A program made the translations under genes and the position numbers. Shown piece after piece: positions 1-64,000 of a stretch of 64,000 nucleotides of DNA; position 1 is the first letter of the stretch, and every line of letters starts with the position of its first letter. The notes beneath the pieces are model-generated. The model worked only from the letters and a program-made list of their open reading frames with translations. It was not told the origin of the DNA and did no database searches. The DNA comes from an uncultured Roseburia sp. (GTDB taxonomy: Bacteria > Bacillota > Clostridia > Lachnospirales > Lachnospiraceae), in assembly GCA_947573605.1 (NCBI GenBank), contig CANPGM010000001.1, forward strand, positions 109,818 to 173,817, given 5' to 3'.

Positions 1-1011
1 GAAGCGCACCGGAATTTTAGCGCTTCTACAAAACTGCAGGAGGCTGATATTTTTGTTATTGCGGTTCCAACGCCGATTGACGAGGACAGGAAAACGGCGG
101 ATCTGGCCGCGCTGAAAGCCGCAGTAAAAAGCGTGGCGTCTGTGATTAGAGAAGGTAATCTTGTGATTGTCGAGTCTACGGTGCCGCCGCTGACAATGAA
201 AAATACCGTGATACCGATTTTTACGGAAAGCGGGGTTGACTGTGGAAAAATATTTCTGGCTCACTGTCCGGAACGCCTGCTGCCGGGAAATGTGGTGAGG
301 GAGATTACTTATAACAACCGTATTATCGGGGGATATACGCCGGAGGCGGCGGAGCTTGCGGCAGATATGTACCGTTTATTTGTAAAAGGAAATATCAGCC
401 TTACAGACGATACGACGGCTGAAATGTGCAAGCTGATGGAAAATACTTACCGCGACGTAAACATTGCGCTGGCGAATGAGTTAAGCGAAGTATGCCTGGC
501 TCTTGGGATTGACGTAGAGGAGGCTATTGATCTTGCGAACCTTCATCCGAGGGTTAATTTACTGAAACCGGGAATCGGCGTGGGCGGGCATTGTCTGCCG
601 ATCGACCCCTGGTTTATACATGAGGTTTCGCCGTATAACAGTACGTTAATTAACACGGCGCGCCACATAAACGACGGCCGTCCGGGAAAGATTGCGGCAA
701 TTATAAGGAAGTATGTATCTTCCGATATCTCGCAGAAATTTATCTTACTGGGACAGACCTATAAACCGGAAACAACGGATATCAGAGAAAGCCCCGCCGC
801 AGAAATATATGAGATTTTAAAAGGGGAGGGGTATTCCGTAACGGCGTACGATAGCGAGGTCGGATCCGGTAAAGCGCTTTTGGAAGAAATCCGCGGCTGT
901 ACGTTTGCTTTTGTTCTGGTGCCGCATAAAAGGATGCTTAAGGAGCTGGAGGAATGTCTGGCGAGGATGAAAGAGACGGGGGAGCAGATTCCTCAGATCA
1001 TTTCGTTTTAA
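1..1011 (+). CDS. wecC: UDP-N-acetyl-D-mannosaminuronate dehydrogenase-like (5' truncated by window edge)
   Basis: Frame 1 is open from base 1 (EAHRNFSASTKLQEADIFVIAVPTPIDEDRK...) into the listed ORF at 133; motifs AVPTPID, ESTVPP, HPRVNLLKPGIGVGGHCLPIDPWF typical of WecC/UDP-sugar dehydrogenases. Confidence 0.88.
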   Translation, partial: EAHRNFSASTKLQEADIFVIAVPTPIDEDRKTADLAALKAAVKSVASVIREGNLVIVESTVPPLTMKNTVIPIFTESGVDCGKIFLAHCPERLLPGNVVREITYNNRIIGGYTPEAAELAADMYRLFVKGNISLTDDTTAEMCKLMENTYRDVNIALANELSEVCLALGIDVEEAIDLANLHPRVNLLKPGIGVGGHCLPIDPWFIHEVSPYNSTLINTARHINDGRPGKIAAIIRKYVSSDISQKFILLGQTYKPETTDIRESPAAEIYEILKGEGYSVTAYDSEVGSGKALLEEIRGCTFAFVLVPHKRMLKELEECLARMKETGEQIPQIISF

Positions 1012-1041
1012 CGCATACCGCGTGGAAAGGCGGAGAATTAC

Positions 1042-2211
1042 ATGGAAGAAATACTGATTGTCGCCAATAATCGTTTTCCGTTATCTTATGCGGCGACGAC
1101 AAGAGTATATATGCTGTGCAGACTGTTTCAATCGCTGGGCTATGAAACGACTGTATTTATTACGAATGTAAATGAAAATAAGCGGTTTCATTTGAAAGAA
1201 GAAAATATTTACTGCAGATGGTTTGCGGATGAGGGGAAGGGCCCGGCACGCTTTTTCAGAGAAAATAAAAGAATGATAAAAGCCGTGCAGAAGAGAAAAA
1301 ACCTCAGATATGTGATTCTGTATCAGGAGATATTATTTCAGACGGCGTCATTAATCAGAACGGCTTCTGAATACGGGTTTGAGGTAATCGCTTATTTTGA
1401 CGAATGGTATGAATGGGGGAAACTCTACGGAAGAAATTTTTTAAGCGAGTATGCGGAGATGGCTTGCATTCGCATTTCCGAGTATTTTACCGCCCGTAAA
1501 ATAAGAAAAAAAATTGTAATCAGCCGGGGATTAAAACGATTTTATAAAAGAGACGACTGCCTGCTGCTGCCAGCATTTGTCGATTTGAGAGAAGGAATAT
1601 GGGAAAAGGAAACTTTTAGCTGCGATGACCGGATTAGAATCTTATACGCGGGCTGGCCGGGGAACAGAGATAATTTAAGACTGCTTGCGGAAGCGGTGGA
1701 TGAACTTCCGGCGGAGAAGAAAAATCGGTTTTTGGTTCGGATTTTTGCATATAAAACGACAGAAGAGGATTTGCGGGCGCATATACCGGATTTTGACAGG
1801 ATTCGGAGAGAAAACAGAGGAATCGTTGAATTTTGTGGAGAAGCAGAGCGGGAACAGATCATCAGGGAGACGAAGAGCGCGGATTTTTCTTATTTGCTTA
1901 GAGAGGACAAATGGACAAATAACGCCGTATTTTCAACGAAAGTAGGGGAAAGCCTGGCGTCGGGCACGCCGATGTTTGCCAACTGCACAAGTGATATCGG
2001 ATATTATATCAAAGACGGGTTTAACGGAGTTTTGATTGATTCCATGTCAAAGGAAGCGGTAAAACGGGGTCTTGATAAAATACTTGGACTGAGTAAAGAA
2101 AAACGTATGAGAATGAGAAAGAACGCGTATGCGACGGCTGAAAAATTTTTTGATTATCGTAAGTATGCGGAACAAACGAAAAAATTTTTAGAACGCAAAC
2201 CGGTACAATAA
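1042..2211 (+). CDS. Glycosyltransferase, GT4/GT1-like
   Basis: 389 aa ORF with GT-B style C-terminal region (KVGESLASGTPMFANCTSDIGYYIKDGFNGVLID). Confidence 0.75.
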   Translation: MEEILIVANNRFPLSYAATTRVYMLCRLFQSLGYETTVFITNVNENKRFHLKEENIYCRWFADEGKGPARFFRENKRMIKAVQKRKNLRYVILYQEILFQTASLIRTASEYGFEVIAYFDEWYEWGKLYGRNFLSEYAEMACIRISEYFTARKIRKKIVISRGLKRFYKRDDCLLLPAFVDLREGIWEKETFSCDDRIRILYAGWPGNRDNLRLLAEAVDELPAEKKNRFLVRIFAYKTTEEDLRAHIPDFDRIRRENRGIVEFCGEAEREQIIRETKSADFSYLLREDKWTNNAVFSTKVGESLASGTPMFANCTSDIGYYIKDGFNGVLIDSMSKEAVKRGLDKILGLSKEKRMRMRKNAYATAEKFFDYRKYAEQTKKFLERKPVQ

Positions 2212-2238
2212 GAGACTGCAAGGAAGGAGTGTTATGCG

Positions 2239-3495
2239 ATGCGGGTAATGTGGATTTGCAATCTTCCGATTCCGCTGACGAAGACGCTGAAGTCGCAGGA
2301 GAGCAAGGCGTTTGGCGGATGGATGACGGCGATGGCAAAGCAGTTATGTGAAAATACAGAAATTGAGCTTGGTATCTGCTATCCGCAGAGCAGGGACAGG
2401 CGTCTTTTAAGAGAAAATCGGGATAAAATCAGGTTTTATGGTTTTTTTGTGCGAAACCGTTTTTTGTATGACGAAAATGCATACCGGGCGCTGAAAAGGA
2501 TTCAAAACAGTTTTCAGCCGGACGTTATACATTTATTTGGCACGGAGTTTCCCCATTGCTTATCCGCGATGAAATTAAATCCTTCCAGAACATTAATCAG
2601 CATTCAGGGATTATTGGGAATTTACGCGCGGCATTATTTCGGAGGGCTGCCTGCATCGCTGGTTCTGCCGAAGTCTTTTTCACTTATGAGAAGAGGCGGA
2701 AGTCCGGTTTACAATGATATGGAAGAGATGAAAAACCGTGGCCGCTATGAAAAAGCGGCGCTGAAACAGGCGCGGTATGTTACGGGACGCACGGACTGGG
2801 ATTACGCATGCGTAAAAAATATAAATCCGAATGCAGCCTATTTTAAATGCAACGAAATATTAAGAGAAAGCTTTTACGGGTGCGACTGGGATTATAAGAA
2901 CTGCAGAAAGTATTCGATTTTTATCAGCCAGGCGGATTATCCGGTGAAAGGGTTTCATATTTTCCTTAAGGCGTTAGCTATTTTAAAAAAGAAATATTCG
3001 GATATAAAGGTCACGGTGGCCGGTACGCCGTTAAATCTGGAAAAACCGGGTAAGGGAACGTATGACAGTTATATCAGGAAACTGATAGAAAAATATCGGC
3101 TGGAGAAAACGATTGTATTTACAGGACTGCTGGACGAAAAACAGATGCGGGATCAATTTTTAAAGACAAATGTGTTTGTCATGCCCTCTCTGATTGAAAA
3201 TTCGCCGAATTCGCTTGGAGAGGCAATGCTTATGGGGGTTCCCTGTGTGGCGGCGAATGTCGGAGGTACGAATAATATGCTGGAGCACGGCGTGGAAGGC
3301 TATCTATATCAGGTAGATGCTGATTACATGATGGCCTATTATATCGAACAGATTTTTGAACATCCGTCTGTCGCTCGGCATTTCTCCGAGCGCGCGAAAA
3401 AAAGGGCGGCAGTTACGCATGACAGAGAAAGAAATGTACGGACGTTGCTGGATATCTATACAAAGATTGAAAATGTCGTTGAGTGCCAGAGATGA
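2239..3495 (+). CDS. Glycosyltransferase family 4 protein
   Basis: GT-B motif FVMPSLIENSPNSLGEAMLMGVPCVAANVGGTNNMLEHGVEGYLY. Confidence 0.88.
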   Translation: MRVMWICNLPIPLTKTLKSQESKAFGGWMTAMAKQLCENTEIELGICYPQSRDRRLLRENRDKIRFYGFFVRNRFLYDENAYRALKRIQNSFQPDVIHLFGTEFPHCLSAMKLNPSRTLISIQGLLGIYARHYFGGLPASLVLPKSFSLMRRGGSPVYNDMEEMKNRGRYEKAALKQARYVTGRTDWDYACVKNINPNAAYFKCNEILRESFYGCDWDYKNCRKYSIFISQADYPVKGFHIFLKALAILKKKYSDIKVTVAGTPLNLEKPGKGTYDSYIRKLIEKYRLEKTIVFTGLLDEKQMRDQFLKTNVFVMPSLIENSPNSLGEAMLMGVPCVAANVGGTNNMLEHGVEGYLYQVDADYMMAYYIEQIFEHPSVARHFSERAKKRAAVTHDRERNVRTLLDIYTKIENVVECQR

Positions 3496-3511
3496 GAGGG
3501 GAGCATATATA

Positions 3512-4393
3512 ATGGAAAGAAATGTAAGCGTAATTATTCCCAGTTACAATCGCGCGCATGTGTTGGAGAAAACGATTCCGTCCTACATACAGGAGGTAAC
3601 GTTAGAAGTTATTATTGTGGACGACGGTTCTGCAGATGAAACGAGAGAACAGGTGAAAAAGCTGCACGAAAAGTTTGGCGTTGTAAAATATGTCGGATTC
3701 AAACAGCATATGGGTCTTCCCCATGCAAAAAACCTCGGGGTAAAGAAAGCAAGCGGCAAATATATTTTTTTCGGAGATGACGACGCGGTATTGTATCAGG
3801 GGACATTGCGTCGGCTGCGCGACGCAATTGAGACTTATCCCGCGGACATTGCAGGGGCAAACGGTTCTTATGCGACGAATCTGTGGCAGACAGTAAATAT
3901 GGATAAGTATATTGCAGAGCAATTTACAGAACCGCTGGATACAGACTGCATCGTAGATTTTAATTGCGGGAAATTTAAATACAATTTTAAGGTGGAGAAG
4001 GTAACAGAAGGCCTTTATATAATGGCCTCTTTTATGATAAAAGCGGAACTTGCAAAAAAATCAAAGTATGATACGGGATATATTGGAACAGGAGCAAGAG
4101 AGGATATGGATTATCTTCTGCGGCATGCGAAGAAGGGAAGAAGAATGGTGTATGTACCGGATACTTATGAGGTCGATCTCCCGCGTAACTATACGGAGGG
4201 GGGAGGATGCCACGGTATGAGTCAGTGGAAATACTGTTATTATGCGATTCGAAATAGTATTTATTTTCTTAACAGACATTATGTTTATTTAAAGAAAGAA
4301 GGTTACATATCGGTTACAAAAGCAGAAGCTATGTGGAATTATTGCAGACAGTATTTCTATTTATTGTGGCTGAATCTGAAAAATAATATTTAG
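3512..4393 (+). CDS. Glycosyltransferase family 2
   Basis: MERNVSVIIPSYNRAHVLEKTIPSYIQE...VIIVDDGSADET, GT-A fold with DDD; start reassigned to internal ATG at 3512. Confidence 0.87.
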   Translation: MERNVSVIIPSYNRAHVLEKTIPSYIQEVTLEVIIVDDGSADETREQVKKLHEKFGVVKYVGFKQHMGLPHAKNLGVKKASGKYIFFGDDDAVLYQGTLRRLRDAIETYPADIAGANGSYATNLWQTVNMDKYIAEQFTEPLDTDCIVDFNCGKFKYNFKVEKVTEGLYIMASFMIKAELAKKSKYDTGYIGTGAREDMDYLLRHAKKGRRMVYVPDTYEVDLPRNYTEGGGCHGMSQWKYCYYAIRNSIYFLNRHYVYLKKEGYISVTKAEAMWNYCRQYFYLLWLNLKNNI

Positions 4394-4407
4394 CAGGGAG
4401 GAAATAA

Positions 4408-5424
4408 ATGCTATTTATCAGCGTAATTATTCCCGTATTTAACAGAAGGAAATATATTCGCAGGTGTATTGACAGCATTTTAAAGCAATCGTTTACGGAC
4501 TATGAAGTGATTGTTGTGGACGATGGGTCATATGACGGAACAGGAAAGATATGCGGCGAGTATGCACGAAAATTTGAAAAAGTCAAAGTGATCCATCAGC
4601 AAAACGGAGGCGTATCAAAAGCGCGCAACAGAGGAATTGCGGCTGCAGAAGGGAAATATATTACATTTATAGATAGCGACGACTACATTTTACCCGATTA
4701 TCTTCAGAAGATAAAGGATGCGCATGACAGGTACGGAGATGAATTTTTATACTGCACTTCTTTTCAGGTGCATACGGAAGATGGAATCAGATATTATCAG
4801 CACAGAAAAACGGCTGATTATACGATAATAAAAGGGAATTTATTCTCTAAACTGATTGCAGAAGGGTTATTTAACACGGTAATAAATAAAGTTTATTGTT
4901 TAAAACCAGTCAGGGAAAACCTGATAAAATTTCCGGAGGACGTATCGTTAGGAGAAGATTTGATCTTTAATCTGCGTTATTTGGACAAACAGAAAGAAAT
5001 ACAATTTTTACTTTTAAATAGAAATTATTATCATCAGTGGAGGAAGAAGAGAAATTCATCTCTGGAAAGTGACTGGCGGAATAATTATTTTGAAATACAA
5101 AAGCTCCTTTTAGAGGAAAAAATCAAGTATTTCAATAAATGGGTTGACGAGGGGAAAATTCCGTCAGATATGAAAAGCAATTTTTCCGCGTGGTATTTTA
5201 TCTGTATCAGAGAGAGCGTAGAACATTATTTCACATATTTAAGAAAAAAAGGGCCTGTCCAAATAACCAGGCAAATATGGAAAATCAGGCGTTCTCCTGA
5301 ATTTATGAAGTGCGTACAGTTAAACGGAGCAAAAAAAGGCTTGCTTTTCAGGATTTTATATGATGTATATAAAAAGCAGCGGCAGGAAGCCGGGATGAGA
5401 AAGAGGCGTGATCATAGAAAATGA
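4408..5424 (+). CDS. Glycosyltransferase family 2
   Basis: ISVIIPVFNRRKYIRRCIDSILKQSFTDYEVIVVDDGSYDGT; DSDDY motif. Confidence 0.9.
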   Translation: MLFISVIIPVFNRRKYIRRCIDSILKQSFTDYEVIVVDDGSYDGTGKICGEYARKFEKVKVIHQQNGGVSKARNRGIAAAEGKYITFIDSDDYILPDYLQKIKDAHDRYGDEFLYCTSFQVHTEDGIRYYQHRKTADYTIIKGNLFSKLIAEGLFNTVINKVYCLKPVRENLIKFPEDVSLGEDLIFNLRYLDKQKEIQFLLLNRNYYHQWRKKRNSSLESDWRNNYFEIQKLLLEEKIKYFNKWVDEGKIPSDMKSNFSAWYFICIRESVEHYFTYLRKKGPVQITRQIWKIRRSPEFMKCVQLNGAKKGLLFRILYDVYKKQRQEAGMRKRRDHRK

Positions 5425-6062
5425 AAATATTGGCAGTTGGAGCACATTTGGACGATATAGAATTAGCCTGCGGAGGAACTCTGGCAAAGGCAATTGCAAA
5501 AGGGCATGACGTGAAAATGATTGTAATGAGTAAGTCCGGTTATACAAATTATGATGGAAGAGTCGTGCGGACGGAGGATGCGGCAGTAGAAGAAGGAATG
5601 CGTGCTGCGCAGGTGCTGGGGGTGAAAGATATAGAAATTCTGGATTATGATACGAAGGATATTCCGTATCACTCATCGGTCATAGAAACCCTTGACCACA
5701 AAATACAGGAATACAGGCCGGATATTATATTTACGCATTGGATCTTTGACACGCATCAGGCGCATGAAGGCGTTGCAAAGTCAACAATCACGGCTGCACG
5801 CAGACACAATAATGTATATATGTATGAGCCGATTTATCCGGCGGGACGTTCCTATATGGGCTTCCGCCCTCAGATGTATATTGATATTGACGGATATGAG
5901 GAGCAGAAGCTGGAGGCATTGAAAATGCATAAAACGGAATATGAAAAGTTTGGAAATCAGTGGATTGAGGGAACGAAAGCAAGAGCTGCTTACAGAGGCT
6001 ATGAAATGGGAAAAAAATACGCGGAGGCATTTGAAATTGTAAGGTGTGAGCTGAACCTGTAA
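5421..6062 (+). CDS. PIG-L/LmbE family deacetylase
   Basis: MKILAVGAHLDDIELACGGTLAKAIAKGHDV (AHxDD motif); overlaps upstream stop (ATGA). Confidence 0.88.
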   Translation: MKILAVGAHLDDIELACGGTLAKAIAKGHDVKMIVMSKSGYTNYDGRVVRTEDAAVEEGMRAAQVLGVKDIEILDYDTKDIPYHSSVIETLDHKIQEYRPDIIFTHWIFDTHQAHEGVAKSTITAARRHNNVYMYEPIYPAGRSYMGFRPQMYIDIDGYEEQKLEALKMHKTEYEKFGNQWIEGTKARAAYRGYEMGKKYAEAFEIVRCELNL

Positions 6063-6103
6063 ATCTTATTATTAATATGTGATTTATGTTAAGGAGATAT
6101 AGG

Positions 6104-6829
6104 ATGGTTGTTACAATACATCAGCCGGAACATCTGCCGTGGCTAGGCTTTTTTAATAAAATGGCGAATGCGGATGAGATCATTATTCTGGATAACGTTC
6201 AATATCGGAAAAGATATTTTCAAAACAGAAATAAGATTCTGGTAAACGGAAGGGAAAAATATATCGGCGTTCCGGTAAAGCTTGACCATTATCGGGAAAA
6301 AACAATTGCCGATATGGAAATTTACAGGGATGAAGACGTACCCTGGAAAAATAAATATTTAAAAACAATTGAGTATCATTACAGGCAGCATCCGTATTTT
6401 CACGAATATTATCCGTTTTTTGAGAATTTGGTCAGTAAACGGGCAGAGAGCCTTTATGATTTCAATATGGAGATCATCGTTTATTTTTCCAGAGAGCTGA
6501 AAATTGATACAAAGATAATAAAGGCGTCTGATTTATCACCTGTAGGAAGTAAATCGGATTTGATTCTGGATCTTTCAAAACGGGCTGGAGCGAATGTCTA
6601 TTTATCCGGACCGTCAGGCCGTGATTACATGGAGTTAAGTAAGTACAAAGAGGAGAAGGTTGAGGTCTGGTTCAATGATTTCAAACACCCCCAGTATGTA
6701 CAGAAGGGAACGGAGGAATTTGTTTCGCATTTATCGGTATTGGACTTATTGATGAATGTTGGCTCAGAGCAGGCCAGAGAAATTATTCAAAGCGGAACGG
6801 TAATAACAAGGGAGGGAAATTATGAATAA
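6104..6829 (+). CDS. WbqC-like family protein
   Basis: MVVTIHQPEHLPWLGFFNKMANADEIIILDNVQYRKRYFQNRNKI matches WbqC family signature; AAGGAGAT RBS before ATG 6104. Confidence 0.85.
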   Translation: MVVTIHQPEHLPWLGFFNKMANADEIIILDNVQYRKRYFQNRNKILVNGREKYIGVPVKLDHYREKTIADMEIYRDEDVPWKNKYLKTIEYHYRQHPYFHEYYPFFENLVSKRAESLYDFNMEIIVYFSRELKIDTKIIKASDLSPVGSKSDLILDLSKRAGANVYLSGPSGRDYMELSKYKEEKVEVWFNDFKHPQYVQKGTEEFVSHLSVLDLLMNVGSEQAREIIQSGTVITREGNYE

Positions 6830-7475
6830 CAATTTAGAAACCGTTTGGGAACCGAAGAGCGAGAATGTAATAAGAGATATGCTGGAATTAAAAGAGAAAT
6901 ATGGAATCGGTGAATTTCGTGCGATTGAATTGTTTGGCGGCGACGGGCATACGCTGTCAAATAAAATGGCGGAACAGTGCATATCTTTTATCGGTTATGA
7001 CATTAACCCGGAAAAAGAGGAGGGATTTAAGCAGAATGTTGTAAACGGCGAATTCAGGTGCGGGGATTCAGTGAAATTAATGATGACGATGAAGGCGGGA
7101 GAGATCGGTACCTTTAATTTGATCAGTACGGATGATCCGATCTGTATTTATGGGGAGGATTACTGCGAGCATTTTGAGATATTGAATTATGTACACAAGC
7201 TGCTTGAAAAAGGCGAGAAAGTATTGTGTGTGTTCCCTGTCGTGCCGAAACCATATAATACGGATAAAGAGGAAAACGGCGCATGGATGAAACGCAGAGA
7301 GCAGTTTTACAGAACGATGGAAATAAACCTTGACCTTGAAAAGATATTTGCTATATATGACGAGCTTTTTGAAAGTCAAAATCTGCAGATTTTTGAACGT
7401 AAATATACATGCCGGGAGTACAGAAATGGGGTTGACTGGATGTATGAATTCATGTATGTGCTGGAAAAGAAATAA
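6822..7475 (+). CDS. SAM-dependent methyltransferase-like protein
   Basis: AIELFGGDGHTLSNKM...FIGYDINPEKEEGF (motif I-like) and FNLISTDDP; overlaps the upstream gene. Confidence 0.5.
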   Translation: MNNNLETVWEPKSENVIRDMLELKEKYGIGEFRAIELFGGDGHTLSNKMAEQCISFIGYDINPEKEEGFKQNVVNGEFRCGDSVKLMMTMKAGEIGTFNLISTDDPICIYGEDYCEHFEILNYVHKLLEKGEKVLCVFPVVPKPYNTDKEENGAWMKRREQFYRTMEINLDLEKIFAIYDELFESQNLQIFERKYTCREYRNGVDWMYEFMYVLEKK

Positions 7476-7507
7476 CGAAATAGGAATAGATATGGAGGTA
7501 AAATAGT

Positions 7508-7984
7508 ATGAAAAAAGGGATGGCAGCAGTTCTTTCCGCAATAACGGGAGGCGCTCTGGCTTCGGCTTCCGTGTATAACGTAATGAATAAAGAAATTAAG
7601 AAAGAAAAAATGCTGGACGGAAAAAACGAGGCAATTTTAAAAGCTTATTCCAGATGGGTGACGCTTAAACAGGAAGGAAAATCGATAGCCGAATATTTAA
7701 AGGAAAACGGTTATAGAAAGGTCGCCATCTATGGAATGCATTATCTGGGTGAAAATCTGTACAACGAATTAAAAAATACGGATATTGAAATAAAGTATGC
7801 AATTGACAGAAATGCGGCTAATATTACAAGCAGCATTCCCGTATATACACCGGACGAGGCGTTAGAGGAGGTAGATGCAGTAATCGTAACGGCATTCTAT
7901 TTTTACGCTGACATTGAAGGACAGCTTGGCAATTATCTGGATTGCCCAATTCTTTCCCTGGAAGATATTTTATTTGAAATGTAG
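7508..7984 (+). CDS. Small membrane-anchored protein with Rossmann-like 'VAIYGMHYLGENLY' domain
   Basis: N-terminal hydrophobic segment (MAAVLSAITGGALASASVY) then GxxYxGExLY domain; paralogous with CDS at 14325. Confidence 0.6.
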   Translation: MKKGMAAVLSAITGGALASASVYNVMNKEIKKEKMLDGKNEAILKAYSRWVTLKQEGKSIAEYLKENGYRKVAIYGMHYLGENLYNELKNTDIEIKYAIDRNAANITSSIPVYTPDEALEEVDAVIVTAFYFYADIEGQLGNYLDCPILSLEDILFEM

Positions 7985-8075
7985 CAACAGTCCCAAATGA
8001 ATACGTCGGGAGTAAGAATGTGTGGAATGCATGGAGTCGGTAACAGGAAGCAGAGCAATGGGAGGTTTGTAATCG

Positions 8076-9221
8076 TTGAAAGGGAACGCAGCGGTTGTAA
8101 TTCCGTATTATCACAGTAATCTATCGGAATTTGAACAGATATCTTTTCAAAACTGTCTGAATGTTTTAAAAAATTATCCGATTATACTTGTTGTTCCGGC
8201 AGGGATGCCTGCCGAAAATTATCCGTTGGCGGCAGGGCTGCTGTATGTACAGGTGCCTGACGTATGGCTGGACAGTGTGGCATCGTATAATAGAATGATG
8301 TTGTCGGAAGAGTTCTATCAGCGGTTTATACAATATGAATATATACTGATCTTTCAGTTGGACGCGTTTGTTTTTTCCGATTCTCTGGATGCGTTTATTG
8401 GCTCTGGATATGATTATATCGGCGCGCCCTGGCTGAAGGGATGGCCGTATCTGAAGAATTTGGAAAAAGGCGTATGGCATGTCGGCAACGGGGGCTTTTC
8501 TCTTAGAAAAGTCTCTTCGTTTCTAAATGTATTGAGAGAACAACAAGTCAATTGGAAAGAAGGGCACGAAGATCTTTTCTGGGCCAGCCGGGATTCGGAG
8601 GAGTTTCATGTTGCTCCAATGGAGATTGCGCTCGCGTTTGCTTTTGAGCAGGATGTGCGTCAATGCTTTGCGATGAATCATAACAGACTGCCGTTCGGCT
8701 GTCATGCGTGGGAGAAATATGATTTTGATTTCTGGCGGCCGGAATTAGAGAAAAATGGTTATTATATATTGTCTCAAACCGCGGCGCAGATTGATAAAGA
8801 AAATAATTACAGGAAACCAGGCCGTCATTATCTGGAAGCGGAGGGCGCATCTGTTGTGTCCTGCCTGAGTGAATTATCCGGGAAAAAAGAACCTCTGTTC
8901 TGTATTTTCGGAACGGGAACAAAAGGAAGCGAATGCGGATGGCTTCTGCGCCATGCCGGTATTTTAAACGTAAAGTATCTGGATAATAATCCGAATATAT
9001 GGGGAAACAGGCGATGGGGCATTACAATTGAATCCCCTGTATGTTTAAAAGAGGCAGACAGAGAAAATATTTTTATCATTATAGCTGTAAACCTGAAAAA
9101 AAATGAGACGGATATCAGGAGGCAGCTGGAGGCATGGGGGTATCTTTCAAATAGGGATGTCATTTCTTATCATGATTTTACAGAGAGTCTTATCTCTGCG
9201 ATACAGGTCGATAAAGTGTGA
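8076..9221 (+). CDS. DUF5672-like glycosyltransferase with C-terminal Rossmann-like module
   Basis: TTG start with GGGAGG RBS; 'YEYILIFQLDAFVFSDSLDAFIGSGYDYIGAPW', 'VGNGGFSLRK'; C-terminus FCIFGTGTKGSECGWLL. Confidence 0.75.
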   Translation: MKGNAAVVIPYYHSNLSEFEQISFQNCLNVLKNYPIILVVPAGMPAENYPLAAGLLYVQVPDVWLDSVASYNRMMLSEEFYQRFIQYEYILIFQLDAFVFSDSLDAFIGSGYDYIGAPWLKGWPYLKNLEKGVWHVGNGGFSLRKVSSFLNVLREQQVNWKEGHEDLFWASRDSEEFHVAPMEIALAFAFEQDVRQCFAMNHNRLPFGCHAWEKYDFDFWRPELEKNGYYILSQTAAQIDKENNYRKPGRHYLEAEGASVVSCLSELSGKKEPLFCIFGTGTKGSECGWLLRHAGILNVKYLDNNPNIWGNRRWGITIESPVCLKEADRENIFIIIAVNLKKNETDIRRQLEAWGYLSNRDVISYHDFTESLISAIQVDKV

Positions 9222-9261
9222 GAAGAACTTCTAATGCTCGCATCAGGGAACGCTTTGCAGG

Positions 9262-9283
9262 GAGTGCGAAGCACTCTTTTTAT
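9262..9283 (+). terminator. Intra-cluster intrinsic terminator
   Basis: GAGTGC-GAA-GCACTC followed by TTTTTATT. Confidence 0.65.
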
Positions 9284-9323
9284 TATAGATTGTTTGTGCC
9301 GCTGCACAAAGATGGGATTGAAT

Positions 9324-10553
9324 ATGAAAATAGCTGTGATAATTTTCACATATAACAGAAGCTTTCATACCGAACAGGTATTACATGCATTGAGGGAAAA
9401 TGATTTACTTCCGGAAAAGCTTTTTATTTTTCAGGATGGATTAAAATGCGAGGAGCACAGGACGGAATGGGAAAAGGTAAAGACTATTATTCGTTCGGTA
9501 GACTGGTGTGATAATGAGGTAATTGAAAAGAATGAAAATCTGGGGCTTGCAGATTCTATTGTTACGGGAATCAATTATGTAATGAAAGAATATGAGGCAG
9601 TAATTGTATTGGAGGACGACTGTGTCACTCATCCGAAGTTTATGCGTTTTATTACGGATGCGTTGGAGAAATACAGAGAAAATAAACAAGTCTTTCAGGT
9701 AAGCGGCTATGTCTGGCCGGCGGAGGTTCTGCCAAACGGAACGGACGCGTATTTTACCGGAAGGGCGTCTTCCTGGGGATGGGCGACATGGAGAGACAGA
9801 TGGCTTTTATATAAGCAGGATTATCGAATGCTTTCCAGGATTAAGCAGGAAGAACGGCTGGCGCGGCAGCTCTCTGTCTGGGGAGAGGATTTAGAAAGCT
9901 TTTTGTATGGGAACGTATCGGGAAAAATTAATTCGTGGCTGGTTTTCTGGGCGCTGCTAATCATTGAGAAAGAGGGATATTGCTTAAATCCATATGAATC
10001 CCTTGTTGAAAATATTGGTTTTGACGGTACGGGGGTTCATTGCGGAAGCGGTAAATTACATACAAGGCTTCGGCCGAAAAATAATATGAAGGATTTTACA
10101 CTGCCGGATAAAGTGGAATTTCCGTCCGGCTATGAACGTTCTTACAGGGACTATTTTGTGTGGACGTCAGCGGAAAAAAAGCTTTCCTGCTATAATAACA
10201 TTTTGCTGAAATGGCTTTCTCTGCGGCAGGAGGGAAAACAGATTGCAGACTATTTTACTCAGCATAAAATAGAAAAAATTGCCGTATGGGGAAGAGGAAG
10301 TCTCTGTGAGCGTTTACTGCGGGAACTGAAGGGAAAGACAGAGATTGTGGCCATTGTTGAAAGTAAAACAAGCGGCGAGCCTTTTTGCGGGATTCCTGCA
10401 GTGGAACTGTCTTCCCTGCCCCAAAAGGTACAGATGATTGTTGTGATACCGGCTTATGATTTTGAAAAAATCACAAAAAGGGCGCAGGAAGAATCGCAAT
10501 GCAAACTGATTGCTTTGGATAGGTTGTTAGAAGAAATGTCCGCGGGGATATAG
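9324..10553 (+). CDS. Glycosyltransferase family 2-like with C-terminal Rossmann-like module
   Basis: MKIAVIIFTYNRSFHTEQVLHAL...VIVLEDDCVTHPKF; C-terminal WLSLRQEGKQIADYFTQHKIEKIAVWGRGSLCERLL. Confidence 0.78.
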   Translation: MKIAVIIFTYNRSFHTEQVLHALRENDLLPEKLFIFQDGLKCEEHRTEWEKVKTIIRSVDWCDNEVIEKNENLGLADSIVTGINYVMKEYEAVIVLEDDCVTHPKFMRFITDALEKYRENKQVFQVSGYVWPAEVLPNGTDAYFTGRASSWGWATWRDRWLLYKQDYRMLSRIKQEERLARQLSVWGEDLESFLYGNVSGKINSWLVFWALLIIEKEGYCLNPYESLVENIGFDGTGVHCGSGKLHTRLRPKNNMKDFTLPDKVEFPSGYERSYRDYFVWTSAEKKLSCYNNILLKWLSLRQEGKQIADYFTQHKIEKIAVWGRGSLCERLLRELKGKTEIVAIVESKTSGEPFCGIPAVELSSLPQKVQMIVVIPAYDFEKITKRAQEESQCKLIALDRLLEEMSAGI

Positions 10554-10596
10554 CGTCTGGCAGTTTAGAAGTATAGAATATCAATGGGGAGAAAAA

Positions 10597-12009
10597 ATGA
10601 GACCGTCTTTATCAGTCATAATTCCTGTTTATAATGTAGAAAAATATTTACAGCAGTGTCTGGAAAGTGTTCTTACGCAGTTAGAGAAAGAGGATGAAAT
10701 TATTTTAGTTAATGACGGGTCCGCCGATTCCAGTCCAAACATATGCCGGTACTACGAAAGAGAATATAAGAACATTTGTTTTTTAGACAGAGAAAATGCC
10801 GGGCTGGGACGCACCAGAAATATCGGCCTGCAAAGGGCTTCAAAGGACTATGTGATTTTTCTGGACTCTGATGATTACTGGGCAGAAAATACTGTGGAAA
10901 AGATAAAGGATGCGATTTTAAACGGAGACACAGACATCCTATTTTTTGACGCGGAAAAAATTTATGAGGATGGTAATGCAAATTCAGAAAATCAGTATGA
11001 CCGAAGTGGCAAGGTATCCACGGAAACAATGTCGGGAAGACTTTTTTTTGAAATGTATTATCCGTTTGGATATATTGTACAGGCATGTATGGCAGTTTAT
11101 AAAAGAGAATTTCTTTTTAAACATGATATTTCTTTTCAGGAAGGCGTTTATTATGAAGATAATATATTCAGCTTTAGAGCAATTATGAGCGCGGAGAAAG
11201 TAAGATACTTGCCGTACCGACTCTATCAGAGAAGGGTACGTGAAAATTCCATTACTACATGTATAACTGATTATAAAAGAGTATCCGATCAGGCGGAGGT
11301 AACAACTGCGGTCTGGAATGAGATCGAATGTATCTGGAGTAGTCTGAAAGGCAGATTGCGTTTTAAAATGATAACATACGCTGATGAATTATTGTTTGTG
11401 TTTCAAATGAGATATAAACAAATGACAGGAGATAAAACCAGACTCTGGCAGATACAGTCTCATGTTTTTACAGAATATCTCTCATTTATTCAAAAGTATG
11501 AAGAAGAAAGAAAAGAGACTAAAATATTAAAGCTTTATATGTATATAAAGAAAAAAACGGCAGAGGAAAAACAGTATCTGATAAAAGAAGTTTTTGGCGG
11601 CGCAGAGGAGTTTGAAAAGCTGATCAATTTCTGCCAGGCGAATTATCAGGCCAGAATAAAGAATCGGCTTTTGAAACTGCCGCTGTTTCGAACAAAATGC
11701 AGAGTCGGGATTTACGGTCTCGGTAATCAGACCGAACATTTGATGTCATTTTGTAAAAAAGTGGGAATTGGGGCGGAAAGTATAATTTTTATAGACAGTT
11801 ATAAGGAATCCGACAAAGAAACATATCGTGGACATAACGTTAAAAACATCAAAGATGTCGGCGGAAGCGTGGACGCGGTAATTATATCCAGTTCTTTATA
11901 CGGAGCGGAAATGAAGCGGACGGCGCAGGAGTTTCTGCCTTCCAGTGTGAAAACGATTTTGCTATATGAGGAGTGCGAAGATGAAATTTTATGGGAATTG
12001 CTTATTTAA
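10597..12009 (+). CDS. Glycosyltransferase family 2 with C-terminal Rossmann-like module
   Basis: LSVIIPVYNVEKYLQQCLESVLTQ, FLDSDDYW; C-terminal CRVGIYGLGNQTEHLM. Confidence 0.87.
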   Translation: MRPSLSVIIPVYNVEKYLQQCLESVLTQLEKEDEIILVNDGSADSSPNICRYYEREYKNICFLDRENAGLGRTRNIGLQRASKDYVIFLDSDDYWAENTVEKIKDAILNGDTDILFFDAEKIYEDGNANSENQYDRSGKVSTETMSGRLFFEMYYPFGYIVQACMAVYKREFLFKHDISFQEGVYYEDNIFSFRAIMSAEKVRYLPYRLYQRRVRENSITTCITDYKRVSDQAEVTTAVWNEIECIWSSLKGRLRFKMITYADELLFVFQMRYKQMTGDKTRLWQIQSHVFTEYLSFIQKYEEERKETKILKLYMYIKKKTAEEKQYLIKEVFGGAEEFEKLINFCQANYQARIKNRLLKLPLFRTKCRVGIYGLGNQTEHLMSFCKKVGIGAESIIFIDSYKESDKETYRGHNVKNIKDVGGSVDAVIISSSLYGAEMKRTAQEFLPSSVKTILLYEECEDEILWELLI

Positions 12010-12985
12010 AAGTCTGAAAAACAGGCAGGGCGGCAGCGATATCGAATATTTAAAATTGAAATCTGAGTATTTCGGAAAAGAGAACAGGGATAAAACGATT
12101 TACTATATTTGTGAGAATAGCGGACCGCTTGGATTTTTTGCAATGTACCGGAACTGGCTGGAATATCTGTATTTTGCAGATCGATGCGGTTATGTTCCGG
12201 TAATAGACGCGGGAAGAGATTTTGCATATAGGGAAAAGTATCCCGTTTGCGGTACGGCGAATCCGTTTGAATATTATTTCTGTCAGCCGAATGGAATCGG
12301 ATTAAAAAAGGCAAGGGCATCTTACAGAGTGATTCAATCGGATATTCTGCATCGCAATATGATTGAGATTACGTATACCGGCAAATGGAATCAATATTGT
12401 TATACGCCTGATTACCTGCGGGCAATGAGTAAAATTGTGAAAAAATACATAAAGTTTAATACCGCTACTCGGAATTACCTGAAAAAAGGGTTGCGTTTGC
12501 TGCAAATAGACAAAGACAGAGTACTCGGCGTTCATATCCGTGGAACGGATTTCAGGAACGGATTTAATAATCATCCGGTTTACGTAACGGAAAATGAGTG
12601 CTTTTCTGCGATAGATAAAATTATGGAAGAGGGAAAATACGAAAAAATATTTTTAGCGACGGACGACTCAAGAATTTTGGAGAAGTTTGCGGCTAAATAT
12701 GGGGAGACGCTGCGTTACTATACGGACGTGATGAGAAGCGGCAGGAATAAATCGGTAATGCTGGGAAAGAGCGGCAGGAAGTACCATAAGTACCGGCTGG
12801 GGCTGGAGGTAATTCGTGACATGTATACGCTGGCAATGTGCGGCGGTCTCGTGGCGGGAATTTCACAGGTGGCGGTGTGTGCTCAGATAAATAAGCTGGC
12901 TATGGGGAAAAAATATGATGATTTGGTGATTATTGACAAGGGTATCAACAGGAATGCAAAGAATTTTCTGACAAAGGGGAAATAG
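11981..12985 (+). CDS. Fucosyltransferase-like protein (GT23/NodZ/O-FucT-like fold)
   Basis: LGVHIRGTDFRNGF resembles the HIRxTD motif of alpha-1,6-fucosyltransferases; ATG 11981 with GAGGAG RBS inside the previous ORF. Confidence 0.5.
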   Translation: MKFYGNCLFKSLKNRQGGSDIEYLKLKSEYFGKENRDKTIYYICENSGPLGFFAMYRNWLEYLYFADRCGYVPVIDAGRDFAYREKYPVCGTANPFEYYFCQPNGIGLKKARASYRVIQSDILHRNMIEITYTGKWNQYCYTPDYLRAMSKIVKKYIKFNTATRNYLKKGLRLLQIDKDRVLGVHIRGTDFRNGFNNHPVYVTENECFSAIDKIMEEGKYEKIFLATDDSRILEKFAAKYGETLRYYTDVMRSGRNKSVMLGKSGRKYHKYRLGLEVIRDMYTLAMCGGLVAGISQVAVCAQINKLAMGKKYDDLVIIDKGINRNAKNFLTKGK

Positions 12986-12986
12986 T

Positions 12987-14228
12987 GTGGGGATAGGTAT
13001 AGTCAAAGATTTAGAAATTATAAAAGATATCAGACCTTTATTTGAAAAGAAGATCATATTTTGGGGGTTGGGAAAAAACGGAAATGCTTTATATAAGGAA
13101 ATATCTGATATGCGTAAAATATGTGGGATGGGGATAAAATGTGATGAGATATTATTCTGTGATTCGGATAGAAAATTACAGAATTCGAACATAGAAGGAC
13201 ATAAAATTCTCTCACCGGAAATGTTGTTCTCTTATTTATCCGGGCGCGATACCTCAGATTATATCATCTGCCTTTCGATAGCGGATATTCATGCGCAGGA
13301 TGAGGTATTAAACTATATAAAAGGAATGCAAATGTGGAACCTGACAGTTTACACGTTGTATGCAGTGAAATTCGGAATTTACTTTAATTTAAATCACGAA
13401 TGTATATCCGATGCATACAGAACCAATAAGCTGCTGGAGTATGAGAAGCGAAGAGAGGAATCCAAACAGGCAATTGAGCGTATGGCGGTAGAAAGCGAGA
13501 GGAGATTTATAGACGGAAATTCGCGAATGGACGAATTAATTTTAATTTATCAACCGGGAAAAGTCGGTTCGACGTCTTTAAAAAAGTCTCTTGAGTCATA
13601 TGGCAAATCTGTTTTACATTGTCACACTCTAATAAATAAGGATAACGAAGATAGCAGACTGGAAAAGCTGATGAGTCAAAAATCCGGAAAAATAATAAGT
13701 CTGGTAAGAGAGCCGATTGCCAGGCAGATTTCTAATATGTGGCAGAATCTGGAAAATATTTACCGATACCGTCAGGGGGCCGATTTTAGTGACGTTGAAA
13801 GTTATTATTTTGGCGAGGATTTTGAAAATTACGAATTTAAGTGGTTTGACTGGGAGATTAAGAGAAATTTCGGATTAAATATCTATGAATATCCGTTTGA
13901 CAGAAAGAAAGGATATTGCAGTATAAAAAAGGGAAATCTTGAGCTTTTGTTAATAAAAGCAGAGAAACTAAATGATTTGGAACAGGTAATCGGCGAGTTT
14001 CTACATATTGACGGGTTTCGGCTTACAAACGGGAATATCGGAGATGAAAAGCCGTATCGTTTCGCTTACCGGGATTATAAAAATGAGTTTTCTATCTCGG
14101 AAAGTAAGCTGTATCAGATTTACTTTGATAACAAATATATGAAGCATTTTTATACGGAGCAGGAAAGGGAAGAATTTTATTTGAAATGGCTGAATCGAAT
14201 CGCAAAAGAGGAGGAAACTTCTGTATAG
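12987..14228 (+). CDS. N-terminal Rossmann-like module fused to sulfotransferase-like domain (capsular polysaccharide synthesis family type)
   Basis: GTG start; KIIFWGLGKNGNALYKE N-terminal module; LIYQPGKVGSTSLKKSLES (5'-phosphosulfate-loop-like) and SLVREPIARQISNMWQNL (3'-phosphate-binding-like). Confidence 0.6.
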   Translation: MGIGIVKDLEIIKDIRPLFEKKIIFWGLGKNGNALYKEISDMRKICGMGIKCDEILFCDSDRKLQNSNIEGHKILSPEMLFSYLSGRDTSDYIICLSIADIHAQDEVLNYIKGMQMWNLTVYTLYAVKFGIYFNLNHECISDAYRTNKLLEYEKRREESKQAIERMAVESERRFIDGNSRMDELILIYQPGKVGSTSLKKSLESYGKSVLHCHTLINKDNEDSRLEKLMSQKSGKIISLVREPIARQISNMWQNLENIYRYRQGADFSDVESYYFGEDFENYEFKWFDWEIKRNFGLNIYEYPFDRKKGYCSIKKGNLELLLIKAEKLNDLEQVIGEFLHIDGFRLTNGNIGDEKPYRFAYRDYKNEFSISESKLYQIYFDNKYMKHFYTEQEREEFYLKWLNRIAKEEETSV

Positions 14229-14324
14229 ACAAATTTCATAGAATTTTCATATGTATTTGAGGAAAAATAGAGTATAATGGTAATGTGTTTCATTCTGCAA
14301 AATAATTTACAGGGAGGCTAAATA

Positions 14325-14822
14325 ATGAAGCGTGGAGGAAAGAGTAAATTAGCAACGGGCGTATTAATGGTATTATCCGCAGCGGCGGGCGCGGGCGCGG
14401 GAATTGCGGCGAAAAACAAGCTGACAAAGAAGAACTCGGATGATGCGCTTTACGCAAGAAAGCATCTGGCGATTATGCAGCTTTTTAATCAGTGGATGAT
14501 TACAAAGCAGGAAGGAAAGTCGATTATTGACTATCTGCATAAAAACAATGTAAAGACTGTTGCAATTTACGGTATAAGCTATGTCGGGGAGCGTCTGTAC
14601 GACGAATTAAAGGGTTCCGATATTACTGTAAAATATGCGATCGACAAAAATGCGGATAAGATTTATGCGGACGTAGATGTTCTGACACCGGAAGAAGAAC
14701 TGCCGGAGGTGGATCTGATTATTGTTACGGCGACTTTCTTTTATGATGAGATTGAAGAGCAGCTCAGTGAAGTGACAGAGTGTGCGATTGCATCGTTAGA
14801 GGATATTTTATACGAACTGTAG
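14325..14822 (+). CDS. Small membrane-anchored protein with Rossmann-like 'VAIYGISYVGERLY' domain
   Basis: Paralogue of CDS 7508-7984: KQEGKSIIDYLHKNNVKTVAIYGISYVGERLYDELKGSDITVKYAIDKNADKI. Confidence 0.65.
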   Translation: MKRGGKSKLATGVLMVLSAAAGAGAGIAAKNKLTKKNSDDALYARKHLAIMQLFNQWMITKQEGKSIIDYLHKNNVKTVAIYGISYVGERLYDELKGSDITVKYAIDKNADKIYADVDVLTPEEELPEVDLIIVTATFFYDEIEEQLSEVTECAIASLEDILYEL

Positions 14823-14876
14823 CAGAGAACGGATTCTTCAGGCTTTGAACCCGGATCATCAGCATTATCGTTTGGA

Positions 14877-14909
14877 AAAGGTGAAAGCAGTTTTACTTTC
14901 ACCTTTTTT
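14877..14909 (+). terminator. Intrinsic terminator
   Basis: AAAGGTGAAAG-loop-CTTTCACCTTTTTT. Confidence 0.8.
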
Positions 14910-15035
14910 GTGTTATATTGGGTTAGAGCAGATTGTCCGGTTCTTAATTTAACTGGACATCGGAAAACAAGGCGCATATCCAGGGTTGGGGATTACACCG
15001 GCTGAGATTTTAATACGCAGTTTTGGGAGGCAGTT

Positions 15036-16124
15036 ATGAACCGCATATTGCAGGAAGATTTTATCCATTTGGAAGAACGAGAAACGGACTGGGAGCTTTT
15101 AAGAAACAGTACGATACTTGTGACAGGCGGGAGCGGCTTTCTCGGTTCCGTCATACTTAAGTTTCTGCATTATCTCAATGAAAAACGTCGGCTGAATCTC
15201 ACGCTGTATGCATTAGTAAGAGACAGCAGAAAGGCAAAACAGATTTTACAGGGCTGTAATGTGAAGCTTTTGATTGGAGATTTGTGTGATTCCGTTACCC
15301 TTCCCTGCAAGGCGGATTATATCATTCACTGCGCCGCCGTTACAAAGTCGGTTCAGATGATAACAGAGCCGGTTTCGGTTGCACGAGGCATTGTCTTAGG
15401 AACGGAGCGTATTCTGAAGCTTGCATATGAAAATCAGGTAAAAGGAATGGTATATCTGTCCTCAATGGAAGTGTACGGACAGACGTTTTCCGCCTGCCTT
15501 AAGGAGACGGGAGAGACCGGGAGGGTGACGGAAGAAGAACTCGGTTATATAGACAGTATGCAAATAAGGAGCTGCTATCCGCTCGGAAAACGCATGGCGG
15601 AAAATCTTTGCTGCGGATATTACAGTCAATACGGACTACCGGTCAAAATCGCACGGCTCGCACAGGTATTCGGCGCAGGGACGCTTCCAGGGGAAACGCG
15701 TGTTTTTATGCAGTTTGCCAAAGCAGTTATGAACAAAGCAGATATTGTGCTTCATACGTCCGGAAATTCCATGGGAAATTACTGCTATACGGCCGACGCC
15801 GTAAGCGGGATATTCAAATTGTTGTTTCGCGGGCAAAACGGCGAAGCGTATAACATTGTCAACGAACAGAACACGATGACGATCCGGGAAATGGCCGAAC
15901 TTGCCGCGAGTTTGGCAGCTCCAGGCGAAATCAGGGTCAGGTTTGAGATACCGGAGGAAAATATTTACGGATATCCCCCGGCGACCGGTATGAAGCTGTC
16001 TTCGGCGAAAATAGAACATATTGGATGGAAGGCGGAATACGGCATGGAGGAGATGTATCGGCGGATGATTTCTTATCTAAGAGAAACGAATGACGGCTGC
16101 GGCAGGCGGCCGGAGGCGGAATAA
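15036..16124 (+). CDS. NAD-dependent epimerase/dehydratase (SDR)
   Basis: ILVTGGSGFLGSVILKFL GxxGxxG; YxxxK-like SCYPLGKRMAENLC. Confidence 0.88.
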   Translation: MNRILQEDFIHLEERETDWELLRNSTILVTGGSGFLGSVILKFLHYLNEKRRLNLTLYALVRDSRKAKQILQGCNVKLLIGDLCDSVTLPCKADYIIHCAAVTKSVQMITEPVSVARGIVLGTERILKLAYENQVKGMVYLSSMEVYGQTFSACLKETGETGRVTEEELGYIDSMQIRSCYPLGKRMAENLCCGYYSQYGLPVKIARLAQVFGAGTLPGETRVFMQFAKAVMNKADIVLHTSGNSMGNYCYTADAVSGIFKLLFRGQNGEAYNIVNEQNTMTIREMAELAASLAAPGEIRVRFEIPEENIYGYPPATGMKLSSAKIEHIGWKAEYGMEEMYRRMISYLRETNDGCGRRPEAE

Positions 16125-16150
16125 AGACAGAACCGCAGAGGAGGGAACGA

Positions 16151-16867
16151 ATGAATACCGTACTAATATTTGCAGGAGGAACCGGACAGCGGATGAACAG
16201 CCGGGCAAAGCCAAAGCAGTTCTTAGAGCTGCACGGAAAACCGATTATTATTCACACCATTGAGCTGTTTGAGCGCCATCCCCAAATAGACCAGATTGTC
16301 GTTGTCTGTTTAAGAGAGTGGATAAAAGAACTGGAACTTCAGCTCAAGAAAAATTACATCTGTAAGGTTCGCCTGATAACGGAAGGTGGTAAAACGGGGC
16401 ATGAATCGATTTATTTGGGGTTAAAGGCAATGCGTGAGCTTTGCGGCGACGACGATGTCGTGCTGATTCACGACGGCGTCAGGCCGCTTGTTACGGAAGA
16501 GCTGATATCCGAAAACATAGAGACAGTCAGAAAATTCGGTAATGCGATTACCGTTGCGCCTGCAACGGAAACCATTTCTGTGGTGGATGAAGAAGAAAAT
16601 ATTGTTACGGTGGAAAAACGTGATAAAATCAGAGTGGCGAAGGCGCCGCAGTCTTTTCTTTACCGGGATATTATGGGAGCGTATGAGCGGGCGCGGAAAG
16701 AAGATGTTTTAACGGTGGATTCCGCGCAGCTTATGAATTACTACGGCTATAAGCTTCATACGGTAACCTGTTCTCAGTATAATATGAAAATTACTGCACC
16801 GTCTGACTTTTATATATACAGAGCGCTCTATGAAGCGCTGGAAAACCAGCAGATTTTCGGAATCTGA
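16151..16867 (+). CDS. IspD/TarI-family cytidylyltransferase
   Basis: NTVLIFAGGTGQRMNSRAKPKQFLELHGKPIIIHTIE; VLIHDGVRPLV; KAPQSF. Confidence 0.88.
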   Translation: MNTVLIFAGGTGQRMNSRAKPKQFLELHGKPIIIHTIELFERHPQIDQIVVVCLREWIKELELQLKKNYICKVRLITEGGKTGHESIYLGLKAMRELCGDDDVVLIHDGVRPLVTEELISENIETVRKFGNAITVAPATETISVVDEEENIVTVEKRDKIRVAKAPQSFLYRDIMGAYERARKEDVLTVDSAQLMNYYGYKLHTVTCSQYNMKITAPSDFYIYRALYEALENQQIFGI

Positions 16868-16879
16868 AATCTTTGAGAA

Positions 16880-18004
16880 ATGAGAAAAAAGATGGATAAG
16901 ACCTACAGTTTGGAACAAATCAGAGAAGCGGCGGCAAAAAACAGACCGACTGCCATATACGGCGCCGGAATTATCGGCTTAAATATTTATACTGCGTTAA
17001 AAACAGCTTACGGACTGGAGCCAAAAGCGTTTCTGGTATCCGAAAAAAAGAAGAATCCGGCGGAAATTTTGGGTGTCCCGGTTATGGAACCGGAAAGCTG
17101 GCGCCATATTGCGGACGGGTTAATCCTGATTGCCGCGCCGGAAGAGTACCACGAAGATATAGTCGGCCGTTTGAAGCGCTGCGGACTAAACGATTATATA
17201 TGTATAAATTCCGAGCTTGAATACGCGGTTATGTCCGGGTATTTCAGAAAGACGGGGCGTTTTTTGCTGCTGGAGGATAGAGAGGCTTTCAACACCGGAG
17301 CGGAAACGGGGAGAAAGACGGAAGTCTCTTTATTTGTTGCGATGGCATGTCATGAAAAAGACCGCAAATTGAAAAAGAAATATCCGCTTCCGGAATGGAT
17401 TGTTCCGATTCAGGTCGGGGCAGCGGCGGGACACTGTCCTGGAATGAGAACGGATGATACCGGAGATAATATTTCCGGGAGAAATTTTAATTACTCAGAA
17501 CTGACAGCTACCTATTGGCTATGGAAAAACAATGACAGTCTTTATAAGGGTGTCTGTCATTACCGGCGTTATCTGAAACTGACGGAAGGGGAAGTAAATA
17601 AGCTTGTGGCCGGAGACGTGGACGCAGTTCTGCCGCTGCCCTTTTTCTGCTATCCGAATGCGAAAGCACAGTATGGACGTTATATTTCCGAAGAAGACAG
17701 CAGGCTGTTGTTTTCGGTTTTAAAAGAGTTAGAACCCGCATATTATAATGCGGCGCAGGTATTGCTTGCGGGACCTTATTTGTATAACTACAATATGCTT
17801 ATTGCAAAGCGGGAGGTTTTTGACCGCTATTGCGCGTGGATGTTTCCGCTGCTTTTTGCGGTGGAGGAAAAAACGAAGGAAAAAGGCGTCGAAAGAAAAG
17901 ATCGATATCTTGGTTATATGGGAGAAGTACTGACATCGCTGTATTTTATGAAGAACAGCGACTGTCTGCATATCGCGCATGCATGTAAGATTTGGATGGT
18001 ATAA
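16880..18004 (+). CDS. N-terminal Rossmann-like module + DUF4422-type glycosyltransferase domain
   Basis: TAIYGAGIIGLNIYTAL; VSLFVAMACHEKDRKLKK...NFSELTATYWLWKN...YKGVCHYRRYL typical of DUF4422 proteins. Confidence 0.8.
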   Translation: MRKKMDKTYSLEQIREAAAKNRPTAIYGAGIIGLNIYTALKTAYGLEPKAFLVSEKKKNPAEILGVPVMEPESWRHIADGLILIAAPEEYHEDIVGRLKRCGLNDYICINSELEYAVMSGYFRKTGRFLLLEDREAFNTGAETGRKTEVSLFVAMACHEKDRKLKKKYPLPEWIVPIQVGAAAGHCPGMRTDDTGDNISGRNFNYSELTATYWLWKNNDSLYKGVCHYRRYLKLTEGEVNKLVAGDVDAVLPLPFFCYPNAKAQYGRYISEEDSRLLFSVLKELEPAYYNAAQVLLAGPYLYNYNMLIAKREVFDRYCAWMFPLLFAVEEKTKEKGVERKDRYLGYMGEVLTSLYFMKNSDCLHIAHACKIWMV

Positions 18005-18022
18005 AAGAGAGGACAGGCGTTT

Positions 18023-18832
18023 TTACGCCAGCCCTCTTTTTTTCAGCACATGCCGTTCCAGATTGGAAAAAACCAGTTTATCCACAATCATGCCGACGGC
18101 AATAATGACAAGCATTACAGCCGTTACCTGATTAATATCGGCCATATCGCGTCCTGCCATCAGCGTATAGCCGAGTCCTACATAAGCGGAAATCACCTCT
18201 CCGGACATCAGCGCGCGCCAGGAAAAAGACCATGACTGCTTTAACCCGGCAAGAAAGCCGGGAAGCGCGGCCGGGATAATGACGCTTGTATATAATTGTA
18301 TGCGCGAAGCGCCCATTGTCCGCGCTGCTTTCAGGTAGATGGGCGGAATGGTCTGAATCGCATTTTCTATCGCAAGCGAAACGCTGAATACGGAGCCAAT
18401 CACGATGACAAAAAGTATGGAGGCTTCCCCCAAACCGAACCACAGAATCGCGAACGGAACCCAGCAAATACTTGGAAGCGATTGAATGCCGGTAAAAAGG
18501 GGCTTTAAATTCCGCTTAAAAAATGAAGAAGCGGAAATAATCAGGCCAAACACACTTCCGATAAGGAGCGCGAGAAAAAAGCCGGATAATGCTCTTCTGA
18601 TACTGCAGGTGGTTGCGTGGATCAGCGTCCCGTTTTGAATCAGTTTTTGAAGGCTTAACAGTACGCCGCGGGGACTGGGCAGCGCATAGGGTTTCCACCA
18701 TTTGAACACACCGGTGCCGAGTATATAGAGAACCTGCCACAGCAGAATCAGGAAGAGTAAAAAAAGCAGTCCCTGTATTTTAGCGGTAATCATATTCTTT
18801 TTCCGCAACTTTTTCCACCTCTCTTTCCACAC
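18023..18832 (-). CDS. ssuC: ABC transporter permease, SsuC/TauC-like
   Basis: Multiple TM helices; ALPGFLAGLKQSWSFSWRALMSGEVI (EAA loop) typical of NitT/TauT permeases. Confidence 0.85.
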   Translation of the reverse strand: MWKERWKKLRKKNMITAKIQGLLFLLFLILLWQVLYILGTGVFKWWKPYALPSPRGVLLSLQKLIQNGTLIHATTCSIRRALSGFFLALLIGSVFGLIISASSFFKRNLKPLFTGIQSLPSICWVPFAILWFGLGEASILFVIVIGSVFSVSLAIENAIQTIPPIYLKAARTMGASRIQLYTSVIIPAALPGFLAGLKQSWSFSWRALMSGEVISAYVGLGYTLMAGRDMADINQVTAVMLVIIAVGMIVDKLVFSNLERHVLKKRGLA

Positions 18833-19553
18833 AGCTTAAGATTTTATGACGGATTGCAAGGAACTCTGCAGAGTCGATGACACGCGGGCGCGGAAGATCC
18901 ACCGAAAAAATCTCTTTCACACATCCCGGATGATCCGACAGAACCACAATGCGGTCGGCAAGAAAGACAGCTTCTTCGACACTGTGCGTAACAAAAAGAA
19001 CGGTTTTTCCGGTTTCTTCCCAGATACATTCCAAGTCGGAGCGAAGCTTGTTAATGGTTTGTTTGTCGAGCGCTGAAAACGGTTCGTCCATTAATAAAAG
19101 CGGACTGTCGAGACAAAGCGAACGGGCGAGCGCCGTCCGTTGCCTCATTCCGCCGGAAATCTCGTGAATCCGATAGTTTCGGAAGTCCCAAAGCCGTACC
19201 ATTTTCAGATAGCGTTCGGCCCGCGCTTCCTGCTCGTTCTTTGACAAACCGGCAAGTTTCATGCCGAATTTTACGTTCTCGATTACATTCAGCCAGGGAT
19301 AGAGGGCATGTTCCTGAAACATTACGACGCGGTCCGCGCCGGGGCCTGTGATTTCCGTTCCGTTTAAACATAATTTCCCCCCGGTCGGTCGGTCGAGACC
19401 CGCGATAATATTTAACAAAGTCGATTTACCGCATCCGGAAGGGCCTGCGATACAGATAAATTCACCGTCATTTACGGTGAAAGAAATATTTTTTAACGTT
19501 TCTTTTTTCGAACCTTCAAATAAACGACTGACGTTTTTGATTTCCAACGGCAT
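18780..19553 (-). CDS. ssuB: ABC transporter ATP-binding protein, SsuB/TauB-like
   Basis: GPSGCGKSTLL, EISGGMRQRTALARSL, LLLMDEPFSALD, VTHSVEEAVFLADR. Confidence 0.92.
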   Translation of the reverse strand: MPLEIKNVSRLFEGSKKETLKNISFTVNDGEFICIAGPSGCGKSTLLNIIAGLDRPTGGKLCLNGTEITGPGADRVVMFQEHALYPWLNVIENVKFGMKLAGLSKNEQEARAERYLKMVRLWDFRNYRIHEISGGMRQRTALARSLCLDSPLLLMDEPFSALDKQTINKLRSDLECIWEETGKTVLFVTHSVEEAVFLADRIVVLSDHPGCVKEIFSVDLPRPRVIDSAEFLAIRHKILSCVEREVEKVAEKEYDYR

Positions 19554-19564
19554 AGTGCGGCTCC

Positions 19565-20563
19565 TTATTTCTTTGTCAAAAGTTTTTCCAATAGAGAAGT
19601 ATCCGTCAGGGTATCTCCAGGAAGTTCGCTTATGAATCCCTGTTCATAGGAAGTCTGTGCAAAAGCCTTAAGCGCTTCCGTATTCAGCAGAGTGGTAATA
19701 TTTGTTCTGGAAAACGCGCTCAAAACCGTTCCCCTGTCATAGGAAATTCCGGTCACGTTTTCGATTTCTTTGATAATCGCATCGACGGAAGCATCGGAAT
19801 CGTTATTTACCGCATCCGTAGCCGCAATATGTTCCTGCAGAAATGTTTCGACGACATCCGGATGCTTTTCCAGAAATTCCGTTCGAACGACAATCAGGGC
19901 GACCGGATAGTTGCCTTCCAGATAAATATCTTCGTAATCCAGCAGCAGATCAATGTTGCTTGTTGCCGTTAATATGGTTCCCCACGGTTCGGGAACAAGC
20001 GCGGCGTCGATAGTTCCCTGATCGAACATGGTCTGCAGATTTGCATTGTCAACCGCGACTACTTCGACGGTGCCTCCTTCTGAAACAGGCGCAAGATTAT
20101 ATTCTGACAGCAGATTTAGCAGGCATAGATGCTGTGTATTTCCGATCTGCGGAATCGCAACTGTTTTTCCGTCCAGATCCGCAACGGATAATACCGCTGA
20201 ATCAAAGGCCTTAATCAGTACGGCGCCGGCGTCTGCCGCATTGGCAAGAATCGTAACGTCCCCGTTTGATTTTACGTTTGCATTGATAGCCGGTACAGGG
20301 CCGATATAGCCCAGATCGATTTCACCTGCAAACAGCGCCTCTACTTCGGACGAGCCCGCCGTAAAGGAAGTCCAGGATACCCGATAGTCTTCTCCCAGCG
20401 CATTCTCAAGCGCCCCGGAGTTTTTTATTACAAGCGCCTGTGCATGGGTCAGATTCGGGAAATAACCGACGCGCACGGCTGTCTGTCCGGTATCGGCTTC
20501 GTTACAGCCGGACAGCAGAAGAAAACAAAAAAGGATGAAAACGTTTGCTGCTATTTTTTTCAT
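19565..20563 (-). CDS. ssuA: ABC transporter substrate-binding lipoprotein, SsuA/TauA/NMT1-like
   Basis: Lipobox LLLSGC; VRVGYFPNLTHAQALVIKNSGALENALGEDYRVSWTSFTAGSSEVEALFAGEIDLGYIGPVPA. Confidence 0.9.
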   Translation of the reverse strand: MKKIAANVFILFCFLLLSGCNEADTGQTAVRVGYFPNLTHAQALVIKNSGALENALGEDYRVSWTSFTAGSSEVEALFAGEIDLGYIGPVPAINANVKSNGDVTILANAADAGAVLIKAFDSAVLSVADLDGKTVAIPQIGNTQHLCLLNLLSEYNLAPVSEGGTVEVVAVDNANLQTMFDQGTIDAALVPEPWGTILTATSNIDLLLDYEDIYLEGNYPVALIVVRTEFLEKHPDVVETFLQEHIAATDAVNNDSDASVDAIIKEIENVTGISYDRGTVLSAFSRTNITTLLNTEALKAFAQTSYEQGFISELPGDTLTDTSLLEKLLTKK

Positions 20564-20673
20564 GAAAATTACCTCCGAAATACTTGAAAATAAAAGGGAA
20601 TTTTTATATTCTATAAGAAATCCTCATAAGAAATATCGGCGGAAAAGCGGAAGTCTGAAAGTGGGAAAATACA

Positions 20674-20683
20674 CAAACGTTTG
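20674..20683. promoter_or_regulatory. Candidate LacI-family operator
   Basis: Perfect palindrome CAAACGTTTG (ACACAAACGTTTGCAAA) 25 bp upstream of the LacI-type ATG and between divergent genes. Confidence 0.5.
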
Positions 20684-20708
20684 CAAAAAGGAAAGGAATC
20701 ATAACGCG

Positions 20709-21689
20709 ATGTCTTTAAAAAAAATAGCGGAAATGACCGGAGTATCTGTTTCTACGGTATCAAGGGTATTGAATAAGAAAGACTATAATTGTGCTTCTCA
20801 GGCGGTAAAAAAGAAAATATGGGAGGCTGCGCGGGAACTTCATTATGTGCCGAATGAAAACGCACGGAATCTGAAAATGGGCGGTGGGAACGCGCAGAGG
20901 CAAAAACGCAGGCTTGCGATTGTTTTGGCGCGCGTAGAGTCTTTAACAAGCGATCCGTTTTTTGAAGAGCTGTTTCGCAGCGTCGAACAGGAGGTGTTCG
21001 CAAGAGGCTGTGTGACGGGGCCGGTCTTAACGGCGGAAGAGGCGTTTAAGAAAAATCCGCAGGCCGACGGTCTGATTCTGCTTGGAAGGTGCCGGGAGCG
21101 TACGCTGCTGAACATAAAAGAAAAAAACAAAAATATTGTCGCGATTGACCGGAATCCGACGCCTTTTTTCATTGACGAGGTAATCTGCGACGGAAAAGAG
21201 GCCGCTGCAAAAGCAATGGATTATCTGATTAAGAAGGGATATCGAAAAATCGGTTACATCGGAGACTGTTCCTATGAAAATCGCTATGTAGGATATTGCG
21301 ATTCCCTGATAAAAAACGGGATTCCCATGAACTATTCATACATCTGCCCCACTACGCAGACGGAGGAGGAAGGAATTCGGGCGATGAATCGCTTAATGGA
21401 ACAAACGGACCTGGAAGCGGTTTTTTGTGCGAACGATATTACCGCGATCGGAGCGATGCGGGCATATAAAGGGAATAAGAGCAAATCACGCAGAAAAATC
21501 GGAATTATTTCAATTGACGATATCCGGGCGGCAGGAGATACAGAGCTGCTTTTAACGACGGTGCATATTCCGCAGGAGGACATGGGGAAAATGGCGGTCA
21601 AAATATTGCTGGATCGGATAGAAAAGGGACATGCGGAAATGCTGCGCGTTGAATTTCAGGGCAGGCTGGTTCGCCGCGAAAGCTGTTAA
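20709..21689 (+). CDS. LacI-family transcriptional regulator
   Basis: MSLKKIAEMTGVSVSTVSRVLNKKDYNCASQAVKKKIWEAARELHYVPNENARNL; periplasmic-binding-like C-terminal domain. Confidence 0.93.
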   Translation: MSLKKIAEMTGVSVSTVSRVLNKKDYNCASQAVKKKIWEAARELHYVPNENARNLKMGGGNAQRQKRRLAIVLARVESLTSDPFFEELFRSVEQEVFARGCVTGPVLTAEEAFKKNPQADGLILLGRCRERTLLNIKEKNKNIVAIDRNPTPFFIDEVICDGKEAAAKAMDYLIKKGYRKIGYIGDCSYENRYVGYCDSLIKNGIPMNYSYICPTTQTEEEGIRAMNRLMEQTDLEAVFCANDITAIGAMRAYKGNKSKSRRKIGIISIDDIRAAGDTELLLTTVHIPQEDMGKMAVKILLDRIEKGHAEMLRVEFQGRLVRRESC

Positions 21690-21800
21690 TCCTGTCAGCA
21701 GGATTTCCTGTAAATTAAGGTTGCAATTTGTTCTATTCTATTATTAAATATTCTTAGAATAAGCGGGACTGAGAGAATGGCGAGGAGGAAATACTCAATT

Positions 21801-22700
21801 ATGGCAGAATTATCACATTTAGACGAACTGGAAGCAGAGGCCATCTACATTATGCGCGAAGTGGCCGCGGAATGCGAGAAGCCGGTTATGCTTTATTCCA
21901 TCGGAAAGGACAGCTCCGTAATGCTTCATCTCGCGCGGAAAGCGTTTTATCCCGAAAAGCCGCCGTTTCCGTTTCTACATATAGATACGACATGGAAATT
22001 TAAAGAAATGATTGCGTTTCGAGACAGGATTGCGGAAAAATACGGCATTGAGATGCTCGTGTATACCAACGAAGAGGGTGTAAAAGCCGGGATGAATCCG
22101 TTCGACCACGGCTCGGCCTATACCGATATTATGAAAACGCAGGCCTTAAAGCAGGCGCTGACAAAATACGGTTTTACCGCGGCATTTGGAGGCGGAAGAC
22201 GGGACGAAGAAAAGTCGAGAGCAAAAGAACGGATTTTCTCATTTCGGAACAAAGAGCAGTCCTGGGATCCGAAAAATCAGCGTCCCGAAATGTGGAAAGA
22301 ATATAATACCAGAATTAACAAGGGAGAAAGCATCCGTATTTTTCCTATTTCAAACTGGACGGAAAAGGATATCTGGCAGTATATCAAAAGAGAACAGATT
22401 GAGATTGTACCGCTTTATTTTGCGAAAGAACGTCCGGTCGTCCTGCGTGACGGCAATCTGATTATGGTAGACGACGACAGAATGCGTCTGCTTCCCGGCG
22501 AAGAGGCAGCCGTGAAAAAGGTGCGGTTCCGTACGCTTGGCTGCTATCCTTTGACTGGCGGAATGGAATCGGAGGCGGATACCCTGGATGCGATAATTGA
22601 AGAAACGCTCGGAGCGGTTTCTTCGGAACGGACAAGCAGAGTCATTGACCACGAAGCGGCGGGGAGCATGGAACGACGGAAAAGAGAGGGGTATTTTTAG
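21801..22700 (+). CDS. cysD: Sulfate adenylyltransferase subunit 2
   Basis: [80 protein letters not shown] 21801. Confidence 0.96.
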
Positions 22701-22701
22701 A

Positions 22702-24534
22702 ATGAAGGGATTGCTGAAATTTATTACATGCGGCAGCGTCGACGACGGAAAATCGACGCTGATCGGTCATATGCTCTATGATGCAAAGCTTCTGTACGCG
22801 GACCAGAAACGGGCGCTGGAGCTGGACAGCAGAGTGGGCAGCAGGGAAGGCGCGATTGACTATTCCCTGCTTCTGGACGGTCTGATGGCGGAACGCGAAC
22901 AGGGAATCACCATCGACGTGGCATATCGATATTTTACGACCGATAATCGCAGTTTTATTGTTGCGGATACGCCGGGGCATGAAGAATATACTAGAAATAT
23001 GGCGGTCGGCGCTTCATTTGCGGAATTGGCCGTCATACTTGTGGATGCTTCGCAGGGCATTTTACAGCAGACGAGAAGACACGCCAGAATCTGTGCGTTA
23101 ATGGGTATTAAGAGCTTTGTCTTTGCCGTGAATAAAATGGATTTGATCTATTACGACGGCTTAAGATACAAAAAGATCGAAAAAGAAATCAGAAAGCTGG
23201 CCGTTGACCTTGATCTCTGTACGGTGGCCGTCATTCCCGTATCCGCGACAGAAGGAGATAATGTTACCGAAAAATCCGAACGTATGCCCTGGTATCACGG
23301 AAAAACGCTGCTGGCATGGCTGGAGACGGTTGATGTAAGAGAAGATACAAAAGAAGAAGGATTTGTGCTGCCAATTCAGCGCGTATGCAGGCCCAATCAT
23401 ACGTTTCGGGGCTTTCAGGGTCAGATAGAGGCCGGACAAATTAGCGTGGGAGAAGAGATCACCGTTCTTCCGAGCGGGGAATCGGCGCATGTGCAGACCA
23501 TTCTCTCGGCGGATAAAGAGGTGCGGTCCGCGGAAAAGGGAAGGCCGGTTACGGTTTCTCTTGACCGGGAAATCGACGTTTCACGAGGCTGTGTGATTGT
23601 AAAAGACACAAAACTGAAGGCCGCGAATATGTTTACGGCGACGCTGTTATGGATGGACGACGCAAGGCTGGTACAGGGAAAGGGATTTTTCATAAAGCTC
23701 GGAACGAAAATGATGCCTGCGGCGGTAATGGATATCAAATACAGAATTGACGTCAATTCCGGGGAACATATTCCCGCGGAAGAAGTTTATAAAAATGAGA
23801 TTGCCGTCTGCGACATAGCGCTCCCGGAAAAAATGGTATTTGACAGTTTTATAAATCATAGAGCCGTGGGCAGCTTTGTTTTGATTGACAGGGTGACAAA
23901 CATGACATCCGCATGCGGAGTTGTGGAGCATTCGCTTCGAAGAGCGGAAAATCTGGTATGGCAGAAATTGGATATTACGCGGAAAGAGCGGGCGCTTAAA
24001 ATGGGGCAGAAGCCGGTAACGCTCTGGTTTACCGGGCTTTCGGGCGCGGGAAAATCCACGCTTGCAAATGAGATAGAAAAAATATTAAGTGTGAGCGGAA
24101 AATATACAATGCTTTTGGACGGAGACAACGTCCGGATGGGACTGAATAAAAACCTCGGTTTTAAAGAAGAGGACCGGATTGAAAATATCAGACGAATTGC
24201 AGAAGTGGCAAAACTGATGAACGACGCGGGACTGATTGTTCTGACCGCATTTATTTCTCCTTATCGAAGCGACAGAGAAAATGCGCGTGAAATAATCGGC
24301 ACGGATAACTTTATCGAAATCTACGTCAGCACGCCGCTTAAGGAATGTGAGAAAAGAGATGTAAAGGGACTTTATAAAAAGGCAAGGAACGGGGAAATAC
24401 CGAACTTTACGGGAATTTCAAGTCCCTTTGAGGAACCCGTACACCCGGAGATTACGATCGATACAAGCGCTCATACCTTAGAAGAGGCTGTTGGAATTAT
24501 ATTAAAGAAAATTGAGGAATATTTAAAACAATAA
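22702..24534 (+). CDS. cysNC: Bifunctional sulfate adenylyltransferase subunit 1 / APS kinase (CysNC)
   Basis: GTPase motifs VDDGKSTLIGHML, DTPGHEEYTRNM, NKMD; C-terminal GLSGAGKSTLANEIEK APS kinase. Confidence 0.96.
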   Translation: MKGLLKFITCGSVDDGKSTLIGHMLYDAKLLYADQKRALELDSRVGSREGAIDYSLLLDGLMAEREQGITIDVAYRYFTTDNRSFIVADTPGHEEYTRNMAVGASFAELAVILVDASQGILQQTRRHARICALMGIKSFVFAVNKMDLIYYDGLRYKKIEKEIRKLAVDLDLCTVAVIPVSATEGDNVTEKSERMPWYHGKTLLAWLETVDVREDTKEEGFVLPIQRVCRPNHTFRGFQGQIEAGQISVGEEITVLPSGESAHVQTILSADKEVRSAEKGRPVTVSLDREIDVSRGCVIVKDTKLKAANMFTATLLWMDDARLVQGKGFFIKLGTKMMPAAVMDIKYRIDVNSGEHIPAEEVYKNEIAVCDIALPEKMVFDSFINHRAVGSFVLIDRVTNMTSACGVVEHSLRRAENLVWQKLDITRKERALKMGQKPVTLWFTGLSGAGKSTLANEIEKILSVSGKYTMLLDGDNVRMGLNKNLGFKEEDRIENIRRIAEVAKLMNDAGLIVLTAFISPYRSDRENAREIIGTDNFIEIYVSTPLKECEKRDVKGLYKKARNGEIPNFTGISSPFEEPVHPEITIDTSAHTLEEAVGIILKKIEEYLKQ

Positions 24535-24575
24535 GGCGGTGTCAACCGCCTTATTGTCTGCAGGCAACGGAACGA

Positions 24576-24923
24576 TTACTGTCTTCGGCTGCCTGTACGA
24601 CTCATTTTTTCAATCATTGCCCAGACGATCTCCTGATCGCGCTGCTCCAAATCCCGGTACATTTCAACCAGGTCGTAATATTCGTCCATACTTTTATTGA
24701 CCTGAACCTGCTTTTCATAATCTCGTTTAACTTCTGAGATGCCAAGAAGGTAGTCGGTAGTGACATTGAAATATTCTGACATATGAATCAGCATATCAAC
24801 AGGCATAGACCGGATATCCTGTTCGTATTTGCTTATATTTTGCTGCGATGCGCCAACCTTGCTTCCGATTTCGGTCTGCGTCAAGTGACGGCTGTCCCTT
24901 AATTCCCTCAATCTTCCCTTCAT
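24576..24923 (-). CDS. XRE-family HTH transcriptional regulator
   Basis: MKGRLRELRDSRHLTQTEIGSKVGASQQNISKYEQDIRSMPVDMLIHMSEYFNVTTDYLLG. Confidence 0.92.
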   Translation of the reverse strand: MKGRLRELRDSRHLTQTEIGSKVGASQQNISKYEQDIRSMPVDMLIHMSEYFNVTTDYLLGISEVKRDYEKQVQVNKSMDEYYDLVEMYRDLEQRDQEIVWAMIEKMSRTGSRRQ

Positions 24924-25061
24924 TTAGATATCTCCTTTGTGCGATACTAATATTATACTCAAATTACAGCCTGGTGAAACCGATAATTTCTGTCATTAAA
25001 AACAAAACAAATGAGTACGAAAAAAGACATCCGCTATTCCGAATGTCTCTTGTAGAATGAT

Positions 25062-25409
25062 TTAATGTCTTCCTTCGTTCAGTTTTGTCATCTTTTCCAT
25101 CATTGCCCAAATGATTTCCCTATCCCGATTGTCGAGATTGCGGTACATTTCCACAAGCTCGTAATGCTCGTCCATGCTTTTATTCAGCTGGATTTGCTTT
25201 TCAAAATTGCGCTTAACTTCGGAAATGCCGAGAAGGTAATCTGTCGTTACATTAAAATAATCCGCTATGCGAATCAGCATATCTATTGGGATGGAATACA
25301 TGTCCTGTTCATATTTACTTATGTTCTGCTGCGATGCGCCGATTCTCAAACCTATGCCTGTCTGTGTCAGACGGCGGCTTTCTCTTAACTCTCTTAATTT
25401 GCCCTTCAT
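25062..25409 (-). CDS. XRE-family HTH transcriptional regulator (tandem paralogue)
   Basis: MKGKLRELRESRRLTQTGIGLRIGASQQNISKYEQDMYSIPIDMLIRIADYFNVTTDYLLG. Confidence 0.92.
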   Translation of the reverse strand: MKGKLRELRESRRLTQTGIGLRIGASQQNISKYEQDMYSIPIDMLIRIADYFNVTTDYLLGISEVKRNFEKQIQLNKSMDEHYELVEMYRNLDNRDREIIWAMMEKMTKLNEGRH

Positions 25410-25731
25410 GTGGGAATCTCCTTTGCTTTGCTAATATTGTACTTAAATTCGAGATAAATGAAACAGATAAACTAAGTAAACGCGTACAAAAATATTATGT
25501 ACCGGCGAGTAAAATTTATAAAGTTATATCGTGATTTATTTTTCTTTCGAAATAAGACTGTTTGTAGTAATACCTGACTTGAAGGCACAGTCTATTGACA
25601 CAAAATAAAGAAAATGGTATAACAAATTTAATTAAGAAACGGTCAGATTTTCATTCGGAACTGATAAACGGAAAAAGCGGGAGCGTATGCCGGTTCCGCT
25701 GATGTTTTCCGTAGAAAGGCGGATTCTTTTA

Positions 25732-25815
25732 ATGAGAAAAAAGGATTTAAAAAAAGGAAAAAAGCATAATGGGATATCATTTCTTCTTCCGGTTTTGTTT
25801 TTTTTTGCATATTAG
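25732..25815 (+). other. Out-of-frame 5' fragment of the downstream histidine kinase (frameshift at 9-T tract 25798-25806)
   Basis: Translates MRKKDLKKGKKHNGISFLLPVLFFFAY*; one added T gives ...LFFFCILGAVIFSVAGRISREMSASAIQ..., continuing into the kinase ORF. Confidence 0.75.
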
Positions 25816-25856
25816 GAGCGGTTATCTTTTCTGTAGCCGGGAGAATTTCGCGGGAA

Positions 25857-28307
25857 ATGTCGGCATCGGCAATCCAGAATTTAAATGAGAGCCTGGATCT
25901 GATAAAATGTACGATAGAGTCGATTCTGAAAAATGAAGCGGAGTTTCAGGTACTGCTTGCAAGCGAAATTGCGTCTTCAAAAGACCCGGAGGAATTTATT
26001 CGCTCCTATGAGAAGAATGAGATGATGGTAAAGATGTCGATTGTCATGTCAGGAGAAACAGTTGGCGTTTCAAGTACCGGCGAGATGTTTTTTAAAGAAG
26101 AGCTTGACTTTTCGGCAGGCGGAACGGTAGAGGGGCTTCCGGTTTCGAGTTCTTATCTCAATTATATGGGGACGTGGGCATATTCCATGAAATGTCCGGT
26201 GGTGAAAGACGGGCAGGAGATTGCGACGCTTTATGTCGAATATGTATATGATTCTATTGATAAATCGCTTCCGAACGGATTTTATAACAAACAGGCTATT
26301 CTCTATATTATGGATGCGGAAAGCGAACGATTTGTTTTGAAACCGAAGGGAATGGGGCAGCGCAGCGCGGGGCATTTAAATTTGACGGATTTTTATCGGG
26401 CGAATAATATAAATGAGGAGGGACTTCGCGAGGAGGTCTCCGAATGCCTGGAGAACGGAAAAAATATTATGTTTTATCATGATATTCGACAGGTAAATGC
26501 GCTGAACTATATGTGGTCGATAAATGACGGAACGATATTTCTGGTCGGGTATGTTCCGATTGAGGCGATCCAGCGGGAAGAAAGAATGGTTAAGCAGAAT
26601 ATGTATATTGTAATTGCAGTGATGCTTGCCGCGTTTTTCCTGTGCTGTATGTTATATTATCTGAATCAGAGACAGCGGAACAGAATAAGACGGGAACGTG
26701 AAGCGGAACGCGAGATTCATAACAAACAGCTTGCGGAGGCTCTGCAGGCTGCGCAGATTGCGAGTAATTCCAAAACGACTTTTCTTTCCAATATGTCGCA
26801 TGATATTCGTACTCCTATGAATGCGGTGCTCGGATTTACGACTCTTCTTGAAAAGGATGCTGAGAATCCGATTAAGGTGAGGGAATACACAAAAAAGATT
26901 ATGGCTTCCGGCCAGCATTTATTAAGTTTGATCAATGATATACTGGATGTTTCTAAAATTGAGAGCGGAAAAGTCGTTCTTAATTATGAAGAGTTCACAT
27001 TGAGTGATCTCGTGTCCTCGGTTGATGCGATCATTCATCCGATGGCAAAGGCGAAGAATCAGAAATTCCATATAGAAGTAAAGGATATCCGGCATGAATA
27101 TTTAATCGGAGACGAGATGAGAATGAATCAGGTGTTGATTAATCTCCTCTCTAACGCCGTGAAATATACGCAGGCAGGAGGTTCCATCTGGTTCCGCATT
27201 ATCGGTCTGAAGCAGCGTTCCTCCCAATTCGAGCATATACGGATAGAAGTGGAAGACAACGGATTCGGTATGACGCAGGAATATTTGAAAACAATATTTG
27301 ACGCGTTTACCAGAGCTGAAAACAGTACGACAAATAAGGTCCAGGGTACCGGACTTGGCATGGCGATTACGAAAAATATTGTGGAACTTATGGGAGGAAC
27401 GATAGACGTAACCAGCGAAGTGGATAAAGGGAGTCTGTTCCGTGTTGAATTGGAACTGCGGATACCGGAAGGCCGTGCGGAAAAGCAATTTTGGGAAAAG
27501 AGCGGAATTTCCCGGATGCTGTTGGTGGATCGCGATACGGAAGAATGTAAAAATATTTTAATGCATATGCAAGAAACAGGCGTCTGTATAGAAACGACGT
27601 CAAATGCAGAGGAAGCGGTACGGCTTGTTGCAGATTGCGGCGACGCGGAATATCATCTTATTTTGATGAGTTTGAATGCGGCGGATACAGGAGGAGTTCA
27701 TACGGCGAAAGAACTGCGCGCGGCTCTGCCGGATACCTTGCCGGTTCTGTTTTTTGTAACGGATGATACGGTGGAAGTAGAGGAGGCGCTTTGCAGCCCG
27801 AATACAGGAATTCTTACGAAGCCGTTTTTTGTGTCCGCTCTGAAGGAGCGGATAATGGAAATGCAGGCGGACGCAGGGGCGAAGCGCGAAGAAGAGCAGA
27901 CGGAAAGCGGCAGTTTGGAAGGAATGCATTTTCTGGCTGCAGAGGACGTCGAACTCAATGCGGAAATCTTAATGGAAGTGTTAAAGATAGACGGCGCCGA
28001 CTGCGAAGTAGTAGAAAACGGGCAATTGGCAGTGGAGCGATTTGAACGTGCGGCAGAGGGCGAATTTGATGCGATTTTGATGGATGTACAGATGCCGGTG
28101 ATGAACGGTTATGATGCGACAAGGGCAATCAGAGCTTTAGAACGCAGTGACGCGAGGACTATTCCGATTATCGCCATGACGGCGAATGCGTTTGCGGAGG
28201 ATGAAAAAGCGGCTTTAGACGCGGGTATGAATGCACATGTGGCAAAACCGATTGATATTGAGATGCTGCACAAAGTGATTATACAATATGTAAAACGAAA
28301 GGGCTAA
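25857..28307 (+). CDS. Hybrid sensor histidine kinase with two receiver domains
   Basis: TM2 at MYIVIAVMLAAFFLCCMLYYL; H-box FLSNMSHDIRTPMNAVLGFTTLL; N/G boxes; C-terminal REC (DAILMDVQMPVMNGYDATR). Confidence 0.92.
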   Translation: MSASAIQNLNESLDLIKCTIESILKNEAEFQVLLASEIASSKDPEEFIRSYEKNEMMVKMSIVMSGETVGVSSTGEMFFKEELDFSAGGTVEGLPVSSSYLNYMGTWAYSMKCPVVKDGQEIATLYVEYVYDSIDKSLPNGFYNKQAILYIMDAESERFVLKPKGMGQRSAGHLNLTDFYRANNINEEGLREEVSECLENGKNIMFYHDIRQVNALNYMWSINDGTIFLVGYVPIEAIQREERMVKQNMYIVIAVMLAAFFLCCMLYYLNQRQRNRIRREREAEREIHNKQLAEALQAAQIASNSKTTFLSNMSHDIRTPMNAVLGFTTLLEKDAENPIKVREYTKKIMASGQHLLSLINDILDVSKIESGKVVLNYEEFTLSDLVSSVDAIIHPMAKAKNQKFHIEVKDIRHEYLIGDEMRMNQVLINLLSNAVKYTQAGGSIWFRIIGLKQRSSQFEHIRIEVEDNGFGMTQEYLKTIFDAFTRAENSTTNKVQGTGLGMAITKNIVELMGGTIDVTSEVDKGSLFRVELELRIPEGRAEKQFWEKSGISRMLLVDRDTEECKNILMHMQETGVCIETTSNAEEAVRLVADCGDAEYHLILMSLNAADTGGVHTAKELRAALPDTLPVLFFVTDDTVEVEEALCSPNTGILTKPFFVSALKERIMEMQADAGAKREEEQTESGSLEGMHFLAAEDVELNAEILMEVLKIDGADCEVVENGQLAVERFERAAEGEFDAILMDVQMPVMNGYDATRAIRALERSDARTIPIIAMTANAFAEDEKAALDAGMNAHVAKPIDIEMLHKVIIQYVKRKG

Positions 28308-28310
28308 GAC

Positions 28311-29630
28311 GTGCGAAAAAGTAATACAAGAACGACGCGAAGATTGGCGGCGGTCTGCCTGGCTATGACCGCTGCGCTTACATTAACGTCATGCAACAAT
28401 ATAGGGAAACAGGGAAATAATCTGATTTCTTCGGAAGAAGACAGCGGAAGAGTGGTTAATCTGTTCAGTCCGATGGAAAAGACCGATCCGGACGCCGAAA
28501 ATATTGCAAGAAGCGCATCGGAGAAAACGGTTCTTATGGCGGAGGAACGGTTAGGGGTAACGATGGCGTATATTACTTATACGGCTGAAAATTATAAGGA
28601 AAAAACATACGACGATATAACAATTGACCGTGCGCGTAATAATATGGATGATTTATATCTGTTAAATCCCGACACAATACAGATTCTGGGAGCGGAAGGG
28701 CTTTTGCGGGATTTGTCGGGACTTGAGAGCGCAAAGAATTTACGGGATGTTGTAAGAATGGCGAATACGGTCGACGGAGCTTTGGTAGCAATTCCGCAGG
28801 AGGTTGTAGCGAACGGATTATTTCTTAATTATGATATGTTCCGGGAATATGATCTCGAGCTTCCAAAGACGCCGGAAGATTTTTTGGAATGCTGTCGTGT
28901 TTTTAAAGAAAACGGAATAGAGACGCCTGTCGGCGCAAACCGCTGGTGGCTGGAGAACTTCGTTTTTGCACAGGCTTATGCGGATTTGTATAACGGAGGG
29001 AATACGGAGGCGGAAATTGCTGCGCTTAACAGCGGAGAAAAGAAATACAGTGATTATATGCGTTCCGGATTCGAGTTTTTGCAGGAACTCATAGACCTCG
29101 GATACATCGATGCAAAAAAAGCGGCGGTGAGTGAGGCGATTGACGGAGAAGGGGACGATTTCCGGAATCAGAAGACGCCGATTGTAATGGCATACTGGGG
29201 CGCGGCGAATTCCAAAACGGCATACGGGGCTTTGGATTTTGAACTGAAAGTGATCGGATTCCCCAGCAGCCGGGGGCAGATGCCGGTCGTCTCTATGACG
29301 GGATACGGAATCGGGGTAAATGCGGAACATGCCGAAGACGCGATGGAGATGTTGGATGTTATGCTGTCAGACGAGGCGCTTCAGATTTACAGCGAAACAA
29401 ACAGGGTTATTTCTCCGTCAAAAAATGTGGAAGTGGACTGCATTCCGGCGTTAAAGCCTCTGAATGACAGGATACAGGAGAATATATATGTGCTTGGCTC
29501 CAATGCGGGAATGAAAGTGGAGCAATGGGGAAATACCTGTTTAATTGTACGAAAACTCTTAAACGGCGCTACCGTAGAGGAATGCATGAAGGAATTTGAT
29601 AAACTGCAGGAACAATCCTTGCAGAAATAA
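28311..29630 (+). CDS. Extracellular solute-binding lipoprotein (family 1-like)
   Basis: GTG start; lipobox LTLTSC; ABC-sugar-binding-like sequence (PKTPEDFLECCRVFKENGIETPVGANRWW). Confidence 0.78.
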   Translation: MRKSNTRTTRRLAAVCLAMTAALTLTSCNNIGKQGNNLISSEEDSGRVVNLFSPMEKTDPDAENIARSASEKTVLMAEERLGVTMAYITYTAENYKEKTYDDITIDRARNNMDDLYLLNPDTIQILGAEGLLRDLSGLESAKNLRDVVRMANTVDGALVAIPQEVVANGLFLNYDMFREYDLELPKTPEDFLECCRVFKENGIETPVGANRWWLENFVFAQAYADLYNGGNTEAEIAALNSGEKKYSDYMRSGFEFLQELIDLGYIDAKKAAVSEAIDGEGDDFRNQKTPIVMAYWGAANSKTAYGALDFELKVIGFPSSRGQMPVVSMTGYGIGVNAEHAEDAMEMLDVMLSDEALQIYSETNRVISPSKNVEVDCIPALKPLNDRIQENIYVLGSNAGMKVEQWGNTCLIVRKLLNGATVEECMKEFDKLQEQSLQK

Positions 29631-29652
29631 CAGGAAAAGTGAAAAGAGCGGA

Positions 29653-29681
29653 TTGCCATAATTTCGATCTTATGGTATAAT
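29653..29681 (+). promoter_or_regulatory. Sigma-A-type promoter of flagellin-like gene
   Basis: TTGCCA-N17-TATAAT. Confidence 0.65.
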
Positions 29682-29742
29682 CTAGAAAATAAAAGGTATA
29701 TTTTCGTGTGATTCAATCATAGGGGGAAGGAGGATTTTCAAA

Positions 29743-30510
29743 ATGAACGGTATTTCATCTGTAAATAAAATATCATATGCCGATTACGGCAGATTTGCCA
29801 GCGGGAAAAAGATACAGAGCGCAGCGGACGGAGCCGCCGAATTATCCATTATTCAAAAGGATGACGCCCAGGTAAGAGGCTATAAGGCGGGAGAGCGTAA
29901 TATCAGTTCGGCAAAGGCGCTTTTGAATGTTGCAGACGGAGCGATGTCCGGCATTACGGACTATCTTCAGAGGATTCGCGAGCTTGCGGTGCAGGCATCG
30001 AATACGGCTGTCGTATCGGATTCCGACCGTGCAAGTATGCAGGCGGAGGTAGACCAGCTGAAGCAGGGAATTTCCGATATTGTCTCCAATACGACTTTTA
30101 ATACAAAGACGCTTTTGGACGGAAGCAACCCGACGCTTAATATTGCAACGGATTCCAACGGCGGCAGTATGCAGATTGATTTGGCGGATGCTGCACTTAA
30201 GGAACTTGGCATTGCCGATCTTGATTTGACAAAGGATTTCAGTATTAAGGATATCGACAATGCGCTGGAGAAGGTTAGTTCCGGAAGAACCGGCATGGGC
30301 GCGCAGAGCAATGCTTTAGATTATGCATATAACTATATCTCAAATGCGAGACTGAATCTGACCGGCGCGCAGAGTCGGCTGGAGGATTTGGATTATCCGG
30401 AGGCAATTTCGGAACAGAAGAAGAAGGAGACGCTGCAGCAATATTCCTTCTTTATGCAGAAAAAGCAGATGGAGAACGAAATGATTCATATGAGGAATTT
30501 CTTTATGTAG
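29743..30510 (+). CDS. Atypical flagellin-like protein
   Basis: ASGKKIQSAADGAAELSIIQKDDAQVRGYKAGERNISSAKALLNVADGAMSGITDYLQRIRELAVQASN; GAQSNALDYAYNYISNARLNLTGAQSRLEDLDYPEAISE. Confidence 0.85.
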   Translation: MNGISSVNKISYADYGRFASGKKIQSAADGAAELSIIQKDDAQVRGYKAGERNISSAKALLNVADGAMSGITDYLQRIRELAVQASNTAVVSDSDRASMQAEVDQLKQGISDIVSNTTFNTKTLLDGSNPTLNIATDSNGGSMQIDLADAALKELGIADLDLTKDFSIKDIDNALEKVSSGRTGMGAQSNALDYAYNYISNARLNLTGAQSRLEDLDYPEAISEQKKKETLQQYSFFMQKKQMENEMIHMRNFFM

Positions 30511-30580
30511 GAGATTTCGGAAAGAACTGCTTATGAGAATATAGCTTCTGGATGCTGTATTTTATTAATGTAGAAGACGA

Positions 30581-30630
30581 ATACCGGGTATAGCGTTAGC
30601 GCAGGCTAAATTCTATGCCCGGTATTTTTT
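30581..30630 (+). terminator. Intrinsic terminator after flagellin-like gene
   Basis: ATACCGGGTATAG ... CTATGCCCGGTATTTTTT. Confidence 0.8.
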
Positions 30631-30670
30631 GAGCCGTTATTCAAAAGCGACAATCAGAAAGGGGAAGAAC

Positions 30671-31867
30671 ATGGTCGGTCGTACCATTATTTTCTTTAAA
30701 GGGATCTATGACACGCTCGATGTTTTTACAGACAGCCTTATAGAAGCGTTTTTACAGATGGAATATTCGGTTTTTGTTTATGACGCGCTTCATACAAAGA
30801 AAAGTGAAGAGGACTTGTATGCATTGCTGTCTAAGGGGCAGGAGCCTTGTACCGTAATTACATTTAATAATATGGGATATAATCTTACGGTGCCGTTTTC
30901 TGTCTCTGATAAGCCCCGGAATCTATGGGAATTTTACCGGATTCCCTATATCAATATTTTAATGGATCATCCGTTTCATTACGATAAGCCATTGCGGGGC
31001 GCGCCTTCAACTGCAATTGTGCTGTGTACGGACCGCAATCATGTAAAGTATGTCAGACGATTTTATAAAAATATCAGACAGACGGATTTTCTTCCCCATG
31101 CGGGGACGGAGCTGCGATGTAAGCATAAGCCGCTGTCAGAGCGCGGCATTGATGTCCTTTATGCGGGCGCGCTTCCCGCTTTCACGGTTTCGGCGCTGAT
31201 ACCCGATTTAAAAGCAATAACTGTGCCGGATGCGGAAAAGATGACGGAAGACGTTTTAAAAGAGCTTGTGATGCACCCTGAAAAGACGACTGAGCAGGCG
31301 ATAGAGGAATATGTAAAAGCGGCGGGCGTCGACATGGAGGATAATGAATTACACGGGCTGATTGTAAAGATGCGTTTTTTGGATTCGTATGCAACGTCTT
31401 TTTTCAGAGAGCAGGCGGTTCGGATTCTGGTTGAAAACGGAATCCGTGTGACGGTATACGGGGGAGGCTGGAATCAATGCGGATGGAGCGAAAATCCATA
31501 TTTTCAATATGGAGGTCTGATTCCGGCCAGGGAAGTGCTTGCCAGGATGAATGATTCGAAAATAGTTTTAAATACAATGACCTGGTTTAAAGCAGGGGCT
31601 CATGACAGAATTTTTAACGGAATGCTTGCGAAAGCCGCTGTTGTGACCGATGATTCTTCATACGTTCGGAGAGAATTTACAGACGAAAAAGAGTTGGCAA
31701 TGTTTTGCAGAGACGAGATAAAAACGCTCCCGGAGCGAATCTATGATTTGTTCGGACATCTAAACAGAGCACAGGAAATGGCGGACTGCGGATATGAAAA
31801 TGCAAGGAATTGCCACACATGGAAGGAACGCGCGGAATATATTGCAGAATGTTTTTTCTGTGTATAG
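30671..31867 (+). CDS. Glycosyltransferase (CgeB/DUF3880-like)
   Basis: ITVYGGGWNQCGWSENPYFQYGGLIPAREVLARMNDSKIVLNTMTWFKAGAHDRIFNGMLAKAAVVTD. Confidence 0.75.
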   Translation: MVGRTIIFFKGIYDTLDVFTDSLIEAFLQMEYSVFVYDALHTKKSEEDLYALLSKGQEPCTVITFNNMGYNLTVPFSVSDKPRNLWEFYRIPYINILMDHPFHYDKPLRGAPSTAIVLCTDRNHVKYVRRFYKNIRQTDFLPHAGTELRCKHKPLSERGIDVLYAGALPAFTVSALIPDLKAITVPDAEKMTEDVLKELVMHPEKTTEQAIEEYVKAAGVDMEDNELHGLIVKMRFLDSYATSFFREQAVRILVENGIRVTVYGGGWNQCGWSENPYFQYGGLIPAREVLARMNDSKIVLNTMTWFKAGAHDRIFNGMLAKAAVVTDDSSYVRREFTDEKELAMFCRDEIKTLPERIYDLFGHLNRAQEMADCGYENARNCHTWKERAEYIAECFFCV

Positions 31868-31883
31868 AAAAGGAGTTTTGTTT

Positions 31884-33044
31884 ATGCATATACTAATGTA
31901 TCGCTGGAAGGCATATAATTACAGAGACATCGAGCAGACGTTTCGCCTGATGGGACATACGGTTGACAATATTGCACAGGAACTTTTAAATTATGATATT
32001 GATCCGGAGTTTGAGGGGAAAATAGAGGCGCTGCTGCAAAAGAATCATTATGATATGGTGTTTACCGTAAATTACTTTGGACTGATTTCCAATTCCTGCC
32101 AGAAAATGCACGTAAAATATGTCTCCTGGAGCTGCGATAATCCGCTGATTAGTATGTACCATGAATCGGTATATAACGCCTGTAATTATATTTTTACGTT
32201 TGACAAGACAAATTATCTGGAATTTAAAGCGATGGGGGTGGAACATATCTGGTATCTGCCTCTGGCCGTAGATACAAATCGGCTTGACGCGGTTTTGGAC
32301 GCAGCGGACGATTTGCAGAAATATGCAGGCGACATTTCGTTTGTAGGAAGTCTTTATGAACGAAATTCCTATGATAAAATAAAGCCTGTTCTGCCCGAAT
32401 ATCTGCTGGGCTATTTTGATGCGGTGATGGAGGCGCAGCTGAATATCAGCGGAGCCAATATGATTGAGCCGCTATTAACGGTGGATATTCTCGAAAAGCT
32501 GCAGCAATATTTTAAGCTGGAAAAATCAGAAGGCTCTTTTTCGGATCTGGGGCTTATTTTCCAAACGACGGTTTTGGGTTTTAAAATTGCGGAAACGGAA
32601 CGCCGAAGGTCGTTGATTGAACTTTCCAAGCATTATCATGTAAATATTTACAGTAACAGCAATGTAAGCGATCTGATTCGGGCGCAGTATATGGGGTCCG
32701 TTGATTATTGGGGCGACATGCCAAAAGTATTTCACGCATCAAAAATCAATCTGAATTTCACTATTCCGAATATCAAAAGCGGGATTCCGCTGCGCGTATG
32801 GGATGTGCTTGGGGCGGGCGGCTTTCTGCTTACCAATTATCAGGCTGAGCTGCCGCTTTATTTTACGGAAGGAGAGGACCTGGTCTGTTTTGACGGAGTT
32901 GAAGATTTATGTGAAAAAGCAGGATATTATCTGACGCATGAGGAAGAACGGAAGAAAATTGCACAAAACGGGTACCGAAAAGTAAAAGAAAGACATAGCT
33001 ATGTTGAACGGATAAATACAATTATAGAGACAGTAAGTGAGTAG
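31884..33044 (+). CDS. Glycosyltransferase (DUF3880/CgeB-like)
   Basis: MHILMYRWKAYNYRDIEQTFRLMGHTV; VSWSCDNPLISMYHESVYNACNYIFTFDKTNYLEFKAMGVEHIWYLPLAVD; AAGGAG RBS. Confidence 0.85.
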   Translation: MHILMYRWKAYNYRDIEQTFRLMGHTVDNIAQELLNYDIDPEFEGKIEALLQKNHYDMVFTVNYFGLISNSCQKMHVKYVSWSCDNPLISMYHESVYNACNYIFTFDKTNYLEFKAMGVEHIWYLPLAVDTNRLDAVLDAADDLQKYAGDISFVGSLYERNSYDKIKPVLPEYLLGYFDAVMEAQLNISGANMIEPLLTVDILEKLQQYFKLEKSEGSFSDLGLIFQTTVLGFKIAETERRRSLIELSKHYHVNIYSNSNVSDLIRAQYMGSVDYWGDMPKVFHASKINLNFTIPNIKSGIPLRVWDVLGAGGFLLTNYQAELPLYFTEGEDLVCFDGVEDLCEKAGYYLTHEEERKKIAQNGYRKVKERHSYVERINTIIETVSE

Positions 33045-33054
33045 AGAAGCGAAA

Positions 33055-33087
33055 AGCCGCCGCATCGGAAAATTCCGTTGCGGCGGA
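33055..33087 (-). terminator. Hairpin terminator after FliD-like gene
   Basis: GCCGCCGCATCGGAAAATTCCGTTGCGGCGG inverted repeat, followed on the minus strand by CTTTTCG. Confidence 0.6.
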
Positions 33088-33096
33088 CAAAAACTG

Positions 33097-34410
33097 TCAG
33101 CAGTAGAAATCCATCATCATACCTGAATAGATAGAAGTAATATACGGAGTCGCGAAGTTGTGTCCCGGATTTTTGTAGGTTACTACGATTTTATTCACAT
33201 AGTTCATCGGATCAATGGAAGCTTCCGTGGATTTTTCGTCCAGTGAATCCTTGAAACTGTTTAAAACAGCAAAGCTTTCCTTTGCGTCATCTGCCGTAAC
33301 CGCGTCCGTTAAAAGACTTCGGTCTACACTGATCTGGGAATCTTTTTCAATGTTAAGTCCGATGGCTTCAAGCTCGTTTCGATAATCTCTTGCGACGCTG
33401 CTGATGTCACGCACCAGTTTGTTGGGCGTCTGTCCGTCGCTGTGCTGATGTCCGATATGGATGATTCCGTTGTATGCGTCTACCAGTTCTTCCACATTAT
33501 CCGCTACCGCATCGGCATTTGTCTTAAAACCGATCTGTGTAGCTTCGCCGTTTTCGTTTACGCCGCGCAGCGTAATATCAAAGGCATTATTTACGGTAAA
33601 GGTATTGGAATAAGAAAAATGCTCTGTTCCGTTTAATAAAAACGAAGAGTTCTGCGCATTTGTTTCTACATGATCAATACCAAGCGCGCGCATTGCCTTG
33701 ATGGAGGAAGGTTCCGCAGAAGGCAGTATCTGAAACAGATAATCTTCCGTTTCGCCGATACCGGTCTGTCTGGTGGAAATGCTAAGAGCCGACTTTCCCG
33801 ATTCGTTGGTAACGACAGACGCATTCAGACCGATGCCTGCACCTTCAATCAGCTTTGCAAGCTTATGCTGCAAAGTACGGTTTGTGTCATTTGGGCTGAC
33901 GGTATACTGGAACTCATAAGAGCTTGTATTGGTATTAAGGTCAAAGTTGTAAGAACCCGGCTCAATGTCCAATCGATCGGAATTGAGATAGTTGCCTACA
34001 TTTGTCTGGCCGGTGGCAAGCCGATTGACCTGAATAGAAAACCCGTTATTCCTTTCCGAGGAATCTCCCTCTCTGCCGATGTACTCTGCGAGTACTACGT
34101 CTTCGTTGGAAGACTGAGCGATTTTTTTGGAAAAAACGCTTTCGATTCCGCGCCCGGAATCGGACAGAGAAGCAATTACGTTTTTCATATTTCGGGTTGA
34201 TTCCTTAATATCAATGGCGTATTTTTTGACATCCCCTGATTCTTTAATCTTATAAAGAGGGGATTCCTTGTTTGCCTTAACGATTCTGTTGTAGATATCG
34301 CGCAGCTGGCTTTTCTTATGTGTGTCATAACGCGATACAGATACTTCAGAATTGCGATAAGTGCTAAGATAGTACTGATAAGCGCTATCAACTCCTGTTA
34401 TCCCTGTCAT
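33097..34410 (-). CDS. Flagellar hook-associated protein 2 (FliD-like), short/divergent
   Basis: NNGFSIQVNRLATGQTNVGNYL; FTVNNAFDITLRGVNENGEATQIGFKTNADAVADNVEELVDAYNGII; ISVDRSLLTDA. Confidence 0.78.
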   Translation of the reverse strand: MTGITGVDSAYQYYLSTYRNSEVSVSRYDTHKKSQLRDIYNRIVKANKESPLYKIKESGDVKKYAIDIKESTRNMKNVIASLSDSGRGIESVFSKKIAQSSNEDVVLAEYIGREGDSSERNNGFSIQVNRLATGQTNVGNYLNSDRLDIEPGSYNFDLNTNTSSYEFQYTVSPNDTNRTLQHKLAKLIEGAGIGLNASVVTNESGKSALSISTRQTGIGETEDYLFQILPSAEPSSIKAMRALGIDHVETNAQNSSFLLNGTEHFSYSNTFTVNNAFDITLRGVNENGEATQIGFKTNADAVADNVEELVDAYNGIIHIGHQHSDGQTPNKLVRDISSVARDYRNELEAIGLNIEKDSQISVDRSLLTDAVTADDAKESFAVLNSFKDSLDEKSTEASIDPMNYVNKIVVTYKNPGHNFATPYITSIYSGMMMDFYC

Positions 34411-34584
34411 ATGTCCCCTCCTTTCTTCCTTGAAACATACATTTGCATGTGGGGGATTTTTTTAAAATCCGTTTTATTTTTCCTTACAGGAAATTGCGTT
34501 GGAAACGCTGGAAGAATTCGGTAATTGCTGCATTTTGCCACCAGATATTATTTTTCGCAGTAATACTATCTTCCTATAGTTTTT

Positions 34585-34611
34585 TTATCGGCAGGTATGG
34601 TATGATTATTA
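34585..34611 (-). promoter_or_regulatory. Sigma-28 (SigD/FliA)-type promoter upstream of FliD-like gene
   Basis: Minus strand reads TAAT-N15-GCCGATAA (consensus TAAA-N15-GCCGATAA). Confidence 0.8.
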
Positions 34612-34640
34612 ACAGGAAAAAGAAGAAATTGAAAAAAATG

Positions 34641-34669
34641 TTGACGGACAACAGAGATTATGCTATATT
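34641..34669 (+). promoter_or_regulatory. Sigma-A promoter of rpmG-secE-nusG operon
   Basis: TTGACG-N17-TATATT. Confidence 0.75.
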
Positions 34670-34793
34670 AGACTGGCGATGGAAGTAGGTCTTTTTTTTA
34701 TGCCCTTTTTTACCTTATTGGGAAACTGCGCCGTCAGACGCGGATTAAAACGGGCATGGAAAAACAAAAAGAATTTTTATGGAGGTGGAAGTT

Positions 34794-34943
34794 GTGCGCA
34801 CGAAAATAACACTGGCATGTACGGAGTGCAAGAATCGTAATTACAACACGACGAAGGATAAGAAAACGCATCCGGACAGGATGGAAATCAAAAAGTATTG
34901 TAGATTCTGCAGAACTCATACATTACACAAGGAAACCAAGTAA
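34794..34943 (+). CDS. rpmG: 50S ribosomal protein L33
   Basis: GTG start after [57 protein letters not shown]; not in the ORF track because it is short. Confidence 0.95.
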
Positions 34944-34967
34944 TTTGAATGGCAAAGGAGTGAGAAA

Positions 34968-35183
34968 ATGGGAGAAACCGAGAAAATAGACAAGGCTCCG
35001 AAGACGAGCTGGTTTACCGGTCTCAAGGCCGAATTTCAAAAGATTATTTGGCCGGACAAACAATCCCTTGCGAGACAGACTGTAGCAGTTATTGCGGTGT
35101 CTGTTGTACTGGGTCTTATTATCGCGCTTATGGATTTTCTGATCCAGTACGGCGTTGATTTCCTTGTGGGTTTAAGTTTTTAA
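34968..35183 (+). CDS. secE: Preprotein translocase subunit SecE
   Basis: Single TM; TSWFTGLKAEFQKIIWPDKQSLARQTVAVIAVSVVLGLIIALMDFLIQYGVDFLV; located between rpmG and nusG. Confidence 0.95.
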   Translation: MGETEKIDKAPKTSWFTGLKAEFQKIIWPDKQSLARQTVAVIAVSVVLGLIIALMDFLIQYGVDFLVGLSF

Positions 35184-35201
35184 TGGAGGCAGAGGTGACT
35201 T

Positions 35202-35720
35202 ATGGCAGAGGCACACTGGTATGTAGTTCATACCTACTCAGGATATGAGAATAAGGTAAAGGCGAACATTGACAAGACGATTGAAAACAGGCATCTGGAG
35301 GATCAGATTTTAGAAGTCAGAGTTCCGATGCAGGATGTTGTCGAGATGAAAAACGGTGCGAACAAAACCGTTTCCAAGAAAATGTTTCCGGGATACGTGC
35401 TTATTAATATGGTAATGAATGATGACACATGGTATGTTGTCAGAAATACCCGTGGCGTCACCGGATTTGTCGGTCCGGGAAGCAAGCCGGTACCGCTTAC
35501 CGATGCGGAAATGAAACCATTAGGAATTAAGACGGCTAATGTAGAGGTTGATTTTGAAGAAGGTGATATGGTGACTGTCATCGGCGGCGTCTGGAAAGAC
35601 ACGGTCGGCGTCATTTCATCCATGAACCACAATAAGCAGATTGTTACAATTAACGTTGAGCTTTTCGGCCGCGAAACGCCGGTAGAAATAAGTTTCGCAG
35701 ATGTAAAGAAAACAAATTAA
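35202..35720 (+). CDS. nusG: Transcription termination/antitermination protein NusG
   Basis: [46 protein letters not shown]. Confidence 0.98.
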
Positions 35721-35734
35721 GGAGGCAATTTCCA

Positions 35735-36160
35735 ATGGCAAAGAAGGTAGAAGGATATATCAAACTGCAGATTCCCGCCGGCAAGGCGACACCGGCTCCT
35801 CCTGTAGGACCGGCGCTTGGACAGCACGGCGTAAATATCGTAGAGTTTACAAAGCAGTTTAACGCCAGAACAGCCGATCAGGGCGACTTAATTATCCCTG
35901 TAGTAATCACAGTATATGCGGACAGAAGCTTCAGCTTCGTAACAAAGACGCCGCCTGCTCCTGTATTGATTAAAAAAGCATGCAACATTAAATCCGGGTC
36001 TGCCGTACCGAATAAGAACAAGGTTGCGACTATTTCCAAAGCGAAATTACAGGAAATCGCAGAATTAAAGATGCCTGACTTAAATGCGGCATCCTTAGAA
36101 GCGGCAATGAGCATGATTGCCGGTACTGCAAGAAGCATGGGCGTAGCGGTAGAAGAATAA
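35735..36160 (+). CDS. rplK: 50S ribosomal protein L11
   Basis: [39 protein letters not shown]. Confidence 0.98.
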
Positions 36161-36217
36161 AATGAAACAGACAGTGGGAGGGCCCTCTCCCGATAATACC
36201 ACCAGGAGGTTATATTA

Positions 36218-36913
36218 ATGAAAAGAGGAAAGAAATATCAGGACGCTGTAAAAGGTTTTGACAAGTCGTCTCAGTACGATGTTGCAGAGGCGATCAGCCT
36301 TGTAAAGAAAAATGCTACAGCGAAATTTGATGAAACAATCGAACTTCATATCAGAACCGGCTGTGACGGACGTCATGCGGAGCAGCAGATCCGCGGTGCT
36401 GTCGTACTGCCGCACGGAACGGGTAAGACGGTAAAGGTGCTGGTATTTGCAAAAGGCGCGAAACTGGATGAGGCGCAGGCTGCGGGAGCCGATCATGTCG
36501 GCGGCGAGGAGCTGATTCCGAAGATCCAGAACGAAGGATGGCTGGACTTTGACGTTGTGGTTGCTACGCCGGATATGATGGGCGTTGTCGGACGTCTGGG
36601 CCGTGTACTCGGACCGAAAGGACTTATGCCGAATCCGAAAGCCGGAACCGTAACGATGGATGTGACAAAGGCGATTAACGATATCAAAGCCGGTAAGATT
36701 GAGTATCGATTGGACAAGACGAATATTATCCATGTGCCAGTTGGAAAAGCTTCTTTTACAGAAGAACAGTTAAGCGACAACTTCCAGACCATTATGGGCG
36801 CTGTCAATAAGGCGAAGCCGTCAAGCTTAAAAGGTCAGTATATCAGGAGCGCTACCCTTACATCGACAATGGGACCGGGCGTGAAATTAAATGTAGTTAA
36901 GATTGCAAACTGA
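36218..36913 (+). CDS. rplA: 50S ribosomal protein L1
   Basis: [45 protein letters not shown]. Confidence 0.98.
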
Positions 36914-36939
36914 TCCGGATAAGCGCCGGCAGATTTTTG

Positions 36940-36968
36940 TTGACAACCCCGATATAGAGTGTTACAAT
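36940..36968 (+). promoter_or_regulatory. Sigma-A promoter of rplJL
   Basis: TTGACA-N17-TACAAT. Confidence 0.8.
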
Positions 36969-37131
36969 GACAAAGCACTGTGATGGGACAGTGTATTGCA
37001 TATTGCCGAAGACAGCAGGCGCCGCAAGGCATAACCACAGGGCCTGCCGAGGAACCACTGACAATGAGACTTTTTTAGGAATCATTGTGATACGGATATT
37101 ACCTCTCTGTCTTTGACAGAGAGGTTTTTTA
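36969..37131 (+). ncRNA. Ribosomal protein L10 leader (cis-regulatory)
   Basis: CCGAAGACAGCAGGCGCC...GGGCCTGCCGAGG upstream of rplJ, matching the known Firmicutes L10 leader layout, ending in attenuator hairpin CCTCTCTGTC-TTT-GACAGAGAGG-TTTTTT (37102-37130). Confidence 0.85.
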
Positions 37132-37231
37132 ACTTTATAAAAAGCGCGCGTCATGGCGTGCGTATCAAAGTTACTGATTTGACCTCAATGTCTTTTATGC
37201 AAAAAGAATATTAAAAGGAGGTGCACGATTC

Positions 37232-37753
37232 GTGGCAAAAGTAGAACTGAAACAGCCTATTATACAGGAGATTTCCGAAAACATCAAGGATGCGCAGTCG
37301 GTTGTAGTTGTTGACTACCGCGGACTTACCGTTGCACAGGACACAGAGCTGCGTAAGACGTTAAGAGAAGCGGATGTTACCTATAAGGTTTATAAGAATA
37401 CGCTGGTAAAGCGCGCCATAGCAGGTACCGAGTTTGAAAGCTTATCCGATTCTCTGGAAGGACCGAATGCATTTGCAATTTCTAAGACGGATGCAACGGC
37501 TCCGGCAAGAATTCTTGCAAAGTTTGCAAAAACGGCTCCCGCGCTTGAACTCAGAGCCGGCGTGGTAGAAGGAAACTTCTATGATGAGGCGGGAATGAAA
37601 GCGGTTGCGGCCGTTCCGTCAAGAGAAGAACTTCTTTCCAGATTGCTTGGAAGCATGCAGTCGCCGATTACCAACCTTGCCCGCGTTCTCAATCAGATCG
37701 CAGAAAAAGGCGGTGCGTCAGAGGCGGCAGATGCGGCTCCTGCGGAAGCTTAG
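37232..37753 (+). CDS. rplJ: 50S ribosomal protein L10
   Basis: QPIIQEISENIKDAQSVVVVDYRGLTVAQDTELRKTLREADVTYKVYKNTLVKRA. Confidence 0.97.
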   Translation: MAKVELKQPIIQEISENIKDAQSVVVVDYRGLTVAQDTELRKTLREADVTYKVYKNTLVKRAIAGTEFESLSDSLEGPNAFAISKTDATAPARILAKFAKTAPALELRAGVVEGNFYDEAGMKAVAAVPSREELLSRLLGSMQSPITNLARVLNQIAEKGGASEAADAAPAEA

Positions 37754-37831
37754 TCCGTATGATAAGAAGCGTCTTTTTACAGACCAAAAGTGTTATCAAA
37801 CCGAATCAATCATATTATGGAGGAAAATGAA

Positions 37832-38203
37832 ATGGCAAAGTTGACAACAGCAGAATTTATTGATGCGATCAAAGAGTTAAGCGTATTAGAGTTAAATGAT
37901 TTAGTAAAAGCATGTGAGGAAGAGTTCGGCGTTTCCGCAGCGGCAGGCGTTGTAGTTGCAGCAGCAGCAGACGCTGCTCCGGCTGAGGAAAAGACAGAGT
38001 TCGATGTTGAGCTTACCGAAGTAGGCCCGAACAAAGTTAAGGTTATTAAGGTTGTTCGTGAAGCAACCGGTTTAGGCTTAAAAGAAGCGAAAGACCTTGT
38101 TGACAGCGCTCCGAAGGTTCTGAAAGAAGCGGCAGATAAGGCAACCGCTGATGATATTAAGGCAAAACTTGAAGCAGAAGGCGCTAAGGTTACATTAAAA
38201 TAA
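37832..38203 (+). CDS. rplL: 50S ribosomal protein L7/L12
   Basis: [34 protein letters not shown]...[19 protein letters not shown]. Confidence 0.98.
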
Positions 38204-38236
38204 TGATGTAGGCTTTGGACGTAGCGAATACCAAAA

Positions 38237-38279
38237 GAGAACCGTGCCGGAAATGTTTTTCCGGTTACGGTTCTTTTTT
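38237..38279 (+). terminator. Terminator after rplL
   Basis: AGAACCGTGCCGGAAA...TTTTTCCGGTTACGGTTCTTTTTT. Confidence 0.75.
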
Positions 38280-38298
38280 CTTACTTGTTAAGATTCCG

Positions 38299-38352
38299 GT
38301 GTCAATAGGCGGATGTTTGGCAGTTCGAAACGAAATGAAAGCCTATTGACAC
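38299..38352. repeat. Perfect 12-bp inverted repeat upstream of rpoB
   Basis: GTGTCAATAGGC-N30-GCCTATTGACAC. Confidence 0.8.
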
Positions 38353-38619
38353 CCAAATCTTGATCAAAAACTGCAGCGGCAGGCGTATACGAAGAACGTG
38401 GAGCACGCAAAAGTATAAGGAAAAAGTGCTTGACTTAATCTGGAGTGGTGTGCTACCATATAAAGTGCACTATTGTGGTGCAGTAGGCCTGTTATGCGCT
38501 TTTGGCGTTGTATACAAGCCGATACTCCTATACATGATCTTGTGGTTGGGGTAGATGCTCCGTATTGAGCAGAGAATTTGGCCTGCTCTTATTAAATAAA
38601 AACGAGAGGTGAAACGTCA

Positions 38620-41600
38620 ATGGAGAAAAACAGAATACGTCCGGTGAAAGCCGGAAAAGGCATGCGTATGAGTTACTCAAGACAGAAAGAGGTATTGGAA
38701 ATGCCGAATCTGATAGAGGTCCAGAAGGATTCCTATCATTGGTTTTTGGACGAAGGCTTAAAAGAGGTTCTGGACGATATCTCTCCAATTGCTGATTACA
38801 GCGGTCATCTGAGTCTGGAATTTGTTGATTTTACACTTTGCGAGGATGATGTGAAATATACGATCCCCGAATGTAAGGAAAGGGATGCGACCTATGCCGC
38901 GCCTTTAAAAGTGAAAGTCAGACTTCACAACAAAGAGACGGATGAAATCAATGAACATGAGATATTCATGGGCGATCTTCCATTGATGACGGAAACGGGC
39001 ACTTTTGTGATTAACGGTGCGGAGCGTGTCATTGTAAGCCAGTTGGTTCGTTCTCCCGGTATTTATTACGGGATTGCACACGACAAAGTAGGTAAAACTC
39101 TGTATTCCTGTACCGTCATTCCAAACCGCGGAGCATGGTTGGAATATGAGACAGATTCCAATGACGTATTCTATGTTCGTGTTGACAGAACCAGAAAGGT
39201 TCCGATTACGGTATTAATCCGTGCGCTCGGCATCGGAAGTAATCAGGAAATTGTTGATATGTTCGGTGAGGAGCCGAAGATTATCGCAAGCTTCGGCAAG
39301 GATGTTGCAACGAACTATGAAGAAGGACTTCTCGAATTATATAAGAAAATCAGACCAGGCGAGCCGCTTACGGTAGAAAGTGCGGAGAGCCTTATTTCTG
39401 CGATGTTTTTTGACCCGCGAAGATACGACCTGGCTAAGGTGGGACGTTATAAATTCAATAAAAAACTTGCTTTAAAGAATCGTATCAGAGGACAGGTTCT
39501 TGCAGAAGATGTAATAGATATTACAACGGGTGAAATTATTGCCGAGGCAGGCGCGGAGGTAAGCAGAGAGCTTGCAGACGAGATTCAGAACGCTGCCGTA
39601 CCCTACGTCTGGATTCAGGGAGAGAGCAGGAACATGAAAGTGCTTTCTTCTATGATGGTGGATTTACGGCATTTTGTCGATTGTAATCCGAAGGATCTTG
39701 GGATTACGGAACTGGTATATTATCCGATCCTTGCTCAATTAATGGAAGAGTATACGGATTTGGAAGAGTTAAAAGAAGCGATCAAAAAAAATGTACACGA
39801 TCTGATTCCAAAGCATATTACAAAGGACGATATTTTTGCGTCTATCAACTACAATATGCATTTAGAATACGGAATCGGAAATGACGACGATATCGACCAC
39901 CTCGGAAACAGACGTATCCGTGCGGTGGGCGAATTATTGCAAAACCAGTACAGAATCGGCCTTTCCCGTATGGAGAGGGTGGTTCGAGAGCGTATGACAA
40001 CGCTTGATTTGGAGGGGATTTCTCCGCAGAGCTTGATTAATATAAAACCGGTTACTGCGGCGGTAAAGGAGTTTTTTGGTTCTTCACAGCTTTCTCAGTT
40101 TATGGATCAGAATAATCCGCTCGGAGAACTGACGCATAAACGGCGTCTTTCCGCTCTGGGACCGGGCGGCTTGTCAAGAGACCGCGCCGGATTTGAAGTC
40201 CGCGACGTGCATTATTCCCACTATGGAAGAATGTGCCCGATTGAGACGCCCGAAGGTCCGAACATTGGTCTGATTAACTCACTGGCAAGTTATGCAAGAA
40301 TCAACGAGTACGGTTTTATCGAAGCGCCGTACCGTAAAATAGATAAAAGCGATCCGAAGAATCCGCGCGTGACGGACGAAGTGGTTTATATGACTGCAGA
40401 CGAAGAAGATAACTATCATGTGGCTCAGGCAAACGAGGCGCTTGATGCGGAGGGACATTTTGTCCGTAACTCCGTTTCGGGCCGCTATCTGGATGAGACG
40501 CAGGAGTATGAAAAATCCATGTTTGATTATATGGATGTTTCGCCGAAAATGGTATTTTCCGTTGCTACCGCATTAATTCCGTTTTTGCAGAATGACGATG
40601 CAAACCGCGCGCTTATGGGATCGAATATGCAGCGTCAGGCCGTTCCGCTTTTGACGACGGAAACGCCGGTTGTTGGTACGGGTATGGAGACGAAGGCGGC
40701 CGTGGATTCGGGCGTATGCGTGATTGCGAAAAACTCAGGTGTTGTAGAAAGCTCCGAGTCCAATCAGATTTCGATTCGAAACGAGGACGGCGGCAGAGAC
40801 GTATATAAATTGACTAAATTTTCACGAAGCAATCAGTCAAACTGTTACAACCAGAGACCGATTGTTTTTAAAGGCGACCGCGTAAAGGCGGGCGAGGTAA
40901 TTGCGGACGGACCGTCGACTTCCGACGGAGAACTTGCGCTCGGAAAAAATCCGCTGATCGGATTTATGACATGGGAAGGCTACAATTATGAGGACGCCGT
41001 TCTGCTAAGCGAGAGACTGGTGCAGGACGATGTTTATACTTCGATTCATATTGAAGAGTACGAGGCGGAGGCGCGCGATACGAAGCTGGGACCGGAAGAG
41101 ATTACAAGAGACGTGCCTGGCGTCGGTGACGATGCATTAAAAGATTTGGACGAAAGAGGAATTATCCGTATCGGGGCGGAAGTCCGCGCCGGAGATATTC
41201 TGGTAGGAAAAGTAACGCCGAAGGGCGAGACAGAGCTGACGGCCGAAGAACGTCTGCTCCGTGCGATTTTCGGTGAAAAGGCGAGAGAAGTTCGCGATAC
41301 CTCTTTGAAGGTGCCGCACGGCGAATACGGTATTGTTGTAGATGCAAAAGTATTTACGAGGGAAAACGGAGATGAATTATCTCCCGGAGTGAATCAGGCC
41401 GTGCGTATTTATATCGCGCAGAAGAGAAAGATTTCCGTCGGCGATAAAATGGCGGGCCGCCACGGAAATAAGGGTGTCGTTTCCCGCGTGCTTCCGGTAG
41501 AGGATATGCCGTTCCTTCCGAACGGACGTCCGCTGGATATTGTGTTAAATCCGCTCGGTGTACCTTCCCGTATGAATATCGGACAGGTGCTGGAGATTCA

Positions 41601-42486
41601 CTTGAGTCTCGCAGCGAAAGCGCTTGGTTTTAATATTGCCACTCCGGTATTTGACGGTGCGAAGGAAATAGATATTCAGGATACGTTAGAGCTTGCAAAC
41701 GATTATGTAAACTTGGAATGGGAAGTTTTTGAAGAGAAATATAAAGACATACTGAATGAAAAAGTAATGAAGTACTTATGGGAGAACAGGGAACACAGAT
41801 CCGTGTGGAAGGGGGTTCCGATTTCCCGCGATGGTAAGGTTCAGCTTCGCGACGGCCGTACCGGAGAGCCGTTTGATTCTCCGGTTACAATCGGACACAT
41901 GCACTATCTGAAGCTGCATCATTTGGTAGACGATAAGATTCATGCAAGATCAACGGGACCGTATTCTCTTGTTACGCAGCAGCCGCTCGGAGGCAAAGCC
42001 CAGTTCGGCGGACAGCGTTTCGGAGAAATGGAAGTATGGGCGCTTGAGGCTTACGGCGCGGCGTATACGCTGCAGGAAATTCTTACCGTGAAGTCCGACG
42101 ACGTTGTCGGACGTGTCAAGACGTATGAGGCAATTATCAAAGGAGACAATATTCCTGAACCGGGTATTCCGGAATCCTTTAAGGTACTGTTGAAAGAGCT
42201 TCAGTCGCTTGGTCTTGACGTCAAGGTGCTTGACGACGAGGGAAGCGAGGTAGAGCTGATGGAGACGAGCGAGTATGGCAATACCGATTTGAATTCCATT
42301 ATTACCGGAGATAAGGACTTTGCGTTTGAAGACAGTGAATCGTTTGCACGGGCGGGCTTTACAAAGCAGGAGTTCGATATGGAGAATGAGGAACTGGTTG
42401 ACATAGAGGACGAAGAAGAAGATTTGGATGATGACGACTCTGATTATTTTGACGACGCAGCGGACGATCTTCTTGACGAAGAATAG
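38620..42486 (+). CDS. rpoB: RNA polymerase subunit beta
   Basis: Full-length RpoB; e.g. [44 protein letters not shown]. Confidence 0.99.
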
Positions 42487-42515
42487 GAAGCAGATTAAGA
42501 AAGGGAGTGTCAGAG

Positions 42516-45500
42516 ATGCCAGAATTAATGAATAAAGAGGCGATGAATCAGTCTATTTCCTTCGATGCAATTCGGATTGGCTTAGCATCCCCGGAAAAGA
42601 TAAGAGAATGGTCCCGCGGCGAGGTCAAAAAACCGGAAACGATAAATTACAGAACGTTGAAGCCGGAAAAGGACGGCCTGTTTTGTGAAAAGATATTCGG
42701 ACCGAGTAAGGACTGGGAATGTCACTGCGGAAAATACAAAAAAATCCGTTACAAAGGCGTTGTCTGCGACCGCTGCGGCGTTGAGATTACAAAGGCAAGC
42801 GTCCGGAGAGAACGTATGGGACATATTGAGCTTGCGGCTCCGGTATCCCATATCTGGTATTTTAAGGGAATCCCGTCCCGCATGGGATTGATTCTTGACT
42901 TGTCTCCGAGGACGTTGGAGCGTGTTTTGTATTTTGCTTCTTATATTGTATTGGACGGTGGAAATACTGCGCTGCAGTATAAACAAGTGCTTTCCGAGAG
43001 CGAATATCAGGACGCCAGAGAGCAATACGGAAGCGCGTTCCGTGTAGGAATGGGCGCTGAGGCAATCTGGGAATTGTTAAAGGCGATTGATCTTGAAAAG
43101 GATTCCGCCGAATTAAAAGCGGAGCTTGAGGGAGCGTCCGGTCAGAAGCGCGCGAGAATTATTAAGAGACTGGAAGTGGTAGAAGCATTTCGTGAATCGG
43201 GTAATAAACCGGAATGGATGATTATGACGGTAATCCCGGTTATTCCGCCGGATTTACGCCCGATGGTGCAGTTGGACGGCGGACGTTTTGCAACCTCCGA
43301 TTTAAATGATTTATACAGAAGAATTATTAACAGAAATAACCGGTTAAGAAGACTGTTAGAGCTTGGCGCGCCGGACATCATTGTCCGTAATGAAAAGCGT
43401 ATGCTGCAGGAGGCCGTGGATGCTTTAATCGACAATGGCCGTCGCGGACGGCCGGTTACGGGACCGGGAAACCGCGCGTTAAAGTCTTTATCCGATATGT
43501 TAAAAGGAAAGTCCGGCCGTTTCAGACAGAACCTTCTTGGGAAGCGCGTAGACTATTCCGGACGTTCGGTTATCTGTGTAGAGCCGATTTTAAAGATATA
43601 TCAGTGCGGGCTTCCAAAAGAGATGGCAATCGAACTGTTTAAACCTTTTGTAATGAAGGAATTGGTTGCAAACGGAACGGCTCACAATATTAAGAGCGCC
43701 AAAAAAATGGTAGAACGCCTTCAGACAGAGGTTTGGGACGTGTTGGAAGATGTCATTAAAGAGCATCCGGTTATGTTAAACCGTGCTCCCACACTGCATC
43801 GTCTCGGTATTCAGGCTTTTGAACCGATTCTTGTAGAAGGAAAGGCAATTAAGCTTCATCCGCTGGTATGTACGGCATTTAACGCCGACTTTGACGGCGA
43901 TCAGATGGCGGTGCATCTTCCGCTTTCGGTAGAAGCGCAGGCGGAGTGCCGGTTTATGCTTTTATCGCCGAATAATCTGCTGAAGCCGTCCGACGGAGGT
44001 CTTGTAGCAATTCCTTCTCAGGATATGGTGCTCGGTATTTATTATTTGACGCAGGAGCGTCCGGGCGCGAAAGGGGAAGGCAAGGCATTTAAAAATGTAA
44101 ACGAAGCGATCCTGGCTTATGAAAACGGGGCGTTGACGCTGCATTCCAGAATTAAAGTCCGTATGACCAGGACAATGCCGGACGGAAGGGTATTAAGCGA
44201 TACGGTAGAATCTACGCTCGGCCGTTTTATTTTCAATGAAATCATACCGCAGGATCTCGGCTTTGTGGATCGAAGCGTACCCGGAAATGAGTTAAAGCTG
44301 GAAGTGGATTTTTTGGTTGCCAAAAAGCAGAATAAGCAGATTCTGGAAAAGGTGATTAACATTCACGGCGCGACCAGGACGGCGGAAGTACTGGACGCGG
44401 TTAAGGCAATGGGTTATAAATATTCCACAAGAGCCGCAATGACAGTATCTATTTCCGACATGACGGTGCCTCCGCAGAAGCCGGAGATGATTCAGGCGGC
44501 GCAGGATACCGTAGACCGGATTACCAAGCAGTATAAGCGAGGCCTTATTACAGAGGAAGAGCGTTATAAGGAAGTAGTAGAGACATGGAAAGAAACGGAT
44601 GATGAATTGACGCATGCTTTGCTTTCCGGACTTGATAAATATAATAATATTTTCATGATGGCGGATTCCGGTGCGCGTGGTTCCGACAAGCAGATTAAGC
44701 AGCTTGCGGGTATGCGCGGATTGATGGCTGATACGACGGGACGTACAATCGAGCTGCCGATTAAGTCGAACTTCCGTGAAGGTCTTGACGTATTGGAGTA
44801 CTTTATGTCGGCGCACGGCGCGCGTAAAGGTCTTTCGGACACGGCGCTGCGAACGGCGGACTCCGGTTATCTGACAAGGCGTCTGGTAGATGTTTCTCAG
44901 CATATGATTGTCCGCGAATCCGATTGCTGTGAAGGCAGGAACAGAGAAATTCCGGGCATGTGGGTAACTGCATTTATGGACGGCAAGGAAGAAATCGAAA
45001 GCCTTCAGGAACGTATTACAGGACGGTTTTCCTGTAACACCATCTGTGACAAAGACGGAAACGTCATTGTAAAGGCAAACCATATGATTACGCCGAAGCG
45101 TGCGGCTGCGGTCATGAGCCGGGGCGTCGACGAAAATGGAGAAGCAATTAAAAAAGTAATGATTCGTACGGTATTATCCTGCCGTTCGCATATGGGCGTA
45201 TGTGCAAAATGTTACGGGGCTAATATGGCAACCGGACAGGTGGTACAGGTCGGTGAGGCAGTCGGTATTATTGCGGCGCAGTCAATCGGCGAACCGGGTA
45301 CGCAGCTTACGATGCGTACGTTCCATACCGGTGGCGTTGCCGGAAACGATATCACGCAGGGTCTTCCCCGTGTCGAGGAAATTTTTGAAGCAAGAAAGCC
45401 GAAAGGACTTGCAATTATTACTGAGTTCGGCGGTGTTGCCACAATTAAAGACACCAAAAAGAAACGCGAGATCATTGTAACCAATAACGAGACCGGAGAG

Positions 45501-46163
45501 ACAAAGGCATATCTGATTCCGTACGGATCCAGAATAAAGATTATGGACGGTGCGTTACTGGAAGCCGGCGACGAGCTGACGGAAGGTTCCGTAAATCCGC
45601 ATGATATTTTAAAAATCAAAGGCGTTCGCGCCGTTCAGGATTACATGCTGCGTGAAGTACAGCGTGTATATCGGCTTCAGGGTGTAGAAATTAACGATAA
45701 GCATATTGAGCTGATTGTACGTCAGATGCTGCAGAAAATACGTGTCGAGACAAACGGCGATTCGGAAATGCTTCCGGGTACTCTTGTGGATGCGCTTGAC
45801 TTTGAAGACGTAAACGAAGCGTTGGAAAGCGAAGGAAAGGAGCCGGCGGACGGAAAGCAGGTACTGCTTGGAATTACAAAGGCATCGCTTGCTACAAATT
45901 CGTTCCTTTCGGCAGCTTCCTTCCAGGAAACGACAAAGGTTCTGACAGAGGCGGCAATCAAGGGAAAAGTGGACCCGTTAATTGGTATGAAAGAAAATGT
46001 AATTATTGGTAAGCTGATTCCGGCCGGAACGGGAATGAAACGATATCGCAATATAAAACTGGACTCGGATATTGACGAGGAAGAATATTTGTTTGACGAT
46101 TTCGACGAATACGAGGAACTTCAGGAGGAGTCATTTCGGGAAGAAATGATTTTAGAAGAATAG
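42516..46163 (+). CDS. rpoC: RNA polymerase subunit beta'
   Basis: [16 protein letters not shown] catalytic motif; [22 protein letters not shown] zinc site. Start at ATG 42516 preferred over GTG 42507. Confidence 0.98.
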
Positions 46164-46184
46164 TTTCAGGAAAAAAACAGGAAA

Positions 46185-46218
46185 GGAAATCGGCTGTATG
46201 TAAGCCGGTTTCCTTTTG
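46185..46218 (+). terminator. Terminator after rpoC
   Basis: GGAAATCGGCT-N7-AGCCGGTTTCC-TTTT. Confidence 0.75.
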
Positions 46219-46306
46219 CTATTTTATATAATAGGAAATTCCTCCTTGCGGAGGAATCTTAAATTAAAATAGCCCGCTGGAGGCGGGCATGAAAAAAAGA
46301 CGGTTA

Positions 46307-46492
46307 CTAAAAGAGGTTTATATAGAAGCCTTCCTCTGGTTCGCTGCCATCCCAGTCGTCATCTTCAGTTAGAAAATAGTGCATGTCCAATAAATCCGAA
46401 TCGGTCATGCCTTTTACAAGTTTTGCGGTCATACCATCCGGTGGATTTTTGATATATTTGTTGCGAAGTTCCTCTAGAGCTTTAGCGTTCAT
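46307..46492 (-). CDS. Small acidic hypothetical protein carried with the IS91-like element
   Basis: MNAKALEELRNKYIKNPPDGMTAKLVKGMTDSDLLDMHYFLTEDDDWDGSEPEEGFYINLF, ~57 nt downstream of the transposase on the same strand. Confidence 0.55.
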   Translation of the reverse strand: MNAKALEELRNKYIKNPPDGMTAKLVKGMTDSDLLDMHYFLTEDDDWDGSEPEEGFYINLF

Positions 46493-46548
46493 AACTGATA
46501 CCTCCCTGTCTGCGAATAAATATAGTATGAGGCAGACGAGAGAATAAA

Positions 46549-47688
46549 TCAAGCGGAACGGCATTTTGCGTTTGCCCTTTCGTAAAGTTCTTCCAGAGAA
46601 ACACGCTTGTGATTATAGTAAACATCTGTCAGGGACATTGTATGTTTGCAGTTAGGACAGCAAAGTGGGTCATATCCGAAAGAAATGAGTATGTTGTTGC
46701 GCCACATGGTAAAGCTTTGGATAGTTTTACGCTTGGATTTATGAATTGCAAGGGTAAGCGTCTTATCTTTTTCGCGATGACGGGCATACAGACCGTAATA
46801 GCGGGTCATTTTGTAGTGAGGCTCAGGTATGTGCTGAATCAAAAGGGATATGAAGTCCAGAGCCGGTATTGTTTTCTTTACAAAAACATTGTCTTCGTGA
46901 CGGTTGTAATGGAAAGTGACATTCTCGCCATCATAAGAATCAATGCGGCTTAGTGCAATGACAGGGCGTCCAAGATAGCGGCTGATATATTTGATAACAG
47001 TCTTTGTATCGCAGAGGTTAGGTTTGGCATAAACATAGAAGCCATTTTTGTTCTTTTTGTAGATGGCAGCTTTGGCTTTTTTGAAAGAGGGGCCGATTTT
47101 CTTTTCCATTTCATTAAGTAAAGCAGTCTGAAAGGATTTGCGAAGAAGAGTGTAGCTAAAGTGTTTTACGACACGCCAGAAGCCATCGTCGGAGAAACCG
47201 CCTTGCGTGATGAGACAATGAATATGGGGGTTCCATTCCAGAGGGCGTCCGAAAGTATGAAGAACACAGATGAAACCGGGAACAAAGTTTTTTGATTTGT
47301 TGATTTCATGGAACATACGGAGAACAACGCTTCTGACTGCGTTAAAAAGGCAGTCGAGAAGGGAACGGTCTTCGAGAAAGAAATGGCGCAGTTGTTCATC
47401 AATTGTGAAAACACAGTGTCTGTGCGTGCATTGAATCAGTTTAAAAGACATGGCATTGGAACGTTCCTGACAGTATTTCACACCGCAAGTCGGGCAGAAA
47501 CGGCTTTTACAACGGAAAGGAACGTATTTCAACATCCCACATTTGGAGCAGGCGTACATAGCGCCGCCAAAAGAAGGGTCACCACAGTTAATCATCTTGT
47601 CGACGTTAGTAATGACGGCCTGACGAGGATGTAAAATATATAACATTTCTTCATAATGGTCAGTAAAAATTTCTTGGAGTATATTCAT
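46549..47688 (-). CDS. IS91 family transposase (N-terminal zinc-binding, HUH Y-transposase)
   Basis: CSKCGMLKYVPFRCKSRFCPTCGVKYCQER zinc-ribbon; EWNPHIHCLITQGG HUH-like motif; MTRYYGLYARHREK; C-terminal CCPNCKHTM. Confidence 0.9.
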   Translation of the reverse strand: MNILQEIFTDHYEEMLYILHPRQAVITNVDKMINCGDPSFGGAMYACSKCGMLKYVPFRCKSRFCPTCGVKYCQERSNAMSFKLIQCTHRHCVFTIDEQLRHFFLEDRSLLDCLFNAVRSVVLRMFHEINKSKNFVPGFICVLHTFGRPLEWNPHIHCLITQGGFSDDGFWRVVKHFSYTLLRKSFQTALLNEMEKKIGPSFKKAKAAIYKKNKNGFYVYAKPNLCDTKTVIKYISRYLGRPVIALSRIDSYDGENVTFHYNRHEDNVFVKKTIPALDFISLLIQHIPEPHYKMTRYYGLYARHREKDKTLTLAIHKSKRKTIQSFTMWRNNILISFGYDPLCCPNCKHTMSLTDVYYNHKRVSLEELYERANAKCRSA

Positions 47689-47805
47689 AATATTATTATG
47701 AAGGAAAAAGTAAGAAAAGGAAACCCCACCCCTCAAGATTGAGGGGCAGGGGAGCTGAATAGGCGAAGCCTATTTTTTATTCGCGTATATTTTTCGAAAA
47801 GATAT

Positions 47806-47832
47806 TAAACATTCAGTCACTTGTGCCGATAA
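47806..47832 (+). promoter_or_regulatory. Sigma-28 (SigD/FliA) promoter upstream of giant surface protein
   Basis: TAAA-CATTCAGTCACTTGT(15)-GCCGATAA, exact match to consensus. Confidence 0.85.
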
Positions 47833-47905
47833 ATGAGATAAGGAATTGTGTACCATACAGAATTGGGAATCAGTTTTCATGAAAAGAAAACAAGGAGAGA
47901 TGCTT

Positions 47906-50900
47906 ATGTACAAGGATGTAGGAAAGAGGGTTTTAGCGATCGCTGTGGCGATCTGCCTTGTGGTTACGCTGGTGAATATACCGGGGATCGAAGTAAAGGC
48001 GGACCCGGCTAAGGTTTATCACGACTACATGTATGGAGAGAACGGAGATGCCGGCTATGTGGCTGCAAATACGGCGGCTGCGATTTTTAAGGCGGACAGA
48101 AACGACTCCGGAGGGGCGGAGCTTTTATCGGGTGTATCGTTTGACGTACATGCGGAAAACGGAGAAGCTTTTGCCGGAGCATCGGCAAATGTATCGGTTT
48201 ACGCCGGTCCGGTTTCGGGGGATCCCGAAAGCGGTGTCTTTTTGTGTTCAAATGAAAGCTATTCGCTGGTAGAGGGAACCAATGAATTGTCGTTTGGCGC
48301 CTCCTCTGCGAAATTAAATAACGGTGAATTTTATGCAGTGGTTGTCACTTTAAACGGAGACGGATTATCCTTTTATACGGACTCCTTTTCCGAGACGGGC
48401 TGCACCTATATAAAAACGGAAGACGGAAGCTGGAAGGATATGGGGACGGAAGAAAAAAGCGTTACAATCCGAACCACTACGTATGATGAACCGTTTCTGG
48501 ATCCGATTAAGGAAAGCATAGTGGAGCGCGTTACGGATTTTGTATCCAATCTCATGGCTCCGCAGGAAGTTTCCCTTACAATAACCAGAGAAGAAGAGTT
48601 TGCAGAAGAAGTTTCGGCTGAGAATCCTTCTGAGGAAGAGAGTACGGATGCCGCTGCAGAAGGAGACGAAACTCCCGTTACGGAAGACGAACTGATTTGG
48701 GAAGAGGGAGCTACTTTTGATATCGGTATTGACGGGGAGAAAAAAGAAGGCGAGGCAAACGTTAATATCGGAGAAACGGCTGGAACGGACGCAAATAATC
48801 CGGCGGCTCCGACAGATACTTCTGGCGGAGGTCAGAAGACGATCGCTTTAAATGTATCCGAACTTACGCTTGCAGAAAATTATACGTTTACGCTGAAAGC
48901 TACCAATCTGCAGGCGAACAGAGTCTATGAGTGGAAAATTGCCGATTCGTCTCCGGCTGATGCAGTTGGCTTTGTCGGTGCGGACGGAACCATTTCCTCT
49001 TCGGCGGAGGGTGACGCGGTTACGGTAAAGGCATTGAAAGCAAATGCCAATGTAATACAGGTAGACGTTAGAGAGTACGAAATAATTCCTCCCGTTCCGC
49101 CGCTGACAAAACCGACCCGAAGGCTTACCGGAGTCGGCGGCTGCAAGATTACAGTAGTAGAAAAGTTTTTGGAAGTAAGTCTTGACAGCATTGACGACGT
49201 GACTTATACGGGATCGGAGCAAAAGGCAAAGGTTGTTGTAAGAGAGAAGGAAAGCGGAAAGATTATTCCGGATACTTCTAATGCATATAGTGTAAATTAT
49301 AACGGAGATCTCGTAAATGCCGGAACGATTGAAGTTACGGTAACGGGAAATAACACCGGTTATACCGGAAGCGATACAAAGACGTATCGTATTCTGCCGA
49401 AAGCCATTGACGAAACCTTTATCAATGGCGAGATTGCAATTGAGAATGTCGGAACGCTGACACAGGAAGGCATTGAAAATATCATTGCCGATAAGATTCT
49501 TTATAATGCGGTGAACCCGGACGGTACAACCACGCCGGTGCTTCTGACGAAAAATACGGATTACAGTCTGGTAAACTGGGAGGCGGATTTTGCGGAAGCC
49601 GGCGAGCACAAGGTGACGATGGTTGCGCTTGAGGGCGGTAACTATACCGGAAGTATCGAAATTACTTACAGTATCCGTAAAAGCATTGCGGATACCCAGA
49701 ATGCGGATGTAATTGTTGCACCGGGCAATTTTAACGGAGCGTACACTTATACCGGAGAAGAAATCATCCCTTCCGTAACTGTAAAATATGCGGGAAAAGT
49801 ATTGAAACCGGATGAGGATTATACGATTGAGTTTTTTGATAATACAAACGCGGGTTCCGCTACGATTCACATTGTCGGAATCAACGATTACTGCGGTGAA
49901 GTAGAAAAGAACTTTGATATTGCGCCGAAGTATATTTCAAACTATGATATGTCCCTGTTTTCTGTTGATGTTTTGCCAATCGAATTCCCGGTTGCTGCAA
50001 GGCCGGATTCGGCGGACGACCCGATTCCCGTACCGGAGTATACGGTAAGTTACAGAGGAAATGATCTTGTAAAGGGTACGGATTATACCGAGAGCGAAGT
50101 AAGAATTACGGCAGGAACAAATGTTCTGGACGCGACGAAGGCAGAGATTACGATTACAGGTAACGGTAATTTTACCGGAGAGCGGACGCTTGTTTTTAAT
50201 GTCGGCACGGATATTCAGAAATATATTGACGATAATGGTTTTGTTATTGATCTGGGAATACAGCAGCCCTATATTTACACAGGGCAAGTGGTTTCCTTAG
50301 AGAATGTTACGATTGGCGATCTGGTACAGAATGTTGACTTTACGGTAGAATGTCAGTCGAGAGATGTGGGAACGGCAAATGTATATATCCGCGGTATCGG
50401 AGCATACGGAGGAGTTTACCATATGAATGGCGATCCTGCCCTGCCGTCTGCTACATTCGAAATTGCAGCAAGAGACTTAAGTCAGATGGACGATGCTTGT
50501 TTTGTTCTTCCGACAAAACGGGTGGACTATTCGAAAGACCCGGAGAAAATGAAGCCGGAAGTATCGGTTGTCTTTATGGGCAACAGCATTGATCCGGCTG
50601 AGTATATTGTGGAATATGACGCGGTTCTGGCAGTCGGAACACATTCGATTAAAATTAAGGCAAACAGCAGCAATCTTACCGGGGAAAAGACAATTCAGTA
50701 TGAAATTGTAAGAGTAAACCTTACAAAGAACAATACGACGGTTGAACTTCCCGAAGATTACCGTTATACAGGAAAACCGATTGATATCAGAAAAGACGCC
50801 GTAATTAAGTGCAACGGTGAAACGCTGGAAATTGGCGTTGATTATGAAATTATCTATGTGACGGACGGCGAAAGCGAAGATGATTATCAAACCGGAATCG

Positions 50901-53900
50901 GAACCAAGAATATTGAGATTCACGGTATTAATAATTATACCGGAATTGTAGAAGCATCTTATGTAGTATCAAGAATCCCGTTGAACGAAGTGGAAATCGT
51001 TATGGATCAGCTTGATGCGGATGCAAGCTCTTACGTGCAGGATTTACTGGGCGGCGAAACAGGTTATCGCGCATATTTAAGATATGACGGAACGAAAAAA
51101 GAGCCGCAGGTTGTTTTAAATTATTGTGACGAGAACGGGGCTGTTGTTACGACCTTACAGCAAGACGTCGATTATACGGTTACTTATAGAAACAACACGG
51201 AAATGTCAAAAGAGGGCGAACCGGCATACCTTGTGATTACGGCGAAGAAGACGGACAAGGCGGCGTGTGTCGGCGAGCTGATTATTCCGTTCCTGATTTA
51301 CAGGGAAATCGACAATGCAAAAATCGACGGTGTTCCGGACAGCGTGGTATTTACCGGATCGGAAATGGATTTTTCGGATGAGGTGTCCGTAAAGACGGAA
51401 GAAAAGAACGGAATCCTGACATCTGAGAAAGAGCTGATACTGAATTATGATTATTTTATTACGTATGTGGGAGATAATATCAACGCAGGCGATAATAAAG
51501 TAGTTGAAATTCACGGAAGACCGAAGGCGGATATCCTGACGCCGAACGGATGCTATGTCATTAATTATTCGAAACAGTATTCGATTGGAAAGCGTCCGTT
51601 AAGTACGGTTGAGTACGACGAGTTAGTAAAGCAGTATGACAATGCGGCAGTGAAACTGACGGAAGAGGATTTTGCGAAGCTGAATCCCGGCTTTTATCTG
51701 GTGGAAGGCGGAGAACGGGTTCCGCTGGTATACGGCGAGGACTATACGGTTGTAGAATCCAGCTATGACGGCAATAATGCGATTACGGACGGTGCGACTG
51801 CAAGCGTACAGATTACGGCAAAAGATCCCGGAAACTTTACGGGAACGAAGAGAATATATTTCTCGATTGCGGGAAAATCCATAATGACTGTGGATGTTGA
51901 GGCGGAAAGCATTGTTTACAATGTAGACAGAGTTGAAAAAGTGCCAAAACTTACAATAACGGACGGAAACTATACGTTACAGCCGGATATTGATTACGTA
52001 ATTGTTCCGAAACGAAACGAAATATACGTAGATGCAGGAGATGCATATGTTTATATAAAAGGTATCGGAAATTATGAAGGCGAAGAGGAACGCAAGATTC
52101 GTTATCAGATTTTACCGCTTGACATCAGCGATACGACATTGGGAGCAATCACGCTTAACGGAATGGAGGCGGAATATACCTGGGAGCCGAACGGCGTAAA
52201 ACCGGTGCCTACTGCGGTGCTTTACCGGCCGGACGGCGCACAGGCTGACACGAGATTAAACGAGACGGACTATGAAATACTTCCGTATGTAGCGTTTGAA
52301 AATGTCGGCGAACATGCAATGATTCAAATTCAGGGCGTCGGAAACTTTTCGGGTGTTTATACCCAGGAGTATAAGATCAATCCGAAGGATCTCTCCATCC
52401 CGGATGACGAGGATATTGTAATTGAAGATATACCGGATCAGGAATTCAGCGGAAGTTATGCAACATATGTTTCGCCTGATGTGGTTGTGAAGCACAAAGG
52501 CGTAACACTCGTAAAAGACAGGGATTACAAGCTCACTTATAAAAATAATTTCGGAGTGACCGGAAGACCGGCGACGGCTACCATTCACGGTATCGGAAAT
52601 TATGAGGGAACCGTCAGCAAACAGTTTAATATTATAAACTCCATGAACGACGGAAGCACGATTAAAGTAACATATAATGATCCGGATGATGAGTATTTGT
52701 ATACGGGAGATGTTATCAAGCCCTCGGTTACCGTCAGAAATACAATGACGGGCGTAAAACTTGTCGAAGGTACCGACTATACGATAGAGGTACCGAAGGG
52801 ATTTGATAATACAAACGTAGGACCGGCAAGAATCGTCGTAACCGGAAAAGGAAAATATTCCGGACAGATTCCGCACGATTTTACAATTCTGCCAAGAAGT
52901 ATAAAAGACCCGAACGTTGAGATAACGCTTCCCGACGGATATCAATACGAGTATACCGGAGAGCATATTGCTCCGAAGGTAGAAGTTTCGTTTATGGGAA
53001 AAACGATGAGCAGTAATGATTTTGAGATTGTGACGCCGGATCGCTATATCGAGGTGGGAACCGGTAAAGTTGTCATTAAAGGTGTCGGCAATTTTGGCGC
53101 GGGAGAAGAAACGGTAGAGGTTTCCTTTGATATTGTTCCGATGTCAATCGGAAGCAGCAACACTTTTGCACCTGGTTTCAGCGGCGTAATAAGCGATCAG
53201 GATTATACCGGATCAGCGCTCGAACCGCAGCCGATTATTACGTATAAGAATAAGACGTTAACGCTTGATACGGATTATACGCTTTCCGACTATACCAATA
53301 ATATTGATATTGGTGTGGCTACGGTAAAAGTAAACGGTATCGGAAATTACAGAGATAGTGTAACGCTTGCATTTGCAATTAAAGGAAAGATTAACAACAG
53401 TAATATTGAAATCACGCTCCCGGAGACCACTTATCATGCAATTCCGGATCCGAACGCTACAACGGCGATTAAGCTGAAGGAAATTAAACCGGAGCCGACC
53501 GTTACCTTTAAGTATGATGACGGCAGGTCGCTTGAACTGAGCGCGGTTACGGATTACAATGTAAAATATCGGAATAATGCAAGAGTAGGGGAAGCCGAGG
53601 TCTATATTGAAGGCAAGGGTGCATACGAGGGAACTGCAAGTACGACATTCCGCATTATCGGCGACTTAAAAGATGCAGTGGTGGAACCGATTCCTCCGCA
53701 GCCGTATGACGACGGTGAGATCATTACGCCGGAGGTTGTTGTAAAATATTACGGAATGGAGCTGGTGGCAGAAACCGATTATGAGTGTATTTCCACAAGC
53801 AAGGACATTACGCCGGACGGAAGTACGGAAGTATTAACGATTCAGGGTGTAGCGGGCGGTTACTTCGACGGAACCAGTACGACAGCCGAATTCAGAATCG

Positions 53901-56347
53901 TGGAAGCAATCGGCCTTATTGTTAAAGTGGAAGATCCGCATAGTTATACGTTTACCGGGTCGCAGATTAAGCCAAAGATTCGTGTCAGATATGACGGTAT
54001 TAAGCTGGAAGAGAACCAGTATACTGTGAACTATGGTACGAATATCAATGCCGGAAGCCTGGCCGGAGTTGTCAGAGTAACTTATCGTCCGAACGGACAG
54101 TCGGCGCCTGTGGTAGAAGAAGCACGGTTTACGATTAATAAGTTTAATCTGGAACAGGTGGGCGTAACGGTTAAGGATAATGACGAATATGGTCATATTC
54201 GGGATATGGAATATCTCGGAGGAAATCCGATTGTGCCGAATAACTATGAAGTAGTGCTGCAGACGGACGGCGTAGATGTTTTAAGCTTCGGCAGCGATAA
54301 ATTTACGCTGACTTTCCCGGAGGGAGACAATATCAATCCGGGTGTGGCGCATGCAAGGATAGTTGCCAATACTGCAAATGAAAATAATTTTACGGGTTCT
54401 ATTGATACGACATTCCGCATAGTGGCAAGAGATATGGCAAATACGAATATCATGGTAGATCAGAAGGACTATATTTACAATGGTACAAAGATTTTGCCGG
54501 AAGTTACGATTATCGGTCACGCAAATGCAAAGAACGGCATTGATTATATTATCAGAGCCGAATCTGAGGACGGCTGCGTGAACGCCGGTGTGCAGAGAGC
54601 GGTCGTAGAAGGAATCAGCAGTTACTATACCGGAAGTCAGGTAGTAGAATTTATTATTACTCCTCTTGGAATGGATTCCGCGGATATAACGATTGACGAA
54701 ATTCCTGCGCAGGCGTTTACGGGCAGTGAAGTTCATCCGGATGACAGCATTGTTGTCAGATACAAAGGGATTGCTCTGACGGCCGACGTGGATTATAATG
54801 TAACTTATGAGAACTGCATTAACGCAGGAAATAATACCGCTGTTGCGCGTATTGTAGGAAAAGGAAACTTTAACAGTTCAAAGACAAAGAACTTTACGAT
54901 TAATCCGGTGGATATTAATTCTGAGAGTATTGTATTAGAACCGATACCGAGCGGAATCTATACGGGCTCTCCGGTTGAGGCAGTCGTTACAATGAAGTTC
55001 GGAGAAATGAAACTGACGCAAGGCGTTGATTTTACCGTAGAGTATGACGGTCCGCATACGGAACTCGGCGTGGTGAATCTTACGATTATAGGAAAAGATA
55101 ATTTTGTTGGAAGAAGATCGGGGTCTTTCCGAATTGTTGCGGACAGCATTGCAAATGCAGAGGTTGAAGGGCTGGAATTGTCTTATGTATATACCGGTAA
55201 AGCGATTTGCCCGGATAATCTCAAAGTAAGCATCGGAACGACGGTTCTTACAAAAGATACGGATTATACGCTTTCCTATGGCGAGAATACAAACGTAGGA
55301 AATGGTACGGTTACGATTTCAGGAACGGGTGAGACATACGGAGGAAGTAAGGAGCTTACGTTCCAGATTACGCAGAAATCGATCAGCGATGCCGATGTTG
55401 TTATGACCGGCTTTGTGAAGAGCATTCCATATAACGGATTGCCGGTCGTACAGGACGGAATTGTATTGACCTATGGAGACATGACGCTTACAGAAGGTAC
55501 GGATTATGTACTGGAGTGTACAAATAATAATGCAGTTACCGATGAAGCGCGTATGACAATTTCAGGAATCGGGAACTTTGCCGGAACGATTTCCGAAACA
55601 TATATCATTAGCGCTGCGGCATTCGACAATATAGAGGTTAGCAATGTATCTTCCGTATACACTTACACGGGCGAGCCAATTGTACCGGAACCGATTGTGA
55701 CAGTTGACGGTGCGGTACTGACAGTAGATGTCGATTATACCGTGGAGCTTAAGGACAATGTCAACGCGGGTGTCGCAACCCTCATTATTAACGGAATAGG
55801 CAACTTTAAGGGCGCCGTAAAAGAAGTCAACTTTACTATTTTAAGCAGGAGTATTCAAAGAGCTACTTTTGCACCGATTGAGGATCAGATTTATAACGGA
55901 GAAGAAGTAAGACCGGATGTGACGGTAACAGACAAGGATAAGGTTCTTGTGGCAGGCATCGATTACGATTTGTCCTATACGGAGAATCAGAAGGCCGGTA
56001 CGGCGACCGCAATTATCGTCGGTAAAAAGAATTATCGTGCTACTAAATATCTGCAGTTTGAGATTAAGGTGGGAGCGGTAACTTCGGCGACGGTAACGGA
56101 GTGGACAGATACAACGGTAAGCTTAAGCTGGAGCGGCGAGGGTGTTGTAACCGGATACGAAATTTATCGTGACGACGGAAGCGGACAGTATCAGTTGATT
56201 GCCCGTACGGCAAAACAATCTTATACGGATACACAGCTTACATCGGGGACATTCTATTCTTACAGAGTACGTGCATATTATCTGGCAACAGACAGTGAAC
56301 CCGCGTATGGAGAAATTTCTCCGACGGTAGAGATTCAGACACGTTAA
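47906..56347 (+). CDS. Giant secreted surface protein with ~26 Ig/MBG-like repeats and C-terminal Fn3 domain
   Basis: Signal peptide YKDVGKRVLAIAVAICLVVTLVNIPGIEVKA; repeats like YTYTGEPIVPEPIVTVDGAVLTVDVDYTVELKDNVNAGVATLIINGIGNFKGAVKEVNFTI; final SATVTEWTDTTVSLSWSG...YEIYRDDGSGQYQLIARTAKQSYTDTQL Fn3. AAGGAG RBS favours ATG 47906. Confidence 0.9.
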   Translation: MYKDVGKRVLAIAVAICLVVTLVNIPGIEVKADPAKVYHDYMYGENGDAGYVAANTAAAIFKADRNDSGGAELLSGVSFDVHAENGEAFAGASANVSVYAGPVSGDPESGVFLCSNESYSLVEGTNELSFGASSAKLNNGEFYAVVVTLNGDGLSFYTDSFSETGCTYIKTEDGSWKDMGTEEKSVTIRTTTYDEPFLDPIKESIVERVTDFVSNLMAPQEVSLTITREEEFAEEVSAENPSEEESTDAAAEGDETPVTEDELIWEEGATFDIGIDGEKKEGEANVNIGETAGTDANNPAAPTDTSGGGQKTIALNVSELTLAENYTFTLKATNLQANRVYEWKIADSSPADAVGFVGADGTISSSAEGDAVTVKALKANANVIQVDVREYEIIPPVPPLTKPTRRLTGVGGCKITVVEKFLEVSLDSIDDVTYTGSEQKAKVVVREKESGKIIPDTSNAYSVNYNGDLVNAGTIEVTVTGNNTGYTGSDTKTYRILPKAIDETFINGEIAIENVGTLTQEGIENIIADKILYNAVNPDGTTTPVLLTKNTDYSLVNWEADFAEAGEHKVTMVALEGGNYTGSIEITYSIRKSIADTQNADVIVAPGNFNGAYTYTGEEIIPSVTVKYAGKVLKPDEDYTIEFFDNTNAGSATIHIVGINDYCGEVEKNFDIAPKYISNYDMSLFSVDVLPIEFPVAARPDSADDPIPVPEYTVSYRGNDLVKGTDYTESEVRITAGTNVLDATKAEITITGNGNFTGERTLVFNVGTDIQKYIDDNGFVIDLGIQQPYIYTGQVVSLENVTIGDLVQNVDFTVECQSRDVGTANVYIRGIGAYGGVYHMNGDPALPSATFEIAARDLSQMDDACFVLPTKRVDYSKDPEKMKPEVSVVFMGNSIDPAEYIVEYDAVLAVGTHSIKIKANSSNLTGEKTIQYEIVRVNLTKNNTTVELPEDYRYTGKPIDIRKDAVIKCNGETLEIGVDYEIIYVTDGESEDDYQTGIGTKNIEIHGINNYTGIVEASYVVSRIPLNEVEIVMDQLDADASSYVQDLLGGETGYRAYLRYDGTKKEPQVVLNYCDENGAVVTTLQQDVDYTVTYRNNTEMSKEGEPAYLVITAKKTDKAACVGELIIPFLIYREIDNAKIDGVPDSVVFTGSEMDFSDEVSVKTEEKNGILTSEKELILNYDYFITYVGDNINAGDNKVVEIHGRPKADILTPNGCYVINYSKQYSIGKRPLSTVEYDELVKQYDNAAVKLTEEDFAKLNPGFYLVEGGERVPLVYGEDYTVVESSYDGNNAITDGATASVQITAKDPGNFTGTKRIYFSIAGKSIMTVDVEAESIVYNVDRVEKVPKLTITDGNYTLQPDIDYVIVPKRNEIYVDAGDAYVYIKGIGNYEGEEERKIRYQILPLDISDTTLGAITLNGMEAEYTWEPNGVKPVPTAVLYRPDGAQADTRLNETDYEILPYVAFENVGEHAMIQIQGVGNFSGVYTQEYKINPKDLSIPDDEDIVIEDIPDQEFSGSYATYVSPDVVVKHKGVTLVKDRDYKLTYKNNFGVTGRPATATIHGIGNYEGTVSKQFNIINSMNDGSTIKVTYNDPDDEYLYTGDVIKPSVTVRNTMTGVKLVEGTDYTIEVPKGFDNTNVGPARIVVTGKGKYSGQIPHDFTILPRSIKDPNVEITLPDGYQYEYTGEHIAPKVEVSFMGKTMSSNDFEIVTPDRYIEVGTGKVVIKGVGNFGAGEETVEVSFDIVPMSIGSSNTFAPGFSGVISDQDYTGSALEPQPIITYKNKTLTLDTDYTLSDYTNNIDIGVATVKVNGIGNYRDSVTLAFAIKGKINNSNIEITLPETTYHAIPDPNATTAIKLKEIKPEPTVTFKYDDGRSLELSAVTDYNVKYRNNARVGEAEVYIEGKGAYEGTASTTFRIIGDLKDAVVEPIPPQPYDDGEIITPEVVVKYYGMELVAETDYECISTSKDITPDGSTEVLTIQGVAGGYFDGTSTTAEFRIVEAIGLIVKVEDPHSYTFTGSQIKPKIRVRYDGIKLEENQYTVNYGTNINAGSLAGVVRVTYRPNGQSAPVVEEARFTINKFNLEQVGVTVKDNDEYGHIRDMEYLGGNPIVPNNYEVVLQTDGVDVLSFGSDKFTLTFPEGDNINPGVAHARIVANTANENNFTGSIDTTFRIVARDMANTNIMVDQKDYIYNGTKILPEVTIIGHANAKNGIDYIIRAESEDGCVNAGVQRAVVEGISSYYTGSQVVEFIITPLGMDSADITIDEIPAQAFTGSEVHPDDSIVVRYKGIALTADVDYNVTYENCINAGNNTAVARIVGKGNFNSSKTKNFTINPVDINSESIVLEPIPSGIYTGSPVEAVVTMKFGEMKLTQGVDFTVEYDGPHTELGVVNLTIIGKDNFVGRRSGSFRIVADSIANAEVEGLELSYVYTGKAICPDNLKVSIGTTVLTKDTDYTLSYGENTNVGNGTVTISGTGETYGGSKELTFQITQKSISDADVVMTGFVKSIPYNGLPVVQDGIVLTYGDMTLTEGTDYVLECTNNNAVTDEARMTISGIGNFAGTISETYIISAAAFDNIEVSNVSSVYTYTGEPIVPEPIVTVDGAVLTVDVDYTVELKDNVNAGVATLIINGIGNFKGAVKEVNFTILSRSIQRATFAPIEDQIYNGEEVRPDVTVTDKDKVLVAGIDYDLSYTENQKAGTATAIIVGKKNYRATKYLQFEIKVGAVTSATVTEWTDTTVSLSWSGEGVVTGYEIYRDDGSGQYQLIARTAKQSYTDTQLTSGTFYSYRVRAYYLATDSEPAYGEISPTVEIQTR

Positions 56348-56374
56348 AAGAAAAGAGGCGGTGCATATTCGGAT

Positions 56375-57499
56375 ATGGCTAGGAAGTACAGAATTGGGAA
56401 ATTCAGGTTTGATACACGGGAAGAGTATAACTTGGGAAGGGATGACGTAAAAAAAATTTATAAAATTACTCATTCCGTAGATATCTACGATCCGGATATA
56501 GCACTGCGGCTCTACCAGTCCATACGTACTGGAAAAATAGAGCTGCACAGCAAAATAGGAAGAAAGTTTTTCCTTGACCTTGCCGATATTGTGGCAAAAA
56601 ACGCCGAAGTATCGGCAAGGGAGCAGGAAAAACAAAAGGAATCGGAAAAGTCAGATTACTGGCAGAGAATTTTGGGACTTGTGTGTCTGCTTGCAGGCAT
56701 TCTCTGCTGTGTTTGGTATTTTTGGTCGGATTATACAAATCGACGCGGAAATGAGACAAATGATTATCTGAGAAAGCTGCGGGAAGATCCGCAGGAAACG
56801 GCGGATTTGGTTAGCAATGATGCCTTTTTTATGGAAGATGCGCCGGAGCTGGCCGCTTCTCTGGAGGGAACGGGTGAAACGGAGGAGACGGACGACGGAT
56901 ACAAACCTGAAATATTAGCGGAGTATCAGCCGATTATTCAGGTGAATCCCGATTTTGGCGGATGGATAACGATTGAAGGAACACAGATTGATTATCCGGT
57001 TATGTATACAAAATCGGATGACAGATTTTATTTAAAACATAATTTTGACAGAGAAGAGGATATAAACGGAACGCTGTTTATGGATTCAAGAGTCAATCTG
57101 GCAAGGCCCGGAACGAATATTATTATTTACGGGCATAACATGAAAAGCGGTCAGATGTTTGGCGGCCTGAAAAGTTATTTGAATGAGGACTACTTTCAGT
57201 CTCATAAACAGATTACGTTTGATACAATATATGAAAAAGGCGTCTATGAAGTTTTTGCGGTTTGTCTTGCACAGGTAAGGTATCAGGATGAGGATGCCTA
57301 TCGGTATTATAATTTTATACAGGCAGACTCGGAGGAAGCCTTTTTGGAGTTTCTCCGAAATGTGGAACAGCTCTCGGTTTTTGCGGATCAGAATTTACCG
57401 GAATACGGGGATGAGCTATTGACATTATCCACCTGCAACAGTTATGTGGAGGATGGCAGGCTGTTTCTGGTAGCAAAAAAATGCAGGGAAGCAGAATAA
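56375..57499 (+). CDS. Class B-like sortase with N-terminal cytoplasmic extension
   Basis: TM LGLVCLLAGILCCVWYFW; FGGWITIEGTQIDYPVMYTKSDDRFYLKHNFDREEDINGTLFMDSR; IIIYGHNM; LLTLSTCNSYVEDGRLFLVAKK. Confidence 0.9.
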   Translation: MARKYRIGKFRFDTREEYNLGRDDVKKIYKITHSVDIYDPDIALRLYQSIRTGKIELHSKIGRKFFLDLADIVAKNAEVSAREQEKQKESEKSDYWQRILGLVCLLAGILCCVWYFWSDYTNRRGNETNDYLRKLREDPQETADLVSNDAFFMEDAPELAASLEGTGETEETDDGYKPEILAEYQPIIQVNPDFGGWITIEGTQIDYPVMYTKSDDRFYLKHNFDREEDINGTLFMDSRVNLARPGTNIIIYGHNMKSGQMFGGLKSYLNEDYFQSHKQITFDTIYEKGVYEVFAVCLAQVRYQDEDAYRYYNFIQADSEEAFLEFLRNVEQLSVFADQNLPEYGDELLTLSTCNSYVEDGRLFLVAKKCREAE

Positions 57500-57540
57500 C
57501 GTGCATTGCACGAAACCAGTGGAAGATAGGAGAGAGTGAA

Positions 57541-58953
57541 ATGAAAAAACGTATCAAAAGAAAAATGGGGTTTGTATTGGTCATCGCAATGCTCATCGTC
57601 ATGTTCTATCCCGGTAAGCCCGGTAAGGCGGCGGATGGATTTGTAATTGTTGACGGTGTGCTGACAGGCTACACCGGCGTGGAAAATGCGGTCGTAATTC
57701 CGGATGAGGTAACCTCAATCGGTAAGGATGCTTTTGCCGGAACTACCATTACATCCGTGGCGATTGGCGGTAATGTCACAAGTATTGACTCAGGAGCTTT
57801 CAGACAATGCGGTGAGCTGGAAAGCGTTACGATTCCGGCTACGGTTCAGTCGGTCGGTTCGGAGGCATTTCAGGATTGTGAAAGTCTATATGAGGTAACA
57901 TGGATCAGCAATGCGGGAATCCAGGATTATACCTTTGACGGCTGCAAAAGCTTAGAGCGGATACGTTTGTCACCCAATCTTGCATCTATCGGAAATCTGG
58001 CGTTCCGTAACTGCGAAAGTCTTTCCAGTTTCAATATACCTTCCGGAACAGGTTCGGTTGCGTTAGGCGCGTTTAACGGCTGTACAAGGATGCAGGCTAT
58101 TAATGTAGAACAGGGAAACTCTTATTTTTCGTCATATGACGGATGTTTGTATGGTGGATATAACGGAAATGTAGTATCTTTACTCCGCTGTCCGCAGGGA
58201 AAACAGACAGTAGATATTCAGAAAGACACGACAATGGTAGCGCCGTATGCGTTCTTTGGAAACAGAATGAGTACGGTGGAAATGCCGTTGGAAGTTACTA
58301 CGATTTCACTGAATGCATTTGAAAACAGCAAGGTGGATACATTGGTTCTCGGTCAAAAAGTTGAGGTATTTGAAGGACAGACAAATGCCGGTTTTGGTGT
58401 GATTAAGGTAGCGGAAGGGGCTCCGGTGTCGGATACGATTCACAATGTGGTCGGCGAAGGCGTAACGATCATCGGTTTTAGTCCGGATAAACCGGATAAC
58501 CCGGACAATCCAGATAACCCGGACAATCCAGATAATCCGGACAATCCGGATAACCCAGATAACCCGGACAATCCGGATAACCCAGACAATCCGGATAATC
58601 CCGATAAACCGGATAACCCCGATAATCCCGATAAACCGGATAATCCGGACGACAATAAACCGGATGACAATAACCCGGGAGGGTCTACAGGGGACGGGAA
58701 TGACGGGAACAACGGCAATCAGACGCCGGATAATAATCAGGGCGGTACACAGGTTGCGGTCAATGATAACAATACGGTAAATCAGGCGCCGACCCCACCG
58801 GCACAGAACGCTACGGGAACCGAACATATAAAGGATAATACTCCGTCGACCGGACCCGAGCTGAATGCAAAGTATATTCTCTGTCTTGGTGTGATGCTTT
58901 TGGGTGTATATATGATTCTGAGCGGCAGAAAGGAATCCTGCAGAACGGCATAA
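57541..58953 (+). CDS. BspA-like leucine-rich repeat surface protein with PDN-rich stalk and sorting signal
   Basis: VVIPDEVTSIGKDAFAGTTITSVAIGGNVTSIDSGAFRQCGELESVTIPATV; PDNPDN stalk; C-term NTPSTGPELNAKYILCLGVMLLGVYMILSGRKESCRTA. Confidence 0.92.
   Translation: MKKRIKRKMGFVLVIAMLIVMFYPGKPGKAADGFVIVDGVLTGYTGVENAVVIPDEVTSIGKDAFAGTTITSVAIGGNVTSIDSGAFRQCGELESVTIPATVQSVGSEAFQDCESLYEVTWISNAGIQDYTFDGCKSLERIRLSPNLASIGNLAFRNCESLSSFNIPSGTGSVALGAFNGCTRMQAINVEQGNSYFSSYDGCLYGGYNGNVVSLLRCPQGKQTVDIQKDTTMVAPYAFFGNRMSTVEMPLEVTTISLNAFENSKVDTLVLGQKVEVFEGQTNAGFGVIKVAEGAPVSDTIHNVVGEGVTIIGFSPDKPDNPDNPDNPDNPDNPDNPDNPDNPDNPDNPDNPDNPDKPDNPDNPDKPDNPDDNKPDDNNPGGSTGDGNDGNNGNQTPDNNQGGTQVAVNDNNTVNQAPTPPAQNATGTEHIKDNTPSTGPELNAKYILCLGVMLLGVYMILSGRKESCRTA
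58483..58680 (+). repeat. 9-nt tandem repeat encoding (PDN)n / (PDK)
   Basis: CCGGATAACCCGGACAATCCAGATAAC... encoding PDKPDNPDNPDN...; repeats degrade at the 3' end. Confidence 0.9.
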
Positions 58954-59008
58954 TTATAAGATGGATTTTTTGACGGCGTGGTATAAAATTTAAGGAATAT
59001 GGAATGAT

Positions 59009-59045
59009 AGAGGAAGACTTTTCATCAATGTCTTCCTCTTTTTTT
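59009..59045 (+). terminator. Intrinsic terminator at end of surface-protein operon
   Basis: AGAGGAAGAC-loop-GTCTTCCTCTTTTTTTT. Confidence 0.85.
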
Positions 59046-59091
59046 GCATGCATAAAACCGCAATTAGGCAGACGTAGTACATAAAAAACTG

Positions 59092-59120
59092 TTGACAAAC
59101 AATAACAATCCTTGTATAAT
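59092..59120 (+). promoter_or_regulatory. Sigma-A promoter of str operon
   Basis: TTGACA-N17-TATAAT. Confidence 0.85.
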
Positions 59121-59190
59121 AATTCAGCGTGCATTAGTAGCACGTTTTGCGTGATGCATTTTTTTTAAATTTAAACAGGAGGTGAAAATA

Positions 59191-59610
59191 ATGCCAACAT
59201 TTAACCAGTTAGTAAGAAAAGGACGTCAGACAACTGTTAAAAAGTCTACCGCACCGGCGCTTCAGAAGGGTTATAACTCTTTGCAGAAGAGACCTACAGA
59301 CAGCCCGTCTCCACAGAAGAGAGGCGTTTGTACCGCAGTAAAGACAGCTACTCCGAAGAAACCGAATTCGGCTCTTAGAAAGATTGCCAGAGTACGTCTC
59401 TCAAACGGAATTGAAGTAACAAGCTATATTCCGGGTGAAGGACATAATCTGCAGGAGCACAGCGTTGTTATGATCAGAGGCGGTCGTGTTAAGGATTTAC
59501 CTGGTACAAGATATCACATTATTCGTGGTACGCTCGATACCGCAGGCGTTGCTAACAGAAAACAGGCGCGTTCCAAGTATGGCGCTAAGAGACCGAAGGC
59601 TTCCAAATAA
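59191..59610 (+). CDS. rpsL: 30S ribosomal protein S12
   Basis: [41 protein letters not shown]. Confidence 0.98.
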
Positions 59611-59940
59611 TAGGTTAGCCCCATAGTTTCTAAAATCGAACCAATAGTATCACATAACAGAACTTGCGGTTTAGTGTTGGGATTATTATCACAGACGATA
59701 GATTTCCGCACGAACACGAAGGGGAATGATCCGAACGGATCTTTCGAGACAGAAGAAGCAGATGGAATTACCTTTTGCCGGAGCTGTTTTACACATTGTG
59801 AGTACCGTTGAATTAATCGATAATGAAGTTCACTGACAGGAAGTTCGGGTCAATGAACCCGATCGATACGGATTTTATTGAACTGTCGGTAAATGCAGAA
59901 TGATTCTGTATAGTAAATCATGATTAAGGAGGGAAGAACC

Positions 59941-60411
59941 GTGCCACGTAAAGGACATACTCAGAAAAGAGATGTATTAGCAGATCCGATGTACAATAAT
60001 AAAGTGGTTACAAAGCTTATCAATAACATTATGTTAGACGGTAAGAAGGGCGTAGCTCAGAAGATTGTATACGGAGCTTTTGCAAGAGTAGAGGAGAAGA
60101 TAGAAAAGCCTGCTCTTGAGGTATTTGAAGGCGCTATGAATAATGTTATGCCTGTTCTCGAGGTAAAGGCAAGACGTATTGGCGGCGCGACATATCAGGT
60201 GCCGATTGAGGTAAGACCGGAACGTCGTCAGACACTGGCGCTTCGCTGGCTGACTACATTCTCGCGCAAAAGAGGCGAGAAGACAATGGAAGAAAAGCTT
60301 GCCAACGAAATTATGGATGCGTATAACAATACAGGGGCATCCGTTAAGAGAAAAGAAGAAATGCATAAGATGGCGGAGGCAAATAAGGCTTTTGCGCATT
60401 ATCGTTTCTAA
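59941..60411 (+). CDS. rpsG: 30S ribosomal protein S7
   Basis: GTG start: [59 protein letters not shown]. Confidence 0.98.
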
Positions 60412-60507
60412 TCAGAAATGCTCTGATTTTTGTTGGTAAACAGAGGCTGTTGACGGTATATACTGCGGTATATGCATATCAGCGTAGTAATTAAGGAGGA
60501 AAAACCC

Positions 60508-62625
60508 TTGGCTGGAAGAGAATATCCATTAGAGAGAACCAGAAATATCGGTATTATGGCTCATATCGATGCGGGTAAGACGACATTGACAGAGCGTATT
60601 TTATACTATACCGGTATTAACTATAAGATTGGTGATACTCATGAAGGTACTGCGACGATGGACTGGATGGAACAGGAGCAGGAAAGAGGTATCACGATCA
60701 CGTCAGCCGCTACTACATGCCACTGGACTTTGGAAGAATTTACAAAACCGAAGGCAGGTGCTTTAGAGCACCGTATCAATATTATTGATACCCCGGGTCA
60801 CGTTGATTTTACTGTAGAGGTAGAGCGTTCGCTCCGTGTACTTGACGGCGCTGTAGGCGTCTTCTGTGCAAAGGGAGGCGTGGAGCCACAGTCAGAGAAT
60901 GTATGGCGTCAGGCTGACACTTATAACGTACCAAGAATGGCATTTATTAATAAGATGGACATCCTGGGTGCGAACTTTTACGGAGCTGTAGATCAGATTC
61001 GTACAAGATTGGGAAAAAATGCAATTGTTCTTGAACTGCCGATTGGCAAGGAAGACACTTTTAAAGGAATCATTGATCTGTTCGAAATGAAAGCGTACCT
61101 TTATAATGACGATAAGGGCGAAGACATTACCGTAACGGATGATCTGGGAGAGATGAAGGATGAAGCGGAGCTTTATCGTTCGGAATTAATCGAAAAGATC
61201 TGTGAGTTGGACGACGATTTAATGATGATGTATCTCGAAGGAGAGGAACCGTCCGTTGAACAGATGAAAAAGGTTTTAAGAACGGCTACCTGCGAGTGTA
61301 CCGCGGTTCCGGTATGCTGCGGTTCCGCCTATAGAAATAAGGGCGTACAGAAGCTTTTGGATGCCGTTATCGAATTTATGCCGGCTCCGACAGATATCCC
61401 TGCAATTAAGGGTACGGATTTGGAAGGCAATGAAGTAGAAAGACATTCTTCCGACGAAGAGCCGTTTTCTGCTTTGGCATTTAAGATTATGGCAGATCCG
61501 TTTGTTGGTAAGCTTGCATTTTTCAGAGTATATTCCGGTACCGTTAATTCCGGTTCCTATGTGTTAAATGCAACAAAGGATAAAAAAGAGCGTGTCGGAC
61601 GTATTCTTCAGATGCATGCGAATAAGAGACAGGAACTTGACAAGGTTTATTCCGGCGATATTGCAGCGGCGGTAGGTTTTAAGTTTACTACTACGGGCGA
61701 TACAATCTGTGATGAACAGCATCCGGTTATCCTGGAGTCCATGGAGTTCCCGGAGCCTGTTATTGAGCTTGCGATTGAGCCGAAGACAAAGGCCGGTCAG
61801 GGTAAGATGGGCGAGGCGCTTGCAAAGCTTGCCGAAGAAGATCCTACTTTCCGTGCGCATACGGATCAGGAGACAGGCCAGACTATTATTGCGGGGATGG
61901 GCGAGCTGCATCTGGAAATTATTGTTGACCGTCTTCTTCGTGAATATAAGGTAGAGGCAAATGTCGGCGCTCCGCAGGTTGCTTATAAGGAAACGTTTAC
62001 GAAGCCGGTAGACGTGGAATACAAATATGCAAAACAGTCGGGTGGACGCGGTCAGTACGGACATTGTAAGGTTAAGTTTGAGCCGATGGATCCGAACGGC
62101 GAAGAGACATTTAAGTTTGAATCTTCCGTTGTCGGCGGTGCGATTCCGAAGGAATATATCCCGGCAGTCGGCGAAGGTATCGAAGAGGCAGCTCAGGCAG
62201 GTATACTTGGCGGATTCCCGGTATTGGGCGTTCATGCGAATGTTTACGACGGTTCTTATCATGAAGTCGATTCCTCGGAAATGGCATTCCATATCGCAGG
62301 ATCGATGGCTTTCAAAGAGGCGATGCATAAGGCAGGCGCCGTATTGCTTGAGCCAATAATGAAGGTAGAGGTTACAATGCCGGAGGAATATATGGGCGAT
62401 GTAATCGGCGATATCAATTCACGCCGCGGACGTATTGAAGGTATGGACGATCTGGGCGGCGGAAAGATTGTACGCGGTTATGTTCCACTTGCGGAGATGT
62501 TCGGATATTCAACTGACTTACGTTCTAAGACACAGGGACGCGGTAACTACTCTATGTTTTTTGATAAGTATGAGCAGGTGCCGAAAAACATTCAGGAAAA
62601 AGTTTTATCGGAAAAAAGCAAATAG
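60508..62625 (+). CDS. fusA: Elongation factor G
   Basis: TTG start with AAGGAGGA 7 nt upstream: [36 protein letters not shown]. Confidence 0.98.
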
Positions 62626-62635
62626 AATAAAATAA

Positions 62636-62664
62636 CAGATTTCCCTTATTTTATGGGAAATCTG
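62636..62664 (+). other. fusA-tuf intergenic hairpin without a T-tract
   Basis: CAGATTTCCC-TTATTTTAT-GGGAAATCTG. Confidence 0.6.
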
Positions 62665-62770
62665 CTATAAATAGCTTGAAAAAGGCAGGATTATTTTATA
62701 TAATCAAAATTAGCCGAGTTTTAATCAAATATAGCCCGAGAGGGGTATCAGTTTAAGGAGGATATTCAAA

Positions 62771-63958
62771 ATGGCAAAAGCTAAGTTTGAAAGAACAAAA
62801 CCACATTGTAATATTGGTACCATCGGTCACGTAGATCATGGTAAAACAACTTTAACAGCAGCTATTACGAAAGTTTTATCTGAACGTGTTGCAGGTAATA
62901 CAGCTACAGATTTTGAAAATATTGATAAAGCTCCGGAAGAGAGAGAGCGTGGTATCACAATTTCTACTGCACACGTAGAATATGAGACGGATAAGAGACA
63001 TTATGCTCACGTTGACTGCCCGGGACATGCCGACTATGTAAAGAACATGATTACCGGAGCTGCTCAGATGGACGGAGCGATCCTTGTTGTAGCTGCTACT
63101 GACGGTGTTATGGCTCAGACAAAAGAGCACATCTTATTATCCCGTCAGGTAGGCGTACCGTATATCGTTGTTTTCTTAAACAAATGCGATATGGTAGACG
63201 ATCCGGAGTTAATTGAGCTGGTAGAAATGGAAGTTACCGAGCAGTTAGAGGAATATGAGTTCTCAGACTGCCCGATCGTAAAGGGTTCTGCTTTAAAGGC
63301 TCTTGAAGATCCGACCAGCGAGTGGGGCGACAAGATTATGGAATTAATGTCTACAGTTGACGACTATATTCCGGACCCGCAGCGTGATACAGATAAGCCG
63401 TTCTTAATGCCGGTTGAGGACGTATTCACAATTACAGGTCGTGGTACGGTTGCTACAGGCCGTGTTGAGAGAGGTACGTTACACTTAAGCGACGAGCTTG
63501 AGATTCTCGGTGTAAAAGAGGACGTTCAGAAGACTGTTGTTACCGGTATTGAAATGTTCCGTAAGCAGTTAGATGAGGCTATGGCCGGTGATAATATCGG
63601 TGCATTACTTCGTGGTATTAACCGTGACCAGATCGTTCGTGGACAGGTTCTTGCAAAACCGGGTTCTGTAACCTGCCACAGAAAGTTTACTGCTCAGGTT
63701 TACGTTTTAACGAAGGATGAGGGTGGTCGTCATACACCGTTCTTCAACAACTATCGTCCGCAGTTCTATTTCAGAACAACTGACGTTACAGGTGTCTGCA
63801 ATTTACCGGGCGGTACAGAGATGTGTATGCCGGGCGATAATATCGAGATGACGATTGAGCTGATTCATCCGGTAGCTATGGAGCAGGGACTTACGTTTGC
63901 TATTCGTGAGGGTGGTAGGACTGTTGGGTCTGGTCGTGTGGCTACAATCATCGAGTAA
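62771..63958 (+). CDS. tuf: Elongation factor Tu
   Basis: [36 protein letters not shown], complete to stop. Confidence 0.99.
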
Positions 63959-64000
63959 TTAGTAAAAAGCTAGATTTTATGGGGCTTTCCGAGAAATCGG

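Follow-up and report, generated by a model that had tools for sequence, protein, structure and literature searches.

Organization of the locus

The window, i.e., the whole stretch of 64,000 nucleotides of Roseburia DNA that was analysed, contains between rpoC and rpsL a set of three genes, which encode a giant secreted protein, a sortase and an LRR protein and are preceded by a sequence that resembles the promoters of the flagellar sigma factor sigma-28 (FliA/SigD). The features of this region are:

46181-46217 (+), terminator-like hairpin after rpoC
46549-47736 (-), IS91-family transposase (NF033538, 310 bits)
47757-47775 (+), terminator-like hairpin where the IS ends, before the promoter (weak fold, z -1.8)
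47805-47844 (+), predicted sigma-28-type promoter in the conserved extended form TTAA-N18-CGATAAA-N3-GATAAGG (exact match and 12 orthologues)
47906-56347 (+), giant secreted protein of 2813 aa (signal peptide, N-terminal domain, many repeats, C-terminal fn3)
56375-57499 (+), class B sortase of 374 aa (TIGR03064 and sortase B structures)
57541-58953 (+), BspA-type LRR protein (PF13306 LRR_5, E 2.5e-40; start and tail read from the sequence)
59009-59047 (+), intrinsic terminator ending the operon (10-pair stem followed by a T run, -15.4 kcal/mol, z -4.8)
59092-59120 (+), sigma-A promoter of rpsL, TTGACA-N17-TATAAT (12/12 match), which separates the ribosomal operon

The giant protein and sortase genes are 27 nt apart, and 41 nt separate the sortase gene from the BspA gene when the RBS-supported start of the latter at 57541 is used. 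The order giant protein-sortase-BspA is kept in the orthologous loci with enough sequence, usually with rpoC before or rpsL after the genes; at one locus (G070), neither rpoC nor rpsL lies within the DNA fetched. Co-transcription of the three genes, which an earlier sequence-only reading of the window had put forward as a possibility, agrees with the narrow intergenic gaps, with the terminators that flank the genes and with a gene order that is kept among relatives. In two relatives (G032 and G064; loci L077 and L153), another gene for an LRR-type protein is located directly before the operon promoter.

The box in the window and the chance of a match

The sequence-only reading had described an exact match to the sigma-28 consensus with a 15-nt spacer, about 75 nt upstream of an RBS-supported ATG. 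A pattern search recovered this match: TAAACATTCAGTCACTTGTGCCGATAA at 47806-47832 (+) is the sole exact consensus match within the 64-kb window, and in the classical register the promoter reads TAAA-N15-GCCGATAA (47806-47832). The distance from the end of the box to the ATG at 47906 is 73 nt, and AAGGAGAG is found upstream of the ATG. Shuffled versions of the window contained 0.03 exact matches on average, with at least one match in 3 of 100 shuffles.

It should be noted that an exact match to 12 bases is weak evidence when taken alone, because the pattern searches on which all genome-wide statements for the 3.08-Mb draft genome (G000) are based returned eight exact matches to this consensus, seven of which fall inside ORFs of at least 185 aa, the operon box being the only one outside. 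An exact consensus match was thus rejected as proof of a sigma-28 promoter. Two flagellin promoters of the same genome read TAAA-N15-ACCGATAT and are not exact matches to the 12-base consensus.

The eight genomic matches could also be taken to indicate that the box is a product of chance, or it could have been brought by the IS91 element, which fills the space between rpoC and the promoter. This explanation is hardly credible. The right end of the element lies at about 47778-47782, where the similarity to other genomic copies stops, so that the box is outside the element; in relatives that lack the IS and have rpoC directly upstream, the box is present shortly downstream of rpoC. The IS91 element was therefore rejected as the source of the box, and a chance origin is contradicted by the presence of the box in every one of the 12 orthologues examined. 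At least eight further sites in the draft genome, mostly at contig ends, have the same right end as the element.

Conservation of the box in Roseburia

Each of the 12 aligned promoters (the window's own included) carries TTAA-N18-CGATA[AT]A-N3-[GA]ATA, and the box starts 79-103 nt before the ATG. The mean information content is 1.0-1.6 bits per column over the box and the adjoining downstream block, and 0.2-0.5 in most blocks further out; thus, the comparison with flanking DNA that the sequence-only reading had proposed came out in favour of the box. Relatives were collected by protein search, by the box and by a scan of named genomes, and the locus collection is therefore partly box-based. 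Six of the loci (G000, G015, G020, G021, G032 and G035) were found first via protein similarity alone, and all six have the box.

The conserved element does not coincide with the consensus from which the sequence-only reading had argued. The match at all 12 positions is real, but in the orthologues A, C or T is found at position 4 of the -35 element (classical register), and C, T or A precedes CGATA, so that the perfect score carries less weight than had been attached to it. The conserved element also takes in GATAAGG, which lies downstream of the -10 element, and is thus wider than that consensus. The stretch after GATAAGG (window 47844-47857 and its counterparts in the orthologues) is also conserved, roughly as TTnTnTAC. 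Folding of the leader gave results no better than those of shuffled sequences, and a search of the leader for riboswitches and known RNAs, the c-di-GMP riboswitch included, found none. Of the relatives outside Roseburia whose similarity is limited to the signal peptide (L238-L241), L240 possesses a comparable box, and the others are without a clear one.

Transcription of the operon mainly from a housekeeping promoter or by read-through, with the sigma-28-type box adding little, has to be considered, since housekeeping promoters have been assigned to some Roseburia flagellin genes, and both kinds of promoter to two flagellin records of E. siraeum (PMC3720852). A simple scan, of a kind that misses weak promoters, found no sigma-A-like match between the IS end and the ATG (47782-47905). 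One terminator-like hairpin follows rpoC and another lies at the IS end, which speaks against read-through, and it is the box that forms the conserved part of the upstream region. This explanation is accordingly regarded as very improbable.

Flagellar genes share the promoter form

The extended pattern TTAA-N17/18-CGATAWA-N3-GATA, allowing no mismatch, was used to scan 61 genomes of the genus and gave 31 matches, versus 4 for the reversed control. The operon lies downstream of 10 of these matches, csrA and flagellin genes of 3 each, flgF/G of 2, FliD-like genes of 2 and flaG of 1; the rest include several matches before genes of unknown function (one with DUF6033) and about five without a convincing link. 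The pattern was derived from the operon itself and thus presupposes part of the spacing, but it does not determine which other genes are found. A looser scan of six genomes with TAAA-N14-16-CCGATAW yielded largely background, with matches outside G000 either modestly above the reversed control or not above it at all. Of the genome-wide search that the sequence-only reading had suggested, the exact form gave poor evidence, the other seven of the eight matches being within ORFs, while the extended form applied to the genus does mark flagellar genes.

In G000, the flgM box is TCCGATAAAT with the -10 element CCGATAAA, flaG has the box TTAA-N17-CGATATA, and boxes of this kind also precede two flagellin genes. 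With a matrix made from flagellar promoters, the operon box scored 17.4, compared to 12.7 for the best gene of the comparison set that is neither flagellar nor part of the cassette; with training on flagellin promoters only, the values were 14.3 and 11.0. Scores are lower for the five orthologues that have GTCGATAA (11.9 with the first matrix and 9.1 with the flagellin-only one), and with the latter matrix two orthologues score best at another site. A sigma-28 consensus from Butyrivibrio that has been applied to Roseburia, TAAA(N16-17)MCGATAa (PMC3720852), covers the form of the operon box. G000 encodes both FliA (263.9 bits, cut-off 189.6) and the anti-sigma factor FlgM (71.8 bits, cut-off 25). 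fliA was found in 58 of the 61 genomes; its presence or absence is therefore uninformative, and loss of motility could not serve as a test.

Several further genes have promoters of this type. In the window, a FliD-like gene with a FliD_C domain (33097-34410, minus strand) has the sigma-28-type box TTAATAATCATACCATACCTGCCGATAA about 200 nt upstream (approximately 34585-34612, minus strand), with the -10 element GCCGATAA, identical to that of the operon. In three species of the genus (L190, L193 and L194), such a box precedes csrA, which is known from other bacteria for its post-transcriptional regulation of flagellin. In several species, genes of unknown function, one of them encoding DUF6033, lie behind boxes of this type (L196, L147, L149, L195, L200 and L201); they are further candidates for membership of the regulon.

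The conservation pattern itself raises the question of whether the element is instead a promoter with an operator for another sigma factor or an activator, in which case GATAAGG would be the operator and the likeness to sigma-28 secondary. In the operon promoters, conservation extends over GATAAGG, which is outside the sigma-28 consensus, and into the leader that follows; the full form ending in GATAAGG is, at up to two mismatches, almost confined to the operon within G000; and position 4 of the -35 element is not conserved. Nevertheless, in other Roseburia species the same -35/-10 layout, again followed by GATA, is found in front of flagellar genes, and flgM of G000 has the -10 element CCGATAAA. 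This explanation therefore appears improbable, even if less so than transcription from a housekeeping promoter.

Control by sigma-28 is, in contrast, strongly supported by the conservation among orthologues together with the genus scan that marks flagellar genes. The box has the -35 and -10 elements of a sigma-28 promoter, spaced as is usual for the genus and in a form shared with flagellar genes, it is conserved, and both the sigma factor and FlgM are encoded in the genome. As judged from these sequence features, the box is very probably a sigma-28 promoter that transcribes the conserved giant protein-sortase-LRR operon.

The encoded proteins

The sequence-only reading had taken the giant protein for the component anchored to the wall. 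This assumption could not be upheld: no sorting signal is present at the C-terminus of the protein, which reads as an fn3-like end both here and in those orthologues that are complete. Orthologues of the giant protein that were read to the end are 884 to 3000 aa long; the two ends are conserved, and the repeats vary in number from species to species. The structural model of its N-terminal domain has a mean pLDDT of 77.7, and its best fold match is the lectin-like domain of the C. difficile protein Cwp84 (Foldseek E of about 1e-6); a Pfam search gave no confident family for this domain. The predicted Cwp84-like fold is a lead towards a binding function.

The sortase scores 155.6 bits with TIGR03064, a narrow margin over the cut-off of 153.75, and its best structure matches are solved sortase B enzymes. 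The likely substrate is the LRR protein rather than the giant protein, because the C-terminus of the former has TPSTG (58840-58854), a hydrophobic stretch and a basic tail (SGRKES...), i.e., the parts of a sorting signal; the LRR protein of G020 has TPTTG instead. C. difficile SrtB recognises (S/P)PXTG, and proteins with SPSTG and SPQTG are not processed there in vivo (PMC5569036), so that wall anchoring of the LRR protein is no more than plausible.

A probable surface-protein operon of the sigma-28 regulon

The operon is likely to be a non-flagellar member of the sigma-28 regulon and not a new kind of system. In the usual scheme, FlgM holds sigma-28 back until the hook-basal body of the flagellum is complete. 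Applied to Roseburia, sigma-28 would be freed from FlgM after hook completion and would then transcribe the operon together with the flagellin genes. Flagellated cells would display the anchored LRR protein and would secrete or retain the giant protein. Transcription by sigma-28, the timing by FlgM, the display at the surface and any binding function are what we infer from the promoter and the encoded proteins, and the same applies to the adhesin role and the link to swimming cells that the sequence-only reading had envisaged.

A tentative extension, unlikely on present evidence, is that the gene products form a structure at the cell surface that acts jointly with the flagellum, e.g., to help swimming cells to bind to mucus or move along it. 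If this were true, swimming and sortase-dependent display would be parts of one programme in these commensals, and not opposites. In a genus of flagellated commensals, a sortase operon with a conserved sigma-28 promoter would join motility and surface display. The operon would also be a concrete non-flagellar target of sigma-28, and thus a reason to consider surface proteins when flagellin expression is measured in Roseburia. A literature search of incomplete coverage found no paper on the operon or its regulation, which is weak evidence of novelty.

Comparison with known systems

The closest known promoters are the sigma-28 promoters of flagellin genes in Roseburia, Eubacterium and Butyrivibrio (PMC3720852), which come from the same genus or close relatives and have the same -35/-10 layout. 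They drive flagellin genes, whereas the operon box would drive genes for surface proteins and a sortase and has GATAAGG after the -10 element.

Non-flagellar genes under flagellar control are known and include a large adhesin of Vibrio cholerae (PMC6890996). As far as it is discussed in that paper, frhA of strain O395 encodes a large adhesin and is a FliA-dependent class 4 gene of the flagellar hierarchy; a different result is reported there for an El Tor strain. The likeness consists of a very large surface protein under flagellar regulators including FliA, which in the case of the operon would follow from its promoter. The differences are that V. cholerae is Gram-negative, that no sortase is involved and that the protein is unrelated to the giant protein.

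The lectin-like domain of Cwp84 (PDB 4ci7, 4d59) resembles the N-terminal domain of the giant protein with a query TM-score of 0.43-0.45 and about 18-19% identity; this likeness is moderate and rests on one domain, and Cwp84 also has a protease domain.

SrtB of C. difficile and its substrates, e.g., CD2831 (PMC6366702, PMC5569036), share with the operon a class B sortase in a gut clostridium, and their (S/P)PxTG-type signals are comparable to TPSTG. In C. difficile, however, c-di-GMP raises sortase substrates via riboswitches, while flagella and motility are lowered (PMC6366702). The arrangement suggested here would be the opposite, with no riboswitch found and the surface proteins probably co-regulated with motility.
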